Source: Gammaproteobacteria bacterium (GTDB lineage: Bacteria > Pseudomonadota > Gammaproteobacteria > Nitrococcales > Nitrococcaceae). Taken from it: a DNA stretch of 64,000 bases. Below are positions 1 to 64,000 of the stretch, one piece after another; the first letter of the stretch is position 1; each line of letters opens with the position of its first letter. The notes below the pieces were generated by a model. That model was not told the origin of the DNA. It did no database searches and saw only the letters and a list, made by a program, of their open reading frames with translations. The stretch is from the NCBI GenBank assembly GCA_030433275.1, contig JAUILK010000002.1:1-64000 (forward strand), written 5' to 3'. A program made the translations under genes and the position numbers.

Positions 1-257
1 GTATGGGCATGGGCAACGCCGCCGTGTTCAAAATGGTGCCCAAATACGTGCCGGAAGCGGTGGGCGGAGCCTCGGGGCTGGTCGGCGGACTGGGCGCTCT
101 CGGCGGTTTCATCATCCCGCCGGAGCTCGGGGCGACCGTGGATGCCCTGGGCACCGCAGGCTATGCGGGCGGCTTCTTCGCCTATGTGGTACTGGCAATC
201 ATGGCGATCGGCGTCTGCTGGTATTTCATCCGGCTCGATGGGAAGACCGGCGGCTGA
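1..257 (+). CDS. NarK-type nitrate/nitrite transporter, C-terminal end (partial)
   Basis: Only the last 84 or so residues lie in the window; the gene starts to the left. The segment GNAAVFKMVPKYVPE followed by a Gly-rich stretch (GLVGGLGALGGF) resembles the signature helix region near the end of NarK/NasA-type major facilitator transporters, which move nitrate in or exchange it for nitrite across the inner membrane. One further hydrophobic helix (about residues 58-77) follows before a short polar tail and a TGA stop. The subfamily cannot be settled from this fragment. Confidence 0.75.
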   Translation, partial: MGMGNAAVFKMVPKYVPEAVGGASGLVGGLGALGGFIIPPELGATVDALGTAGYAGGFFAYVVLAIMAIGVCWYFIRLDGKTGG

Positions 258-747
258 GAGACCGGCCGCCTCATCGTGCGAGCGCGTTTATTCGCCTTAG
301 TCGAGGCTTGCAAATAGCCCCTCCTCGACGGTTTCGATTGGTTCTCCAAAGACTGGCCGACCCAACGCCCTCAACACGGCTCTTTGTGGTTTATTCAGTA
401 GGCCATATTTGCATCTTTCCTAACCCTCTGGTTCAACGAGATTTTGCCCTCAGCCTCTCCGTATTGAGAAGCAAAGAGGATGGATATGGCCTCAGCATCT
501 CCGGAAAGACCCCAGAAATCCAGATTGAAACTGTCGATATTTTTTACACAAGGGCCTGGCATTCGTAGGCCATTCGCCTCTTTATGAAAAAGAAAACCAC
601 TCAAATTATTGTTTTAATTATAACATTTAAAAAAAACCAAACGATGGCATAAGTCATGCTTTGATATTTGCGCAAGGTTTCGCTATGGAAAGCCGAATTT
701 TGCCATGGAGCTGGGGTTTACTAGGATTCGAACAAAGGATATGAGCA
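258..747. other. Intergenic stretch before the PEP-CTERM gene
   Basis: No convincing gene here: short open frames on both strands overlap each other and have no recognisable domain. The right part (about 595-665) is markedly A+T-rich and holds a sigma-54-like promoter at 645-660. Confidence 0.5.
645..660 (+). promoter_or_regulatory. Sigma-54-like -24/-12 promoter
   Basis: The bases TGGCATAAGTCATGCT match the sigma-54 consensus (TGGCAC, five bases, TTGCW) with both invariant GG and GC dinucleotides at the correct spacing. It lies about 88 bases before the PEP-CTERM gene start, downstream of an A+T-rich stretch. PEP-CTERM genes are often under sigma-54 control through the PrsK/PrsR pair, which supports the call. 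No activator gene is in the window. Confidence 0.55.
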
Positions 748-1410
748 ATGAGAATACGAACTCTTGGATACTTGGCCGCATGGGCATTGGTCTTCGGGCT
801 GGGCGCGTCGGGCAATGCTTCGGCCACTGTCATGTCGTGCCCGGCGAATATCGCGGACAACGTTGACGGCGGAGTCGACTGCGAGTACAGCGACAGCAAC
901 CCTCCTAATTCCAGCCCAGCGTCGGAAGAGACATTCGTGAACTCCGAAATGTATTTCGGGATGAGCAACTGGCTGTTCGCCGAACGTGAGGCTGAAGACG
1001 GAACTGTGACGGCCCCGGCGATCGACATCGGTTTCGGTGCCACTTTTGGTCCGCCAGACGCCACCAGCGGCACGTGGAGCCTTGACCAGGCCGCTTTCAC
1101 CACTTGGGATATCATGCTGGTATTCAAGGACGGAAATGATACGCAGCTCGTCGGCTATCTCATGGATATAACCGGCGATGTCAGCTGCGCCGGCGGCGTG
1201 TGCACGGGGGACTGGCTCTCGCCATTCGAAAATCCGCCTTTTAATGTCGCAAACCCGAGGGAAGTCTCCCACATCTCGGCGTTTGTAAAGGACCCCGGTA
1301 GGCCGCCGGGCAATATCCCGGAACCCGCCACCCTGTTGCTGCTTGGCGTCGGCCTGCTGGGCATGGCACGGAGCCTGTCCCGGACAGAACGGCAAAGCTT
1401 GGAAAGTTAA
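748..1410 (+). CDS. PEP-CTERM sorting domain protein
   Basis: Secreted or surface protein of 220 residues. The N-terminus has a signal peptide (charged MRIR, hydrophobic core to about residue 26, then Cys- and Asp-rich mature sequence). The C-terminus is a textbook PEP-CTERM signal: IPEPATLLLLGVG, a hydrophobic helix, then a basic tail (RSLSRTER). Such proteins are recognised and cleaved by an exosortase (EpsH family) at the membrane and usually go to the envelope or exopolysaccharide; no exosortase is in this window. The body has no domain I recognise. The start is backed by AAAGGA nine bases upstream, a sigma-54-like promoter precedes it and a strong hairpin terminator follows. Confidence 0.85.
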   Translation: MRIRTLGYLAAWALVFGLGASGNASATVMSCPANIADNVDGGVDCEYSDSNPPNSSPASEETFVNSEMYFGMSNWLFAEREAEDGTVTAPAIDIGFGATFGPPDATSGTWSLDQAAFTTWDIMLVFKDGNDTQLVGYLMDITGDVSCAGGVCTGDWLSPFENPPFNVANPREVSHISAFVKDPGRPPGNIPEPATLLLLGVGLLGMARSLSRTERQSLES

Positions 1411-1478
1411 AAGCGGATAACGAAAAAGACAAAAAGAAAGAATCCGCCGCAATCCTCCTACCGACAATCAGCGGCTGC

Positions 1479-1512
1479 AAAGCGGGGACACCGCACCGGG
1501 TGTCCCCGCTTT
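1479..1512. terminator. Bidirectional intrinsic terminator between convergent genes
   Basis: A perfect inverted repeat with 14-base arms (1479-1492 and 1499-1512), core AGCGGGGACACC / GGTGTCCCCGCT, and a 6-base loop, flanked by A and T runs. It sits between the PEP-CTERM gene and the convergent protease gene and could end both transcripts. Confidence 0.8.
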
Positions 1513-1553
1513 ATCTTTGTTTCCTCGAAACCAAGGCCGCAATCCCGCGCCGG

Positions 1554-3428
1554 CTACCTCGACTGGCCGCGGCCATTGCCGCGATTGCCTTGCCTATCGT
1601 CCCCGGCAACAATAACCGTAACGGATGCCGCAGCCCTATTCCCGGCGGTATCGGTCGCCAAGGCGCTCACGCGGTGCGAACCCGAGCCGGCTTTCATGGC
1701 CTTCCAACCACACGAAACGCTCGGGGTACCAACACATTTCAGCACGCCGTCAAGGTAAAGGCGGACTTCGGCTACTTCGTCGTTGTCACTTGCCGTCGCC
1801 GAGAGGGTTTGATGTCCGCTCACGGTGGCGCCGTCGGTCGGGCTTGAGATGCTCACTTGCGGCGGCACGGTATCCGGCCCCGTGTCGTTGGCAACCTGGA
1901 TCGTAATGCCTTCCGATTCACCCCGATTGCCGGCTTCATCGTATGCGTAAGCGAGCAGAGTAGCCGGGCCATCGGCCACCTGGGTCGAATCCCAAGTAAA
2001 GGCATAAGGCGCCGTCGTTACCGTGTCGACCAATTGGTTGGCAACATAGAGCTCGACCCGGCTGACCCCCAGATTGTCGGTTGCGCTCGCGGTCACATCC
2101 ACGAGGCCCGATACGGTGCTATCGGCACCGGGCGAAGCAATGGCGACACTCGGCGCCTCATTGTCCTCCGCCGAGGATTCCGCAGCGAGCGCCACCGCGG
2201 CAGCCGCATCCACACGGCCGAACCCGTAGTACGGATCCCATCCGGAGTTGCCCAGATCTTTTGCGCTCTGGGTCAGCACCGCAGCAATCTGATCGGATGA
2301 TAAGGCATTGTTGGCACTGCTGATCAACGCCGCCACTCCGGCCGTTATGGGGCTCGCGAACGAGGTCCCGGAAGGGGCCCCGTAACCGCCGCCGCGGCGG
2401 GTCGTCCAAATACCGACCCCCGGAGCAGATACATCGATGTACTGACCGTAGTTCGACCAACTGGGCCGGGTGTCGCTGCTGGTGGTCGCTGAGACGGCGA
2501 TGATCGAGGGCTCTGCACCGTAGCCGGGGTTACGACCACTATTGCCGGCCGCCACGATCACCACGCCGCCTTGGTTTTTCATATACTTGGCCGCGTTGTC
2601 GACGGTCCAGCTACCGCTCGCGTCGTAACTGATGTTAGCGATCCGCGCACCATGGTCCGCCGCCCAGATGATGCCGCTGGCCATGTCGCTGAGGTAGGCC
2701 CAACCATCGGAACGGTTCGTAATCCGAATCGGCATGAGACGCACATGCCAGGCGACGGAGGCGACCCCGATGCCGTTGTCGCTGACTGCGGCGACGGTCC
2801 CGGCGACCTGGGTGCCGTGACCGTAAATATCCTGAGTATCGTTGTTGTTCGAGACCACATTCCAGCCGGCAACGAGATTATCCGTGAGATCCAGGTGAAA
2901 GGGGTCCACTCCCGTATCCAATATGGCCACAGTCACCCCGTCACCGAGTGCCGTATCCCATGCGCTCGGTGCTTCGATCTTGGGCAGGTGCCATGCCTTT
3001 GTATAATTGGGATCATCGGGAAGCGTCTGGCTGATTGGAACCAGCGCATCGACTTCGGCAAACTTGATATGCGGATTGCGCGCCAGCGCCCGCGCCACCG
3101 CCTGCTCGGTCCGCGCCGGAACCTGCACACGACGCACTTTCAATTTCTGCAGCTTACTGGCGGCACGGGCGGCGCGCCCCCCGGCCCGGTGCAGAATCTT
3201 CTCCAGCACGTGCTCCGGCAAGCCACCCCGTGGTTGCACTAAAATATGCCCACGGGCCCAGCGCTCGGTCGGTTGTGCCCCGACCGATCCTACGCTCAGC
3301 AATACCAGAGATGCCGCGACAAGCCCTCCCAAGATCGCCCGGCCGCCAACACCGCGCGCACGGGTCCGGTCAATGGATTTCCGAACCAAAACGACGGTCT
3401 GCTTATACCTTCGATGGTATCGACTCAT
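1554..3428 (-). CDS. Secreted subtilisin-like (S8) serine protease with C-terminal Ig-like domains
   Basis: A 624-residue exported endopeptidase. Order: basic N-terminus and signal peptide ending near SVGAQP (about residue 52), an inhibitor-type propeptide ending near SQTLPDDPNY, an S8 catalytic domain of the thermitase/fervidolysin type, then two Ig-like modules (each with APSVAIASP or PQVSISSP openings and DEAGNRG or DTAGNRA closings), and a Gly/Arg-rich tail. The full catalytic triad is visible: Asp in AILDTGVD (near 171), His in GHGTQVAG (near 204), Ser in GTSFASP (near 355); the oxyanion Asn is in AAGNSG. It converges on the PEP-CTERM gene and shares its terminator. The Ig-like modules may anchor it or bind substrate; that is inference. 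Confidence 0.92.
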   Translation of the reverse strand: MSRYHRRYKQTVVLVRKSIDRTRARGVGGRAILGGLVAASLVLLSVGSVGAQPTERWARGHILVQPRGGLPEHVLEKILHRAGGRAARAASKLQKLKVRRVQVPARTEQAVARALARNPHIKFAEVDALVPISQTLPDDPNYTKAWHLPKIEAPSAWDTALGDGVTVAILDTGVDPFHLDLTDNLVAGWNVVSNNNDTQDIYGHGTQVAGTVAAVSDNGIGVASVAWHVRLMPIRITNRSDGWAYLSDMASGIIWAADHGARIANISYDASGSWTVDNAAKYMKNQGGVVIVAAGNSGRNPGYGAEPSIIAVSATTSSDTRPSWSNYGQYIDVSAPGVGIWTTRRGGGYGAPSGTSFASPITAGVAALISSANNALSSDQIAAVLTQSAKDLGNSGWDPYYGFGRVDAAAAVALAAESSAEDNEAPSVAIASPGADSTVSGLVDVTASATDNLGVSRVELYVANQLVDTVTTAPYAFTWDSTQVADGPATLLAYAYDEAGNRGESEGITIQVANDTGPDTVPPQVSISSPTDGATVSGHQTLSATASDNDEVAEVRLYLDGVLKCVGTPSVSCGWKAMKAGSGSHRVSALATDTAGNRAAASVTVIVAGDDRQGNRGNGRGQSR

Positions 3429-3876
3429 ACCGAAAAACCCTCTAGCCGTGTTCCCGGGAAGCGTGCTGTCTCATTCGCTTTTGTCTTGGTTTCAGGGCAT
3501 GATCTGGAACGCGTTCCCGCACGACCGAGACCCAGTCGGCAATTTCCTCCATGCATCGGCTGCACAAGTCTATAAAAGTGAAACATTTCGCATTTGGCGG
3601 CGCGGCTTGACCTCCGGTTGGCTCGCTAGGCTTATCAACGGCGAACCCGCCGAAGCGATTACCTCGGAAGGAAAGGCTTGTAGCGCAATTCGATAGGGAG
3701 GAGCGGCTGCCACTATCAGTGCTGAAAATCCCGGGAAGCAACACGGACTTTTATAAAGCGGGCCTTACACGGCATCCTTGAGCCCGCGTAACGAACTGCC
3801 TACGCTTAGAGTGGGTCTCAATGGGATAGAGACCGTGGGGTAAGAGCGGGGCGGAACCTAAGAAAAGGTGAAGCCG
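3429..3876. other. Intergenic stretch upstream of the protease and lipoprotein genes
   Basis: About 450 bases between divergent genes with no supported reading frame. It must carry promoters for both. A short inverted repeat (GGTCTC at 3814-3819, GAGACC at 3829-3834) lies about 40 bases before the lipoprotein start and may be an operator. Confidence 0.4.
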
Positions 3877-4191
3877 ATGAAACGGAGCGTAATTGGTATT
3901 CTCATGGCTGGAGCCGTGATCAGCTGTATTTTTGCATTATTCGGTTGCTCTTCACGTAACACGACCACTACTTATCAAACCCACCCCACCCTAACGGTGG
4001 CTCCAAGCGCCGAATGCGCCGGTTGCGGCGCGATCACATCGATCGATCGCACCGGCGGCGTCTATGATGACAGTGCCTACCGAGTGAGTATAAAGCTTGA
4101 TAACGGTGGTACACAGACGTTGACCCAGAAGACCCAACCACCGTTTCGGGTCGGCGATCGGGTTCAAATCCTGAATCAACCGGTCCAATAG
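3877..4191 (+). CDS. Small outer-membrane lipoprotein, SlyB C-terminal-like
   Basis: A 104-residue protein with a lipoprotein signal: MKRS, hydrophobic core and lipobox ALFGC with the lipidated Cys near residue 24. The mature part (CAGCGAITSIDRTGG ... RVSIKLDNGGTQTLTQ ... FRVGDRVQIL) looks like the small beta-sheet module at the end of SlyB/Pcp-type glycine-zipper lipoproteins, without the glycine zipper itself. ATG at 3877 is preferred to the in-frame GTG at 3868 because AAGGTG sits 6-8 bases before it. Specific function unknown. Confidence 0.7.
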   Translation: MKRSVIGILMAGAVISCIFALFGCSSRNTTTTYQTHPTLTVAPSAECAGCGAITSIDRTGGVYDDSAYRVSIKLDNGGTQTLTQKTQPPFRVGDRVQILNQPVQ

Positions 4192-4548
4192 CAGCACACT
4201 CATCTCCAAATCGCCATAACACGGCCTCCGCCCGTTGCCAGCCATCAACTTGGCGGCGGGGGCGGAGTGCCGTCAACATCCGCCGGAAGACGCGCGTGCT
4301 CCGGACAATGAATAGTGAATTCCCCCATAATCCGCACTCGAGGCTTGGGTGCCTCCTAATCGGCCCACGCCGAACTGTATCCTCTACACAACCGTATAAC
4401 ATTCAGTGTCCAACCGTTTGCGATAAAACACTCTTTTCTCCCAAGCACCCCATGTCTCGGAGCAACGGCAAAGGGTGCTCGCCTTGACTCGGTCTTGCTT
4501 GTGCTTTAGGTGCCTGAGGCCAGGCCAGCGATCGGAAAGAGGGGCTTA
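4192..4548. other. Intergenic stretch before the BCCT gene
   Basis: No gene seen. A G+C-rich imperfect hairpin (CTCCGCCC near 4224 pairing with GGGCGGAG near 4260) follows the lipoprotein gene and may end its transcript, although no T-run follows it. Confidence 0.35.
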
Positions 4549-6246
4549 ATGCCAAAGAAAATACGCGCCTACTTGAGGGAGCATACCAATCCGCCGGTCT
4601 TCGTTACTTCCGGGCTGGTCATGCTCGTACTGGTCGGGCTCGCCGTGACGTCTCCGAGCCGCTTCGGCCGGATTGCGAATGATATCCAGGATTTCATCAC
4701 CACCTATTTCGGCTGGTTCTACATTCTGGGCACCACGTTCATCCTGGTATTCGTGGTGCTGCTCATGTTCAGCCGCTACGGACGCATCCGGCTCGGCCCG
4801 GACGAGGCCAAACCCGATTACAGTATTTGGCCTTGGATCTGCATGATGTTCACGGCCGGCATGGGAATCGGACTCGTCTACTACAGCGTCTCCGAGCCAA
4901 TCGCCCATTTCAAGCATCCGCCGCTCGCCCAGGGCGGTACCGAACAGGCTGCCGTCACCGCCATGAGCTATACGTTGTTCCACTGGGGCCTCCACCCCTG
5001 GGCCCTGTACAGCTTATTGGGACTGGCACTCGGTTACTTCGCATTTCGCAAAGGATTGCCGCTCAAACCCGCGGCCGCGTTCTACCCCGTGCTGGGTAAC
5101 CGCATCTACGGCCCAATCGGCCATGGCATCGATATTCTAGCCGTGTTCGGAACGCTGTTCGGACTCGCAACCTCGATCGGGTTCGGCGCTACCCAGATCA
5201 CAGCCGGCCTGAACGTACTATTCGGCATTCCAGACAACCTTACGGTGCGGCTGCTCGTTATCATCACGGTCGAGGCGGTTGCCATCACCAGCATCATGCT
5301 GGGAATCGACGCCGGCATCAGGCGCCTCTCCGTCGTCAACATGTGGCTTGCCATCGGGCTATGCGCTTTTGTATTTGCGCTCGGCCCCACACTCCACATA
5401 CTCAATTCCATCGCGAGCGACACTGGCCATTATCTCCAACATCTACCGCAGCTCAGCCTGACCGTCTTTCCCAGTGGTCCTGGCGCCGAGTTTCAATCGA
5501 GCTGGACGTTGTTCTACTGGGGCTGGTGGATCTCCTGGTCTCCCTTCGTAGGGATGTTCATCGCCCGCATCTCCTACGGTTATACGATTCGCCAATTCAT
5601 CGCCGGCACGCTGCTCATTCCCACCGGTGCCTCGATCGTTTGGTTCGTCGTATTCGGCCGCACCGCACTCGCGGCCTTGTTGGCCGAGGGCGGCAATAAA
5701 GCCTTGTTAACCGCAAGCGCCCCCAAAGCCATTTTCGTACTGCTGGAGCAGCTCCCAATCACCGGGCTTTTAGCCATAATCGCCTCGGTGATCACAATCA
5801 CCGTCGTAACGTTGTTTTTTGCCACCTCCTCCGATTCCGGCTCATTGGTAGTCGATATCCTCACCAACGGCGGCGACCCGCATCCGATCTGGCAGCAACG
5901 GCTGTTCTGGGCGGTAATGGAAGGCTTGATCGCAGCGGTGCTGCTCATCGCCGGCGCCGCCACCGGCGGTGACGCACTCGGGGCATTGCAAACCGGTGCC
6001 GTCACCACAGGGTTACCATTCTGCGCCGTGCTTTTGCTCATGTGCTACACCCTGTACAGAGCTCTGAGCCAGGAGCGATTACCCGATCGCATCTTGAAAA
6101 GAAACAATCGAGGCGACTCCGAAGAGTCGACCCCTAGCCGCGGCAGCCGGCGTTCAGCGCCCGACCGGCCAACCCGCAGGCGGCCATCCGAACCCGAGGC
6201 AAAAGCTGGGCCGTCTGCAAACAACACAGTCAGGAGGGAACGATGA
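4549..6246 (+). CDS. BCCT family betaine/choline/carnitine transporter
   Basis: An inner-membrane transporter of 565 residues with about twelve hydrophobic helices. The diagnostic BCCT stretch is present: SWTLFYWGWWISWSP followed by FVGMFIARIS. This family brings in glycine betaine, choline or related compounds with Na+ or H+, usually as osmoprotection. The C-terminal 60 residues are hydrophilic and rich in Arg, Ser and Pro, a cytoplasmic tail of the type that senses osmotic stress in BetP; that role is inferred. ATG at 4549 follows AGAGGGG; an in-frame GTG at 4510 is less likely. The stop overlaps the Hsp20 start (ATGA), so the two are probably cotranscribed. Confidence 0.9.
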   Translation: MPKKIRAYLREHTNPPVFVTSGLVMLVLVGLAVTSPSRFGRIANDIQDFITTYFGWFYILGTTFILVFVVLLMFSRYGRIRLGPDEAKPDYSIWPWICMMFTAGMGIGLVYYSVSEPIAHFKHPPLAQGGTEQAAVTAMSYTLFHWGLHPWALYSLLGLALGYFAFRKGLPLKPAAAFYPVLGNRIYGPIGHGIDILAVFGTLFGLATSIGFGATQITAGLNVLFGIPDNLTVRLLVIITVEAVAITSIMLGIDAGIRRLSVVNMWLAIGLCAFVFALGPTLHILNSIASDTGHYLQHLPQLSLTVFPSGPGAEFQSSWTLFYWGWWISWSPFVGMFIARISYGYTIRQFIAGTLLIPTGASIVWFVVFGRTALAALLAEGGNKALLTASAPKAIFVLLEQLPITGLLAIIASVITITVVTLFFATSSDSGSLVVDILTNGGDPHPIWQQRLFWAVMEGLIAAVLLIAGAATGGDALGALQTGAVTTGLPFCAVLLLMCYTLYRALSQERLPDRILKRNNRGDSEESTPSRGSRRSAPDRPTRRRPSEPEAKAGPSANNTVRRER

Positions 6247-6713
6247 GCACGCCGCGGCGCAACCCATTCCGGGGATTTTTCGACATCATGAGCGAGATGA
6301 ACCGCTTGCAACATCAATGGATGTCACGCCGGGAATCAAAGCCGGCCGAGCAAATCAGGACAGCGGCCACCGCATGGGTTCCACCCGCCGATATTTTCGC
6401 CCGGCGTGGCGATCTGGTGATCTGCTGCGAACTCGCCGGATTAACGCGCGCAGACGTGGACGTCACCATCGCCAATGGAGTGCTAACCATCTCCGGTGTG
6501 CGTCAGCGCAAACCGGATGAAGAAAACAACATCACATACTACACTCAAGAACGCTTCCACGGCCCTTTTCGCCGGAGTATGGTGCTACCCGAGGGAATCG
6601 GTAAAAATAACATTACCGCCCACTTCGACAATGGCCTGCTGGAAATCGTCCTCAAAAACGGAGCGGCCGAGGCACCGCAGCACATCGATATCGAAACACG
6701 TAATCAAGCTTAG
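6243..6713 (+). CDS. Hsp20/alpha-crystallin small heat shock protein
   Basis: A 156-residue ATP-independent holdase. After a short variable N-terminus, the alpha-crystallin domain starts at WVPPADIFARRGDLVICCELAG and carries the typical NGVLTISG strand, ERFHGPFRRSMVLP and the FDNGLLEIVLKN closing segment. It overlaps the transporter gene by four bases, linking a chaperone with an osmolyte transporter in one stress transcript. Its stop lies only 31 bases from the leader-distal end of the CRISPR array, which is transcribed towards it. Confidence 0.92.
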   Translation: MSTPRRNPFRGFFDIMSEMNRLQHQWMSRRESKPAEQIRTAATAWVPPADIFARRGDLVICCELAGLTRADVDVTIANGVLTISGVRQRKPDEENNITYYTQERFHGPFRRSMVLPEGIGKNNITAHFDNGLLEIVLKNGAAEAPQHIDIETRNQA

Positions 6714-6744
6714 CGTGCGACTCGTGCTCAACGCAAAGCAAGCA

Positions 6745-8213
6745 TTGCTGAGCTGCCTATGCGGCAGCGCACGTATATCGGGAGCTGGCGCAGGAGGCGG
6801 CGGATTTCTGAGCTGCCTATGCGGCAGCGAAACGCGATCGTCGGCGAGGTGCCGGTGCACGCCTTTTCTGAGCTGCCTATGCGGCAGCGAACTCGCTCTG
6901 AGCAGCGCCTGCTCCTGCGGGCTCTTTCTGAGCTGCCTATGCGGCAGCGAACCGCATGACATCCTGGACGAGGGCGTCGAGCTTTTTCTGAGCTGCCTAT
7001 GCGGCAGCGAACAAGCGCGCGGTGGTCTCGCTGACGCCTTACATTTTCTGAGCTGCCTATGCGGCAGCGAACGGCGATAACGGCAGCGGCTATGCCCGCC
7101 CGCTTTTCTGAGCTGCCTATGCGGCAGCGAACTGTGAGACGGAGCGTGAACTGATCGACGCGCTATTTCTGAGCTGCCTATGCGGCAGCGAACTTGTCCG
7201 GCGTGGGCCAAGCGGCGTCGGGTCATTTCTGAGCTGCCTATGCGGCAGCGAACGACGATCTGCTTGAATACTTGCAAGAGAATCCTTTCTGAGCTGCCTA
7301 TGCGGCAGCGAACGATTTCCCTGTTGTTATTCTCGTCAACAGCGTTTTCTGAGCTGCCTATGCGGCAGCGAACAGCGAATGAAGAAGATCAGGACGAAGT
7401 GAACCTTTCTGAGCTGCCTATGCGGCAGCGAACCGAGCGCACGCGCGGACTTGCGGTGTCAAATCTTTCTGAGCTGCCTATGCGGCAGCGAACTCACGAC
7501 CACGCGACCACCAGCCGCGCAATGTTTTCTGAGCTGCCTATGCGGCAGCGAACGCTAATGACGAGGTCTTGCGGCTGCAGCGCGTTTCTGAGCTGCCTAT
7601 GCGGCAGCGAACGGCGTCAGCGAGACCACCGCGCGCTTGAAAGTTTTCTGAGCTGCCTATGCGGCAGCGAACCGAGTTCAATCGCGCAATCTACTTTCCC
7701 CATTTTTCTGAGCTGCCTATGCGGCAGCGAACGTTGTCGATGGTCACCCGTATCTGCGGCAGCTTTTCTGAGCTGCCTATGCGGCAGCGAACGTACCGAA
7801 TCACGCGCTCGGCGGTGGGGTGACTTTCTGAGCTGCCTATGCGGCAGCGAACTACGCTTATCCTCAGCGCGGCAACCGTGTTCGTTTCTGAGCTGCCTAT
7901 GCGGCAGCGAACATTGGATTACGCTTGAATATGGCTTGGTTAACTTTCTGAGCTGCCTATGCGGCAGCGAACGTTCTCTCTATTTTGCTCTGCTTTGTTT
8001 CCCTTTTCTGAGCTGCCTATGCGGCAGCGAACGTTGACCGTCCGGATCTGTTCGCCCGGCTTCATTTCTGAGCTGCCTATGCGGCAGCGAACGGGAAGGC
8101 GGCATTGAGAAAGCCGCTGCGAAAGTTTCTGAGCTGCCTATGCGGCAGCGAACCAAGGTCGTTGTCCGGTCTGGCTCGAATACCATTTCTGAGCTGCCTA
8201 TGCGGCAGCGAAC
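6745..8213 (-). CRISPR. Type I-F CRISPR array, 25 repeats and 24 spacers
   Basis: Twenty-five 28-base repeats that on the plus strand begin TTTCTGAGCTGCC and end GGCAGCGAAC; the reverse complement (GTTCGCTGCC ... CTCAGAAA) is the type I-F crRNA repeat with a CTGCC/GGCAG hairpin stem. Spacers are 32 bases in 21 cases, 33 in two and 31 in one. The two leader-distal repeats are degenerate: the repeat at 6745 differs at two positions and that at 6805 at its last base. This, with repeat polarity and cas gene order, puts the leader at the right and transcription on the minus strand. Apparent proteins with repeating LSCLCGSE, ELPMRQRT or SLPHRQLR are translations of the array. Confidence 0.98.
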
Positions 8214-8341
8214 TAGATCAAAAAAAGCCTAATCACCTAATTATTAACGAGCAGCATTGCTGACGAGCAGTTTATCCAAAATGCGATCTAGCCAGTAACT
8301 ATTTGATTTACAAAACCATGCACACCGATCTAAAAAAAGGG
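8214..8341 (-). promoter_or_regulatory. CRISPR leader with IHF-type sites
   Basis: The 128 bases between the array and cas6f are A+T-rich, as expected of a leader with promoter and integration signals. On the minus strand 8296-8308 reads AATCAAATAGTTA, a perfect match to the IHF consensus WATCARNNNNTTR. A second site with one mismatch lies on the plus strand at 8231-8243, 18-30 bases from the first repeat. Type I-F adaptation needs IHF-bent leader DNA, so a proximal and a distal site fit. Direct repeats CGAGCAG flank AGCATTGCTGA near 8253. Confidence 0.7.
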
Positions 8342-8905
8342 TTAGAACCATGGGACCGTGGCGCCTGCACTTAAACCAAAACTATTGAACATACCGGGAA
8401 TCGGCGTGTCCTCCGGCGGCGAATGTTCGACAAAGAGGCAAAAAGTTTGTCCTGTGCTGCGGCTGCGCAGTCGCAGAAACGGCAAACCAACTCTGCGCTC
8501 TACCGAAGCGGGAATGCGCTCGCACGCCTCCTCCCAGTGCACCTTATGTCGCTTCGCGTAGCGACGACGCAAGCGATCTACATTGGTTTTAGGCTGAACA
8601 CGGCGGACCACACGATGTTTAGCCGTTTGAGGAGGGATCAAGAGATCACCGGTGCGTACGTAATCCCGCATACCCTTCAGCCAGCACCGAGACATGAGTA
8701 CTTCAAGACGCTCCGCGGCTCCATGGAGGCGGAGGTGCCCACCCAGGCTGCGCTGCTCGTGCCGAACCGCAGGAAAGCTTATCCCGACAGAGCGCTCGGC
8801 GGCTTCGACCAACATCCGATGCAGCTTGCCGCACAGCGCATTCATAAGGATAGGGCTTGGGAACTCGGGATCCGGGAGCAAATAAATGTCCAAGTAATGC
8901 ATCAT
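8342..8905 (-). CDS. cas6f: Cas6f/Csy4 crRNA-processing endoribonuclease
   Basis: Cuts the I-F pre-crRNA at the base of each repeat hairpin and stays bound as the head of the Csy complex. The 187 residues align with Pseudomonas Csy4 from MMHYLDI to the GATVPWF C-terminus. The general base His is at residue 29 in CGKLHRML, and the catalytic Ser lies in LRSRSTGQTF. The Arg-rich helix that reads the RNA major groove is present (VDRLRRRYAKRH). It is the last gene of the cas operon, three bases after csy3, and abuts the leader. Confidence 0.95.
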   Translation of the reverse strand: MMHYLDIYLLPDPEFPSPILMNALCGKLHRMLVEAAERSVGISFPAVRHEQRSLGGHLRLHGAAERLEVLMSRCWLKGMRDYVRTGDLLIPPQTAKHRVVRRVQPKTNVDRLRRRYAKRHKVHWEEACERIPASVERRVGLPFLRLRSRSTGQTFCLFVEHSPPEDTPIPGMFNSFGLSAGATVPWF

Positions 8906-8908
8906 GGC

Positions 8909-9943
8909 TCAGTCCTTTTCGCCAAATACACCGCCGCGAATCAGGGTCGCCATGAGGTAATGCTGATTGCCTTCCTCGGGCACGCGGCCTTTGAGTACCC
9001 AAGCATCCAGAAGCGAATAGAAATCCACTTTCTGCTTGGGCTGTCTGTATGCCCGGCCTTGCGAGGTGACGGAGCCATAAGGCTCTACGGCAATCGGACC
9101 CAACCCCTCTTCGTCCGGATACCAAGTATCGACCGTACGAAGCGCGTTGCCGATTTTCTGACTGTGCATGGCCGCTGTCTCGCCCACGGTATAAAGCGTT
9201 TTACTCTTCTGGCCACGCCGGTCGCCCCGATCGAGAATCAGCTCTTGCGAAGGGAACACCTCCTGGCCGTCCCCAATACGCGCATAAGCGACGACCTCGA
9301 GCAGAATAAAGTGCCGCCCGGAAAGTCCGCTTTCGATCACTTCGGTCAGTTCGACGAGCGATTTCTCAGCCTGCCCCCGCGCCTCGAAACGCCGCAGCGG
9401 CAGCTCGAGCGCATCGAAGGCCCACTCCTGCGCCGCTTTACCGTCCTCGAGATGGCGAACGATCACCTCCACGTCCTCCGCACCGATGCGGTTACGCCAT
9501 AGAAAACGGCCATTGGCGAGATTGTGGGCATAGCGGCGGGCAAGCTCGCCGAATCCATACTCCGCAACATAGCCCTGAACCGTCTCGGCCAGTTTCTGCT
9601 GATATGCCGCGTTGTTACAGGCGGAAGGTACGCCGGCGCCGGCAAGCACGCGCAGTGTGAAGCGCACCCGCAGGGCATTGGCATCGTTCGGCAGGGTGCA
9701 GACATCCACGGTCTGCAGGTTGGGGTCTTGAATAGAGGCATCCAGCTTGGCCGGATCCTGCTCCTTTGTTTTAAGGCGGTTGGAAATCGTCCCACGCACG
9801 GACTTCTCACGAATTCCGACAGCAGGCCACCGTGCGCCGTTGCGGCGATCCTCCCAACGCCCGGCACTGAACAGCGCGTCGGAGGGATCCAGCTTGCGCT
9901 CGAAGGCAAGCACGGAGGCAGTTTTCAGCTCGTTTGCAGACAT
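8909..9943 (-). CDS. csy3: Csy3/Cas7f backbone subunit of the type I-F Cascade
   Basis: The 344-residue RNA-binding subunit, present in six copies along the crRNA in the Csy complex. The family is recognised from the opening [19 protein letters not shown] and the [23 protein letters not shown] segment. Length is normal for Csy3. It follows csy2 by 13 bases in the operon, and no damage is seen in the frame. Confidence 0.93.
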
Positions 9944-9956
9944 TGCGCGGCACTCC

Positions 9957-10937
9957 TTATATGTTGTTCTCTTCGCTTACGGCAGCGGAAAAATGATTGG
10001 CACACCGATACAGGCCCGTTTCGGGACAAGCCTCGTGATGCCACAGCAACTGCGTTGGATCATCCAATCGGTGTGGCCCCACCCATTCACCCACTGAGTA
10101 AATGCTCTCTACGAAGCGAAAAGGCGTGGCGTCATCGCGTGCATTCTCGACCTCGCCGGGCGCGTAGAGTTTGGACAAAGCGCGGTAGCCGATCGGAACG
10201 GGAACCAGCCAGCCGGGCGTACTGCGCACGCTCCAGCTCGCCTCATCGGCTTTGTCGGCAGTTGTGCTCGGTTCTATATTCAGTCGGCAGAGATCCAGGA
10301 GGGCATCCACAACGCTCGCCTCCGGCCGATCGATCCGCAGCGCCTGCAAGTGCTCGTGCAGCAGATCCTTTCGGTCGACCAATGCGAAACCGGGTAGCAA
10401 GCGGCGGCGCATTTTCCGAAACGTCTCGCGACGCTCCTGCCGCGTGTCCGGCAGACCCCACATCTCGGGCTCATGCCGATCTGATCCGTCACTCGCCCTG
10501 GAGCGGGGCAAAATGCTGCCGCCGGCCAGCCGCATGCCCTCGGCGTGGCCCAGAATCTCCCGAGCGGTCCGTTTCTGCCGACCTTCGGTGCCCAGCTTTC
10601 CCGAGACCTCGACCAGCAGGCTGACTTCCATGTGCGCACGCCCTTCCTCCACGAAGGACGGCGGCTTTTCGTTCTTACCCAAAGGGTTCCGAGTCAGCCG
10701 GAACACCTGCGTCCGCCGCCCCGGCGGCTTGTATACTTGCGGGTCGAAGCGGTGGCAAATGATCCCTACTCCACCGAAGCTGATCTCCAGCGCGGCGGCC
10801 AGTCGGCGTTGCAGCGCGTGGACAAAACCGGTGAACGCCGATGGGGCCGGGAAACCCCAGCTCAGCGGCCCGGCTATGGCGTTCGCGTTCTGCACTCGGA
10901 GGCGTTTGAGCAATAGCAAAGCGCGGGTATCAGGCAT
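9957..10937 (-). CDS. csy2: Csy2/Cas5f subunit of the type I-F Cascade
   Basis: A 326-residue subunit that caps the 5' handle of the crRNA with Csy1. The opening [32 protein letters not shown] is typical of Csy2, as is [12 protein letters not shown]. Its start overlaps the end of csy1 by eight bases, showing translational coupling. The frame is intact and of usual length. Confidence 0.92.
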
Positions 10938-12335
10938 CGGCGGCCACCTCCTGCCTGATCATCCGAAGCTCCTTTTTCAACAAACCACGCCATTCGTGAT
11001 ACTCGTCATCGCCCATCGGCAAGCGACCCCCTCGGGTTAGCTGATAATTCAGCCAGTTGCCGAACCGCTTGGCGATCTCATCCGGCCAGTCTGCCTGGGC
11101 TCGACCAAGCGCGAATTCGGCGTCGTCCAACGCGCGGTAGGGGTCCAGCCAGTACTGCTCGACTGCATCCAGCCGACACGCCGGATCGACGCTCCAGCCC
11201 GGCTCAAGCTCGTGGAGCTCGGCGGCAACCTGCAGCAACTCGTCGCTGATGCGCTCCACCAGCACAGCACGGGTCTTGCGGATGGCGCGGTTGTTGTAGG
11301 CGCTCTTGGCGAGAAAATCACGCAAGGCGCCGGTCAGCTCTCGAAGCCGGTGCCGGCGGCGCAGCCAACCGGCAAACACAGTGGCCACGCCAAGCGGCGG
11401 TTTTGCTTGCAGACGCCAGCTCGGCGGCAACGAGGCCAGAAGATAGCTCTCCCCATGGCGCTCGGTGTTGATTGGCTGATGTTCTGCGGATTGCTGCCGC
11501 CGAAGTTCTGGATCGCCAGATTGGGGTATTCGCAGTAGCCGTGCGGGTGAGGTCTGTTATTCCATCGGGCGTCGCGTGCCTCACGGCTAGCCTGCGAAAA
11601 TCGGTCTTCGCGAATGCGGGTATAGACCGCATGCACGAGGCTGGTCGGATACAGCGGCGCCAACAAATGGTAGCCGCCGTTGGGCAAGGGCCAGTAGAGC
11701 TGCTTGGCGAGTTTGTGCGAGGCAGGCTGCTCCCGCTCTTGAGTAATGCCGGCAAAAGCGGCCATCCAACGCTCGCCCTGCTCATCGCTTTCGGACAACG
11801 CCGCCTTCAGAGCAGGATCGTTATCGCAGGCACGCCCCAACAGAGTCCGGCCACCCTGCTCGAGCTTCAGAAACTGATATACATCCAAATAAGCGGCATT
11901 GCCGACCACATCCGGAATGCAGGCCGCCTCACGCAAACTATGGGTGCCCACCAGGGTGTCTTCTGCCGGATCGGCAGCCGTTGCGTAAAGGCTGGTGCCA
12001 CGCGCATCCGGGTGGCTGTACTTCAGAGCGTGGGTCACGAGCTGGAGTTTTTTAACCCGCCGGACGGCATCCTCGATCCAGACCGGCGGCTGATGCTGAT
12101 CGATAAGCTTCTGGCGTTTTACATCCTCTCCTTCCTTTAGCTTTTCCAGCTTGGCCGTCAAGCGCTCCTGCAGGAACTCCTCAATGCGGGCTCGGAGGCC
12201 ATTGATTTCCTCTATATCCATTGCTGCTTGTGCCATACACTCCCCTACGACCGCGGAAACCAACCGCTGCGGATGTGTTTTTGTTAATTCCACTTCCACT
12301 CCGAAGCCCAACGCTCCGGACAGCTTAATGCTCAT
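10930..12335 (-). pseudogene. csy1: Csy1/Cas8f large subunit, broken by a one-base frameshift
   Basis: Csy1 recognises the PAM and starts R-loop formation. The first part is in frame from 12335 to near 11471 and ends in the conserved YPNLAIQNFGGSNPQNISQ. The protein then continues in another frame as NTERHGESYLLASLPPSWRLQ through to KKELRMIRQEV at 10930. Restoring one base near 11470 would give a single product of about 468 residues, normal for Csy1. As written, translation ends after about 333 residues with a foreign tail. Flanking overlaps with cas2-3 (four bases) and csy2 (eight bases) are intact, so the lesion is recent, programmed or a sequencing error. Confidence 0.88.
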
Positions 12336-15300
12336 CTATAACGGCTGAATCCAAGCGCCGGGTGGTAAAACCAACCTTGCTCGGTGCCCTTCTTCGGCAG
12401 TTCGATGGTGCCAAAGCGACGGGCTGCATCTGTTGGATCAAGCTCAAGCTCCGTTGCAAGCCGCTCGAGCAACTCCGAGAAATCGTCCGTGTCCCAGATG
12501 CCGACACCCACCCCACTCTCGAACGCCAGCTCATGCAAATGCGAGTCGGTTACCCGGATTGCGACACCGTCTCGCTCGATCCGGCAGAAATCCAACCCCT
12601 CTTCGTCTTCGCGCGGCAGGAGCATATAAAGCTGCCGGCCCCGCGGATCATCGCGAAACGGCTGCTGGCGTTGCAGCTCGCCGGTCAAGGCCGCCTGAGT
12701 GGTCCACCACCAATGGGTCGGGGCGATCCGCAGCTCTTCACCCGAGCGCTCGCCAAGCAATAGAGCGCGGAGGCATTCGTGCTCCAGGTCAACCAGATTA
12801 TCTCGTGGCTGTAAAACCGCCCGCTCACGGATCCGGGCACCGGAATCGATCACCTGCCACTGCTCCGGCGTGAGAAGCTCGTTCAGCCGATGGCTGCGCA
12901 GGGGAAACTCCTTGCTCTCAAATCCAGGGCGGCAGAAGGCGGGCTCGTTCGATCCTTTTTCGAGGGCTCGAACATTGGTGCCCAGCAAATAGACGTTCGG
13001 CTCGGTGCACACGCCGAAACGGTGGCGCCGGACCCGGCCGGCGAGCTGGATTATGGAGCGCATCGAGGAGGGCTCGACGATCGCCCAATCATAATCGTGG
13101 TCGCGCCCGACTTCGGCCACCGCTGTCGCCAGGACGACGAAGACATGGTCGTCTTCCTGCGTATCGATCTGTGCCTGCAATTCCGGATCATTAAAAATCC
13201 GATCCGGCTCCTGGCGATTCAGCATCCGATCAAGACGTTGCTCTATGGCCGAGCGCACGAGCAACGGGTATTGGGCGTGGTAACAGCACAGATGGACCCG
13301 ATAGCCGGCTTTTGCGCCCATTCCATGGAGCGTTCGCGCTACACTCACCAGCGGGTCGATATTGGCCATGCGCACGAGGCCAAAGCTCACACGCTTGCCG
13401 GTATCCGGATCTTGAGTGTGGTGCTGAGCATGTAGTGTGTGCAGCGCTTGATGAACGAACTCCGCGACTCCCGCACAAATCTCGTCATGTCGATGCGATG
13501 TTACCGGCAGCGGCTTGATCGCCGCCTTGCGCCGCACCTCCGCTTGGGAGAGCCTGCGCAAGCGCCGATCAACGAACGCGGTGTGAGAATCGAGAAACGT
13601 AGCCTTATCGGCGTGGTCCGCCGCGGTTGCCGCAAACTCGTCAAACCACGCACAGCAGACGTTCAGCGGCTGCCCCGGAATGCCCCGATTTTGCTGGTAG
13701 CCGCCCCGTCCTTCCAGGTAAGCATCGAACAATCCCTGCACCAACGCGGGCGGAAGAGTTGCCGAGGACAGCAGCACCCGGCTACCTAATAGCCCGGCCC
13801 AATAAACCAGGCGCGTCAGCGCAGGCAGATCCTCCAGGCCGAAATCATCCGGCTCGTCCAGCACCAGATCGGAGCTCATCAGCCGCAGCATCGGAGCGAT
13901 CTGATGGCCACCGCGCGTCCCCTCGGTCGCCGGCATCAAATGATCGATGGTGCAAACTAAGATAGGGGCATTGAGCAGGCCTTGCGCCCGAGGGTTCGTG
14001 CCGAGCCATCGATTGAGCGGCCCATCCTCCAAGCTGCCCTCGAAGTGCACATAGCCACCGTCTGCCAGCAACGCCTCCGCCGATTCCGAGCCTGCCGCAG
14101 CTAGCGGTCCTTCCTCCTCTGCCCGACTGCGCTCGTGGAGCTCACGCACGGCGCTCGATCCGACGAGAACCGCCAAATCCTCCGCGCCCAGACCCAATCG
14201 CTCCCGATAAGCATCACCCGTTTGCAGCGTGAGAGTACGCAGACCCAGCGCGATCGAAAAACGGGCGCCGCGCTGCGGGTTGGACAGCCCATAGAGGATT
14301 CGGCCGTTGGCGAGCGTCTTGCCACAGCCGGTAGAGGCCATATCAACGCCGAAAAAACCCTGCCGCGCGGACCGGACTCGCAGCCCACAGGCCAGATCAT
14401 AAGCACGATCCTGCCAACGGAATCGCGGCTCCTTGGTACGTCGTCGAAAACCCTTGTGCCGAGCGATACGAGGCAGGACGCGCTCCAAGCGCGGCAGCGC
14501 CCGCATAATTCGCCCTGCATTGACCTCGACCCCGATCAAGTGCTCATCGAGCCGCTGCTTGGGCGCACCGTCCTGGGTGTTCGCAAACAGCAAGTAGCCC
14601 GTATCCCCGTAGCGCGGAAGGCTCGGCCCGGAGGAATAGTAGTGATCCGCGAGCATCAGCGCCAAGCGCGCCACATGCAGCGCGAACGGATTGGCAAGCC
14701 ACTGCTCACCAGCTTGCACCATTCCCGGCCGCGCCAGAATGCGTTCGGCCAAACGGACGGCATGTCGGCACCAGCTCTTGCTCTGGAAAGGGAGTCCTTT
14801 GTCGAACGCCCACGTATCTTTCTTCGCCTGCTTGCCATCCGCCCTTGCAGAGGAATTCCAATTCGGCTCGATGCACTCCAGCACGGCTCCAAGCTGCGCG
14901 TGCGAAAGTGGGGCGGCCCCGTATTCTCGGGCAGGCAATCGGTGGTGGGTGAGCACCAGCCAGCCTACCGCCTTTGCGAGCGGCGGCATGCCATCGAATG
15001 GGCTGTCGCAAGCATCATCGTCCAACCCGTCGCGAAGCAGGTTATCCAGCCAGGCGGTATCCGGCCGGTGCGCGAGATCGGCGAGGCGGGCGAGCCACTT
15101 TCGATCATCCGATGCCGACCCAACGAATGCCTGGAAAAGCCGCAGCGATACCCATTCATGACGGTAGGCATCCGCTACGGGCTTATGGCTGCGGAGCTTT
15201 TTCTGAAACGCCCGGTTCGCTTTGCCCAAATCATGGAACAAGGCACCCAGGGAAGAGAGCAGGCGCATTTCTTCACCGGTATGCCAGTCATTCTCATCGC

Positions 15301-15601
15301 GACTGCGCAGGACATCGCCCTCGGTCCTATTCGTGGGCGCCGCGCCCTGCGCGCTGAAGCGGCTTGCATCGCCGACGATCCACAGCAATTCACTGTAGTC
15401 CCGTCCTCGGATCCAGTGACACGCCACGGCCGTATTCTTACGTGCCGTTTGACGCAACAAGCGATGCAAAATCAGCAAGCCCGCCTGGGTGATCGGTGTC
15501 TGCCAAGTCCTTGCACCACGGCGCTGCGCGAACTGATCGAGAATACGCCGCGTCTGCGCGAGCGCATTTTTCGTGCACTCGGCGATCAGCAACACATTCA
15601 T
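12332..15601 (-). CDS. cas3: Cas2-Cas3 fusion nuclease-helicase of type I-F
   Basis: A 1089-residue fusion found only in type I-F: an N-terminal Cas2-like domain (about 1-95) for spacer integration with Cas1, then an HD nuclease and SF2 helicase that degrade target DNA. The HD motif is ALFHDLGKAN (His123-Asp124); Walker A is STGCGKT near 424; the DEAD-like box is VLDEPDDF near 582; motif VI is QLAGRVRRHRFG near 855. It overlaps cas1 and csy1 by four bases on either side. The reading frame is open throughout. Confidence 0.95.
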   Translation of the reverse strand: MNVLLIAECTKNALAQTRRILDQFAQRRGARTWQTPITQAGLLILHRLLRQTARKNTAVACHWIRGRDYSELLWIVGDASRFSAQGAAPTNRTEGDVLRSRDENDWHTGEEMRLLSSLGALFHDLGKANRAFQKKLRSHKPVADAYRHEWVSLRLFQAFVGSASDDRKWLARLADLAHRPDTAWLDNLLRDGLDDDACDSPFDGMPPLAKAVGWLVLTHHRLPAREYGAAPLSHAQLGAVLECIEPNWNSSARADGKQAKKDTWAFDKGLPFQSKSWCRHAVRLAERILARPGMVQAGEQWLANPFALHVARLALMLADHYYSSGPSLPRYGDTGYLLFANTQDGAPKQRLDEHLIGVEVNAGRIMRALPRLERVLPRIARHKGFRRRTKEPRFRWQDRAYDLACGLRVRSARQGFFGVDMASTGCGKTLANGRILYGLSNPQRGARFSIALGLRTLTLQTGDAYRERLGLGAEDLAVLVGSSAVRELHERSRAEEEGPLAAAGSESAEALLADGGYVHFEGSLEDGPLNRWLGTNPRAQGLLNAPILVCTIDHLMPATEGTRGGHQIAPMLRLMSSDLVLDEPDDFGLEDLPALTRLVYWAGLLGSRVLLSSATLPPALVQGLFDAYLEGRGGYQQNRGIPGQPLNVCCAWFDEFAATAADHADKATFLDSHTAFVDRRLRRLSQAEVRRKAAIKPLPVTSHRHDEICAGVAEFVHQALHTLHAQHHTQDPDTGKRVSFGLVRMANIDPLVSVARTLHGMGAKAGYRVHLCCYHAQYPLLVRSAIEQRLDRMLNRQEPDRIFNDPELQAQIDTQEDDHVFVVLATAVAEVGRDHDYDWAIVEPSSMRSIIQLAGRVRRHRFGVCTEPNVYLLGTNVRALEKGSNEPAFCRPGFESKEFPLRSHRLNELLTPEQWQVIDSGARIRERAVLQPRDNLVDLEHECLRALLLGERSGEELRIAPTHWWWTTQAALTGELQRQQPFRDDPRGRQLYMLLPREDEEGLDFCRIERDGVAIRVTDSHLHELAFESGVGVGIWDTDDFSELLERLATELELDPTDAARRFGTIELPKKGTEQGWFYHPALGFSRYR

Positions 15602-16575
15602 GCGAGCCTTCCCCCAACGCGCGCCGCCACCGCCTTGGTCGTATCAATCATAAAATCCAGACATTCCGTGCGGGTGAGGCTCTCGATGCAGGCCTGCCGA
15701 AACTCCTGTTCCTCATCGCCGCGCATGGCCGAGATAAACGCATGCGGGAGAATGACCGCATCCTTGATGAGATCGGCCACGTCGAAAACAAGCCCACCTC
15801 GGCGCGTCTTGCCATGCAGGACCGCAAGGCCATGGGGCAACCCCAACACCCACGTGGCGGTCGCCCCGAGCCCATAGGCCAGATAATTACCGTGGTCAAG
15901 AAAACGATTGGCCGGATCCACGCCCGTGCCTTTTTTGGCGCGCGTGAACTGACCGTAACTCACCGCGCGAGCCGCCATCTTGAAAAGCCGTTTGGTAAGC
16001 CTGGCCTCCAATGTCAATAACGCGGCCGTGTCCTCGACTTGCTCGATCGCGGAGCGAGTACACACAAGGGTTTCCTGAAGAACATCGGCGGACACGGAAA
16101 AACCCAGATCGCGCAGAATGCGGCTGCTCGTCCAATGAGCCTCGATGCGTTCCAGTCGGGCTATTTGGAAGAGCTTGGCCGCTTCCAGGCGCCGTGCGTC
16201 GTCGAACCAAAAACGCACCCATCGCTGCAGGTATTCGGTCGGCCGATATTCGCTTTGAGGTGTGAGCCAGGCCACCTCGATATCGACCTCGTTGGCCATG
16301 AATAGCGGAGTCCCCCCGCCACCGCAGAAGCCGACTAGAACTCCTGCCTTAGCGAGCTCACGAACCGCCGCCTGAGTAATGGAAGTACCGGTCCCCAGCA
16401 AGAGAGAAGTGGTATTGGCAATCGGAATGTTCCAATAAAGTGATTGTTTGCCTTCATCTGTCACGTACTCGACCCGGCCACCATTTACGAGGACACGGCA
16501 ATGCTCCAGGTAATAGAGATTGGCTCGCTTGGAGTGCAAAATGGCCTTCAGATCAGAAGCCTTGATTTCGTTCAC
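15598..16575 (-). CDS. cas1: Cas1 integrase of type I-F
   Basis: The 325-residue integrase that inserts new spacers at the leader end together with the Cas2 part of Cas2-3. The opening ASDLKAILHSKRANLYYLEHCRVLVNGGRVEY and GSYG-like elements such as GVLVGFCGGGGTPLF are typical of Cas1f. The start is GTG at 16575 with GGGAG seven bases before it. It is the first gene of the operon; the promoter must lie in the 570 bases upstream. Confidence 0.95.
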   Translation of the reverse strand: MNEIKASDLKAILHSKRANLYYLEHCRVLVNGGRVEYVTDEGKQSLYWNIPIANTTSLLLGTGTSITQAAVRELAKAGVLVGFCGGGGTPLFMANEVDIEVAWLTPQSEYRPTEYLQRWVRFWFDDARRLEAAKLFQIARLERIEAHWTSSRILRDLGFSVSADVLQETLVCTRSAIEQVEDTAALLTLEARLTKRLFKMAARAVSYGQFTRAKKGTGVDPANRFLDHGNYLAYGLGATATWVLGLPHGLAVLHGKTRRGGLVFDVADLIKDAVILPHAFISAMRGDEEQEFRQACIESLTRTECLDFMIDTTKAVAARVGGRLA

Positions 16576-17148
16576 GCGCCACTCCCGTTACTTTAGTCGG
16601 TAGCGCCAGAGGTCTTCCCATGGCTGACTCGACGAGATATCACTCACGGCAGTCTAACTAGGCAGAATCATGGCAGGTGTGATTAGCGACGCAGTCTAGC
16701 AGTCGCGCTCAGCAGTTCTCACTGCCGACAGAAACGTTACAGCACACCGCGAACCTTCTCGCAATCGTGCTTTGAATTCCCTATGCTGTACTCCTTCCTG
16801 TGCGTTGTTGAACCATGAATACGGATGCAGAGCGAATGCAGCGCGTGTCGGGTATTCACGAAATTTGGGTGAACTGCCTGGCTCTAAATTGTTCTTACCC
16901 ACCCCAAGGCAACCGATCGATGATACAGGAAAGAATCCGGCCGATTACTCGAGCCGAAGGACGTACTGTCTCGCCCGTTTTACTTGGCTTTGCTCAATAC
17001 CCACTTTACCTGCTAGCACAATCAGCACCGCAAATCCGGTAAAGTTCAGATGTTTCGAGCAACAACCACACCAACAAGCAGGTGATGCCGCTATGACAAG
17101 CGGCTCGCCAATATCACGGCACCATTCTCATTTTCTAAGGAGTAGCAA
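16576..17148. other. Divergent control region between cas1 and the AsmA-like gene
   Basis: No gene supported in these 570 bases. The cas1-proximal part holds a near-perfect direct repeat, GCAGTCTAAC at 16649-16658 and GCAGTCTAGC at 16691-16700, 42 bases apart (four helical turns), a possible operator pair. At about 16718-16737 the plus strand reads GTTCTCACTGCCGACAGAAA, which resembles an I-F repeat with its loop deleted. AAGGAG precedes the AsmA-like start at the right end. Confidence 0.45.
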
Positions 17149-17934
17149 ATGAGCAGACCTGGCAAGATCGTACTCGGCTTGGTCGGCACACTGATCGTGC
17201 TCGTCATCATCGCCGTTGTGGTGGTTTTCACCAATCTCAATCGTCTTATAAAGTATGGCGTCGAGGAATACGGCCCCTCGGTAACCGGCACCTCAGTCAG
17301 CCTGGATCAAGTTGATCTTTCGCCCTTCTCAGGTAAGGGCGAGTTACGCGGCCTCGAGATCGGCAATCCCACGGGATTCGACGGCGATTATGCCTTCAAA
17401 CTCGATGACATAAAGGTGCAATTGATTCCGGAGTCCCTGACGAGCGACACCGTCGTCATAAAGGAAATTCTTATCGGCGGCGCTAGCCTGAACGCCGAAT
17501 TCAAAGGCACGAACAGCAACCTCCAACAAATCTTGGATAATCTGAAAAAAACCTCTGAACCCTCCGCTCAAGAGGAAGAGCCCTCGGAACAGCCTGCGGA
17601 ACAGCCCTCGGAGCAGCCGACCGCCGAAACTGAACCGGGCAAGGCCAAGAAATTCATTGTCAAAGAATTCCGGTTCACCGGCGGCGAGGTCACCGCTTCA
17701 TCCGACCTCGCCAACATCCAGCGGACGACCTCGATCCCCGCCGTTGAAGTCCAGGACATCGGTAATGCCTCCGGCGGCGTAACGGCGGCCGAGCTTACCG
17801 AGCAACTGCTGCGCCCCATCATTGATAAAGCGCTCCAGAAAGCCCAAGGCGAAATTTTGGAACAAGGCACCGAACAAATGAAACAAAAAGCCCAGGAGAA
17901 ACTGCAGGATAAGCTAAAGGGGCTGATGCAGTAG
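17149..17934 (+). CDS. AsmA-like single-pass membrane protein
   Basis: A 261-residue envelope protein: one N-terminal helix (about residues 6-28, rich in Val and Ile), a periplasmic region with the pattern LRGLEIGNPTGF and KEILIGGASLNAEF seen in AsmA/DUF748-like proteins, a linker of repeated SEQPAEQP units (about 138-163), then a second beta segment (KKFIVKEFRFTGGEVT) and a Lys/Gln-rich helical C-terminus. AsmA-like proteins act in lipid handling at the envelope, but nothing shows a specific role. AAGGAG lies eight bases before the ATG. A strong hairpin follows the stop. Confidence 0.7.
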   Translation: MSRPGKIVLGLVGTLIVLVIIAVVVVFTNLNRLIKYGVEEYGPSVTGTSVSLDQVDLSPFSGKGELRGLEIGNPTGFDGDYAFKLDDIKVQLIPESLTSDTVVIKEILIGGASLNAEFKGTNSNLQQILDNLKKTSEPSAQEEEPSEQPAEQPSEQPTAETEPGKAKKFIVKEFRFTGGEVTASSDLANIQRTTSIPAVEVQDIGNASGGVTAAELTEQLLRPIIDKALQKAQGEILEQGTEQMKQKAQEKLQDKLKGLMQ

Positions 17935-17952
17935 ACTCGTTCTCATCTGTGC

Positions 17953-17987
17953 TGCTGATAACGCCTTTTTGGGGCGTTATCAGCAGA
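17953..17987. terminator. Inverted repeat after the AsmA-like gene
   Basis: Perfect 14-base arms, CTGCTGATAACGCC at 17953 and its complement ending at 17987, around a 7-base loop starting with five T. It lies 18 bases past the stop. There is no T-run after the stem, so termination is likely but not certain. Confidence 0.6.
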
Positions 17988-18124
17988 CTCCCGGTCGTAG
18001 CCCTTGCCAGGGCAGCGCCCGGCATCGGATAAAGGAGAATCATACAACCGCCGCGCCGATCTCGACCGAATCGAGAGAAGCCATATCCCTTCTTGTGCGG
18101 CAGCCAAATCGGGGAGGTTGGTTC

Positions 18125-18925
18125 ATGCTCCGAATTCCCGTTATTTCAGGTGCAATCCTCGCCTGCCTTCTCGGCCTAGGAAACGCCAAAGCCGAGCTCT
18201 TTGCCAACGGCCGCTGGGTCGATCTCTCTCACGCCTTCTCGGCCGAAACCATCTACTGGCCCACCGCCGAGCCGTTCAAATTGCAAATGGTGTTTGCAGG
18301 AACAACCGAGGCCGGTTACTACTATTCTGCATACAATTTTTCAGCCGCCGAACATGGCGGTACGCACATCGATGCGCCGCTCCACTTTGCCGAGGGACGG
18401 CGCAGCGTCGATAAGATTCCAATCGGACGGCTGATCGGTCCCGCCGCGGTGATCGACGTTACGCAGGCAGCCGCGGCCGATCGCGACTATCAAGTGACGG
18501 TCGACGACTTCAAGGCTTGGGAGTCCGAGCACGGCCGGCTGCCTGACGGCGCCATCGTGCTCTTGAACACCGGCTCGGCCAAGTTCTGGCCTGACCGCGC
18601 GGCGTACATGGGCACGGAGGAACGGGGAGAGGAGGCCGTAGCCAAACTGCATTTCCCCGGGCTGCAACCGCACGCGGCGCGTTGGCTAGTAAATTCACGC
18701 GACATTGGCGCCATCGGGCTGGACACACCGAGCATCGACTACGGCCAGTCGCAACGCTTCGAGAGCCATCGGATCCTGTTCGAAGGCGATGTCCCGGCGT
18801 TCGAAAATGTCACTAACCTCGACGAGCTGCCGGCCACAGGCGCGACAACCGTCGCACTGCCGATGAAAATCAAGGGCGGCAGCGGTGGACCGCTGCGTAT
18901 CGTCGCCTTCGTACCCGGATCGTAG
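18125..18925 (+). CDS. Exported cyclase-family metal hydrolase
   Basis: A 266-residue member of the Cyclase (PF04199)/kynurenine formamidase-like family. It starts with a signal peptide (MLRIPVISGAILACLLGLGNAKA), so it works in the periplasm, unlike the cytosolic relative at 51228. The metal-binding signature HGGTHIDAPLHF is intact, and the C-terminal ENVTNLDELPATG segment is typical. These enzymes open amides or lactones; the substrate is unknown. ATG at 18125 is chosen because GGGGAGG lies about eight bases upstream and the signal peptide then begins correctly; the longer open frame from 17969 runs through the upstream hairpin. Confidence 0.85.
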   Translation: MLRIPVISGAILACLLGLGNAKAELFANGRWVDLSHAFSAETIYWPTAEPFKLQMVFAGTTEAGYYYSAYNFSAAEHGGTHIDAPLHFAEGRRSVDKIPIGRLIGPAAVIDVTQAAAADRDYQVTVDDFKAWESEHGRLPDGAIVLLNTGSAKFWPDRAAYMGTEERGEEAVAKLHFPGLQPHAARWLVNSRDIGAIGLDTPSIDYGQSQRFESHRILFEGDVPAFENVTNLDELPATGATTVALPMKIKGGSGGPLRIVAFVPGS

Positions 18926-18951
18926 GAGATCGCCACTCGGGATCGAGACGG

Positions 18952-19254
18952 TCATTCAAGCCATGCGGCCCACCAGGATGAGTGGAGCATGCGGATCAGT
19001 CCAACCGTGCACTCGGTGCCGGCCAGATCATCGAGATACGCGAAGGTGACACCCTGGAGTGCCTCCAAAGCGGTCTTAAACTGCTCGACGGCCTCTCTTT
19101 CCTCTGCTCCGAAGCACGCCTCTATGGCATAGGCGTACGGCAAACGGGGATCCCCCAGCAGTACCGCCACAACGACGAGCCGAGGTGAAGTATGCTCGGG
19201 CATGGCCACTCCGATGGCGCCAAATTGCGGTTGGCCGAAATTTTCTCCTTCCAC
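18952..19254 (-). CDS. Hypothetical small protein
   Basis: A 100-residue frame starting with GTG, convergent with the exported cyclase gene. The sequence has a protein-like hydrophobic strand (RLVVVAVLLGDPRLPYAYAIEACFG) followed by an acidic helix (EEREAVEQFKTALEAL). I recognise no family, and a non-coding chance frame is possible. Confidence 0.35.
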   Translation of the reverse strand: MEGENFGQPQFGAIGVAMPEHTSPRLVVVAVLLGDPRLPYAYAIEACFGAEEREAVEQFKTALEALQGVTFAYLDDLAGTECTVGLIRMLHSSWWAAWLE

Positions 19255-19525
19255 TCATGGTAGCGAGCGCTAAAACGCCCGCGCGAGGACGCGTTCGCCT
19301 GAGCCGGAGCAATCGGTGAACTAGTGCCGGGCTAATGCTGTCAACTGGGGGCAAAGTGGACGGCCGACCACCTGATCGAAGCCGGGCATGATGGTAAATA
19401 CTTCACGGTTGCGCAATCCACTTCATACGCTCCAGCCTCGGCTGGCGTATCATCGCCTTGCTAATACCCAACCGCCGGCAAACAACCACCCCTTCAAGCT
19501 ACGAAGTCGTTATAGAAATCGCTTT

Positions 19526-22120
19526 ATGCGCGCAGGCCACCACCATTTCTTTTCAGGACAGCCGAGCGTTCTCGCCCGGATCGCAGCAGGGATCATGCTC
19601 GCTCTGCTGTTGACCTTGCTAGGGGTGGGCAATGCGCTGGGCGAGGAATCGAAGGAGGTGCCATTCGAACAACTCCTCAAGGGTTGGAATCAAACTCTCG
19701 AACGGGCCAAGGAAGCGCTTGAAAGCGATTTTGCCCGCGTTGAAATGACCGAGACCAAAGACGACCTAAGGGCAACGTTGGACTCCGCCCGCAAGGCTCG
19801 CGACCAACTCACGACACGGCTGGAAACCGCCAAGGAGCGTTTGGTAAGTCTGACACCGCCCTCCCCCGACAAGAAATCCGAGGAGGAGCCAGGAAGCGCT
19901 GAAGGACCACCGGCACCGCAGGAGACGCCGCAGGTCGCGGCGCTGCGCAAGAAGGCGCAAAACCATGTGGTACAGCTTCGTTCCCAAATAACCCAAACCA
20001 CGCTCGTCATCGACCAGACCAACAATCTCCTGGCATCCATTGCCGCATGGGAGCAGGTGCAGGTCCGCTCGGAGATCCTCAAACGCAGCCCATCGCCCTT
20101 CCATCTATCGATCTGGCACAAAGCCAGCCTCGATGCCTTAACGTTTGCCAAAGAAGCCATTGATGCGCCGCGCACGTGGTGGAATTCTAATAACACCCAA
20201 GACGGTACGTGGCGGCTTCTCGCCCCACTGCTGGTAGTGCTTTTGCTCGGCCTGGGAATCGGTTGGCCGACCCGAATCTGGCTTGCGCGGCGCTTTGGCC
20301 GCGATGGGGCGGAACAGGAGCCGACTTACGCCCGGCGTATTATCGCGGCTCTGGCCGACGGTGTTGCCAACGCCATGATACCCGCCGCGGTCATCGTATT
20401 TACCTTACTGGTTTTGTATCTGCAAGGCGTGCTGACCGGCCTGTTCGCTCTACTGTTCTACTCCGGTGGCGCCGCGCTCGCCGCCTTCCTCATCATTATG
20501 GGCCTCGTCCGCGCCGCCGTCTCCCCGCATCTGGTCGCCTGGCGGATCGCCCCGATCCAGCCGGCTCACGTCTACCGCCTGCTGGCAGCTGTTCGCGGTG
20601 TTTCCGCCAGCTTGCTGATCGCCTTCGCGCTGCTGCTCACCGCCTACTACTGCAGAATGCTGACACCCGAGCTGGAATCGGCCTTTTTCGCCATACAAGT
20701 CACTTTGACCAGCCTGCTTGTCATGTGGGCCTTGGCTCCCGCCTATTGGGAAACCTCGCTCGCGGAGTCGCAGAGTGCCGGTAGTGTGGAACAGGCCGCC
20801 GAGCATACGGAGAAGGCCTCAGCAACGGACGACCAAGCAGAGATAACGACAAGCGAGGAGGAGACTTCCCCACGCTCCTGGTTCGAGTGCAGCCGAAAAG
20901 CCAGCCGCCTGATCGTGCTGCTCACCCCATTTCTCGCGCTCGCAGGCTACGGCCGACTCGCTTTTTTTATCCAATCCCGGCTGGTGGCCATCGCGGTCCT
21001 GTTCGGGTTTGCCCTCCTGCTGCGTTTGGCAATCGGGGAAATGGTCGAACGCTGGCTCACCCGGCGCCGACTGATGCCGAACGGCGCGGCGAAAAAACCC
21101 GCTGATACGGAGCAGTACAAAATCCGGGGCATCATGTTCTGGATCGGCATGGCGGTGAACCTATTGATCTTTCTGCCGCTGATTTATCTGCTTCTGTTCA
21201 TCTGCGGCGTCCCTTCATCAACCTTGCAGCTGTGGATCGGTCAGCTGCTCTCGGGTATCCGGATTGGCGGCATCTCCATTTCTCTGGGTGCGCTATTGCT
21301 CGCGATCCTAGTGCTGATCGTGGGCGTAATTATCACCAATATCTTTCGGCATTGGCTCGCCAACCGCGTGTTACCGAACACACGATTGGACAGCGGTGCT
21401 CGCAACTCGATCGCCGCCGCCACTGGCTATCTCGGCGTCGGCATCGTCATCCTAATCGCCATCTCCACCCTGGGCGTTGATTTTTCAAACCTCGCCCTGG
21501 TGGCCGGCGCTCTTGGCGTCGGTATCGGCTTTGGACTGCAGAACGTCGTGCAGAACTTCGTAGCGGGTCTATTGCTTTTGATCGAGCGGCCCGTCAAGGT
21601 TGGTGACTGGGTCATCGTTGGCGCGACCGAGGGCACAGTGAAACGCATCTCCGTACGCTCGACCGAAATAGAGACTTTCGATCGCTCCTCCGTAATCGTG
21701 CCGAACTCAGAGTTTATTTCCTCACCAGTCACTAATTGGACGTACAAAAACCGCCTTGCGCGTGTACGCATCCGTGTCGGAGTCGCCTATGGCAGCGATA
21801 CGAAAAAAGTGGCCGCGATTCTACTGCGTTGTGCCCAAGCGCATCGCCATATCTTGCGCTATCCGCCTGCGGCGGCCTACTTCCTCGCCTTTGGTGATTC
21901 CTCGCTGAACTTCGAGCTGCGCTGCTACGTCTACGATACCGATTACTACCTGCCTACAATCAGCGATCTCCACTTCGCCGTGGATGAGGCTTTCCGGCAG
22001 GAGGGCATCGAGATCCCGTTTCCGCAGCGCGACCTGCATCTGCGCAGCACCAGCGTCGCACTACCGTCCCAGCAGCAAGAGACGGAGAAACCTACCGACA
22101 ACAAACAAGCCAGCCAGTAA
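19526..22120 (+). CDS. Large MscS-family mechanosensitive channel (MscK-like)
   Basis: An 864-residue inner-membrane channel that opens on membrane tension during osmotic downshock. Order: signal peptide ending near GNALGEES, a periplasmic coiled-coil region (Glu/Lys/Arg-rich, about 45-200), several membrane helices, an acidic cytoplasmic insertion (about 415-450), then the MscS core. The pore helix and beta domain are clear: GALGVGIGFGLQNVVQNFVAGLLLLIERPVKVGDW, then VPNSEFISSPVTNWT. The start at 19526 gives a good signal peptide; an upstream in-frame ATG at 19388 would add 46 residues of low-complexity sequence. With the BCCT transporter it points to a life with changing osmolarity. Confidence 0.9.
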   Translation: MRAGHHHFFSGQPSVLARIAAGIMLALLLTLLGVGNALGEESKEVPFEQLLKGWNQTLERAKEALESDFARVEMTETKDDLRATLDSARKARDQLTTRLETAKERLVSLTPPSPDKKSEEEPGSAEGPPAPQETPQVAALRKKAQNHVVQLRSQITQTTLVIDQTNNLLASIAAWEQVQVRSEILKRSPSPFHLSIWHKASLDALTFAKEAIDAPRTWWNSNNTQDGTWRLLAPLLVVLLLGLGIGWPTRIWLARRFGRDGAEQEPTYARRIIAALADGVANAMIPAAVIVFTLLVLYLQGVLTGLFALLFYSGGAALAAFLIIMGLVRAAVSPHLVAWRIAPIQPAHVYRLLAAVRGVSASLLIAFALLLTAYYCRMLTPELESAFFAIQVTLTSLLVMWALAPAYWETSLAESQSAGSVEQAAEHTEKASATDDQAEITTSEEETSPRSWFECSRKASRLIVLLTPFLALAGYGRLAFFIQSRLVAIAVLFGFALLLRLAIGEMVERWLTRRRLMPNGAAKKPADTEQYKIRGIMFWIGMAVNLLIFLPLIYLLLFICGVPSSTLQLWIGQLLSGIRIGGISISLGALLLAILVLIVGVIITNIFRHWLANRVLPNTRLDSGARNSIAAATGYLGVGIVILIAISTLGVDFSNLALVAGALGVGIGFGLQNVVQNFVAGLLLLIERPVKVGDWVIVGATEGTVKRISVRSTEIETFDRSSVIVPNSEFISSPVTNWTYKNRLARVRIRVGVAYGSDTKKVAAILLRCAQAHRHILRYPPAAAYFLAFGDSSLNFELRCYVYDTDYYLPTISDLHFAVDEAFRQEGIEIPFPQRDLHLRSTSVALPSQQQETEKPTDNKQASQ

Positions 22121-22194
22121 GCGGATGGACTGCTCGGGCCAGGCAGGGTTAACGGGGTTGCGATACGGCAATGCCAGCATATTAGGAATTCCGA

Positions 22195-22875
22195 ATGAAT
22201 TACTTCCGAGTCGCGCCCGAGTTCCTATATTTGCTTTTTGGCGCGCTCATCGCCGTGCTCATCCTCATCGAAATCAGGGTACTGAGGCACACCGATTCCC
22301 GCGCCGCCGTCAATCGACGCTACCTCCTCATAATGCTGCTCTTATCGTGGCTCGGCAGTTATATCAACATCCCGCTCGCGCGCATCCCATCACAGGGGTA
22401 CTTGGCAGAACACGAGCTCCTTCTCTTCGGGGAAGAAACGCCCAGCACTGTAATCGCAATCAATATCGGTGGCGCACTGATTCCGCTCCTCCTCTCTATT
22501 TATTTGCTGATAAAAAACAAGCTGTATCTCCCGTCCCTGTTCGGCGTAACAGCAGTAGGTGCAGTAGTGCTGCTGGTGGCTTCCCCCGTGCCGGGAACCG
22601 GTATCGCCGTGCCCGTCTTCCTCCCTCCACTGCTCACCACAGCCGTTGCCCTGCTCCTGTCCAGAGTCTATGCCGCGCCGCTCGCTTACATTAGCGGCAG
22701 CCTCGGCACTTTGATCGGCGGCGATTTGCTCAACCTGGGCCACGTTCACAGCCTGGGCACCCCAATCGCATCGATCGGCGGTGCGGGGCTGTTCGACGGA
22801 ATTTTCATAACCGGCCTGCTCGCCATGACGCTCGCCAGTCTCGTGACCAGAGGACGATCCCTGCTCTTTCGATAG
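22195..22875 (+). CDS. DUF1614 multi-pass membrane protein
   Basis: A 226-residue protein with about six hydrophobic helices. The conserved end GTPIASIGGAGLFDGIFITG and the segment ISGSLGTLIGGDLLNL are characteristic of DUF1614, a family of unknown function in archaea and bacteria. It lies 74 bases after the MscS gene on the same strand and converges on hpnA. Confidence 0.8.
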   Translation: MNYFRVAPEFLYLLFGALIAVLILIEIRVLRHTDSRAAVNRRYLLIMLLLSWLGSYINIPLARIPSQGYLAEHELLLFGEETPSTVIAINIGGALIPLLLSIYLLIKNKLYLPSLFGVTAVGAVVLLVASPVPGTGIAVPVFLPPLLTTAVALLLSRVYAAPLAYISGSLGTLIGGDLLNLGHVHSLGTPIASIGGAGLFDGIFITGLLAMTLASLVTRGRSLLFR

Positions 22876-22891
22876 AGTCTGGCGATAATTC

Positions 22892-23884
22892 TCATTTGAG
22901 GTAGCCTTGCTCCTTGAACCAGCGGACCGCGTCTTCAAGTGCCGCCTCGGCGGACCGTGGCGAATAGCCCAGTACGCGCGCGGCTTTGGTGCTGGAGAAA
23001 TACATACGTTTTTTCGCCATACGGACGCCGTCGACATTGAGCCGCGGCTCCCGGCCGCTCATCCGAGCCCAGGTTTCAGCCGCATACGCAATGGGAAGCA
23101 CCAGATTATGCGGCAGGCGCAGCTTCGGTGCCGACCGGCCGACGATAGCTGAAATTTTTATCAGTATCTCGCGCAGAGTCATGTTGGTACCGCCCAGGAT
23201 ATAACGTTCCCCCACCTGACCGCGCTCGAATGCCAGCAAATGCCCATGGGCGACATCGTCCACATGCACGATGTTGAGTCCGGTATCGACATAGGCCGGC
23301 ATTCGCCCGGCGGCCGCATCGAGCACCATGCGTCCGGTCGGCGTGGGCTTAAGGTCACGCGGCCCGATCGGTGTAGAGGGATTCACGATCACCACAGGCA
23401 ACCCAGTCTCGCAAATCAGGCGCATGACCGCCTCTTCGGCTAGATATTTCGAACGCTTATAGTGTCCGACCATATCGGCCAGCGTGGCGGGGGTAGCCTC
23501 ATCGGCGGGCTTATGGTCGGGTCGAATCCCCAAGGTCGCAACACTGCTGGTATACACAACCCGCTCGACCCCCGCCTCGAGCGCAGCTTGCAGCACATGT
23601 CGAGTACCCTCCACGTTGCTGCGATAAAGAATCCTTGGATCACAACTCCAGAGCCGGTAATCAGCCGCCACATGAAACAGCACCCGGCACCCATGAATCG
23701 CCCGTGCGAGCGTGGCCGGTTCCGTGAGATCGCCGGTAAACACTTCCACGTCAAACCCGACGAGATTGCGCCGACTGCTGGTCGGCCGAACCAAAACCCG
23801 CACCTGATGACCGGCCGCCTGCAGCTTACGTAACACGGCCGAGCCGACAAAGCCGCTCGCTCCGGTGAGTAATATGGGGCCCAT
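22892..23884 (-). CDS. hpnA: Hopanoid-associated sugar epimerase HpnA
   Basis: A 330-residue NAD(P)-dependent extended short-chain dehydrogenase. The Rossmann motif is GASGFVGSAVL near the N-terminus; TSSVATLG and the catalytic YxxxK (YKRSK) follow. The segments FHVAADYRLW, STPIGPRDLKPTPTGRMV and PAYVDTGLNIVHVDDVAHGH are typical of HpnA, found in hopanoid gene clusters and thought to act on sugars of the hopanoid side chain. It diverges from hpnN across a 1.1 kb gap. No squalene-hopene cyclase is in the window. Confidence 0.88.
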   Translation of the reverse strand: MGPILLTGASGFVGSAVLRKLQAAGHQVRVLVRPTSSRRNLVGFDVEVFTGDLTEPATLARAIHGCRVLFHVAADYRLWSCDPRILYRSNVEGTRHVLQAALEAGVERVVYTSSVATLGIRPDHKPADEATPATLADMVGHYKRSKYLAEEAVMRLICETGLPVVIVNPSTPIGPRDLKPTPTGRMVLDAAAGRMPAYVDTGLNIVHVDDVAHGHLLAFERGQVGERYILGGTNMTLREILIKISAIVGRSAPKLRLPHNLVLPIAYAAETWARMSGREPRLNVDGVRMAKKRMYFSSTKAARVLGYSPRSAEAALEDAVRWFKEQGYLK

Positions 23885-24968
23885 CGCGCGGCGCCGTCCT
23901 CCTCGGGGTTATTCCAATGCCCATGCTATCCTTGCCCTGTTCCAAGGCAGTTGCTGCCTTGTACCGATTCAGCAAGAGCAGCCGAGCTACCGCACGCACC
24001 GACCAGCGCGGTAGATACTGCTTACGGATCCGATTACCGCCCAAATTTCATATTTGCCCGACTACGCCGCCTGCTTGGTGGTTATAAGCTATCAGCGTGT
24101 CACGCCTATGGCGACCGTGCCTTGCGCGTCAAGCACACCGACCAGACTGTGCAAGAGGCTGGGTCCGCCCCATCACGCTCCTTAAAGCCCGCGGCGCGGC
24201 GATGCGCCTAAGTTCTATGCGGGCTTTACGCGCCGTCTGCGCCCAGAATCATCCCCACTTTCAGCTCGCCTTTATGGCGCGCATGGCCGTGCATGACATA
24301 TTGCGCCATCTCTTTCAGCGACTATTGCCGCTGTTGGGGCTCTCGTTGGGTATATGCCTTATGCTACATTACAAAGCCGATTGATTTTCCGGGGGCGGCC
24401 AAATGACCGCAACCATAACCAATACCGACGCGGCATGTGTTGGATTTCGCCGATTGGTGCGCGGATTTCGGTTCTTGCAGAGTCCGTTGGCGGCGGCAAT
24501 GGCTTGATGTTCAAAAAAATGGTTCCATTCGCAACCAAACGGCGGAATTCGCTGCAAGAGCGCCATTTTCGCATCCGCTATCATTTGGCGGCGGAGCCGG
24601 TGCCCGTTCGGGAGATCCGCTCGTTTTGGCACCCCATCTGGCCCGCCCAGCCAGCAACTCTCCTGCCTGACAGTAAGCTCACCGTCTTTCCCGGCCGATG
24701 CGAAAATTGCCGAAACGCTCAAGCAGAGGAACGAAAATCTTTTCGGCCTGAACGCAACCCGGCGGCATGAGCGAGGAAATCGTGCTACACACGCTAGCGA
24801 CGCCCCCCCACAGGACCAATGCACTCCACTTCCACCACAGCACCCGCTTCGGCGGGGAGATTGCCGCAACCATGCCTGGCTACCAACATCGGCCCGTACT
24901 CGAAACGTTGATAAGCCCACGGGGCGCGGCCGCGCTCATCAACCACGGTATTACCCGGATCGGTTTTC
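23885..24968. other. 1.1 kb gap between hpnA and hpnN
   Basis: An unusually long divergent gap. Several open frames exist on both strands (up to 183 codons on the minus strand at 24369-24920), but they overlap each other, are rich in Cys, Arg and Ser, and match no family I know. It may hold a decayed gene as well as the two promoters. Confidence 0.4.
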
Positions 24969-27647
24969 GTGACCTCGGATAAGTCGAAACGGGCCGGACG
25001 GCTCATCCAGGCGGCTGGTATCGCCTACGTACATTGTCTTTGTTGGCTGGTCGACCGCTCCCGCCGTGCGGCGGGGCGGGTGGTTTTTGCCGCGGTGCTG
25101 TCGACCACCGGTTTAGCGTATTTCGCCGCCAGCCACTTCAGCATCAATCCCGATACCAGCGGTATGCTCTCGCGCGATCTGCCCTTCCAAAAATTGAACG
25201 CCGAGTTCAACCGCGCCTTCCCCAAATTGAGCCAGAATATCGTGGTGCTGATCGACGGACAAACCGGCGGCCTTGCGCGGGAGGCCGCCGAACGGTTGAC
25301 ACACTGGTTCGAACAGCACCCCGAACTGTTCTCAGAAGTTTACCAACCCACGGCCGGGGCATTTTTCACTCAGAACGGCCTGCTGTATCTCGAACCAAAA
25401 GCGCTGGAGGAGCTCAGCAATCGGCTCTCTGAGGCCCAGCCATTCCTGGCCCGGCTGGCGCAGGACCCCAGTCTGCGAGGTCTGTTCACGCTGCTCGGCG
25501 AAGCACTCGATCACCAAGCCACAGATAGTGGAGCACTGCCCGGCCTCGAAACGATAGTCCAAGAGCTTACCCAGACACTCAACGCGCTGGCGAACGGTTC
25601 GCACCATCAGCTGTCCTGGGAGCGCTTAATGTTCGGTGAGCCACGCGCTCAGCTGGAACGGCGGCAGCTGATCCTTGCCAAACCACGACCGAAAGCAAAC
25701 GCCGCCCAACCCTTTCAGCATGCGATCAGCGCCACCCAGCAAGCCGTGCGCTCCCTAGGGCTGAACCACGAGCCCGGAGTGCGCGTGCGCCTCACCGGCG
25801 AGGCGGTGCTCGACAATGAGCAGCTCCAAACTGCCGCGAGCGGGATGACCTCCGCTGTTTTCATGTCAATCGCGCTGGTCATTATCTTGCTACTGCTCGG
25901 CCTGCGGAATTGGCGATTCGTTCTGGCAACACTCGTAACGCTGCTCACCGGCCTGATCTGGACAACGGCCTTCGCCGTTGCCGTAGTAGGGCCGTTCAAC
26001 GTTATCTCTCTTGCTTTCGCGGTGTTGTTTGTCGGCATCGGTATTGATTTCGGCATCCAATTTTGCATGCGCTACCGTGAAGACTTCAGCTATACGCAAA
26101 ATCTTCCAACAGCGCTGCGTCTAGCGGCGCGCAACATGGGCGGAGCGTTGAGCCTGGCGGCGATAGCCGCGGCCGCAAGCTTCTACTCATTCGTACCGAC
26201 CAGCTACGCTGGAATCATCGACCTTGGCATCATCGCTGGTACCAGCATGCTGATTGCGTTACTTGCCAATCTCACGCTGTTACCGGCCTTGCTCACTCTG
26301 CTGGGAACTCAGCCGAGCACAAGTCAATTCAGACAGTGGTTAGGCTTCGCACCTCTACTGCTTAAACACAGCGCCTGGGGGATTACCATCAGTGCCGTGC
26401 TGGCCGGCCTCGCCGCAATTCCTCTGGTAACGCAGGCCGATTTCGATTTTGACCCGATCCGTTTGCAAGACCCGAATTCGGAAGCTGTCAGCGCCTTACG
26501 TTCGCTGCTGGAGGAAAGCGAATACTCGCTCTATACCATTGAACTCATGCAGCCCAACCTTACAGCTGCACGGCAACTTGCCGCGCGTGTCGCCAGGCTG
26601 CAAGCTGTTGCGCAAGCCGTAACGCTGGCGAGTTTCATCCCTGAAAACCAAGCGGACAAGCTTGCTATAATTGAGCGTCTTACGATCATCATTCCGCCGT
26701 ATACTCTCGATCCGCCAACGACGAACAGGGTCCCCAACCCCACCGAGCTACGCACCGCCTTAAATACCTTTCGCGCGCGCTTGCCCTATTGGCAAGCACA
26801 CGGAACAGCCGATTTAGCCGCCGCACTCACTGCCCTACATCAGGCGATCGATCACTATCAAACACGCTTTGGCGATAGCCCCGAAAGCATCATAGCCTTG
26901 CAACGGCGGATCATGCGTACGCTGCCCGCCGAGTTGAAGCGCCTCAGCCTAGCTCTACAGGCACAGGAGATCACCCTCGATCACCTTCCGAGCGAGCTCC
27001 GCGAGCGCTACCTTACCGCCGATGGCCGAGCTCGAGTGCAAGTTTTTTCGAGCTTGGATCTCAATCAAATTCCGCAGCTGCGCCGCTTCGTCAATCAAGT
27101 ACAGACGGTCACGCCGCAGGCGATCGGCTTGCCGGTCTTGTTGAAGGAGGGTGGCGACGCCGTAATCACCGCCTTCCGTCAAGCCTCCTTCATCGCCGTA
27201 GTCGCGATTCTAGTCCTGTTGCTGGTGGTCTTGCGCAACCCTAGGGATACGCTGCTGGCCCTCGCACCACTAGCACTCGCCGGACTGTTGACCGTAGGCA
27301 GCATGGAAATCCTTGCGATTCCCTTCAATCTGGCCAACATCATCGTTCTGCCGCTACTGGTCGGGCTGGGTGTCGCCTATGGCATCTACTTCGTGCTGCG
27401 CTGGCGCAGTGGCGAGCGCATCGGCCAAGTGCTGCTGAGCAGTACGCCGAACGCCATCTTGTTCAGCGCGCTGACCACCATGAGCTCCTTCGGTAGTCTA
27501 GCGCTCGCTTCCGATCCTGGGGTGGCGATGTTGGGCCGCACACTTAGCATCGCGCTGGGCTGGGTCCTGATTTGCACCTTGATCGTGCTGCCGGCGATGT
27601 TAGTACTTGTCTCGCCACACCGTCATAGCGGTAGTGACCGGCCCTGA
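24969..27647 (+). CDS. hpnN: Hopanoid transporter HpnN (RND/MMPL superfamily)
   Basis: An 892-residue inner-membrane transporter with the RND arrangement: one helix, a large periplasmic loop, five or six helices, then the same again. HpnN moves hopanoids towards the outer membrane in Methylobacterium and Rhodopseudomonas. Family marks include NPDTSGMLSRDLPFQ, QPTAGAFFTQNGLLYL and the twin helix blocks with FVGIGIDFGIQFCMRYRED and LLVGLGVAYGIYFVLRWRSG. The start is GTG at 24969; no strong ribosome site is seen, so it may be a few codons off. It pairs functionally with hpnA. Confidence 0.88.
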   Translation: MTSDKSKRAGRLIQAAGIAYVHCLCWLVDRSRRAAGRVVFAAVLSTTGLAYFAASHFSINPDTSGMLSRDLPFQKLNAEFNRAFPKLSQNIVVLIDGQTGGLAREAAERLTHWFEQHPELFSEVYQPTAGAFFTQNGLLYLEPKALEELSNRLSEAQPFLARLAQDPSLRGLFTLLGEALDHQATDSGALPGLETIVQELTQTLNALANGSHHQLSWERLMFGEPRAQLERRQLILAKPRPKANAAQPFQHAISATQQAVRSLGLNHEPGVRVRLTGEAVLDNEQLQTAASGMTSAVFMSIALVIILLLLGLRNWRFVLATLVTLLTGLIWTTAFAVAVVGPFNVISLAFAVLFVGIGIDFGIQFCMRYREDFSYTQNLPTALRLAARNMGGALSLAAIAAAASFYSFVPTSYAGIIDLGIIAGTSMLIALLANLTLLPALLTLLGTQPSTSQFRQWLGFAPLLLKHSAWGITISAVLAGLAAIPLVTQADFDFDPIRLQDPNSEAVSALRSLLEESEYSLYTIELMQPNLTAARQLAARVARLQAVAQAVTLASFIPENQADKLAIIERLTIIIPPYTLDPPTTNRVPNPTELRTALNTFRARLPYWQAHGTADLAAALTALHQAIDHYQTRFGDSPESIIALQRRIMRTLPAELKRLSLALQAQEITLDHLPSELRERYLTADGRARVQVFSSLDLNQIPQLRRFVNQVQTVTPQAIGLPVLLKEGGDAVITAFRQASFIAVVAILVLLLVVLRNPRDTLLALAPLALAGLLTVGSMEILAIPFNLANIIVLPLLVGLGVAYGIYFVLRWRSGERIGQVLLSSTPNAILFSALTTMSSFGSLALASDPGVAMLGRTLSIALGWVLICTLIVLPAMLVLVSPHRHSGSDRP

Positions 27648-27766
27648 CTCCGGGTCTCGCCCTTTCCGAGGCATGCCGCAATCATCGACAATGCTCCTGC
27701 GCGCGACCGTGCTGCTTTGTAATGTTATGCTTATATTTTTTATAATTTGAGGCGGCATTCACGCAC

Positions 27767-28504
27767 ATGGCACAGAAACAGTTCCAGCTCGTTCTGCAAT
27801 CAGCTCGTATGATCACTCCACGCGTGCGCGAGTTGACTTTTGTACGCGAAGATCGCAGCCCGCTGGACTACACACCGGGGCAGTTCATCACGCTGTTCAT
27901 CGACTCCGGCGAGGAACGGTTGCGGCGCAGCTACAGTATCGCCAGCATCCCGGGTAGCGAGCCGGACGAGATACGCATCGCCGCAACCTTTGTGGAAGGC
28001 GGACGCGCTACGGCTCGATTGTTCAAAATAGAGCCAGGCGAGCGCATCCAAGCCATGGGACCCTTTGGCCGCCTGATACTGCGTGAAGATCCGCCGGGCC
28101 GGTATCTGCTGGTAGCCACCGGTACCGGAGTCACCCCCTACCGGGCGATGCTGCCGGAGCTTGAGCGGCGTATGGACTTGGAGGGTTTCCACGTCGAACT
28201 GCTGCTCGGTGTGCGAGGCCCCGAGGAACTGCTCTATGGCGATGAATTCACTGCATTCGCGAGCCAATGTAACGCATTCACCTTTCGCGCCTGTTACAGT
28301 CGCGATATGCCAGAGCGAGCCAGCGAGTTCGAACACAGCGGCTATGTGCAGGGGATATTACCGAACCTGGCGCTGAACCCGGAGCGTGATATCGTCTATC
28401 TTTGCGGCAATCCGACCATGATCGATGAAGCAACCGCTTTTTTGACCGAAAGCGGATTTTCAATGCGCAATGTGCGGCGGGAGAAATATGTCTCGTCGAA
28501 TTGA
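27767..28504 (+). CDS. Ferredoxin-NADP(+) reductase-like flavoprotein
   Basis: A 245-residue FAD/NAD(P) oxidoreductase. The FAD-binding pattern RRSYSIAS (about residues 49-56), the pyridine-nucleotide site GTGVTPYRAML (about 120-130) and the CGNPTMID segment near the end are all present; there is no 2Fe-2S domain. Such enzymes move electrons between NAD(P)H and ferredoxin, flavodoxin or a partner oxygenase. It follows hpnN by about 120 bases, with an A+T-rich promoter-like stretch (near 27722-27748) between, so it is probably transcribed on its own. Confidence 0.85.
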   Translation: MAQKQFQLVLQSARMITPRVRELTFVREDRSPLDYTPGQFITLFIDSGEERLRRSYSIASIPGSEPDEIRIAATFVEGGRATARLFKIEPGERIQAMGPFGRLILREDPPGRYLLVATGTGVTPYRAMLPELERRMDLEGFHVELLLGVRGPEELLYGDEFTAFASQCNAFTFRACYSRDMPERASEFEHSGYVQGILPNLALNPERDIVYLCGNPTMIDEATAFLTESGFSMRNVRREKYVSSN

Positions 28505-28542
28505 TCATCTTTGTTAGTTTTTCTGCCGCATTGAACCGCATC

Positions 28543-28578
28543 GCACGCACGCTCGCTCGCTCGCTCGCTCGCTCGCTT
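28543..28578. repeat. Tetranucleotide microsatellite (GCTC)n
   Basis: Two GCAC units run into six GCTC units and a closing GCTT between the flavoprotein and the TrmB-type regulator genes. It lies outside any supported gene. Such runs change length by polymerase slippage. Confidence 0.8.
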
Positions 28579-28783
28579 GAAAAAGCGGCCTATGCCCGCG
28601 TGACCTTACCTACAAACGAACGCTTTTTCTCTTCGTATGCGCCCGTTGTGCAGGGATATCCCCTGGACAGCCATTATCTTGTGCCGTCCGCCTCGACCTT
28701 ATCCATATAGCCCGCAAGGCCGTACCGAAGCCGTCCACAGCAACCGCCTTGGGCTGCGTATTGAATCAACACGCAGATGTTTT

Positions 28784-28809
28784 ATAGTAGTTTTAATAAA
28801 AACTACTAT
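28784..28809. promoter_or_regulatory. Perfect palindrome, probable operator of the TrmB-type gene
   Basis: Two 11-base arms, ATAGTAGTTTT and AAAACTACTAT, around AATA, ending nine bases before the regulator's start. TrmB-family proteins bind A+T-rich palindromes containing TACT/AGTA half-sites, and this one contains them. An autoregulatory operator is the simplest reading. Confidence 0.65.
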
Positions 28810-28818
28810 GAGTTCAGC

Positions 28819-29670
28819 ATGGAGATTGCGTTTGCCCTGCAAAAACTGGGTTTCAGCGAATACGAGGCGCGCGCCTACGTGGCACTGGTGCGCGGTGGAT
28901 CACTGAACGGCTACGAAACGGCGCGGGATTCGGGCTTGCCACGTGCCAATATCTATCCGGTGTTGGAAAAATTGGTGCTACGCGGCGCCGCACAGCGCTT
29001 TGAAACGCGCGATGGGAATCGCTACGCCGCCACATCGCCCGAGCGCTTGATCAGACACATCGAAACCGCCCAACGGCGCACGCTCGGGGACGCACGCCGA
29101 GCGCTGGCCAAGCTTAAAACGCCTGCCGAAGTGCCGGCGATCTTCAATCTGTCGGGCCGCGACGAATTCTTGTCGCAGGCCGAGGCCTTAATCGAATCGG
29201 CCCACACAACCTTGCTGGTTGCCATTCAACCACCGGAGGCAACTGCGCTGGCAGCAATGTTGGATGAAGCCCGCACTCGCGGCGTTGTCATTACCACGCT
29301 GTGCATGGAAAGCTGTCCCACTGAGTGCGGCGGCTGCCAGGGCGATATTTACCGCTACAATCTCGCTCCGCCGGGCACAGTGCGCTGGTGCCTGCTCGTG
29401 GCCGACGCAACGCGCATGCTGGCGGCCGCGGCCTGCGAAACCGAGGTGAATGCGATGCTGACGGAGCAACCATTGATCGTGGAGTTGACGAGCGCGTACA
29501 TCCGCCAGTCGCTGGCGCTCGCCACTTTGGGTGGCGCGTTCGGCGAGTGCTTCGAGGGGTTGCTTTCTGTCGAGGCCCGACGCATTCTCGACTCCCTGTA
29601 CCCCGAGAACGGGTTTTTGGCATACATCAGACGCATAGCACAGGAATCGGATAGGCGATCTAACGACTAA
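28819..29670 (+). CDS. TrmB-family transcriptional regulator
   Basis: A 283-residue regulator. The N-terminal winged helix (FALQKLGFSEYEARAYVALVRGGSLNGYE ... LPRANIYPVLEKLVLRGAAQR) is typical of TrmB proteins, common in archaea and scattered in bacteria. The C-terminal half (from about residue 105) resembles the PLD-like effector-binding domain and holds a Cys cluster (CMESCPTECGGC), which could bind metal or sense redox; that is inference. ATG at 28819 begins the conserved domain; an in-frame ATG at 28777 lies upstream of the palindrome and is less likely. It converges on the kinase gene with overlapping stops. Confidence 0.83.
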   Translation: MEIAFALQKLGFSEYEARAYVALVRGGSLNGYETARDSGLPRANIYPVLEKLVLRGAAQRFETRDGNRYAATSPERLIRHIETAQRRTLGDARRALAKLKTPAEVPAIFNLSGRDEFLSQAEALIESAHTTLLVAIQPPEATALAAMLDEARTRGVVITTLCMESCPTECGGCQGDIYRYNLAPPGTVRWCLLVADATRMLAAAACETEVNAMLTEQPLIVELTSAYIRQSLALATLGGAFGECFEGLLSVEARRILDSLYPENGFLAYIRRIAQESDRRSND

Positions 29671-31106
29671 AGCCGCTTACGGAGAAACTGCTTACGCTCG
29701 TCCGGGTCTTCGATGTGCACCGCAAGAAGCTCATAGAGGTGTCGTAGATTGGTGGCTTTGCTCGCAGAGCGCTTTACCAGATATGACGCCAGGGGACCGA
29801 TATAAATCGCCAACTGATCGGTAATAGCGGCCAACGCCTCCAGACTCACGCCGGACTCCGCGCCGCGGATACCCTGTTCTGACGAGCCCGACGTGCTCTT
29901 GGCCTGCCCCCCGGTAGACTCCCCCGTGGGCAACCCCCTGCCTTCCCGAGCAGTCGCCAGCATACTCAGCCAACGCACTCCCTTGTGCTCGACACCACGC
30001 ATAAACGCTTTGCGCTCGACATCGCTGGGAATGTGCTTTGTAAGCCGCTCAATAAGCTCATCCAACGTCCTGGACTTAGCAGCAGTGGCCATGATCAACC
30101 GCGACGAGACCGGACCGAGGTAGCTTGCCAGTTCATCGTTGAGCAGATTCACTGCCTGCGGCGTCAGATAATGCGAGGGGTTACTGGCCGGAGTAACCGC
30201 AGCAGTGGTTACCGGCTGTTTGGCGCGTTGCTGGGTAACCCAATGCTTTGTCTTTACAACCGTGTTCGCCAACTCATCCAGGGGTGACTCATAAACCGCA
30301 TGGGGCGCCAAAATAGCCTTGAGCTGGCAGGTAAATTCATGCGCATTCTGGAATCGATCCTCTGGACGCGGGGCAAGCGCCGTCGTCAAAAGCTCTCGAA
30401 ATTGCACCTGCTCGGCCGACGCCAATTCAGGTGGCATCGGCACAACTGCGAGGTCGGGTGTACCGCCACCACCTTGTGCCGGACGGTGGCCGCTGACCAG
30501 CCTCAACAACACCATACCCACCGCATACAAATCGGTGCGGGCGTCGGTGGGCAATCCCCTTCTTGCCTCAGGGGACATATAAATCGGCGTACCGATAATA
30601 TCGCCGGGCGCAGTCAACTCAGAGGTCTCGAGTTTAGCGATGCCAAAATCGGCCACTTTAACCAGCCCACTCTCCAGCAGGAGGATGTTCGCCGGTTTGA
30701 TATCGCGGTGGATCACGCCGCATTTGTGCGCATAATCGAGTGCTGCCAGCGTCTGCAGGATAATGTCGGCACTCTGACGCAACGGCAATATCTGCTCCGC
30801 TTTCATAAACGAATGCAGATCCAATCCCTCGACGTACTCCATCACGATGTAGGGTGAATCCTCGTTGATGCCGTAGTCGAACACGGTTACGATGTTGAGG
30901 TGTACGCAGCGCGCCGCCGCGCGGGCTTCTTGTTTGAAGCGCCGCATGAGATCAGAACCGGCGCTTTGGGCCGCCAAATAAGGGTGCATGACCTTAATTG
31001 CCACGATGCGATCGATATCCCGATCGTAGCCTTTGTAGACCATGCCCATGCCGCCTTGTCCAATGACGGCTTGGAGTTCATATTTCCCCACCTTGTCGGG
31101 TACCAT
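29667..31106 (-). CDS. Ser/Thr protein kinase with two C-terminal repeat modules
   Basis: A 479-residue Hanks-type kinase. All catalytic elements are visible: GQGGMGMVYKG, Lys38 in VAIKV, Glu60, HRDIKPAN with catalytic Asp135, DFG at 153-155 and GTPIYMSPE. There is no membrane helix, so it is cytoplasmic. After the kinase domain (about 1-270) come two copies of a helical module of about 55 residues: LLNDELASYLGPVSSRLI ... and ITDQLAIYIGPLASYLVKRSA ..., separated by a Ser/Gly/Thr-rich linker. This YLGP module is probably for protein contact. The gene lies 170 bases downstream of the heme-sensor gene and is probably its partner. Confidence 0.9.
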   Translation of the reverse strand: MVPDKVGKYELQAVIGQGGMGMVYKGYDRDIDRIVAIKVMHPYLAAQSAGSDLMRRFKQEARAAARCVHLNIVTVFDYGINEDSPYIVMEYVEGLDLHSFMKAEQILPLRQSADIILQTLAALDYAHKCGVIHRDIKPANILLLESGLVKVADFGIAKLETSELTAPGDIIGTPIYMSPEARRGLPTDARTDLYAVGMVLLRLVSGHRPAQGGGGTPDLAVVPMPPELASAEQVQFRELLTTALAPRPEDRFQNAHEFTCQLKAILAPHAVYESPLDELANTVVKTKHWVTQQRAKQPVTTAAVTPASNPSHYLTPQAVNLLNDELASYLGPVSSRLIMATAAKSRTLDELIERLTKHIPSDVERKAFMRGVEHKGVRWLSMLATAREGRGLPTGESTGGQAKSTSGSSEQGIRGAESGVSLEALAAITDQLAIYIGPLASYLVKRSASKATNLRHLYELLAVHIEDPDERKQFLRKRL

Positions 31107-31276
31107 TATCTCTTCCGGTCGATGTCAGCCGTTGAGTCACCCTCTGGCTTCTCGGCCTCGCCCCCCCAAAAAAAGCTCCCAACCCGCGAGGCCGTTCTAC
31201 CACCCCGTTGCTGGGCAAGAAAAGCAATTCACGCGGCCTAGCATCACCGCACCGTTTTGCAACGGCGACGCCAAAT

Positions 31277-32158
31277 TCAGCTATCGGTTTCGTCCAGCAT
31301 CTTGACGGCGTTAGCCAGGCTGCGATGCATTCGGTTAAAGGACCGACCCAGCTGCGCGATTTCATCCCTGCCGCTCACCTCCAGTTCAGCGACATTCAAT
31401 GCCCCCATGCTGATTTCCGAGGCTTTGCGGGACATCACTTTCACCGGACGAATAATCACGTATTCCAGCATGATGTTCAGCAAAATCGCGACCAGCAAAA
31501 AAACCACCGCCAGCGCACCGATAAATACGAAAAACGTATTTTTCGCCCTATCGAGCGGTACCGACATGGGCACCGTAACGATCTGCGCACCAACGACCTC
31601 ACCTTGCTTCCAGCCGAACCCGTTGGCCGAGCCGTAGCTGTCGATCATTGTCGGCGGTGCCGTCGACGGTGCGCCATGGCAGGTCAAACAGGCCGGATTA
31701 GTAATCCTGATCGGCCGGCTCAGATACATGGCTGGTCCGGTCGCCGTGGAACGCACCCCGATGAGTTCCTTTTCCTCGCTGTTATTGCGGTACCAATTGA
31801 CGATATCCGCCTCCCAGGCGGTCGCCCGATCCACCGGATTGGTCGGATTCAAGGTGGCTTCTCGGTAGCTGTAATCCGGATACTTTTTCTGTAGCTGCTC
31901 GATGTACTTGCGTGCTCCGTAAGCTGGCACGGTCTGCGGCCGGAATGCGCGCTTTTGCTGCAACGCCAGCAAAGGCCGAATTTCCTCCACCGTGTATTGG
32001 CGCACCGACAACGCGCTTTGCAACATGATGCGGGCGGCATCAAGCACCTCGTCCCTGGCGTTCCGTTCGAGAAAGCGATAGCTGAAAAACGACGCCAAAC
32101 CGATCCCAACCAACATCGCAAGGCTCAGTACCAGATTGAATTTAAGTCGCAGACTCAT
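31277..32158 (-). CDS. Membrane sensor with periplasmic c-type heme domain (Tll0287/DUF3365-like) and HAMP
   Basis: A 293-residue inner-membrane protein. Helix 1 spans about 8-28; a periplasmic Tll0287/DUF3365-type domain follows, with one c-heme motif CLTCH at 157-161; helix 2 is about 207-231; a HAMP linker follows (IIRPVKVMSRKASEISMG ... DEIAQLGRSFNRMHRSL). It ends right after the HAMP with no methyl-accepting, kinase or cyclase output, so it must signal through a partner; the Ser/Thr kinase downstream is the obvious candidate. The heme may sense redox state, NO or O2. Confidence 0.85.
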   Translation of the reverse strand: MSLRLKFNLVLSLAMLVGIGLASFFSYRFLERNARDEVLDAARIMLQSALSVRQYTVEEIRPLLALQQKRAFRPQTVPAYGARKYIEQLQKKYPDYSYREATLNPTNPVDRATAWEADIVNWYRNNSEEKELIGVRSTATGPAMYLSRPIRITNPACLTCHGAPSTAPPTMIDSYGSANGFGWKQGEVVGAQIVTVPMSVPLDRAKNTFFVFIGALAVVFLLVAILLNIMLEYVIIRPVKVMSRKASEISMGALNVAELEVSGRDEIAQLGRSFNRMHRSLANAVKMLDETDS

Positions 32159-32188
32159 GGGTCGTACGTCACTCCCCTCAAGGCCGGG

Positions 32189-33508
32189 CTAATTACGTGC
32201 GGCCTGTTGCTGTTGCGAACATGCCTGTAGCGCCGCATAGGCGTTGGCAAAACCGGCGAGATCAAAGCGCGCTGTCTGCGTCTTGGTCTTCGGCCAGGTT
32301 GGCCAAAATCCGAGTGCCACCGTCAGAGTGTGGCCCCCGGCCATGCCGTGCAGCACCGAGGCATCCGTATAAGCGGTTTGCTCATCCAGCAGCTCCTTCG
32401 CGAAAGGCGCCAGCGTGCCGCCATCCACACGCAGGCCCTGCCCCGGGTAGCTGATGTCGATGTTCGAATCGGTTTTCACCCACGCCCGGACCGGGTTGAT
32501 GCGCAACCACATCTTGGCGGGATAATAACCGTCGAAAATGGTAACCGCGGGTGATAGCAGCACGCAGCGAGCCGTTCCATCCACGATATCCCGCTGCCGA
32601 TCCAGCCGCCAGCCACGATCCAACGGCATCGGCAATATGCGCTCGTCGAAAACCAGATGGCTGAAATCCTTGGTGGGTGGTGGAGCCGAGAGCTCCGCCG
32701 GCTCATCGGCCTCTTTTTCGGGTGCCGTTGGCGGCACGCTTGACTCGGCCTTGGCCAGCTGCGATTCACTCGCCTTCGCTGACGCAGCCGGCGGAGTTGA
32801 CACACCGGCCGAGCGAGTGCTCACCTCAGCCGACGGCAAGGTTTTCTTCGGCCGCTCGGCGGCTTTCGTTTGTTCTTTTTCCCTTGCAGTAGAAGGTGCT
32901 TCAGCCGATGATGGCTGACCGCTTTCCACCTTCTCAGGCCTCGATCGTGTAGTCTGCTTTGCTACTACCGATTGGGTGGCGGTTTGCTCGGTCTTGCCAG
33001 TACCCGCACTCTTAGGAGACCCCTTGGTGGGTTCGGTTGGCTGCGGCGTCCCCGAAGCGACTCGCGACTGGTCCGTTTTCGCGCTTGCCTTCTCGCTATC
33101 GGTCGTCGCTTTCGCGAGCTTCTTGGGCCGCGCCAGTTGCTCGATGTAGACGGTATCCGCCACAACAACCTCGTCGCGGTAAACACCAACCACACGCGCA
33201 CGCGCGCCTACGTCGATATCCGCGACCGAACCGCCGTAATAGCGTGTAGCGCTCCCTACCTCGACGATATGCTGCGCAAGCTGGAATCGATGTCGAGATT
33301 TCAAATCACTGGTATCAGTGACCCACTCGACTCCCGTGTCTGCGGGCCGCTCAATGAACGCGGGCTGTGAAACGGCCTTGGGCGGCTTGCTCACCGCCTG
33401 AGCACGCGGTTGCGGCGCTGGTTGCGGTTGCGGCTCGGATACGGTCGTGCAACCATGCAGCGACAGCAATACCACCACGCCAAGGATTGAAATCAAGTAC
33501 TTGGTCAT
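32189..33508 (-). CDS. Lipoprotein with long Pro/Ser/Thr/Lys-rich linker
   Basis: A 439-residue lipoprotein: hydrophobic signal with lipobox LSLHGC (Cys near 20), a small beta domain (about 50-125, with GARARVVGVYRDEVVVADTVYIEQ), a low-complexity stretch of about 150 residues with repeated T/S/A/K/P/E, then a C-terminal globular domain (LVFDERILPMPLDRGWRLDR ... SYPGQGLRVDGGTL ... GFWPTW). I recognise no family. The linker would span periplasm or peptidoglycan. It is 30 bases upstream of the heme-sensor gene, so the two are almost certainly cotranscribed. Confidence 0.75.
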   Translation of the reverse strand: MTKYLISILGVVVLLSLHGCTTVSEPQPQPAPQPRAQAVSKPPKAVSQPAFIERPADTGVEWVTDTSDLKSRHRFQLAQHIVEVGSATRYYGGSVADIDVGARARVVGVYRDEVVVADTVYIEQLARPKKLAKATTDSEKASAKTDQSRVASGTPQPTEPTKGSPKSAGTGKTEQTATQSVVAKQTTRSRPEKVESGQPSSAEAPSTAREKEQTKAAERPKKTLPSAEVSTRSAGVSTPPAASAKASESQLAKAESSVPPTAPEKEADEPAELSAPPPTKDFSHLVFDERILPMPLDRGWRLDRQRDIVDGTARCVLLSPAVTIFDGYYPAKMWLRINPVRAWVKTDSNIDISYPGQGLRVDGGTLAPFAKELLDEQTAYTDASVLHGMAGGHTLTVALGFWPTWPKTKTQTARFDLAGFANAYAALQACSQQQQAARN

Positions 33509-34134
33509 CGTCGGACCACCGCCTTCCCCCTAGATAAGGTACTCCCAAACGCGTCATTCTGACAGGGATCACACTAAATGATAGCTCGCACAGGGCACGC
33601 TTTCAGCGAGGCGATGCCAACGTGGTCTGTACGCGGGGCATTTATCGCTCCTATGCCACAAACCGTGCGTGCGTCCTCGATCATCGAGAGCAGGCATTCA
33701 ATGAGACCACACTCACCCACACTGATTGCGGCCGTAACGACCACTCCAGCTCCTAGCTCCAACCTCCGCTCTCATTTACGGGAAGACTTGCTGATCAAGA
33801 TCGAGCATAACCCGGCAGCCCGTATGAGACCCCGCCCGGAATTGGTCACCTGCCCCTCTTTGAATCCCGAATTCATCCGGGCTGACCATATAGATAACTG
33901 CCGTAAGAGCACCGAAGCGCTGAAAAGGGTGGGCAGCGAGCAAAACGATTATTGCCGTGCCGCTGCTCGGACAGCGGCTCCACCGAGACGGTACATCGAT
34001 CGGTCATCCAAGTTGACATAAGTTGCTGCCGGTTCCGCTTACCTGCCCCCCTCAATACTTCTAACGAGAAAATTCCTGATCGCAACAAATTATCTCAGAT
34101 GTCCATAGACAAGTACTTCGGCCACTCGATTATC
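33509..34134. other. Gene-poor stretch
   Basis: About 625 bases with no supported gene. A plus-strand frame (33578-34021) and a minus-strand frame (33574-33762, which contains ELGAGVVVTAAISVGECG) overlap; the latter is the more protein-like, but I cannot assign it. Confidence 0.35.
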
Positions 34135-34885
34135 CTACGGCATCCACGCCATAACTGATCCAATAGCGACGGAGTGCCCCTCTTGCACCAGCCGCGCACC
34201 AGCCAATCCCCATAGACCAGGAGCCGTCAGACAAAGACTCTCCGGTTCAGGCACGGCACGTGTGAACACCTGCAATGTAGCTTGCGCAATAGCCTCGTGG
34301 CCCCCCGTGATCGGATGGATGCCATCCCAGAAGAAAACCCGGCCAATTCGTTGACACACGCCGGGAAGGCTACACAAAGGAAGCTCGTATCGGCAAAACG
34401 AAGGCTTTCGGGTTGCTGGCGAGCATCTGGGTAAGGCCGACGTCGAACTGGAAAATGTCGAAGAACAGGTTGCCCAGCGAAGTCAGCGCCGCGGCAAGCA
34501 AATCGTTCATTACTCAGGCGATGGCCGTGCCGGCCAATCCCACGCGCACGCCGCCGTAGGCATAGTTAGTGCCACCCAGGGGCAAAGCACGCCCGTTCAC
34601 TCCGAACGCATCGACAAACGGCTCCACCCATACCGGACCTTTGGAATAGCGGTCAGACTGGTGGGATGACGACGGGACAAGCTCAGGGGGTAGCGATAGA
34701 ACCGATGTCCGCGCGCCACCGAGAAATCGGTCAAAAAGCACCGCATTGTTGCCGGTATCCGAACGGCTGCCCCCCAACACCGCCAGCCGGCTGTATACAG
34801 GACTCCCGAATGCGCATGCGGAGATGAACGAACCCGGCAACAAGGCGATGCAAATGAGCTTTTTGTTCATGGGCACCTTCCCCAC
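34135..34885 (-). pseudogene. Decayed SGNH/GDSL esterase with PEP-CTERM tail
   Basis: Pieces of one secreted esterase lie in order but in different frames. The first piece (34885 to 34514) has a signal peptide, LAVLGGSRSDTGN in place of the GDSLSDTGN active-site block, and the GGTNYAYGGVRVG block, then a stop. The next piece (34510 on) reads LLAAALTSLGNLFFDIFQ and ASNPKAF, typical of the region before the last block. The last piece has FFWDGIHPITGGHEAIA with the catalytic Asp-x-x-His, then PEPESLCLTAPG, a PEP-CTERM-like end. The GxND block is missing, so there is a deletion as well as frameshifts. The nucleophile Ser is also lost (GGSR for GDSL). Confidence 0.8.
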
Positions 34886-35032
34886 AGACTTCTTCGAAGG
34901 ATCTTATTATTAGCTCGGAATTATTAGCGCAGACACCTGCAACATATGGCACGAGATAAAGGGTCGTCACTGAAAAATAATCGTGGAGTCCCCCAAAAAG
35001 CTAAGGATCGCGCTGAGCCTTTCCGATTGTCG

Positions 35033-35212
35033 TCATGCCTTTGGTCCTGCCAGGAACCAGATTAGCAAACCAAGCAACGGTAGCAACAACACCAGAACCA
35101 CCCAGAAAACCTTGGCTCCGGTGGAGGTGCGGCTTTGCACGATAGAGATGATCGCCCACACATCAAGAACCAAAAGAATGAACCCAAAAAATCCCCCGAT
35201 CTCTATACTCAT
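35033..35212 (-). CDS. PLDc_N domain small membrane protein
   Basis: A 59-residue protein with two hydrophobic helices: MSIEIGGFFGFILLVLDVWA, then the conserved link SIVQSRTSTGAKVFW, then VVLVLLLPLLGLLIWFLAG. This is the phospholipase D nuclease N-terminal domain, common as a tiny stand-alone membrane protein of unknown function. The start ATG is at 35212 and the stop at 35033; GGAG lies upstream. It is short enough to be missed by a length cut-off. Confidence 0.82.
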   Translation of the reverse strand: MSIEIGGFFGFILLVLDVWAIISIVQSRTSTGAKVFWVVLVLLLPLLGLLIWFLAGPKA

Positions 35213-35970
35213 GGCCGCGCTCCGATATTAATTTTAACGCAACTTTTTCTGTCGCAGAGAACGATTCTTGCCCAAAAAACGGCGACCGCCAAGCTCCAAA
35301 ACCGCTTTCGGTGTGCACACAGCCAACTCTTTTACGGACAAGCGCTTCGGAAACGCCGTAATCACCGCCTTGCGATGAGTATTTCAAGAGCATTAATCAC
35401 TTCACGATATGTCCGCTCCTCTGACTCTGAAATCGGTGCCGATGTAATCGGGATAGGGGCGGTCAGCATACCTGACCGCCCCTCCCACACCGCCAGGCAA
35501 ACGGGTCCGCATCGGGCGGTTCGAGAAGTTGAGTTCATGCAAGACGAGGTAGACCCAGCGCATCGAAGTAGAGACGATGGGCATAAGGCGATTGAGTTCG
35601 TAACGGCTGTTACGCCACCAGCGGCGGCTGCTCGCCGCCACCCGGCGCGCTTGCTCCGGAGACGCACATGACAAAGGCGATAAATGCGCCTATTGATGCA
35701 GCGAGCTAGCACAGCGCCAAGAAGAAAACCCGCGGCTGCGCTAAGAAACCCCACGAGGAGGCTCGGATTGATTATGAGATAGTGCATATCCCTTCTTGAG
35801 AGGCGCAGTATCGTAGCCACAATTGCAGGTGCACAGTTGGGACTGCAAGTCCTCGCCGATATCGGCGCCTGACTCACAGCGCTCTGTAGTGCCCTTGAAG
35901 CTAAAAGAATAGTCATGTAGGGCCCACGGCTGCGTCGTACGCTTTACCTACGGAAGGAACTCATATCCGA
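35213..35970. other. Gap with a possible broken small membrane-protein gene
   Basis: On the minus strand from 35787 a frame begins MHYLIINPSLLVGFLSAAAGFLLG, a good membrane anchor, but soon turns Ser/Cys-rich; another frame below (35402-35674: RWWRNSRYELNRLMPIVS ... MRWVYLVLHELNF) looks more protein-like. Together they could be one frameshifted gene. No family recognised. Confidence 0.3.
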
Positions 35971-37476
35971 TTACGACAGCTCGAGGCAGGCTGTCGTGCT
36001 GCTGTGTTCGAGCTCCCACCAGGCGCGCCAACGCCCGGCGCGACGTTCGAGCATCAGGTAATTGCGCTGCGCCGTATAGATCGCCCGCCGGCCGGGCAGC
36101 GGATACAGACGAATCGGGTGATTCGGCAACGGAGTTTCACCGAGGCGAGCCAACAAGCCGAGTGCGCGGGCATAGGCCGCGGGCGGGGGCGGGTGCGCAA
36201 TTCCCGACGCGACTAGCTGATGCAATGGGCCGCATCGAGCCTGCAGCGTGCCACGCGTTGCCAGATGGATTTCCCCGGACAAAATGGTAACGCGGGCATC
36301 GCCACGTTCATGAACCGCAAGCAGCGCCTTGAGGAACGCCCGCCATTCGGCCCGATGCGCCCGGCTCTGCCACTGATCGCGCAGGTCGTCTTCATATTTC
36401 TGGATGTGCGGGATCAGTCTCATGGCGGCTTCGACCCAGGACAGCCTGGGACCAAGCGCCGGGACGCTCGAGAGCACGAATACCTGCTCGTCGGTCACCG
36501 CGGCCAGCGCGCGGCGCAACGCCGTCCAGCCGGGCTCGCCCAGCACGCGCTCCGGGCGGCGCTCCGAGCGCAAATCGGGCGCAATAAGGTACAGCCCCGG
36601 GAGCTGCAGCGCCCAGGTCAGCGTCGTGCCGGCGCGATCCAGGCACATGGCCGGCAGGCCGTCGCAGGTTGCGCCGAGCTGAAAGAGCAAGAAAAACTCG
36701 CGGGCAACTTGGAACACAATCCGACCAAGCGGCGAATCAAGTTTGGTAGTGGGCAGCGACCCCCAGCCATCGCAAATGTCGTGATCGTCCCACATGGCAA
36801 GCGAAGGGACCCGAGCCATCAGCCAGGCCGAAGCAGGCTGGCTATAGAGCTCCAGATAGCGCGCAAAAAGGTAGTTGCGCAGTTCCTCGGCTAGCTCATA
36901 GCAGTCGAGATCAACGGCGTGCTGACAGCCATTATGGCGCCAAGCGCGCAATGCCGGATGGATCTCGAGCATCTCATCGGCATAGAGTTGATCGCCGCCT
37001 TGCAACAGAAGCTGCAGTGGACGTTCAGTATGCTGCTGCGCCAATCTTCGCCACAGCGTATTTCGCTCGGCCACTGCGCGATCACGGTCGCCGTATTCCA
37101 TGCCGTCGCACGATACGTAGGCCAGGCGCAAATCTGAATCGAGGGCGGCGTTGACGCGGTAACGCTTACCCTCGAGGCGATACTCGATGCCACTGACCGC
37201 CGGCAGCCAGAACGTGTAGCGCCAGACTTGAAAACCACCGCGTCGGCCGAGCGGCTCCGCGGCGAACTCAGCCGATGAGGTCGTCAACACTGGAGCTGGC
37301 ATAGCGACCGAGCGGACTAGCAACGCCGCAAGCCGTAGCCGATCGCCATCCAGGCCACGCGCAAACAGGAGCGGGCCGGCGCCACGGACACACTTCGAAG
37401 CCTCGAGTGCAGGGCTATCGTTCATGCGGCCAAAGACTCGTTTCTCTTTCGTCCACGTCAGCACCACACCGATCAT
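35971..37476 (-). CDS. PhoD-like metallophosphatase
   Basis: A 501-residue member of the PhoD/alkaline phosphatase D-like superfamily. Metal-site motifs are visible: GGDQLYADEM (near 160), MWDDHDICDGWG (near 228) and LSGEIHLATRG (near 417). It has no Tat or Sec signal, so unlike classical PhoD it should be cytoplasmic. The substrate may be a phosphodiester or phosphoester. The start may be ATG at 37425 (MNDSPALEAS) instead of 37476; neither has a strong ribosome site. Confidence 0.82.
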   Translation of the reverse strand: MIGVVLTWTKEKRVFGRMNDSPALEASKCVRGAGPLLFARGLDGDRLRLAALLVRSVAMPAPVLTTSSAEFAAEPLGRRGGFQVWRYTFWLPAVSGIEYRLEGKRYRVNAALDSDLRLAYVSCDGMEYGDRDRAVAERNTLWRRLAQQHTERPLQLLLQGGDQLYADEMLEIHPALRAWRHNGCQHAVDLDCYELAEELRNYLFARYLELYSQPASAWLMARVPSLAMWDDHDICDGWGSLPTTKLDSPLGRIVFQVAREFFLLFQLGATCDGLPAMCLDRAGTTLTWALQLPGLYLIAPDLRSERRPERVLGEPGWTALRRALAAVTDEQVFVLSSVPALGPRLSWVEAAMRLIPHIQKYEDDLRDQWQSRAHRAEWRAFLKALLAVHERGDARVTILSGEIHLATRGTLQARCGPLHQLVASGIAHPPPPAAYARALGLLARLGETPLPNHPIRLYPLPGRRAIYTAQRNYLMLERRAGRWRAWWELEHSSTTACLELS

Positions 37477-37653
37477 AATTCCAACGAACGAACCCGATTA
37501 TGCGGCAGCTGTGCAGCAATCAGATACACCCCTTGCGTAGCCGGCGCACGACCACCTAGGGAAAGCGCTCTGTCAAATCCCCTACCGAAACCGCGACCCT
37601 CTCGCGGGGATGCTTTGCCTAACATGTACGTAACCGCTAAGCTGGCAAAGACC

Positions 37654-37680
37654 AGGGAGCAGCGGCTCCCTATTATTTTT
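37654..37680 (+). terminator. Terminator-like hairpin in the leader of the parvulin gene
   Basis: AGGGAGC and GCTCCCT (7-base stem, 4-base loop) followed by TATTATTTTTT, ending about ten bases before the GAGGAG ribosome site of the parvulin gene at 37701. No gene on this strand lies upstream for over 8 kb, so it is either an attenuator or the end of a short RNA. Confidence 0.6.
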
Positions 37681-37700
37681 TGCTATCGAGGAGAACGATC

Positions 37701-37982
37701 ATGCCCAAAGCACGCGCACGCCACATTCTGGTGCCCGAGGAACAGCAGTGTCTGGAGCTTAAAGATCGCATCGAAAAAGGCGAGGACTTCGCGGCCGTAG
37801 CACGGGAGTATTCCAAGTGCCCGTCGGGTCAGAAAGGAGGCGATTTGGGTGAATTCCACCAGGGACAAATGGTACCCGAGTTCGACAAAGTGGTATTCAA
37901 CGATGCACTGAACAAAGTTCACGGCCCCGTACAGACCCAGTTCGGCTATCACCTGCTGGAAGTCCTCGATCGCACCGACTGA
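37701..37982 (+). CDS. Parvulin-type peptidyl-prolyl isomerase (first of tandem pair)
   Basis: A 93-residue stand-alone PpiC/rotamase domain that catalyses cis-trans isomerisation at prolyl bonds. Typical marks: ARHILVPEEQQC, GEDFAAVAREYSKCPSGQKGGDLGEF and GPVQTQFGYHLLEV. There is no signal peptide, so it is cytoplasmic. ATG at 37701 follows GAGGAG; upstream in-frame codons are leader. A second copy starts 210 bases on. Confidence 0.9.
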   Translation: MPKARARHILVPEEQQCLELKDRIEKGEDFAAVAREYSKCPSGQKGGDLGEFHQGQMVPEFDKVVFNDALNKVHGPVQTQFGYHLLEVLDRTD

Positions 37983-38192
37983 GCCTCCACCCGCTCATTA
38001 CGATCATTGAGCCGAGCACCGATGAACCGGGTCGAATCGCACGTCACGACAAGCGGCTGGAACCGTAGACCAATTTGGAAACCGAGCACAGCAGCGCTTC
38101 CTTTGGTTAAACGGCCAATTTCAGAATACACATATCGCCACGCTGTTAAGGACCAGCAGGATCACCTTATTAAGGAGGCCGGGAGAGCAATC

Positions 38193-38588
38193 ATGATCAA
38201 AGCACACGTTCGACATATTCTAGTACCCGACGAACAGCGCTGCCGAGAATTGAAAGAGCGCATCGACAACGGTGAGGACTTCGCCACTCTCGCCAAGCGG
38301 TTTTCCCACTGCCCGTCGGGGCATCATGGCGGCGATCTGGGAGAATTCGGTGCTGGACGGATGGTGGCCCAATTCGACGAGGTGGCTTTTGAGGGCGAAG
38401 TGAACAAGGTACATGGTCCAGTGCGCACCCAGTTCGGCTACCATCTGATCGAGGTACTCAGCCGCGGCGAGCGCAAAGACTCACCTGTTGCGGCCCTGCG
38501 GAAAAAATGCCAAGCGAGTTTGCGGGCGTGTCAAGCCACATTACGGTCGATTTTGACCCCAGAACGTAAGAGCGGACCGTGGGGATAA
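38193..38588 (+). CDS. Parvulin-type peptidyl-prolyl isomerase (second of tandem pair, extended C-terminus)
   Basis: A 131-residue paralogue of the neighbour at 37701, alike in both protein and DNA (RHILVPDEQRCRELKERI ... CPSGHHGGDLGEFGAG ... GPVRTQFGYHLIEV). It differs by about 38 extra C-terminal residues, Arg/Lys/Ser-rich with two Cys, which could come from loss of the old stop. ATG at 38193 follows AAGGAGG about 15 bases upstream; the longer open frame from 38007 is leader. Confidence 0.88.
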   Translation: MIKAHVRHILVPDEQRCRELKERIDNGEDFATLAKRFSHCPSGHHGGDLGEFGAGRMVAQFDEVAFEGEVNKVHGPVRTQFGYHLIEVLSRGERKDSPVAALRKKCQASLRACQATLRSILTPERKSGPWG

Positions 38589-38798
38589 CGGGCATGGAGG
38601 GGAGCTTGCGTGCCACTGTATAAAACCGGGCACGAAGCCTATAAGCTGCCAGGCCAGGAGAACAGCTCTTAGCGAAGCGGATACACAAGGATCTCGCGCG
38701 CCAGGGAAGGCGCCAGACCAAAATCCGATGATCGCGGGCATACGCCCTCACGCGCCACATGCTTCAGTGAATGGCCGCCGGCTGTTCCTTGTGCGATT

Positions 38799-39719
38799 TT
38801 ACTGGTAATCGATTTCGGTCTGACTGCCCACCTCCGGGCGCTTATCTAGGCGCTGACTCTTACCCCACCAGGAAATGAGTTTGTGACTGAGTTTGGCAGC
38901 GGTCATATCGGAGACGCAAGAAGGCTCCGGCACCAGCTCCACGAGGTCGCAACCGCGCAACGTCACGCCTGGGTTAAACAAGCAAGCTTCAATGATGGCC
39001 AGCGCTTGGTACCAGGACAACCCACCGGGTTGTGGCGTGCCCACCCCGGAAACGGCGGCCGGATTAAATGCGTCCATGTCGATCGTGAGCCAAACCGGAC
39101 CGCTCAGCGCAGCGATTGCCGCGAGCATTTCACGCCAGCACTCGGGGCGTTGCAATTCACGATCCAGAAAACAGCGTATGCCTGGATCACCATCGATACG
39201 GAGCGCCTCCTCGTCGAGCAGGGAACGCACGCCGACCATCAAAATAGTGTGGCCGGCTTCGCGGACGTGATGCATCGGGCAGGCATGGCTGAACCGCGTG
39301 CCTTCGAACTCGCGGCGCAGATCGGCATGGGCGTCCAGCAACACGACGGTGCCCGGAGCGCTCATGCGCCCCCGGATCAGCGCCGGGGTAATCGAGTGCT
39401 CACCGCCCAGCGCCAACAGCAACGGCCGGCTCGGCAACGCGGCCACACTTTGTTGTAAGCGCTGCTGGAAATCGCCCTCATCCTCGTGTGCGTGCTTGTC
39501 GATGGGTGGCAAGACCGTAATGCCCATATGCTTGAAAGGTGACCAGCGCTGATCCTCATCGTAGTATTCGAGCTGCTCTGTGGCCGCCAGGATCGCCGCA
39601 GGCCCGCGCCTGGTTCCCGGCTTATAGGAAACGGTCTGCTCGTAGGGAACCGGCAGCACAACCACATCAGTGCCATCGAGCGAGCGGTTCGGAAGCAACT
39701 GATAGCGCGCCGCGGCCAT
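38799..39719 (-). CDS. speB: Agmatinase-family ureohydrolase
   Basis: A 306-residue Mn-dependent ureohydrolase that releases urea from agmatine or a related guanidine. Metal-binding motifs: GGEHSITPALI (with His), LLDAHADLRREFEG and TIDMDAFNPAAVSGVGTPQPGG. ATG at 39719 starts MAAARYQLLPNRSL; the longer frame upstream overlaps the spermidine-synthase gene and is a shadow. It is the last gene of a three-gene unit and starts two bases from the end of the aminopropyltransferase gene. The substrate could be N1-aminopropylagmatine, as in Thermus, instead of agmatine. Confidence 0.9.
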   Translation of the reverse strand: MAAARYQLLPNRSLDGTDVVVLPVPYEQTVSYKPGTRRGPAAILAATEQLEYYDEDQRWSPFKHMGITVLPPIDKHAHEDEGDFQQRLQQSVAALPSRPLLLALGGEHSITPALIRGRMSAPGTVVLLDAHADLRREFEGTRFSHACPMHHVREAGHTILMVGVRSLLDEEALRIDGDPGIRCFLDRELQRPECWREMLAAIAALSGPVWLTIDMDAFNPAAVSGVGTPQPGGLSWYQALAIIEACLFNPGVTLRGCDLVELVPEPSCVSDMTAAKLSHKLISWWGKSQRLDKRPEVGSQTEIDYQ

Positions 39720-39720
39720 T

Positions 39721-40599
39721 TTACTTTTGTTTGCATGAAGTGAGCAGGCGAGAGCGCAGCGCCACAGGGAAGGTGAAAGCCCCGGCCAACGCCACCGGCC
39801 CGGTCGCCGGCAAAGCCAACGCCCGCTGCCGAACGCGCTCCATAAAGAGCTGCAGGGGCGGCGCACCAGGTTTGGGCAACGGTTCGTCGGAGGCGATCAC
39901 ATAGCTCCACAGATGATAAAAACTCGGCACCACGATGCCGTAGCTAGCCACATGACGAAACTCGCTGGCAAGCGTTGCACGCACCCACTTATGGCCCTCG
40001 CCGCTGGTCGCCGTAAGCCCCCCCGCCTGAGTAGCAAGCACGGCGCCGGAAGCGAGATGCTTACGCAATTCAGCATAGAGCTTGCGACTGTAAAGTGCGG
40101 CCGTCGGCGAGTCCCAGGCCTCGAAATCGACCAAATCGCCGATCACAACATCAAAGCTGTCCGTATTCTCGCCCAGAAATTCATTGATATCACGACACTG
40201 CAGGTCCAGCCGTGAATCCGCAAACGCCTCCCGATTCCAGTCAGCGAGGTGGCACCGGCAAAGCTCCACAAATTCCCGATCGATATCTACCATGATCACC
40301 TGCTCGACACACTGATGCCGCAGCACCTCCCGTGCAGTCGCACCCTCGCCGCCGCCCATAATCAGAACGCGCCGCGGCGCGGGGTGGAGGAGCAACGCCG
40401 GATGAACGAGTGCCTCGTGATAAATACCCTCGTCGGATTCGCAGGACTGGAGGTCACCGTCCAGCACCACACAAATCCCGTGCGCCGGCGAGCGGAAAAA
40501 CAAGTACTCCTGATAGTCAGTGCGCCCACGAGCGAGCACTTCGGCAACCGGCCGTAGTACCCGATCGCCATCGTTACTGTTCTGACTGTAGCTCAACAT
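39721..40599 (-). CDS. speE: Spermidine-synthase-like aminopropyltransferase
   Basis: A 292-residue enzyme of the spermidine/thermospermine synthase fold that transfers an aminopropyl group from decarboxylated AdoMet. Motifs: YQEYLFFRSP, CVVLDGDLQSCESDEGIYHEAL, VLIMGGGEGATAREVLRH and VIGDLVDFEAWDSPTAALYSRKLY. The start MLSYSQNSND at 40599 is two bases after the GNAT gene stop. The acceptor (putrescine, agmatine or spermidine) cannot be told from this alone. No AdoMet decarboxylase or arginine decarboxylase is in the window. Confidence 0.88.
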   Translation of the reverse strand: MLSYSQNSNDGDRVLRPVAEVLARGRTDYQEYLFFRSPAHGICVVLDGDLQSCESDEGIYHEALVHPALLLHPAPRRVLIMGGGEGATAREVLRHQCVEQVIMVDIDREFVELCRCHLADWNREAFADSRLDLQCRDINEFLGENTDSFDVVIGDLVDFEAWDSPTAALYSRKLYAELRKHLASGAVLATQAGGLTATSGEGHKWVRATLASEFRHVASYGIVVPSFYHLWSYVIASDEPLPKPGAPPLQLFMERVRQRALALPATGPVALAGAFTFPVALRSRLLTSCKQK

Positions 40600-40601
40600 A
40601 C

Positions 40602-41234
40602 TCAGAGCACTCCCACGAGATCGGGCACCCGCTGTAGCTGCCTCGCCAAGCGGGGATCGTCCGGACACACTTGATAGCCATCGCTAAACAAATGCTCGAT
40701 GACCTGGCGGATCAGTCCACCCGCAATGGAACCCAATTGCTTTGAGCGGTGTAACGTGAGCAGCTTCATTGGTTGGGTTGCGGTTAAGCTGCCATAGTGC
40801 GGAACTCGATAATCCAATGCCAGCTGACGGAAGCCCTGGCCTAGGTAAAACGGCACCAACTCTGCTTCGGCTTCCACGAACAACCACTCCGGACCAGGCC
40901 CAGCGTGGAAAGCGCAGACCGCATCACGCAGCAGCCGCCGGCCTACCCCACGCCCACGCGCCGTCTGATGCACCGCCAAAAACGTCAGAACGACATAATC
41001 CAATACCGCTACCTGGTCCAGCAGATGGAAACCGACGACAGGCTCATCAGCACACCGCAGCACAGTTAGCCGATAACGACCCGAGCCGACCCGCATGGCG
41101 ATCCGCGGCAACGGCTCCCGCTCCCAGAATGGAAATGCGTGCTGATACAGGGTGGCAAAGGCCGACCACTCCGGACTCTTGGAAGAGTACACCGGCACCA
41201 GCACAGGCTCTGCCCGCTCGGCTTTCATCGTCAT
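40602..41234 (-). CDS. GNAT-family N-acetyltransferase
   Basis: A 210-residue acetyltransferase. The CoA-binding stretch VHQTARGRGVGRRLLRDAV (Q/RxxGxG/A) is clear, followed by LVPFYLGQGFRQLALDYRVPHYG. The C-terminal third (SKQLGSIAGGLIRQVIEHLF) is an extra helical part. As first gene of a tight unit with an aminopropyltransferase and an agmatinase it may acetylate a polyamine, but a protein substrate is possible. Confidence 0.82.
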   Translation of the reverse strand: MTMKAERAEPVLVPVYSSKSPEWSAFATLYQHAFPFWEREPLPRIAMRVGSGRYRLTVLRCADEPVVGFHLLDQVAVLDYVVLTFLAVHQTARGRGVGRRLLRDAVCAFHAGPGPEWLFVEAEAELVPFYLGQGFRQLALDYRVPHYGSLTATQPMKLLTLHRSKQLGSIAGGLIRQVIEHLFSDGYQVCPDDPRLARQLQRVPDLVGVL

Positions 41235-41503
41235 TCGATTGCGGTCACTGGATCAGTTTACCGACTCCCGCGCTCCCCACCACCCGATCCGACTGGCATT
41301 GAGCGCCCCAGTTCGGATCGCCATACACACCATTGACAGCTCCAGTTAGCGAAACAGTGTACCAAGATCGCGCGGTGCACTTCATACGGTTCCCCCTGCC
41401 GCAGTGATTGATTACACTTGGCCCGCCATCGTGCGTCCAACCACAGCAAGTGATTCACGCAGACGGCACGCGCGATCTTAACCAGATAATTAGCCGATAG
41501 ACC

Positions 41504-44500
41504 ATGGCCCCAAATCGCCTGACCCCCATGACACCACCGCTACCGGGCAAACCGGGGCAATACCTGGACTGGTACGGCCTGCCTGGCGCCGGCCCAGCGC
41601 TCGCCATCGCCAATGCGGCGATGGCGAACATGAATCTGACCTTGGTTGCGGCGGCGAGCTCCCAGCTTGCACAACAGCTGGAAACGGAGCTGCGCTTTTT
41701 CGCCGGTGATTCGCTGGATGTACAGATGATGCCGGACTGGGAGACATTGCCCTACGATGTCTTCTCCCCACACCAGGATATCGTTTCGCAACGCCTGCGT
41801 ACCCTTTATCGGCTGCCCACAGTTCAGCGATCCGTACTCATTGTTCCCATTGCCACATTGATCCAGCGCATTGCGCCGGCAAACTACCTGGAGGGGCGGG
41901 CCTTCCTCGTGCAAACCGGCGAGCGCATGGTGCTCGATGACATGCGCACTCAACTGGAACGCTCCGGCTATCGATGCGTCTCGCAAGTCATGGAACACGG
42001 CGAATTCGCCGTGCGGGGCTCAATCCTGGATCTCTTCCCCATGGGCAGCGATGGCCCTTATCGTATCGATCTCCTCGACGAGGAGATCGACTCCATCCGC
42101 ACTTTCGATCCGGAGAGCCAGCGCAGCCGGGCACGCATAGAGCGCATCGAGTTGCTGCCCGCTCGTGAGTTCCCCACGGACGAGGCGGCCATTACCCGCT
42201 TCCGCGGCAACTACCGCAGTCTTTTCGAAGGCGATCCCACCTCCAGTCTCATCTACCGGGAGGTGAGTGCGGGGCACCTGCCAAACGGCATCGAGTATTA
42301 TCTACCGCTGTTCTTCCAAGCAACGGCTACGCTGTTTGATTATCTACCCGGTGACACGCTCACCGTCGTTATGGGTGAGGCGGACGCTGAACTGGACCTG
42401 GCCTGGCGCCATATCCAACAGCGCTACGAGCAGCGCCGGCATGACCGGGAGCGCCCGCTGCTTGCCCCGGAACGCCTTTATCTCGCACCGGATGAGTTGC
42501 GGGCCCGGCTCAAACGCTTCCGCCGGGTGCGCTGTCATGAGCACGCGCCCGAGGCCACCGACCGCCCCTGCTTTGCCGCTGCACCGATTCCCGACTTGCG
42601 CATCGCTCCGCAACAAGCCAACCCTTTGGAACGGTTGCAGCAATTCTTGCAAGACTATTCGGGGCGTGTGCTGTTCATAGCCGAATCAGCCGGCCGGCGT
42701 GAGGATTTATTAGCCCGCCTGCGCAACATTCCCATACATCCCCAACCGGTCGAGGGTTGGGCCGATTTTTTGGACCATAAGGTTCGGCTCGCCGTCGCTG
42801 TAGCTCCGCTCGAACAAGGCGTGCAGCTTGATGAACCGCCGATTGCGCTGCTACCCGAGGCCGCTTTGTTCGCTGGCCGGGCGCAACAGCGCCGCCGCCG
42901 TCAGACCACGGAGCGCGATCCAGAGGCGATCATCCGCGACCTAACCGATCTCCACCTCGACACGCCGGTCGTGCACAAAGACCATGGCGTCGGCCGTTAC
43001 CGGGGACTGCAGATCATCGAAGTCGGCGGAATTACCACCGAATTCTTGACCATCGAATACGCCGGCGGCGATAAGCTCTACGCACCGGTCTCGGCACTGC
43101 ATCTGGTCACGCGCTACACCGGGATGGACCCTGAGCACGCCCCACTGCATCGACTCGGCGGGGAGCAGTGGGAACGCGCCCGCCGCCGCGCCGCCGAACG
43201 CGCCCGCGATGTGGCCGCCGAATTGCTGGAAATCTATGCCCGCCGTGCGGCAGCACACGGTCATGCCTATTGTTTCCCTCGGCCGGACTACGAAGCATTC
43301 GCCAGCCAGTTTCCCTTCGAAGAGACACCCGATCAGCAGCAAGCCATCGACGCAGTGCTTAACGACCTGGAATCGAACCAGCCCATGGATCGCGTCGTTT
43401 GCGGTGATGTCGGCTTCGGAAAAACCGAGGTCGCGATGCGCGCGGCCTTCATCGGGGTACAGGACGGTCGGCAGGTCGCAGTATTGGTCCCTACCACCCT
43501 CCTCGCTCAACAGCACTTCCGCAATTTCCGCGACCGCTTCGCCGACTGGGCCGTTCGAATCGAGCAACTCTCGCGTTTCCGCAGCTCAAAAGAGCAAAAC
43601 ACCGCCCTGCAGGATCTCGCGGCCGGCAAAGTGGATATCGTCATTGGTACCCACAAACTGCTGCAGCCCAGCGTGCGGTTCAAAAATCTGGGATTAGTGA
43701 TCATCGATGAAGAGCATCGCTTCGGAGTGCGACAAAAAGAACAGCTCAAGCGCCTGCGTGCCAACGTCGACGTACTCATGTTGACCGCGACACCAATACC
43801 GCGGACCCTGAATATGGCACTGGCAAAGCTGCGTGATATGTCCATCATCGCCACACCACCGGCGCGCCGACTTGCCGTCAAGACATTCGTCAACCAGTGG
43901 AACGACGCTCTGATCCAGGAAGCCTGTCTGCGCGAGCTGCATCGTGGTGGCCAAGTCTATTTCCTGCATAATGAAATCCGCAGCATCGAACGCATCGCCC
44001 AGCAACTCCATGAACTGATCCCAAACGCCCGGGTACGCATCGCCCATGGTCAAATGCGCGAGACCGAACTCGAACGGGTGATGCTGGACTTCTACCATCA
44101 GCGCTTCAACGTGCTAGTTTGCACCACGATTATCGAGAGCGGCATCGATGTTCCGAGTGCCAATACCATCATCATCAACCGTGCGGACCGCTTGGGACTG
44201 GCGCGGCTCTATCAGCTGCGGGGCCGAGTCGGGCGCTCCCATCATCGAGCCTATGCCTATCTGATCGCACCGCCGAAAAACCTGATGACGCCGGATGCAG
44301 TCAAACGCCTGGAGGCAATTTCCTCACTCGAGGATCTCGGCGTCGGCTTTTCACTCGCTAGCCACGATTTGGAAATTCGAGGTGCCGGCGAACTCCTCGG
44401 CGACGAGCAAAGCGGTCAGATTCAGGAAGTTGGGTTCACTCTCTACTCCGAACTACTCGAGCGCGCCGTGCAAAGTCTGCGGGAAGGGCGCGAGCCCACG

Positions 44501-44968
44501 CTCGATCCACAACCCGGCAGTGCAACCGAGGTGGATCTGCGCATCCCTGCATTGCTGCCGGAGGATTACCTCCCGGATATTCATGCCCGACTGGTAATGT
44601 ACAAACGCATTGCCAGCGCGTGCAACGAAGAGGCTCTGCGCGAACTGCAAATCGAAATGATCGATCGGTTTGGTCTTTTCCCCCAGCCGGTCAAAAATCT
44701 GTTCCGCCAAGCGGAAATCAGGCTACACGCCGAGCGCATCGGCATCAGCAAAGTGGAGGCGGGGCCACGAGGCGGAATTCTAGTGTTCCGACCGGAACCC
44801 GACGTCAGCCCGGCAACAATTGTCCGGCTGGTCCAGGAAAACCCCAACGTCTACCGACTCGAAGGCCAAGAGCGACTGCAGTTCCGCCAAGCACTGGAAG
44901 ACGCTGAGCAAAGGATCAGTACGGTCGCAAAGCTTCTAGATAGGCTCACAAAGCAAGAGGCGGCCTAA
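41504..44968 (+). CDS. mfd: Transcription-repair coupling factor Mfd
   Basis: A 1154-residue DNA translocase that removes RNA polymerase stalled at lesions and recruits UvrA. The UvrB-like N-terminal part (DWETLPYDVFSPHQDIVSQRL, FAVRGSILDLFPMG) is followed by the RNA-polymerase-interaction domain (HKDHGVGRYRGLQ) and RecG-like helicase: Walker A CGDVGFGKTEVAMRA near 632, DEEH box near 735, then LRGRVGRS. The C-terminal TRCF domain (RIPALLPEDYLPDIHARLVMYKRI) is present. Length is normal. csiV follows four bases later. Confidence 0.97.
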   Translation: MAPNRLTPMTPPLPGKPGQYLDWYGLPGAGPALAIANAAMANMNLTLVAAASSQLAQQLETELRFFAGDSLDVQMMPDWETLPYDVFSPHQDIVSQRLRTLYRLPTVQRSVLIVPIATLIQRIAPANYLEGRAFLVQTGERMVLDDMRTQLERSGYRCVSQVMEHGEFAVRGSILDLFPMGSDGPYRIDLLDEEIDSIRTFDPESQRSRARIERIELLPAREFPTDEAAITRFRGNYRSLFEGDPTSSLIYREVSAGHLPNGIEYYLPLFFQATATLFDYLPGDTLTVVMGEADAELDLAWRHIQQRYEQRRHDRERPLLAPERLYLAPDELRARLKRFRRVRCHEHAPEATDRPCFAAAPIPDLRIAPQQANPLERLQQFLQDYSGRVLFIAESAGRREDLLARLRNIPIHPQPVEGWADFLDHKVRLAVAVAPLEQGVQLDEPPIALLPEAALFAGRAQQRRRRQTTERDPEAIIRDLTDLHLDTPVVHKDHGVGRYRGLQIIEVGGITTEFLTIEYAGGDKLYAPVSALHLVTRYTGMDPEHAPLHRLGGEQWERARRRAAERARDVAAELLEIYARRAAAHGHAYCFPRPDYEAFASQFPFEETPDQQQAIDAVLNDLESNQPMDRVVCGDVGFGKTEVAMRAAFIGVQDGRQVAVLVPTTLLAQQHFRNFRDRFADWAVRIEQLSRFRSSKEQNTALQDLAAGKVDIVIGTHKLLQPSVRFKNLGLVIIDEEHRFGVRQKEQLKRLRANVDVLMLTATPIPRTLNMALAKLRDMSIIATPPARRLAVKTFVNQWNDALIQEACLRELHRGGQVYFLHNEIRSIERIAQQLHELIPNARVRIAHGQMRETELERVMLDFYHQRFNVLVCTTIIESGIDVPSANTIIINRADRLGLARLYQLRGRVGRSHHRAYAYLIAPPKNLMTPDAVKRLEAISSLEDLGVGFSLASHDLEIRGAGELLGDEQSGQIQEVGFTLYSELLERAVQSLREGREPTLDPQPGSATEVDLRIPALLPEDYLPDIHARLVMYKRIASACNEEALRELQIEMIDRFGLFPQPVKNLFRQAEIRLHAERIGISKVEAGPRGGILVFRPEPDVSPATIVRLVQENPNVYRLEGQERLQFRQALEDAEQRISTVAKLLDRLTKQEAA

Positions 44969-44972
44969 GCCG

Positions 44973-45686
44973 ATGGACCAACGCCGGCCCGATCGCTACA
45001 TTGTCACAGCGCTGGTCTTACTTCTGGCCGCGCTGGCCCCACCTGGGCTAGCGCAGAATAAATATGCGGTGGAGGTGGTGATCTTTCGCCACTGGGAAGC
45101 TCCTGGCGACGACGCGGAATTCTGGCCTGGCCAGCCGCAACCGATCTCACGTTCAGCAATCAAACGTCTAACCACCCTGGGAACCGCGGTAAGCGGCACC
45201 GACACACCGAAGTTCAGTCGCCTGCCGGACACGGAGTTGCAGCTCGCAGGCATCCAACAGCGCCTCACGCATTCTGATGACTACCGCGTGTTGCTACATG
45301 CCGGCTGGCGGCAACCGAGCCTCAAACCTAACCACGCCGTCGCCATCGTATTGCCGCTGAACTGGTTCCCGCCAGCGCGGCCTACGGCAAACGCCGGCGC
45401 CATTCAAAACCCGTTCGAATTCTTGCCGCAGGGCACTCGCCTTTGGGGAACGCTCCGTCTGGTCCAGAAGCGCTACATCCACTTTCAGGTGGATCTCCGC
45501 TATCGGCGTGACGGCATCGGCAGCGCGAGCGCGGACAACATGACAACAGTCTATCCAATGACCCAAAGCCAGCGTATGCGGGTGGGGGACATTAACTATC
45601 TCGATCACCCGGTGCTTGGCATTCTGGTACAGGTGCGCCAACTAACGCCCCGTCCCAAACCTAACCGCGCTCAGCGGAGCGACTGA
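44973..45686 (+). CDS. CsiV family protein
   Basis: A 237-residue exported protein with a signal peptide (cleavage near GLAQ-NKYAVE) and the CsiV pattern: YAVEVVIFRHWEA, RLTHSDDYRVLLHAGWRQP, GTLRLVQKRYIHFQVDLRYR and QSQRMRVGDINYLDHPVLGILVQV. CsiV is a periplasmic peptidoglycan-associated protein needed for growth on D-amino acids in Vibrio. It often lies after mfd in gammaproteobacteria, as here. Confidence 0.87.
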   Translation: MDQRRPDRYIVTALVLLLAALAPPGLAQNKYAVEVVIFRHWEAPGDDAEFWPGQPQPISRSAIKRLTTLGTAVSGTDTPKFSRLPDTELQLAGIQQRLTHSDDYRVLLHAGWRQPSLKPNHAVAIVLPLNWFPPARPTANAGAIQNPFEFLPQGTRLWGTLRLVQKRYIHFQVDLRYRRDGIGSASADNMTTVYPMTQSQRMRVGDINYLDHPVLGILVQVRQLTPRPKPNRAQRSD

Positions 45687-45799
45687 ATCAATCGGTAAAG
45701 ACGCATGTCCCGGCCAGCAGAGTGGTGTCGCGAGCGGTCTCAGTGATGATCTGACGACCGGATGGCACCGGACGACCCGTGCCACCAGAACCCTGCCAC

Positions 45800-46540
45800 C
45801 TAGAGCCTGTGGATCAGTTCGGTCAACAGCTTCCGGACCTGCGTCATGCCCGTACGTAACGTGCTCTCGATCTCGCTCATCGCCACAAAGGTCTGCCCAT
45901 GCAGCCCCGCTGCCCAGTTCGCCACTACGGCGCAGGTCGCGTAGGGGAGTTCCAGCTCCCGCGCCAAAGCCACTTCCGGCATACCCGTCATACCGACCAT
46001 GGAACAGCCATCACGGGCCATCCGGCCAATCTCCGCGGCCGTCTCTAGCCGTGGCCCCTGCGTCGCCCCGTAGGTACCCTGCTCCGCTGCATCGATTCCC
46101 GCCGCGCGTGCGGATTCGATCAGCAATACACGCAGTGCCCGATCATAGGGCTGAGTAAAATCGATATGAACGACCTGTGCGAGGTTTTCACCAAAGAACG
46201 TATGATCACGGCACCAGGTGTAATCGATGATCTGATCGGGGAATACGAGCCGGCCGGGAGACAAATCCTCGGCGATGCCACCGACGGCGGCCACAGCTAA
46301 AATCCATCCGACATTCAAATGCTTGAGTGCCCATATGTTGGCGCGATAATTAACTTTATGGGGCGGAATGGTGTGGCCATAGCCATGGCGCGCGAGAAAC
46401 ATGATCGGCTTACCGTCCAACGCTCCATGCGTGATGGGACCTGACGGCTCACCATAGGGGGTGTGCACCATTTCACGACGCTCGATTTCCAACCCATGAA
46501 GAGAAGTCAATCCCGTCCCGCCGATAATGGCAAGCGTCAT
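45800..46540 (-). CDS. S-methyl-5'-thioinosine phosphorylase (MTAP family)
   Basis: A 246-residue purine nucleoside phosphorylase of the MTAP/PNP family, working in methionine and purine salvage. Motifs: IIGGTGLTSL (phosphate loop), FLARHGYGHTIPPHKVNYRANI and GMTGMPEVALARELELPYATCAVVANWAAG. The VANWAAG end matches the Pseudomonas-type methylthioinosine phosphorylase better than true MTA phosphorylase, but specificity is not proven. It is last in the nagZ-dsrE-hpt block, and the hpt neighbour could use the hypoxanthine it releases. Confidence 0.85.
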   Translation of the reverse strand: MTLAIIGGTGLTSLHGLEIERREMVHTPYGEPSGPITHGALDGKPIMFLARHGYGHTIPPHKVNYRANIWALKHLNVGWILAVAAVGGIAEDLSPGRLVFPDQIIDYTWCRDHTFFGENLAQVVHIDFTQPYDRALRVLLIESARAAGIDAAEQGTYGATQGPRLETAAEIGRMARDGCSMVGMTGMPEVALARELELPYATCAVVANWAAGLHGQTFVAMSEIESTLRTGMTQVRKLLTELIHRL

Positions 46541-46605
46541 ACATGGCTCCTTGCGCTATGATGCAGTTAGGGCTGGCACGCCCAGATTAACAACCAGTCA
46601 ACGGA

Positions 46606-47181
46606 TCAATCCTCGAGTTCCCGTTTGACGGCATAAATTCCGGTCAGATTGCGGAAATAGCCCTTGTAGTCCATGCCAGCGCCGAATACATACCGGTCAT
46701 CGACCTCCAGCCCATAAAAATTGGCCTCGAGCCCTTCGAAGCGCCGCTCGTGTTGCTTATTCACCAGCACGGCGGCAAGCACTTCCTGTGCTCCGCCCTC
46801 ATAGCACTCATCAATGATCCCCGCCAATGTGTGACCTTCATCGAGAATATCGTCGACTATAAGCACTGTGCGCTCACGCAACGATGTCTGCGGCCGAGCG
46901 AGCCAAACCAGGTCCGCACCCCGGGTCGAGCGGTGATAGCGGGTTGCATGGATGTAATCCACTTCCAGCGGAAATTGAAGCCGCGGCAGTAACTTGCCCA
47001 GCGGCACGAGCGCTCCGGTCATCACGCCCAGGACAACCGGCATGCTACCGCCCAACTCGACCTCGATTTCCCGCGCCATCTGGTCCAAAGCACGCTCGAC
47101 ATCTTCCTCGGTATGAAGTCGCTCAGCACTCCGGAGCACTTCGTCCAGACGCTGCGGAGTCACCTGCTGCTGCGTTGCCAT
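46606..47181 (-). CDS. hpt: Hypoxanthine-guanine phosphoribosyltransferase
   Basis: A 191-residue type I phosphoribosyltransferase that converts hypoxanthine or guanine with PRPP to IMP or GMP. The PRPP motif is VLIVDDILDEGHTLAGI; VMTGALVPLGKLLPRL and the C-terminal VDDRYVFGAGMDYKGYFRNL are family marks. It lies 65 bases before the phosphorylase gene and 20 bases after the dsrE-like gene on the same strand. Confidence 0.9.
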   Translation of the reverse strand: MATQQQVTPQRLDEVLRSAERLHTEEDVERALDQMAREIEVELGGSMPVVLGVMTGALVPLGKLLPRLQFPLEVDYIHATRYHRSTRGADLVWLARPQTSLRERTVLIVDDILDEGHTLAGIIDECYEGGAQEVLAAVLVNKQHERRFEGLEANFYGLEVDDRYVFGAGMDYKGYFRNLTGIYAVKRELED

Positions 47182-47201
47182 TTAACCGTCTCGCCGCCTG
47201 C

Positions 47202-47570
47202 TTAGTAAGAAAGCGCCACCGTGTCGTTATCCATCGCTTCGCTGATGATGTAAGCGCTGCCCACCGCCTCGCTGATTTCAGGAATCAGATCGCCGCCCCA
47301 AATATCGATCGTGGTAGACGAGACTTTGAATACCACACCCGCCGCAAGGGCCTCCCGGATCAAATCATAGACGGTCTTGCTCGCCCCTTCATGAATACGC
47401 AGACTCTCAGCGATGCCTCGCAAGGCAAGCCGCCCGGAGATTCCGCTGAAAATCACTTCCACGTCGTACTCCATCGCAGCGGCCACGGTCGCCTGCATGA
47501 TTGGTGCGCCCATCTCAGGACCGCTCGTCGGGTCAGTATTCACCATGATGATTAGCAGCTTACTCGCCAA
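47202..47570 (-). CDS. DsrE/DsrF-like family protein
   Basis: A 122-residue protein with the DsrE-like fold: KLLIIMVNTDPTSGPEMGAPIMQATVAAAMEYDVEVIFSG, then SSTTIDIWGGDLIPEISEAVGSAYI. It lacks the paired catalytic Cys of sulfur-transfer members, so a role in sulfur relay is doubtful. TTG at 47570 is chosen as start because GGGGGA lies seven bases upstream and the family's first strand follows; the frame stays open to 47627. It sits inside the nagZ-hpt unit. Confidence 0.75.
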   Translation of the reverse strand: MASKLLIIMVNTDPTSGPEMGAPIMQATVAAAMEYDVEVIFSGISGRLALRGIAESLRIHEGASKTVYDLIREALAAGVVFKVSSTTIDIWGGDLIPEISEAVGSAYIISEAMDNDTVALSY

Positions 47571-47730
47571 CGCGGCATCCCCCAACGCTCGTGCCCTGGC
47601 TTGAAGAGCGAGAATTATAGGTGCCACATCTATAGGACACCACCCCCGCGACGGGCAAGTTCGAAGTTAGCTCGACCCACTTGCAAATTAGCTGGTATGG
47701 GCGACACGCAAATCGCTGCTGCCACCACCG

Positions 47731-48765
47731 TTATCGAGGCGCCTCGCTACAAAGCCGCGTTGCCAACGTAACGGCCGGCAACCAACGCGGATCCCTTTGC
47801 GGCGGCGAGCCGCATCGTCCTCCCACGCCTCGTAGCGCACCCAACCGAGCCGCCAGAGGTGAGCGTTCAACGCTTGGAAGGCGATCTACGATATTTGCGG
47901 CGGATTCCCAGTCATTGCCAAGTAGCAGCAAATCACAACCCGCTGTCAGAGCAACACTGGCCCGCAGTTGCAAATCCCCTACGCAAGCCGCGGCCTGCAT
48001 ACCCAAATCATCGCTGATGATCGCCCCCGTGAAACAGAGCGCTCCTCGCAGCACATCGCCAATCCACACCCCGGAAAAGCTGGCTGGCCGCTCATCAACC
48101 TGAGGATAAAGCACATGGCCCATCATCACCCCCTCCAACCCATCAGCGATCAACCGTCTAAAGGGCAAAAGATCGACACTGAAAATGGCCTCAAGGGGAC
48201 GGTCGTCCACGGGCAGCTCATGATGAGAATCGGCCACTACCGCGCCATGACCGGGGAAGTGTTTACCAACCGCCGCCATTCCAGCCTGACGCATCCCGCG
48301 TATCCAACCCAGCGTGAGATCCGCCACCGCTTCCGCCCGATGATGAAACGCACGCTCGCCGATCACCCGACTCACGCCACGCTCGACATCGAGCACGGGA
48401 GCGAAGCTCAGATCTACACCCGCTGCACGCAGTTCCGCAGCCATCAGCCAACCAAGGCGCTCGGCAGCAACGACCGCCGCGGAATGGCTTCGGTCATAGA
48501 GCCGACCAAGACAGGCCGGCGCCGGCAGCGCCGTAAACCCGCTCCGGAAACGTTGGACACAACCGCCTTCCTGGTCCACAGCAATCAGCAGTGCCGGTCG
48601 GCGAATGGCATGAATGGCCTCGGCAAGTTGGCTCAACTGCTCGACGGATTCATAATTGCGGCTAAACAGAATGACCCCACCGATGCGAGGATCGCACAGC
48701 AACTCACGCTCTTCCGACAGCAGCACGAGGCCGCGAATGCCGACCATAACAGGCCCCAAGGGCAT
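47731..48765 (-). CDS. nagZ: Beta-N-acetylglucosaminidase NagZ
   Basis: A 344-residue cytoplasmic GH3 enzyme that removes GlcNAc from anhydro-muropeptides in cell-wall recycling. Marks: VDQEGGCVQRFRSGFTALP, the acid-base loop KHFPGHGAVVADSHHELPVD and the nucleophile segment IISDDLGMQAA. Length is normal. It leads the purine-salvage genes below it, a common order in gammaproteobacteria, and the gap to dsrE is about 160 bases. Confidence 0.93.
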   Translation of the reverse strand: MPLGPVMVGIRGLVLLSEERELLCDPRIGGVILFSRNYESVEQLSQLAEAIHAIRRPALLIAVDQEGGCVQRFRSGFTALPAPACLGRLYDRSHSAAVVAAERLGWLMAAELRAAGVDLSFAPVLDVERGVSRVIGERAFHHRAEAVADLTLGWIRGMRQAGMAAVGKHFPGHGAVVADSHHELPVDDRPLEAIFSVDLLPFRRLIADGLEGVMMGHVLYPQVDERPASFSGVWIGDVLRGALCFTGAIISDDLGMQAAACVGDLQLRASVALTAGCDLLLLGNDWESAANIVDRLPSVERSPLAARLGALRGVGGRCGSPPQRDPRWLPAVTLATRLCSEAPR

Positions 48766-49058
48766 GACTATCCTTTCGATTTAGCGCTTCTCCCCTCTTA
48801 AGGCAGTACCATACAAGCACTGCGAAAACCTTGCGTGGAGCGCCTTTCCATCGAGAGAATGGTTGCGCGTCTTGCTTTTATTCACCCGCCGCCATGATCG
48901 GCAGTAGACACTCGGTAGTCCTCGGTACCGAGCGGAGATCGGTAAACCCACTTTAAAGTACGCTTACCACCGATCTTCGTTCGGAGAAAAAACCATTACC
49001 GGACAAAAAACCGTCGCGAAACGGGATGACAACGAGCTGCAACCCAAAAAATCAACGC

Positions 49059-49817
49059 TCACACCACCTTCAACCGCGGACGCCGACCGATGAGCTGCAA
49101 ACCGATGAGAAGCTGCACCCCCCGGGCGTCGCGTTGCTGCGGATAGCCATAATAGTCCAACCGCTCGAAGAAATCCTTGTGGCCAAGCGGGCGGGCATTT
49201 TGCTCACTACGCACCCAATCCTTGTACGCATCGTAGAATACCTCCGCCGGTGCCCTGGTAGTAGCCGAGCGACGACACTGGGTCTCGATAAACTGCGCGA
49301 CCTGATCCAGTGCCGCTTGCAGCTGCGTAGCCTCCAGCCGGGTCTGCTCAGAGGCCTCGTCAACCAGCGCGAGATCAACGGCAACCCGGCCTGCGGGACT
49401 CGGGTAACATTTAGCGCCGTGCTTCGCCACGAGCTGATCGAAGATGCTGCGGGTCAACGGACGCTCAATCCCCTCGTTCGCCGACCACTGCTCGTAGGCT
49501 TGCCAAAGCTCCGGCAGAGGGGTTCGGGCGTGCTGTGATAGATAGCATTGGGTCTCGATGAACCGGATAATGGGGCTCACGGCTTCTAGGATGACCTCGC
49601 CCACGGCGGGCAACCACGCGATTGGCTTGGCGCCGTTGGCCGAGTGCTCGAAGACGAACGTCGCACCCGTGTCCGTAGGCACCCAACCCGACTGCCCGGG
49701 GCGCCGTACTTGGAGCCGGGCGTCAGCCAAGATCTCATTCACTTGATGGGGCGTCAGGCCGTAAGGTTTGCCGAGGTCCGTCGGTGAAATGCCACCGGCA
49801 TTCTCTTGGGTAGGCAT
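49059..49817 (-). CDS. Protein with HTH-like N-terminus and two D5-primase-C-like modules
   Basis: A 252-residue protein. Residues 10-55 (SPTDLGKPYGLTPHQVNEILADARLQ ... GWVPTDTG) resemble the small DNA-binding module in phage antirepressors. Then come two tandem copies of a module like the C-terminal domain of D5/P4-type phage primase-helicases: FIETQC ... LWQAYEQW ... RPLTRSIFDQLV (about 84-150) and FIETQC ... FYDAYKDW ... RPLGHKDFFERL (about 174-243). No helicase or primase part is present. ATG at 49817 is preferred to 49874 because AGGAGG precedes it. It may be a phage-derived regulator; function unknown. Confidence 0.65.
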   Translation of the reverse strand: MPTQENAGGISPTDLGKPYGLTPHQVNEILADARLQVRRPGQSGWVPTDTGATFVFEHSANGAKPIAWLPAVGEVILEAVSPIIRFIETQCYLSQHARTPLPELWQAYEQWSANEGIERPLTRSIFDQLVAKHGAKCYPSPAGRVAVDLALVDEASEQTRLEATQLQAALDQVAQFIETQCRRSATTRAPAEVFYDAYKDWVRSEQNARPLGHKDFFERLDYYGYPQQRDARGVQLLIGLQLIGRRPRLKVV

Positions 49818-50037
49818 ATAGCTATTCCCTCCTGAGGTTCCGCCCACACCCTGGCCGGAACAACTCGACCTCAATTCAGCAAGACAAACAGGTAGGGGCT
49901 AACTTCGCTCGCCGTGCGTCCTCCGCGAGCGTGATCGATGCGATGATTCTCCGAGAGAGCCCCCCTTACACTCTATTTGACCTGTTGTATTTACAAGATA
50001 CTTCGCGGCAAGCCAAAGCTGCATGTCAAGCAATCAA

Positions 50038-50586
50038 TTAATGTTCGATCAAAACCCGAGTCTGCGCCGGTATGACCTCGAACAATTCGACAACATCCGC
50101 GTTACGCATGCGAATACAACCTTTGGAGGCGGGCAAGCCAAGGGGCACATAAGCCGGCGCACCATGGATATAGATGAAACGGCGCATGGTGTCCACTGCT
50201 CCCAAGCGGTTGAAGCCCCGCTCGAGGCCACTGAGCCAGAGAATGCGACTCAGTATCCAATCGCGACCCGGATAGCGGTTTGCTAACGCCTGCGAGTAAA
50301 TCTCGCCCGTTGGCCGGCGACCGACAAAAACGGCTCCCAGCGGCTGATTCGCGCCGATACGGGCACGGATCACATGCCAACCACGGGGCGTACAACCGCT
50401 GCCCATCTGCTCCCCCATCCCATTGCGGCCACTTGACACAAGGTAGCTGCTCAGCAGCCGGCTCGCCTGGTACAGGTGAAGTCGCTGGGTCCCGAGTTTG
50501 ATGTGGATCCAGCGTGCAGCGTCCTCAACACCCGGCCCGCTCCGCCTCCGTCCAGTCACGGTATGGATAGTCCACCAAGCTGACAT
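50038..50586 (-). CDS. L,D-transpeptidase (YkuD domain)
   Basis: A 182-residue YkuD-fold enzyme that links peptidoglycan stems or attaches lipoproteins. The catalytic signature is intact: IYIHGAP and ASKGCIRMRNADVVELF with the active Cys. No clear signal peptide is seen in this frame, which is odd for an exported enzyme, so the true start may differ. The assigned start overlaps the end of the CYTH gene by about 60 bases; GTG at 50559 is another choice. Confidence 0.82.
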   Translation of the reverse strand: MSAWWTIHTVTGRRRSGPGVEDAARWIHIKLGTQRLHLYQASRLLSSYLVSSGRNGMGEQMGSGCTPRGWHVIRARIGANQPLGAVFVGRRPTGEIYSQALANRYPGRDWILSRILWLSGLERGFNRLGAVDTMRRFIYIHGAPAYVPLGLPASKGCIRMRNADVVELFEVIPAQTRVLIEH

Positions 50587-51016
50587 TATAATAACGCGGT
50601 CGATGCGATACTTCGTGACCAGCCCAGAAAGGGATCGTGAAACACTCTTGGGGGTCCGTAAGCTCTATCTCAGCGACGACCAATCCCGCATTCTCACCCT
50701 GAAAACAGTCCACCTCCCAAACGTGCGCATCTACGCGAACATGGTAGCGCACCTTCTCGATCAATGGCTTGCGGCAGAGTTCAGCGAGTATTTCCGCGGC
50801 ATCCCGAACCGGAATCGGGTAATCGTATTCGCGTCGGGAGACCGTCATCGTTCCGCTTTTGATATTGAGCCAAGCCTGCTCACCGGCTACGCGCACGCGC
50901 ACACTGGAGGTGCTGCAACCGATGAGATAGCCCTGACGGTAAGCCGTACCGGCATCGGCATGATGCCGCCAATCGTCGGCGATCACCAAAAACTTGCGCT
51001 CGATCTCAGTAGCCAC
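50525..51016 (-). CDS. CYTH domain protein (triphosphate tunnel enzyme)
   Basis: A 163-residue CYTH-domain protein, likely an inorganic triphosphatase. The tunnel signature ExExK is EIERKFLV at the N-terminus, followed by YRQGYLI, VRVRVAGEQAWLNIKSG and CFQGENAGLVVAEIEL, all ligands of the triphosphate tunnel. GTG at 51016 is chosen since GGGGAG lies seven bases before it and MATEIERKFLV is the usual opening; ATG at 51031 is possible. The L,D-transpeptidase gene follows directly. Confidence 0.85.
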   Translation of the reverse strand: MATEIERKFLVIADDWRHHADAGTAYRQGYLIGCSTSSVRVRVAGEQAWLNIKSGTMTVSRREYDYPIPVRDAAEILAELCRKPLIEKVRYHVRVDAHVWEVDCFQGENAGLVVAEIELTDPQECFTIPFWAGHEVSHRPRYYNVSLVDYPYRDWTEAERAGC

Positions 51017-51227
51017 CGAAAGGCTCCCCATGACCCTGATGATGACCCGATGCCATTCTAGCCGGAACACCCGACCACACAGCCCACGCCCTCTGGTATG
51101 GCCAAATTACTGCGGCGCGCATCTGCCCGAGCCAATCCGGCCACTATCGCCGACAGCCCGCTCCGGCTATGGTTATGATTGTTGCACAAATCCTGCCCAC
51201 GAACTCGGTCAAGGACCGCAATAGACC

Positions 51228-51890
51228 ATGAACCCGGCTGACTGGATCGACATCTCCGTACCCATCCATGACGGAATGGTGCGCTGGCCAGGCGATCCGA
51301 CCGTGCAAGTGCAGCGAACACAGGCCATCGAACACGGCGACGAAGTCAATCTGACTCAGCTGTCGATGAGCGCCCACACCGGCACGCACATGGACGCACC
51401 GCTACACTACCTGCCGGGCAGTGCCAGCATGGATGCCTTGCCCTTTACGGCAGTCACCGGGCCAGCGCGGGTGATGAGCGTGACAACACTGGGCCCGATC
51501 TCGCGGCACACGCTCGAATCAGCCGGTATCCAAGCGGGGGAGCGGCTGTTGCTCAAAACCCGCAATTCGGATCATCTATGGTCCAAACGCGCGTTCGACC
51601 CCCGGTTCACAGCCTTGAGCCTGGAGGCGGCGCACTGGCTTGCCAGGCAGCGGATACGCCTGCTCGGCATTGATTATTTGTCGGTGGGGCCCTGCAACGA
51701 AGACGGTGCCGAGGTGCACCGCGCGCTGTTGGGTGCGGGAATATGGATCATCGAAGGCCTCGACTTGTCGGCGGTCAAATCCGGTTCCTACGAGCTCATT
51801 TGCCTGCCGCTGCGCCTTGCCGGCGCAGAAGGCGCTCCGGCTCGGGCACTGCTGCGACCGCTAGCAACCCAGGAGGATGAAGAGCACTGA
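51228..51890 (+). CDS. Cyclase-family hydrolase (kynurenine formamidase-like), cytosolic
   Basis: A 220-residue member of the same family as the exported enzyme at 18125, here without a signal peptide. The metal motif HTGTHMDAPLHYL is present; DISVPIHDGMVRWPGDP opens the domain and LLGIDYLSVGP closes it. The substrate may be formylkynurenine or another amide or lactone; no tryptophan-catabolic gene is nearby. Confidence 0.85.
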   Translation: MNPADWIDISVPIHDGMVRWPGDPTVQVQRTQAIEHGDEVNLTQLSMSAHTGTHMDAPLHYLPGSASMDALPFTAVTGPARVMSVTTLGPISRHTLESAGIQAGERLLLKTRNSDHLWSKRAFDPRFTALSLEAAHWLARQRIRLLGIDYLSVGPCNEDGAEVHRALLGAGIWIIEGLDLSAVKSGSYELICLPLRLAGAEGAPARALLRPLATQEDEEH

Positions 51891-52288
51891 CAGATGTGTG
51901 GCTTTAGCCCAATCCAAAGCGGCCTACGAAATAATAAAAAATAACCAATCGCACCCCGATGGCCTCAAGAACAGAACGAAAAGAATACGCTGGCAGCATG
52001 CCCTCTTGCGCGCTACCACTGTGGAAATTATGCAACCATGGCCAAGTTATTAACCAGGCAATTAGGTACAGCGAATACCTAGGACCGCCACTGGCTGATG
52101 TTCAGCCTGGCTTATGACCCATATTTATTTGCCAGAGTAATATGTGAGACGGTTGCTTACCACAGTTGCTATCATGCAACCCTGCGTGCGTGTCCTGCCC
52201 GTGCAGGAAAACACTTGCCATGCAATCCCCCGGAAGCTCGGGGATTAATTAACCAAAACGTTTCCATAAACGAGGGAGTTGCTTGCCG
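51891..52288. other. Intergenic stretch before gpmA
   Basis: About 400 bases without a gene. It is more A+T-rich than its neighbours and contains an imperfect hairpin (AATCCCC near 52224 with GGGGATT near 52240) between a possible promoter region and the GAGGGAG ribosome site of gpmA. Confidence 0.4.
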
Positions 52289-52987
52289 ATGAAAAGGCTC
52301 GTCCTGCTCAGGCACGGCCAGAGTAGCTGGAATCTTGAGAACCGATTCACAGGCTGGCAAGATGTTGACTTGAGCGATCAGGGCCGGGATGAGGCACAGG
52401 CGGCCGGGCGATTGCTTGCCCAACACGATTTTCGCTTTGATTGGGTCTATACTTCGGTGCTGAAGCGAGCGATCCGTACGACGTGGATCACGCTCGACGC
52501 GCTGGATCAGATGTGGGCTCCCATCACTAACGATTGGCGGCTCAACGAACGCCACTATGGCGCACTCACCGGCTTGGACAAGGCCGAGACCGCCCAAAAA
52601 TACGGCAGCGAACAGGTGCACATTTGGCGGCGCAGCTATATCACGCCCCCACCAGCCATGTCCGAAGACGACCCGCGCCATCCCCGGTTCGATCCACGCT
52701 ACGCCGAGCTGCGCCCGGAGTGGTTACCTGCGACCGAGTCGCTAAAAGACACCCTAGCGAGGGTGATTCCTTACTGGGATACCAACATCATACCGCGTCT
52801 ACATGATAACCGAACCATCCTCGTCTCCGCCCACGGCAACAGCCTGCGTGCCTTGATCAAACACCTGAACGCGATCAGCGACGAGGCAATCACCAGTCTG
52901 GAAATTCCTACCGGCGAACCGCTCGTCTATGAGCTAGAGGATGACCTGACAGTCATCCAAAGCTATTACTTGCGGGAGGGCGCGTGA
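52289..52987 (+). CDS. gpmA: 2,3-bisphosphoglycerate-dependent phosphoglycerate mutase
   Basis: A 232-residue glycolytic/gluconeogenic enzyme that interconverts 3- and 2-phosphoglycerate. The phospho-histidine is in [10 protein letters not shown]; the second catalytic His is in [31 protein letters not shown] and the C-terminal [12 protein letters not shown] are typical. ATG at 52289 is used since GAGGGAG lies about eleven bases before it; TTG at 52283 would add two residues. Confidence 0.95.
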
Positions 52988-53083
52988 TGAGCTGGCGCTG
53001 CACCTCACAGTATGTCCAAAGCCGCTTGACCCCGCCGAAGTGGCCTACTACTTTCAATTTGAATTTGGCCTGGTACCGCCACC

Positions 53084-53815
53084 ATGACTGAAAATCGCCG
53101 CATCGCCGTCATCACGGGCGCCAATCGCGGCCTTGGCTTTGAGACCGCACGGCAATTGGCGCGGCGCGGCTATAAGGCCGTGCTCACCAGTCGCGATGCC
53201 GTACAAGGGAAAGCGGCGGCCGACAAACTTCAGGGTGAGGCTCTGGACGTTGGCTACCACCCGCTCGATGTCACCCGCGCCGACAGCGTGCAGCGTCTCG
53301 CCGAGTTCCTGAATAACGCCTTCGGCCGACTCGATGCGCTGGTCAACAACGCCGGTGTTTTCCCCGAACGGGCGAGCACCCACGGTGCTCAGAGCGCACC
53401 GAATGTATTCGAGATGCCCTTGGAATCGCTGCATGAAAATCTGCAAACCAATACCTTTGGAGCGTTGCGCCTAATCCAAACGATCGTGCCGCTGATGCGT
53501 CGCCACGGCTACGGCCGTATCGTCAACATCTCCTCGGGCTATGGCCAGCTGGCTCATATGACGCACGGCTTTCCGGCTTACCGGATGTCCAAAGCGATGC
53601 TCAACGTAATTACCTGCCTGGTTGCCGCAGAGCTCGAAGCAGAAAACATCAAGATCAACTCAGTGGATCCCGGCTGGGTGCGCACCCGCATGGGCGGCAC
53701 GCAGGCTACCTATAGCCCAGCCGAAGCGGCTGAATGGGTGGTCGAGGCAGCAATGCTCCCCGACACAGGCCCGAGCGGCGTATTCCTAAAACACGGCCAG
53801 CCCATCGAGTGGTGA
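53084..53815 (+). CDS. Short-chain dehydrogenase/reductase (carbonyl-reductase-like)
   Basis: A 243-residue classical SDR. The cofactor loop is TGANRGLG, the structural motif NNAG, the catalytic Ser is in NISSG and the YxxxK is YRMSK. It resembles carbonyl reductases that use NADPH; the substrate is unknown. The DUF1499 gene follows after about 20 bases. Confidence 0.87.
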   Translation: MTENRRIAVITGANRGLGFETARQLARRGYKAVLTSRDAVQGKAAADKLQGEALDVGYHPLDVTRADSVQRLAEFLNNAFGRLDALVNNAGVFPERASTHGAQSAPNVFEMPLESLHENLQTNTFGALRLIQTIVPLMRRHGYGRIVNISSGYGQLAHMTHGFPAYRMSKAMLNVITCLVAAELEAENIKINSVDPGWVRTRMGGTQATYSPAEAAEWVVEAAMLPDTGPSGVFLKHGQPIEW

Positions 53816-53834
53816 CCCAGACCCTTGGCAAACC

Positions 53835-54308
53835 ATGCAGCATCTGATCCGTTTATTATTAGTACTTCTTCTAATCGGGGTGATCGCAGCGCTCGCGGCC
53901 ATTGCTTACAATCACCCGCCGCTGACTTCGAGTCCTGGGCTGCTGGCACGATTGAGTACCTATCTCACTCGCCACGTCGCTCAAACTGAACCCATGTCGG
54001 CCTACCCGGAACGCCGGCTGCGCGTTTACCGACGCCCGGCCCAAACCGTGCTCGAAGCCGCCGTTGCAGCGGCACGCGCCAACGGCTGGCAAATCCAAAA
54101 TATCGACTCGCAACATCGCCACCTGCATGCGGTAGCGGTTACGCCGCTATGGCGTTTCAAAGACGATGTCGAAGTCTGGGTAAAAACGACCGAAGACGGT
54201 GGTAGCGCGCTGTATCTGCGCTCAGCCTCCCGGGTCGGGACCGCAGATTTCGGGGCGAACACGGCACGGCTCATTCGCTTTCACCAACAAATCGAGCAAC
54301 GACTCTGA
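53835..54308 (+). CDS. DUF1499 family protein
   Basis: A 157-residue protein with one N-terminal membrane helix (about 4-24) and a DUF1499 domain: AVAAARANGWQIQNID, HAVAVTPLWRFKDDVEVWV and SASRVGTADFGANTARL. Function is unknown. It is likely cotranscribed with the SDR gene. Confidence 0.8.
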   Translation: MQHLIRLLLVLLLIGVIAALAAIAYNHPPLTSSPGLLARLSTYLTRHVAQTEPMSAYPERRLRVYRRPAQTVLEAAVAAARANGWQIQNIDSQHRHLHAVAVTPLWRFKDDVEVWVKTTEDGGSALYLRSASRVGTADFGANTARLIRFHQQIEQRL

Positions 54309-54541
54309 CGCTCTTCCAGAGCTTGTGTAGGTTTTTGCGAACGGTATCGTGAAAACGCACCGCAGCTCGCGTTCACAGAAACGTTGCCCTGATCCACAGT
54401 GGTTTCCCAAAAAGCACCATTAAGCCAAGGGTAGGTTTGCTATAATCAGGTGCGCCGAAACTATCGATGGCTCCCAAACTCTTACCCCATTACAGCGCCA
54501 GAAAACCTGCTGCGCACGAGTTCCGTGATCGAGAGCTAGCC

Positions 54542-56509
54542 ATGAGCGCAGATGCCCCGATTCTCAGACAACCCACGGCGCGCGATCTCCGGCACAGCAA
54601 TATGGCGCATTACCAACATTGGCTCGAAACGCGCGGTCATGGCTCCTTCCAAGATTATCAAGCGTTGCACCGGTGGTCCGTGCACCACCTTGAAACCTTC
54701 TGGCAAAGCATCTGGGAGTATACAGACGTCATTGCCAGCCAACGCCACGACCAGGTGCTTGGCAAACGCAGCATGCCCGGAGCCGAGTGGTTCCGTGGAG
54801 CGCAGCTGAATTTCGCCGAAAATCTGTTGCGCGAGGCGCTGCACGGCGACCCCGACAAGCCTGCAATTACGGCGATCTCCGAATCCCGGCCCCGCCGGCA
54901 ACTGAGCTATGGCGAGCTGTGTGAAGCGGTCGGCGCATGTCAAGGTTTTCTGCTGCAACAAGGCGTGCGACCGGGGGATCGGGTCGCAGGCATTGTTGCC
55001 AACACCCCCGAGACGCTGATCGCTATGCTGGCCACTGCTAGCACCGGTGCAATCTGGTCGTCGGTCTCACCAGAGTTTGGAGTTAACGGCATTCTGGATC
55101 GCTTTGGGCAGATCGAGCCGAAGCTCCTAGTAGCCGACAACGGCTATCGTTACGCTGGCAAGTCCTTCACCCGCATAGATCAGGCACGCACCCTGCCACG
55201 GCGAATGACCTCGGTCGAAACAGTGGTGTTGATCAACAATCTACCCGATGCGCCTTGCCCGGAAGAATCGAAGCACGTGCTCTGGGAGGATGCCTTGGCC
55301 GCAGGTCGAGGCCATCACCTCACCTTTGCGCAGCTGCCTTTCGATCATCCACTCTACATCCTCTATTCCTCAGGTACCACGGGAACGCCGAAATGTCTCG
55401 TCCACGGCGCCGGCGGCACTTTGCTGCAGCACAGCAAGGAATTGTTACTGCAGGGTGACATCGGGCCGCGTGACGTGTTGTTCTATTACACGACCACGGG
55501 CTGGATGATGTGGAACTGGCTAGTCTCCGGGCTGCTAACTGGGGCGAAGCTGATTCTCTTCGACGGCTCGCCGAACTATCCCAGCCTGGATGTTCTGTGG
55601 ACACTTGCCGAACGCGAACGAATCACCCATTTCGGCACCAGTGCCAAATTCCTGGGTAGTTGCCGCAATGCCGGCTTACAACCCGGGCAGACGCACGATC
55701 TCGAACGGCTCCGAGTAATCTTCTCCACAGGCTCACCGCTGCTACCTGAGGACTTCGATTACGTCTATCAAGCAATTAAGCCCGATGTGCTGCTCGGCTC
55801 AATTTCCGGAGGGACCGATATCGTCTCCTGTTTCGTGGGTTCCAGCCCAACCTTGCCGGTTCGCCGCGGCGAGATCCAATGCAAGATGCTGGGCATGGAC
55901 GTCAAAGCCTTTGATCCGGCCGGCCATGAGATAGTAGGCGAACCTGGCGAGCTGGTGTGCACCCAACCGGCACCCAGCATGCCGGTCAAATTCTGGAACG
56001 ATCCCGCTATGGCCCGCTATCGCAGCGCCTACTTCGCAACGTACCCAGGGGTCTGGGCCCAAGGTGATTACATTACCTTCTATCCGCACGGCGGCTCGAC
56101 GATCCATGGCCGCTGCGATGCCACACTCAACCCAGGCGGTGTGCGCATCGGAACCGCAGAAATTTATCGGCCTGTGGAGACAATCCCGGAAATCGCCGAT
56201 AGCCTCGTCGTAGGACAACCCTGGCAAGGCGACGTACGCGTAATCCTGATCGTCGTACTCAATAAAGGTCAGACGCTCAGCGATGAGCTCAAACACAGGA
56301 TACGCCAACGCATCCGCGAACAGGCCAGTCCGCGACATGTACCGGCAAAAATCATCCAACTCGACGAGATCCCCTATACGCGCAGCGGCAAAAAAGTCGA
56401 ACTCGCCGCCGCCAAGCTCTTACGCGGCGAAAAGATCACCAATCGGTCGGCACTTGCCAACCCCGATTCGCTTGATAAGATCGCCGCCCTCGACGAGCTA
56501 TTTCGGTAA
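54542..56509 (+). CDS. Acetoacetate-CoA ligase
   Basis: A 655-residue adenylate-forming enzyme making acetoacetyl-CoA from acetoacetate, CoA and ATP. The AMP-binding P-loop is LYSSGTTGTPKCLVHG; TTTGWMMWNWLVSGLLTGAKL and SGGTDIVSCF are typical of this subfamily, as is the N-terminal ANL part with WPGAEWFRGAQLNFAENLL-like sequence (SMPGAEWFRGAQLNFAENL). The catalytic Lys is in TRSGKKVEL near the C-terminus. ATG at 54542 follows a GAGAG and starts the conserved part; the longer frame from 54467 is possible. It would feed ketone or polyhydroxybutyrate carbon. Confidence 0.92.
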   Translation: MSADAPILRQPTARDLRHSNMAHYQHWLETRGHGSFQDYQALHRWSVHHLETFWQSIWEYTDVIASQRHDQVLGKRSMPGAEWFRGAQLNFAENLLREALHGDPDKPAITAISESRPRRQLSYGELCEAVGACQGFLLQQGVRPGDRVAGIVANTPETLIAMLATASTGAIWSSVSPEFGVNGILDRFGQIEPKLLVADNGYRYAGKSFTRIDQARTLPRRMTSVETVVLINNLPDAPCPEESKHVLWEDALAAGRGHHLTFAQLPFDHPLYILYSSGTTGTPKCLVHGAGGTLLQHSKELLLQGDIGPRDVLFYYTTTGWMMWNWLVSGLLTGAKLILFDGSPNYPSLDVLWTLAERERITHFGTSAKFLGSCRNAGLQPGQTHDLERLRVIFSTGSPLLPEDFDYVYQAIKPDVLLGSISGGTDIVSCFVGSSPTLPVRRGEIQCKMLGMDVKAFDPAGHEIVGEPGELVCTQPAPSMPVKFWNDPAMARYRSAYFATYPGVWAQGDYITFYPHGGSTIHGRCDATLNPGGVRIGTAEIYRPVETIPEIADSLVVGQPWQGDVRVILIVVLNKGQTLSDELKHRIRQRIREQASPRHVPAKIIQLDEIPYTRSGKKVELAAAKLLRGEKITNRSALANPDSLDKIAALDELFR

Positions 56510-56598
56510 CATGATGCAATGCCGACACCGCACCCAACCGAGCCGATCGGCGCCGGCCCAGCAAACAGCCTATGATATTCACCGACACGGAGAAAAAC

Positions 56599-57096
56599 AT
56601 GACTGAACTTACCCACCTAAACGCCCGGGGCGAGGCCCATATTGTCGACGTAGGTGCCAAAGAGCGTACCCACCGCATTGCCACCGCTGAAGGACGGATT
56701 CACATGGCAGCGGATACACTAGCGAAGCTGCGCGCCGGAGATCTGCGCAAGGGAGACGCGCTCGGCACCGCACGCATTGCCGGAATCATGGCGGCGAAAC
56801 GCACCTGGGAACTGGTACCGCTATGCCATCCCATAGCCCTTACCCACATCGACTTGGAACTGAGCCTGCAAGAAGATCCGCCCGCTGTCCATTGCCAAGC
56901 GCGTACCGAAACCATCGAACGCACCGGCGTGGAAATGGAGGCTTTAACGGCCGTGCAAGTCGCACTGCTCACGATCTATGATATGTGCAAGGGCCTCGAT
57001 CGCGGCATGGTCATCGGCGAGGTGCAACTGCTGCATAAAAGCGGCGGGCGCTCTGGTACTTGGGAACGCGCCGCCGCACCGACGCAACAAGGCTAA
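56599..57096 (+). CDS. moaC: Cyclic pyranopterin monophosphate synthase MoaC
   Basis: A 165-residue enzyme for the second half of the first step of molybdenum cofactor synthesis. Marks: [45 protein letters not shown] and the C-terminal [15 protein letters not shown] at 56599 follows CGGAG. No other moa gene is in the window. Its stop lies seven bases from the convergent phhB stop. Confidence 0.94.
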
Positions 57097-57102
57097 CCAA
57101 AT

Positions 57103-57429
57103 TCAGGCCAGCCGATCGATTTTCGCGGCGACGATAAAGTCGTTCTCATGCAGGCCATTGATCTTGTGCGTCCAAAGCTCGACCTGCACATGCCCCCACC
57201 CAAACCGAATCTCGGGATGGTGGGCTTCCTGCTCGGCCAAAGCACCCACCTTGTTAACAAACTCAATTGCTTGCACGAAATTTTTAAACCTGTACTCTCG
57301 ATGGATGCGGCGCCCATCCTCGGATAGCTGCCAGCCGGGGATTTCACCGAGGTAGCGCTCGGCATCCGCGCGGGATAAGGGATCGACGCCGCCCTTACAG
57401 GGTAAGCAGGTTTTGGCGGCCAAGTTCAT
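57103..57429 (-). CDS. phhB: 4a-hydroxytetrahydrobiopterin dehydratase
   Basis: A 108-residue pterin-4a-carbinolamine dehydratase. The active-site signature is AEQEAHHPEIRFGWGHVQVELWTHKINGL, with the paired His. It recycles the pterin used by phenylalanine hydroxylase, or acts in pterin metabolism near moaC; no phhA is in the window. ATG at 57429 follows GGGAG; the longer frame to 57486 has no ribosome site. Confidence 0.9.
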   Translation of the reverse strand: MNLAAKTCLPCKGGVDPLSRADAERYLGEIPGWQLSEDGRRIHREYRFKNFVQAIEFVNKVGALAEQEAHHPEIRFGWGHVQVELWTHKINGLHENDFIVAAKIDRLA

Positions 57430-57565
57430 AATAGATATCTCCCTTGCAGAATCATCATTGGAATGCGCCGCAGGCGATTTGCTCACCCATCGGCTTGTTG
57501 ATTTGAGGTTAGGATCAAATCATCGGATTTCAAGAAACACTCCGGTACGGGCCGGAAACGCTCGA

Positions 57566-58369
57566 TCAGCGCTCCGGTTCCTCTCGTTTAGCCTGCTGCC
57601 AAGCGGACTCTAGAATCTCAAGATTGGCGCCTGTCGTATCAATGCCGGCCTCACGCAGGATCGCTTCCAGGCGCCGGAAGCGCCGTTCGAACTTGGCGTT
57701 GGTGTGCCGCAGAGCCGCCTCGGCATCCACCTGCAGGTGACGGGCGAGGTTGGCGCAGGCGAACAGAACGTCCCCGAGCTCGTCCTCCAGCCGATCCTGC
57801 CCTGCACCGGCTTCGAGCTCGACCTCGAGTTCGGCGAGTTCCTCGCGAATCTTCTCCAGAACCGGTTGCGCTGTATCCCAATCGAACCCGACCCGAGCCG
57901 CACGCCGCTGCAGCTTGACCGCACGCGGCAATGCCGGTAGTGCGCGCGCGACGCCATCCAGAGCGCCCGACGGCACAGCCCCGTCCGGTTGCTTGGCGCG
58001 CCGCTCCTCGGCTTTAATCGCCTCCCAACTCCGATGCGGCTCCACCACATCCGGCCGCGCGGCGGTGCCGAACACGTGGGGATGGCGACGCACGATCTTA
58101 TCCGCGATCGCGGCCACGACTCCCTCGAAGTCAAAAGCACCACGCTCTTGCGCGAGTTGGGCATAAAAGACCACCTGAAACAGGAGGTCACCGAGTTCAT
58201 CACACAGCTCCGTCAGCTCGCCGGATTCGATGGTCTGCGCGACCTCGTAGGCTTCCTCCAACGTATGCGGCACAATGCTCTTGAAATCCTGCTCAAGATC
58301 CCAAGGACAGCCCGCAACAGGATCCCGCAGCCGCGCCATCAACGTAAGCAGTTGCTGCATATCGGCCAT
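57566..58369 (-). CDS. mazG: Nucleoside triphosphate pyrophosphohydrolase MazG
   Basis: A 267-residue house-cleaning enzyme that hydrolyses NTPs to NMPs. It has two MazG domains. The first carries CPWDLEQDFKSIVPHTLEEAYEV and ELCDELGDLLFQVVFYAQ, the second EIREELAELEVELE and DELGDVLFACANLARH, each with the EExxE and ExxD metal ligands. Length and layout match E. coli MazG. The GST gene lies 36 bases upstream on the same strand. Confidence 0.94.
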   Translation of the reverse strand: MADMQQLLTLMARLRDPVAGCPWDLEQDFKSIVPHTLEEAYEVAQTIESGELTELCDELGDLLFQVVFYAQLAQERGAFDFEGVVAAIADKIVRRHPHVFGTAARPDVVEPHRSWEAIKAEERRAKQPDGAVPSGALDGVARALPALPRAVKLQRRAARVGFDWDTAQPVLEKIREELAELEVELEAGAGQDRLEDELGDVLFACANLARHLQVDAEAALRHTNAKFERRFRRLEAILREAGIDTTGANLEILESAWQQAKREEPER

Positions 58370-58405
58370 ATCGTTTGCTCGTCCGGCCCGCCAAGCCGCC
58401 CGGTC

Positions 58406-59098
58406 TTAGTGGCACTGGTATTGGCGCTCACCGAAGAGCACCTGCTTGGCTTCCTCATCGAAACCCTTTTGCTCGCGAGCAGCGAGCACGCCCAAGCCTC
58501 GCTCCACGGCCGGGCGCTGCGCGATAGCATCGAACCAACGCCTCAGGTTTGGATGCTCAGTCAAATCTTGGCCCTGCCGTTCGTAGGGGCGAATCCAGGG
58601 AAACACGGCGATATCGGCGATGGTGTACTCCGGGCCCGCCAAAAACGCATCCTCCCCGAGTCGCTGTTCCAGCACCCGATAGAGCCGTGTGGTCTCGTTG
58701 GTATAGCGGTTGATCGCATAATCGATCCGCTCCGGAGCATATTGGCGAAAATGGTGTGCCTGGCCCAACATGGGTCCTAGATTGCCCATCTGAAACATTA
58801 GCCACTCGAGCGTACGATAACGCCCGTGTGGCTGCCTTGGCAGCAACCGTCCGGTTTTTTCGGCCAAATAGATCAGAATCGCCCCGGACTCGAACAGAGC
58901 AAACGGCTCATCGCCGGGTCCTTTCCGGTCCACTATAGCCGGAATTTTATTGTTGGGACTGATGCGCAGAAACTCCGCTTCGAACTGATCGCCCTTGCCG
59001 AGGTTCACCGGATGGATGCGGTAGTCCAAAGCCAGTTCCTCGAGTGCGATGTGCACTTTATGGCCGTTTGGTGTGGACCAGCTATAGACATCGATCAT
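58406..59098 (-). CDS. Glutathione S-transferase, YfcG/YghU-type disulfide-bond oxidoreductase
   Basis: A 230-residue GST. The thioredoxin-like N-terminus has [15 protein letters not shown] with the catalytic Ser/Thr-Asn, NKIPAIVD and [15 protein letters not shown] (glutathione site); the helical C-terminal domain holds [12 protein letters not shown]. The pattern matches YfcG/YghU enzymes, which reduce disulfides with glutathione. ATG at 59098 follows GGAG at seven bases; upstream residues are a shadow. Confidence 0.9.
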
Positions 59099-59222
59099 TG
59101 CAATGCTCCTGCAAGCCGACGCGGCCTCAGCGACGCGCCGTCGTGAACACAAACGCGGGATGGATTATCATGGTCCGGCGTTTTGCGCCGCCTACCAACC
59201 CAACTATCAGCCGGACATCATT

Positions 59223-60470
59223 ATGACCGAAATCCCTGCTTATCAGCGCCGCCTCAGCGTACCCGTGAACATCGGCGGGGTCATCGTCGGTAGCGATGCC
59301 CCGCTGGTCGTCCAATCGATGACCAATACGGACACCGCCGATGAAGTCGCCACTGCGATCCAGGTTGCCGATCTGGCGCGGGCCGGCTCTGAGCTGGTGC
59401 GTATCACGGTGAATACCGAGGACGCCGCCGCGGCGGTTCCCGGGATCCGCCAGCGGCTCGACGATATGGGCATCCGCGTTCCTTTAATCGGGGATTTCCA
59501 TTTCAACGGGCACAAGCTGCTCACCCGCTATCCGAGCTGTGCCGATGCGCTGGCGAAGTTTCGGATCAACCCCGGCAATGTAGGCAAGGGTAGCCGGCGC
59601 GATCCTCAATTCGCAACCATGATCGAAATCGCGAAGGACTACGATAAACCTGTGCGTATCGGCGTAAACTGGGGCAGCCTGGATCAGGATTTGCTGGCCC
59701 GCATGATGGACGCAAACGCCAATCGCCCCGATCCTCAAGATCCCAGCGTGGTCATGAAAACCGCTTTGGTACGCTCCGCTCTGGACAGCGCCGAGAAGGC
59801 CGAAGCCTTAGGATTAGCGCACGAGCGGATCATATTGTCCTGCAAGGTAAGCGGGGTGCAGGACCTGGTCACCGTCTACCGTGACCTCGCGAGCCGCTGC
59901 AATTTCGCATTGCACCTCGGCCTCACCGAAGCGGGCATGGGATCCAAGGGCATCGTGGCCTCCACGGCCGCACTGGCATTGTTACTACAGGAAGGCATCG
60001 GCGATACCATACGCATCTCGCTCACACCGCAACCCGGCGAATCCCGCACCCGTGAGGTCATCGTGGCTCAGGAGATCCTGCAGACCATGGGGCTGCGCGC
60101 CTTTACCCCACTGGTAACTGCCTGCCCGGGCTGTGGGCGCACCACCAGCACTTTCTTTCAGAGCCTAGCCGCCGATATTCAGCACCATGTGCGTGAGCGC
60201 ATGCCGCAGTGGCGGCGTGAATACCCCGGTGTGGAGCAGATGACCCTTGCCGTGATGGGCTGCGTGGTCAACGGACCCGGCGAGAGCCGCCATGCGAACC
60301 TCGGCATCAGCCTTCCCGGGACCGGCGAGAAACCCGTCGCGCCCGTCTACGAGGATGGCGAAAAAACCGTTACCTTACGCGGAGACAATATTGCCGAGGA
60401 ATTCAAAGAGATCGTCGAGGCGTATGTCCAGCGCCGCTACGGCCTGACGGACAGCCCCACGGTCGGTTGA
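59223..60470 (+). CDS. ispG: (E)-4-hydroxy-3-methylbut-2-enyl-diphosphate synthase IspG
   Basis: A 415-residue [4Fe-4S] enzyme for the sixth step of the MEP isoprenoid pathway, which also feeds hopanoid synthesis. Cluster ligands are the two Cys in TACPGCGRT and the Cys in [32 protein letters not shown] and [11 protein letters not shown] are family marks. ATG at 59223 begins [10 protein letters not shown]; the in-frame start at 59103 would add 40 unlikely residues. It is divergent from the GST gene and convergent with fdxA. Confidence 0.95.
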
Positions 60471-60471
60471 C

Positions 60472-60798
60472 TCAACGCTCCTCCAAATAGCGCAGCTTAT
60501 CCGTTACCTCACGCCACTCCTCAGCATCGGCGGGCGGCGATTTGCGACGGGCGATGACCGGCCAAGTGCGCGCGAACCGCGCATTGAGTTCGAGAAACCG
60601 CTCCTGATCTGCCGGCAATCGGTCATCAGCATAGATCGCCTCTACCGGGCACTCCGGCACACAAAGGGCACAGTCGATGCACTGCTCGGGATCGATCACG
60701 AGGAAGTTGCTGCCCTCATGGAAGCAGTCCACCGGACAGACCTCCACGCAGTCGGTGTACTTACAGCGGATACAACGCTCCGTAACGACGTAGGCCAT
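60472..60798 (-). CDS. fdxA: 7Fe ferredoxin FdxA
   Basis: A 108-residue ferredoxin with one [3Fe-4S] and one [4Fe-4S] cluster, as in Azotobacter ferredoxin [19 protein letters not shown], then [16 protein letters not shown]. It could supply electrons to IspG, which needs a ferredoxin or flavodoxin and is encoded two bases away on the other strand. Its ATG overlaps the Rrf2 gene's stop by one base, so the two are translationally coupled. Confidence 0.94.
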
Positions 60799-61289
60799 CA
60801 CATCCCGGCCGCTGTGGTGGTGCCCACACAGGGGCGGCGCGTGGCGAGCGCACCGCACACATCGCAGCGCCATGTCCCACCAGAATACTGCCGGACAAAC
60901 GCCGCGCGAATCTGCGGCCGCTGCACGAAATCGGCCAGAGTCACCCCGCGCAGGAAGGTGTCGATTCGCTGGGTCAACCGAGTCCAAACGATCCGATCGA
61001 GCGCCGATATGTACTGGCGCCCACCACGACCATCCTCCATAAGCGCGATTACTTCCCCCACAGAAATGTGCTCCGGGGAACGACCGAGTCGATAACCGCC
61101 ACCCGGCCCCGGCGTACCCTGGACGAGTCCGACGCGCCGCAAGCGGCCGATGATCTGCTCCACATAGGACATGGATATTCCCTGACAAACCGAAATCTCG
61201 GCGAGCGGCACCGGGCCGGCCTGATTATGGATAGCCAGATGCATGAGCGCGCTCACAGCATACCGGCTCTTGGTGGATAGGCGAATCAT
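60798..61289 (-). CDS. Rrf2-family transcriptional regulator with C-terminal Cys motif
   Basis: A 163-residue winged-helix regulator ([22 protein letters not shown] ... [34 protein letters not shown]). IscR-type members bind a 2Fe-2S cluster with three Cys at about 92-104, but here that stretch ([17 protein letters not shown]) has none. [14 protein letters not shown] motif lies near the C-terminus (about 142-153). It may hold a cluster or zinc there. It overlaps fdxA and probably controls it. Confidence 0.86.
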
Positions 61290-61860
61290 AATCGGAACAG
61301 TTTAACGCCGCATGGGCATTAGTACACCGTTCGGAACATATCATCCGTTATCAGCGCCCTGGCGATTGCACCGGCGGTGCATGGGCGTAGATAGCAACGC
61401 TACTATGAGGGCCGATCGAAGCCCGAAGCGTTTACCAGTCTGCCACGTTTTCCCGACCCCCTTTTCTATTCAGCGTCTTCTCAATGTATTCTTTGAAGCG
61501 CATAGCCCCCGACTCAAACTCGCGCATTGGGCGCTTCGGACAGACCAGCCTTCCGTCGGAGTCCAGGCGGATGCCCCTTAGACCATGGCCCACCGCCAGA
61601 TTCTCTCATAGCAGGTGAAGCCCTCCGATTAGTCCAGAAGCTAACCAAGTGAGTTGGCTATATCCGAGATATTAGAGTCGGAGATTCTCCGCCCCTGCCT
61701 TTTGCCGATTGAAACGCAAACCGCGGTGTTCGTTGCATCGTTCAAGACCCGAGCAACTCGACGCCATTCGGCTAATGCTGGCAAAGTTACTGTCTGCTGC
61801 GGCGGTAAGCGGGTCTGTGCCTATTGTCACGCAGAAACTGCCGATACAAACTCCCCTCGC
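61290..61860. other. Gap with no supported gene
   Basis: Short overlapping frames only. Sequence on its right side borders the IS110 remnant and may be debris from its insertion. Confidence 0.35.
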
Positions 61861-62290
61861 CTTCAACTTTGGTGACGCCACAACCGAGACTGCATTTTCG
61901 ATTCTTGGGCTCCCGCTGAACCGAGCCTTCCAACGCCCCCGAGGTCAGGGGAATATTGAAGACACTGTGAAGCAAACTTGTCGTGCCAAGACGCCCAAGC
62001 GACTCTGATGCCATAGACTTTCTTGAAGCGCTTGCGCGAGCGCGTGTTCAATAGCCGCGCCGTGCGCTGGCGCACCAGGTACACTCAGCACCGCAGTAGA
62101 TCTCGCACGGCGCGCTCGGCCTTGGGATAGATGTAACCTTCCGACAGGATACCGAGCCGGCGCATCTACGCCAGCCAGTGCGCAGCCGCAGCGCATAGCC
62201 GACCTCCCACAGCCCGTCGATGAGCCAATACCAGTTGAACGTCGACGCCCCCGCCATCGAGTCGCCCGGAACGACGTGTGACACCCCGGT
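61861..62290 (-). pseudogene. IS110-family transposase remnant
   Basis: Fragments of an IS110-type (DEDD) transposase in several frames. Near 62250 the frame reads AGASTFNWYWLIDGLWEVGYAL, the conserved IS110 segment, then a deletion. Another frame resumes with HWLA, stop, MRRLGILSEGYIYPKAERAVRDLL, then a stop and YLVRQRTARLLNTRSRKRF. In-frame stops, frameshifts and missing sequence show it is dead. No terminal repeats were recognised. Confidence 0.82.
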
Positions 62291-62395
62291 TAATTGACCC
62301 TGGCTTGCAGCGCTCCGATAGCAGCAAACACCCTCGGGAAGCGCTCAAAAGCTACCGATTCGTTGAAAACGGCGTATTAGCTCAACTTCGAACGA

Positions 62396-63208
62396 TCAGC
62401 TGCCCTTAAAGGGCGCAACGGTGTGCAAGTGATTAACCGGACCATCCCCGTACCCCAACCGAAAAGCGCTCTCCAGTGCCCGTTGCAGATAGGCACGCGC
62501 ACGCCGAACCGCGGCCGCCAGTTCCAGTCCTTGAGCAAGGCCGGTGGCAATCGCCGAAGCGAGCGTACAGCCGGTCCCGTGGGTGGCGCGTGTGGCTATC
62601 CGAGGATAGATCAGATATTCCACGCCGGCAGCGGTAGCCAGCACATCCACGACTTCGGCACCGCTCGGCTGATGCCCACCTTTGAGCAGCGCCGCCGGGC
62701 AGCCGAACGCGAGGAGCGCGTGAGCGGCCTCCGCCATTGCCTCACGGCCCTCGATGCGCCGCCCCAGCAATACCTCCGCCTCGGGAAGGTTCGGAGTCAC
62801 CAGCACCGCCTGGGGCAACAAGGTATCGCGCAGAGCGGCTACGGCGGGCGCGGCGAGTAACCGATCGCCGCTTTGCGCCACCATCACGGGATCGACTACC
62901 ACGGGCACCATCGGGGCAAGTTCACTGATCACACGGGCCACGGTCTCGATTGCCGGCGCCACATGGAGCATACCGATCTTGATACAATCCGCGCCGATAT
63001 CCGTCAGCACCACTGAGATCTGCTGCGCAATGAAACCGCAATCCACCGGCATAATAGCTTGTATATTGCGGGTATTTTGAGCCGTCAGTGCGGTAATGGC
63101 GCTCGCTGCATAACCTTGCAGACAGGTAACCGTTTTGATATCGGCCTGGATCCCAGCCCCACCCCCGGAGTCCGAACCGGCAATGATCAGAACACGTGCG
63201 GGCGTTAT
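62396..63208 (-). CDS. thiD: Hydroxymethylpyrimidine/phosphomethylpyrimidine kinase ThiD, non-standard start
   Basis: A kinase of thiamine synthesis that phosphorylates HMP and HMP-P. The frame from 63208 gives 270 residues, the family's normal length: [20 protein letters not shown] with the substrate loop, [28 protein letters not shown] and the ATP-site end [16 protein letters not shown]. No ATG, GTG or TTG occurs in frame before the internal ATG at 63052, which would remove the first 52 residues. An ATA at 63206-63208 sits 5-8 bases after GGAGGTGAG. The frame is continuous with the upstream ligase and separated only by its TGA. Confidence 0.85.
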
Positions 63209-63211
63209 GAC

Positions 63212-64000
63212 TCACCTCCTCCAGGCTGGCTCATCGCCCGTTGCGTATAGCCGGCGAGCCTCATTACGATCGACTTTGCCGGCGCCGGTGAGCGGTAGGC
63301 GCTCGCCGAAAACGATTTGCTTCGGCACCTTATAGCCGGCCAATCGCTCGCCCAGATAAGCCCGTAACACATCAACCGCGGGCGGCGCACCGCTCGGCAC
63401 GACCACGGCCATGGGCACCTGGCCCCAACGCGCATCGACAACACCGAAGACTGCGGCTTCGGCGATGTCGGGGTGCTCCGTAAGCACACGCTCGATCTCC
63501 TCGGGCGAGACATTCTCGCCGCCACTGCTGAATTGGTTATCTGCCCGGCCGACGATATAGACATAGCCGGCATCATCCTCGCGCGCGAGATCGCCCGAGT
63601 CGATCCATCCTCCTTCGAGCAGCGTTTGCTCGGTGCGCTCGGGTTGGCCGAGATAGCCGTCAAAGTTATGCGGGCTGCGCAACAACAATATCCCCACTTC
63701 GCCGCGACATACCGGTTGATAGCTGTACGGCGCCACAATGCGGTAGTCGCAATGAAAAAAAACGCTACCGACACTCGCATGACGGGCCCGAACGGCTGCC
63801 ATCGAAGTTGTACTTTGACCGTGCATGAAATTCGACGGCCCGGCCTCGGTCAGACCATAGGCTTGGCTCACGGGGATACCCCGCTCCCAAAAAGGCCGCA
63901 TGGCTGCTTCCGAGCAGGGCGCCCCAGCGGAGGTAATCCCCCTCAATGTACTCAGATCCGCGGCCGCGAATCTCGGATGCTCGGCCATGAGTTTGAGCAT
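63212..64000 (-). CDS. Acyl-CoA synthetase (AMP-dependent ligase), partial
   Basis: The last 262 residues of an ANL-family ligase; the gene continues past the window edge. Marks: [53 protein letters not shown] and the C-terminal catalytic Lys in [10 protein letters not shown]. It makes a CoA thioester, probably of a fatty or aryl acid, but the N-terminal substrate pocket is not in the window. Its TGA overlaps a GTG (GTGA) and lies three codons before the thiD reading begins. Confidence 0.88.

Follow-up and report, generated by a model that had tools for sequence, protein, structure and literature searches.

Introduction

Type I-F1 (Csy) CRISPR systems have been described from Pseudomonas aeruginosa and Pectobacterium atrosepticum. 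According to the accessible part of one account, the C-terminal domain of the large subunit, Cas8f (Csy1), reorients upon full R-loop formation and is a probable hub for Cas2/3 loading (PMC7296934). The available portion of another states that target recognition and the recruitment of Cas2/Cas3 both depend on Cas5f and Cas8f, with Cas8f placed among the functionally necessary proteins (PMC10651486). A further system relevant to this study is that of Marinomonas mediterranea, in which, as the accessible text reports, a type III-B system makes use of type I-F crRNAs, depends on Cas6f for doing so, and keeps this capability when the type I-F cas1 and cas2-3 genes are deleted (PMC5576922). Nitrococcus mobilis itself appears by name in a figure legend on type III loci, in the part of that paper that was available (PMC7969007).

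The stretch of DNA analysed here, hereafter the window, comprises 64,000 nucleotides (G000:C104:1-64000) from the genome of a marine, nitrite-oxidising Nitrococcus, which has 3,414,347 bases in 104 contigs. The window carries a locus that resembles the type I-F1 systems of P. aeruginosa and P. atrosepticum in gene set, gene order, a 28-nt-repeat array and matches to six NCBIfam models. It differs from them in that csy1 lies in two reading frames, and in that the residue aligned with K247 is asparagine, both here and in the sister genome. On balance, we favour, with some reservation, the explanation that this is an ordinary type I-F1 locus whose csy1 recently lost one base. No description of this break was found in the accessible parts of the open-licence literature on Nitrococcus mobilis CRISPR or on type I-F cas8f frameshifts and pseudogenes.

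The type I-F operon and its array

The genes are arranged on the minus strand in the order cas1, cas2-3, csy1, csy2, csy3 and csy4, followed by the array. All of them except csy1 are full length, and their five products score above the NCBIfam cut-offs, in agreement with the preliminary description of an otherwise intact operon. The type I-F cas1 (15598-16575) encodes 325 amino acids (TIGR03637, E 6.8e-154) and has an omega of 0.093 against the sister, while cas2-3 (12332-15601; 1089 amino acids), which is intact here, covers positions 1-1109 of the 1110 in TIGR02562. Downstream of csy1, whose end is overlapped by the start of csy2 by 8 bases, are found the intact csy2 (cas5f; 9957-10937; TIGR02565, E 1.5e-95), csy3 (cas7f; 8909-9943; TIGR02566, E 1.2e-129) and csy4 (cas6f; 8342-8905; TIGR02563, E 6.7e-51). 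The region between csy4 and the first repeat (8214-8341) is a probable leader, as judged by its position and by the degenerate repeat that closes the array on the opposite side.

A repeat search placed the array, on the same strand, at 6745-8213, with 25 repeats of 28 nt and 24 spacers of 31-33 nt. Of these repeats 23 are identical, one has one mismatch and one has two, which bears out the 24 spacers and clean repeats noted earlier. With up to 3 mismatches allowed, the repeat occurs at 25 places in the genome, all of them within this array. The locus thus combines a type I-F Cas1 and a fused Cas2-3 with full-length Csy2, Csy3 and Csy4 and an array of about 28-nt repeats and 32-nt spacers. It is a type I-F1 locus by descent, incomplete as assembled, the Csy1/Cas8f large subunit not being in one frame.

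Spacers 10 and 20 (window 7013-7038 and 7613-7638) share 26 nt in opposite orientation, and so would represent two acquisitions from a single invader, made at one 38-bp site and from opposite strands. The shared core was found only in the array when the whole genome was searched with up to 3 mismatches, and it was absent from 19 relatives. Type I-F1 spacers are expected to match invaders beside a CC PAM. No true protospacer was recovered in seven scans of viral contigs, made with six single spacers and the core common to spacers 10 and 20 and so covering 8 of the 24 spacers. The core itself gave no match there, and the first 20 bases of the six single spacers matched for two spacers, in two contigs each. 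These matches were set aside as chance, given that 9 or 11 further bases differ. Against phages, spacer 10 showed weak matches, with E values of 0.3 or higher in the best 10 of 90.

A single base missing from csy1

An alignment of the DNA with the intact gene of the sister places the loss of one base between 11472 and 11471 on the minus strand, the exact position being the choice of the aligner. This confirms the earlier observation that csy1 is split near 11470 by one missing base. The open reading frame at 12335-11334 matches positions 2-222 of the 385 positions of the Csy1 model TIGR02564 (E 2.8e-68), and the one at 11430-10930 matches positions 229-384 (E 1.8e-33), extended to 214-384 in a six-frame search. 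The two are therefore adjacent parts of one Csy1 model, in the right order and in two frames. Chance is no issue for the split, given that the two halves belong to a single family, in the expected order, and that the frame of the sister stays open across the site. No second csy1 was found elsewhere in the genome, as the protein search gave one place and the family model two adjacent pieces.

The break falls directly after the PAM-recognition loop, and the native N-terminal part ends just past the motif GGSNPQNISQ. Its last native residue corresponds to about residue 253 of P. aeruginosa Csy1, as counted on the alignment (construct numbering minus two). The 5' part that remains in frame spans 11472-12236. 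After the break, 45 codons (11334-11471) are read before a stop at 11336-11334 closes the frame. The C-terminal domain is carried by the 3' part, which occupies 10930-11471 in the other frame; read from TTG 11430, this part matches residues 268-427 of the solved P. aeruginosa Csy1. The candidate codons for restarting translation in this part are TTG 11430, GTG 11388, GTG 11379 and TTG 11325, the last lying eight bases past the premature stop, and a good ribosome-binding site was seen at none of them.

The extent of the gene had been given as 10930-12335, and its end is retained. The start is likely at ATG 12236 rather than at 12335, because the sister carries an indel upstream, between 12335 and 12236, and because the ATG at 12236 is preceded by AGGGGAG. 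From this start, the product of the broken gene would be 255 native residues followed by 45 out-of-frame residues.

Csy1 in relatives and the PAM-wedge residue

The nearest named relative with a type I-F locus is the sister genome of the same genus, deposited as "MAG: Nitrococcus mobilis isolate mag.22" (G004; contig JAGFJL010000132.1), whose csy1 is intact in one frame and aligns with the present gene over its whole length at 90% DNA identity. The residues flanking the break site are likewise in one frame in all 37 other distinct homologues, a set that holds the best open reading frame per locus, with three duplicates dropped (L006, L023 and L028) and the Nitrococcus sister counted apart. The relatives, whose comparison had been proposed as a check, indicate that an open frame is to be expected here. 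In a class-wide sample, the TIGR02564 model was matched in 34 of 369 genomes, with partial matches in G258, at a contig end, and in G367, and weak ones in G151 and G348. A split csy1 is uncommon in this sample, and it is not unique. The one other csy1 split in this way in the sample, the degraded gene of G357, resembles the present one in having its Csy1 match distributed over two frames; it differs in having five in-frame stops in its first match, where here a single base is lost.

The PAM-wedge lysine of P. aeruginosa Csy1, K247, is replaced by asparagine in both Nitrococcus sequences (window 11472-11502, and the sister csy1 in L006), and both keep the asparagine at the position of N250. As the replacement is common to the sister, it predates the frameshift. 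It was considered as proof of non-function and rejected, given that 7 of the 37 other distinct homologues also have no lysine at this position (asparagine in three, and glutamate, aspartate, glutamine and alanine in one each), the remaining 30 having lysine. Judged by this spread of residues, the change from lysine to asparagine need not mean lost function.

The type I-F locus within Nitrococcus

Four other Nitrococcus genomes were compared. The sister is the only one with a type I-F locus, and neither a type I-F Cas3 nor a Csy1 match was found in the other three (G001, G002 and G003). In G001 the whole type I-F island (window 6705-17017) is absent, and the sequences flanking it (ends 6704 and 17018) stand about 75 bases apart. 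Because one of the four genomes has a split cas2-3 and three have no match, the locus has been gained, lost or broken within the genus. The arrays of the present genome (24 spacers) and of the sister (22 spacers) have an identical repeat and, by eye, no spacer in common; therefore both have changed spacers since the divergence.

The split in the sister results from a two-base indel after residue 163 of cas2-3, which leaves open reading frames of 178 and 946 amino acids (L015 near 11697, G004:C87). In both Nitrococcus type I-F loci, then, one interference gene is frameshifted, and this might suggest a repeated loss of type I-F within the genus. The sister break lends weak support to such a suggestion, an unrelated gene of that MAG being also interrupted by an indel, so that an error of the MAG is possible. 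That gene is the homologue of window gene 31280-32158, with an indel near codon 53 (L115 near 17440, G004:C85), and it is open here and in G001.

Recent mutation or assembly error

The substitution rates of csy1 bear on the age of the break. Against the sister, omega (NG86) is 0.147 for the N-terminal part and 0.235 for the C-terminal part, within the range of 0.076-0.237 of the other five cas genes, and a long decay of csy1 is rejected on this ground. Since these rates show no decay, the break appears to be either recent or an assembly error; a low omega would follow from a very recent loss as much as from an error, and so does not separate the two. As a driver of the loss, self-targeting was considered and not found. 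With up to 5 mismatches, the 24 spacers were compared with the window and about 140 kb of this genome beyond it, which left, once repeat-preceded matches were dropped, only spacers 10 and 20 matching each other; the search was thin, covering part of the genome for the 24 spacers and all of it for the core that spacers 10 and 20 share.

The explanation that survives best beside a true loss is that of a sequencing or assembly error, by which the strain would have an intact csy1 and a working type I-F system. This is a serious possibility, although we hold it to be somewhat short of an even chance. It fits a difference of only one base, an unrelaxed substitution pattern in csy1, the intactness of all other genes and of the array, and an assembly that is a draft of 104 contigs. 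Against it stands the site itself, since a direct reading of the sequence there reveals no homopolymer. The rest of the assembly also speaks against it, within a small sample (16,650 and 6,282 amino acids). No other mid-gene frameshift was found in 49 window open reading frames (16,650 amino acids) compared with the sister, and no clear one in 17 open reading frames (6,282 amino acids) around the type III-B locus described below, compared with G001. In this last set two lines were flagged: the N end of an open reading frame truncated where the compared stretch ends, and L067 19425-20000, an open reading frame that runs counter to the cas genes. A comparison of 41 open reading frames (13,263 amino acids) with G001 gave none either. 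Because no other mid-gene frameshift appeared among the compared frames, the assembly is not riddled with indels.

These comparisons set aside one antisense open reading frame, several N-terminal mismatches arising from upstream extensions of the frames, and frames derived from the array; 57704-58568 and 31280-32158 were the two examined closely. The apparent frameshift at 57704-58568 was rejected, being an antisense open reading frame across an intergenic gap. Taken together, we lean, by a modest degree, towards the loss of the csy1 base being a real mutation.

Consequences for type I-F function

If the base is truly lost, no complete Csy1 would be made, and without it the Csy complex would be unable to recruit Cas2-3, so that both interference and primed acquisition would be off. 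The proposal that interference is off stands to this extent: with one base gone, the PAM-reading subunit is divided, whereas the remaining operon and the array look intact, and the loss of interference is therefore likely if the base call is right. The upstream cas1 and cas2-3 should be unaffected by the break. The proposal that spacer acquisition could go on is disfavoured by published type I-F work, in which, going by the title of a 2015 paper by Vorontsova and others, all interference components are reportedly required.

Downstream of the break, ribosomes would stop about 400 nt before csy2, leaving the message untranslated unless they restart, for instance at TTG 11325, and this would make the expression of csy2-csy4 uncertain. 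Cleavage of pre-crRNA by Csy4 may persist, provided that csy2-csy4 escape such polarity. The earlier suggestion that crRNA processing continues is weakened, since it presupposes the expression of csy2-csy4 despite about 400 nt of untranslated message upstream.

A type III-B system in the same genome

Contig C57 of the same genome (G000:C57:17542-31885; L067 and L068) bears a complete-looking type III-B locus. Cas10b (968 amino acids), Cmr1, Cmr3, a RAMP protein in the Cmr4 position, Cmr5 and Cmr6 are encoded together, along with a Csx1-type CARF-HEPN protein, Csx16, a CARF protein (Cas_NE0113), Cas1 and a Cas6 match, and with an array of 7 copies of a repeat different from that of type I-F. 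G001 has a Cas10 that is 84% identical, and no Cas10 match was found in G002, G003 or G004.

The combination recalls that of M. mediterranea, which likewise holds type I-F and type III-B systems with unlike repeats in one genome; there, as far as the available text goes, type I-F is intact and the cross-use was demonstrated experimentally (PMC5576922), whereas here type I-F is broken and any cross-use would be conjectural. As a special case of a true csy1 loss, the type I-F array and Csy4 might supply guides to the type III-B complex while the DNA-cutting arm of type I-F is off. Effector genes of type III-B are present on contig C57 and would allow this, and the accessible part of the Marinomonas paper shows such use even when type I-F cas1 and cas2-3 are removed (PMC5576922). 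We regard it nevertheless as unlikely here, for the type III-B locus comes with a Cas6 of its own and with a separate array built on another repeat, G001 keeps type III-B with no type I-F match at all, and the expression of csy4 may suffer from polarity. Moreover, no Cas10 match was found in the sister, whose cas2-3 is broken, and this argues against type III-B being what keeps a broken type I-F locus in place.

Two further readings would rescue Csy1 itself. In the first, which is quite improbable, Csy1 would be functional as a split protein, both halves being translated, the second by re-initiation, and reassembling in the Csy complex. The position of the break is favourable to it, close to where the C-terminal part begins (the N-terminal part reaching to about residue 253 and the C-terminal frame covering 268-427 of P. 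aeruginosa Csy1), as is a TTG at 11325 so close behind the stop. The restart codons, all TTG or GTG, have, however, no good ribosome-binding site; a restart at 11325 would cost 35 more residues, the PAM loop would be followed by 45 foreign ones, and the arrangement is seen in none of the 37 homologue rows. In the second, programmed ribosomal frameshifting would yield a full-length Csy1, an alternative that had been raised before and that we reject as barely credible: the two frames do overlap in the right order, but the site, read directly, shows neither a slippery heptamer nor a homopolymer, and the sister and the other homologues, being in one frame, need no shift.

Significance of the locus

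The csy1 break is an ordinary, known kind of CRISPR decay, in a setting that is potentially useful as a test case. A real break would make this strain a natural carrier of two CRISPR systems, one disabled and the other complete-looking, and would let the use of type I-F guides by type III-B be tested with no need of a mutant. Should such cross-use prove true, the strain would be a natural version of the Marinomonas deletion result, its type I-F locus serving as a memory and a guide-RNA factory. If, instead, the assembly is in error, the change from lysine to asparagine at the K247 position and the type III-B partner remain as lasting points. The locus also warns against judging CRISPR activity from the presence of genes alone.

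Elsewhere in the window, at 52045-52143, lies a stretch of about 95 bases, with matches of 72-86% identity in nine further contigs of the genome. It is missing between two matching blocks in G004 and in G001, as expected of a short dispersed repeat.
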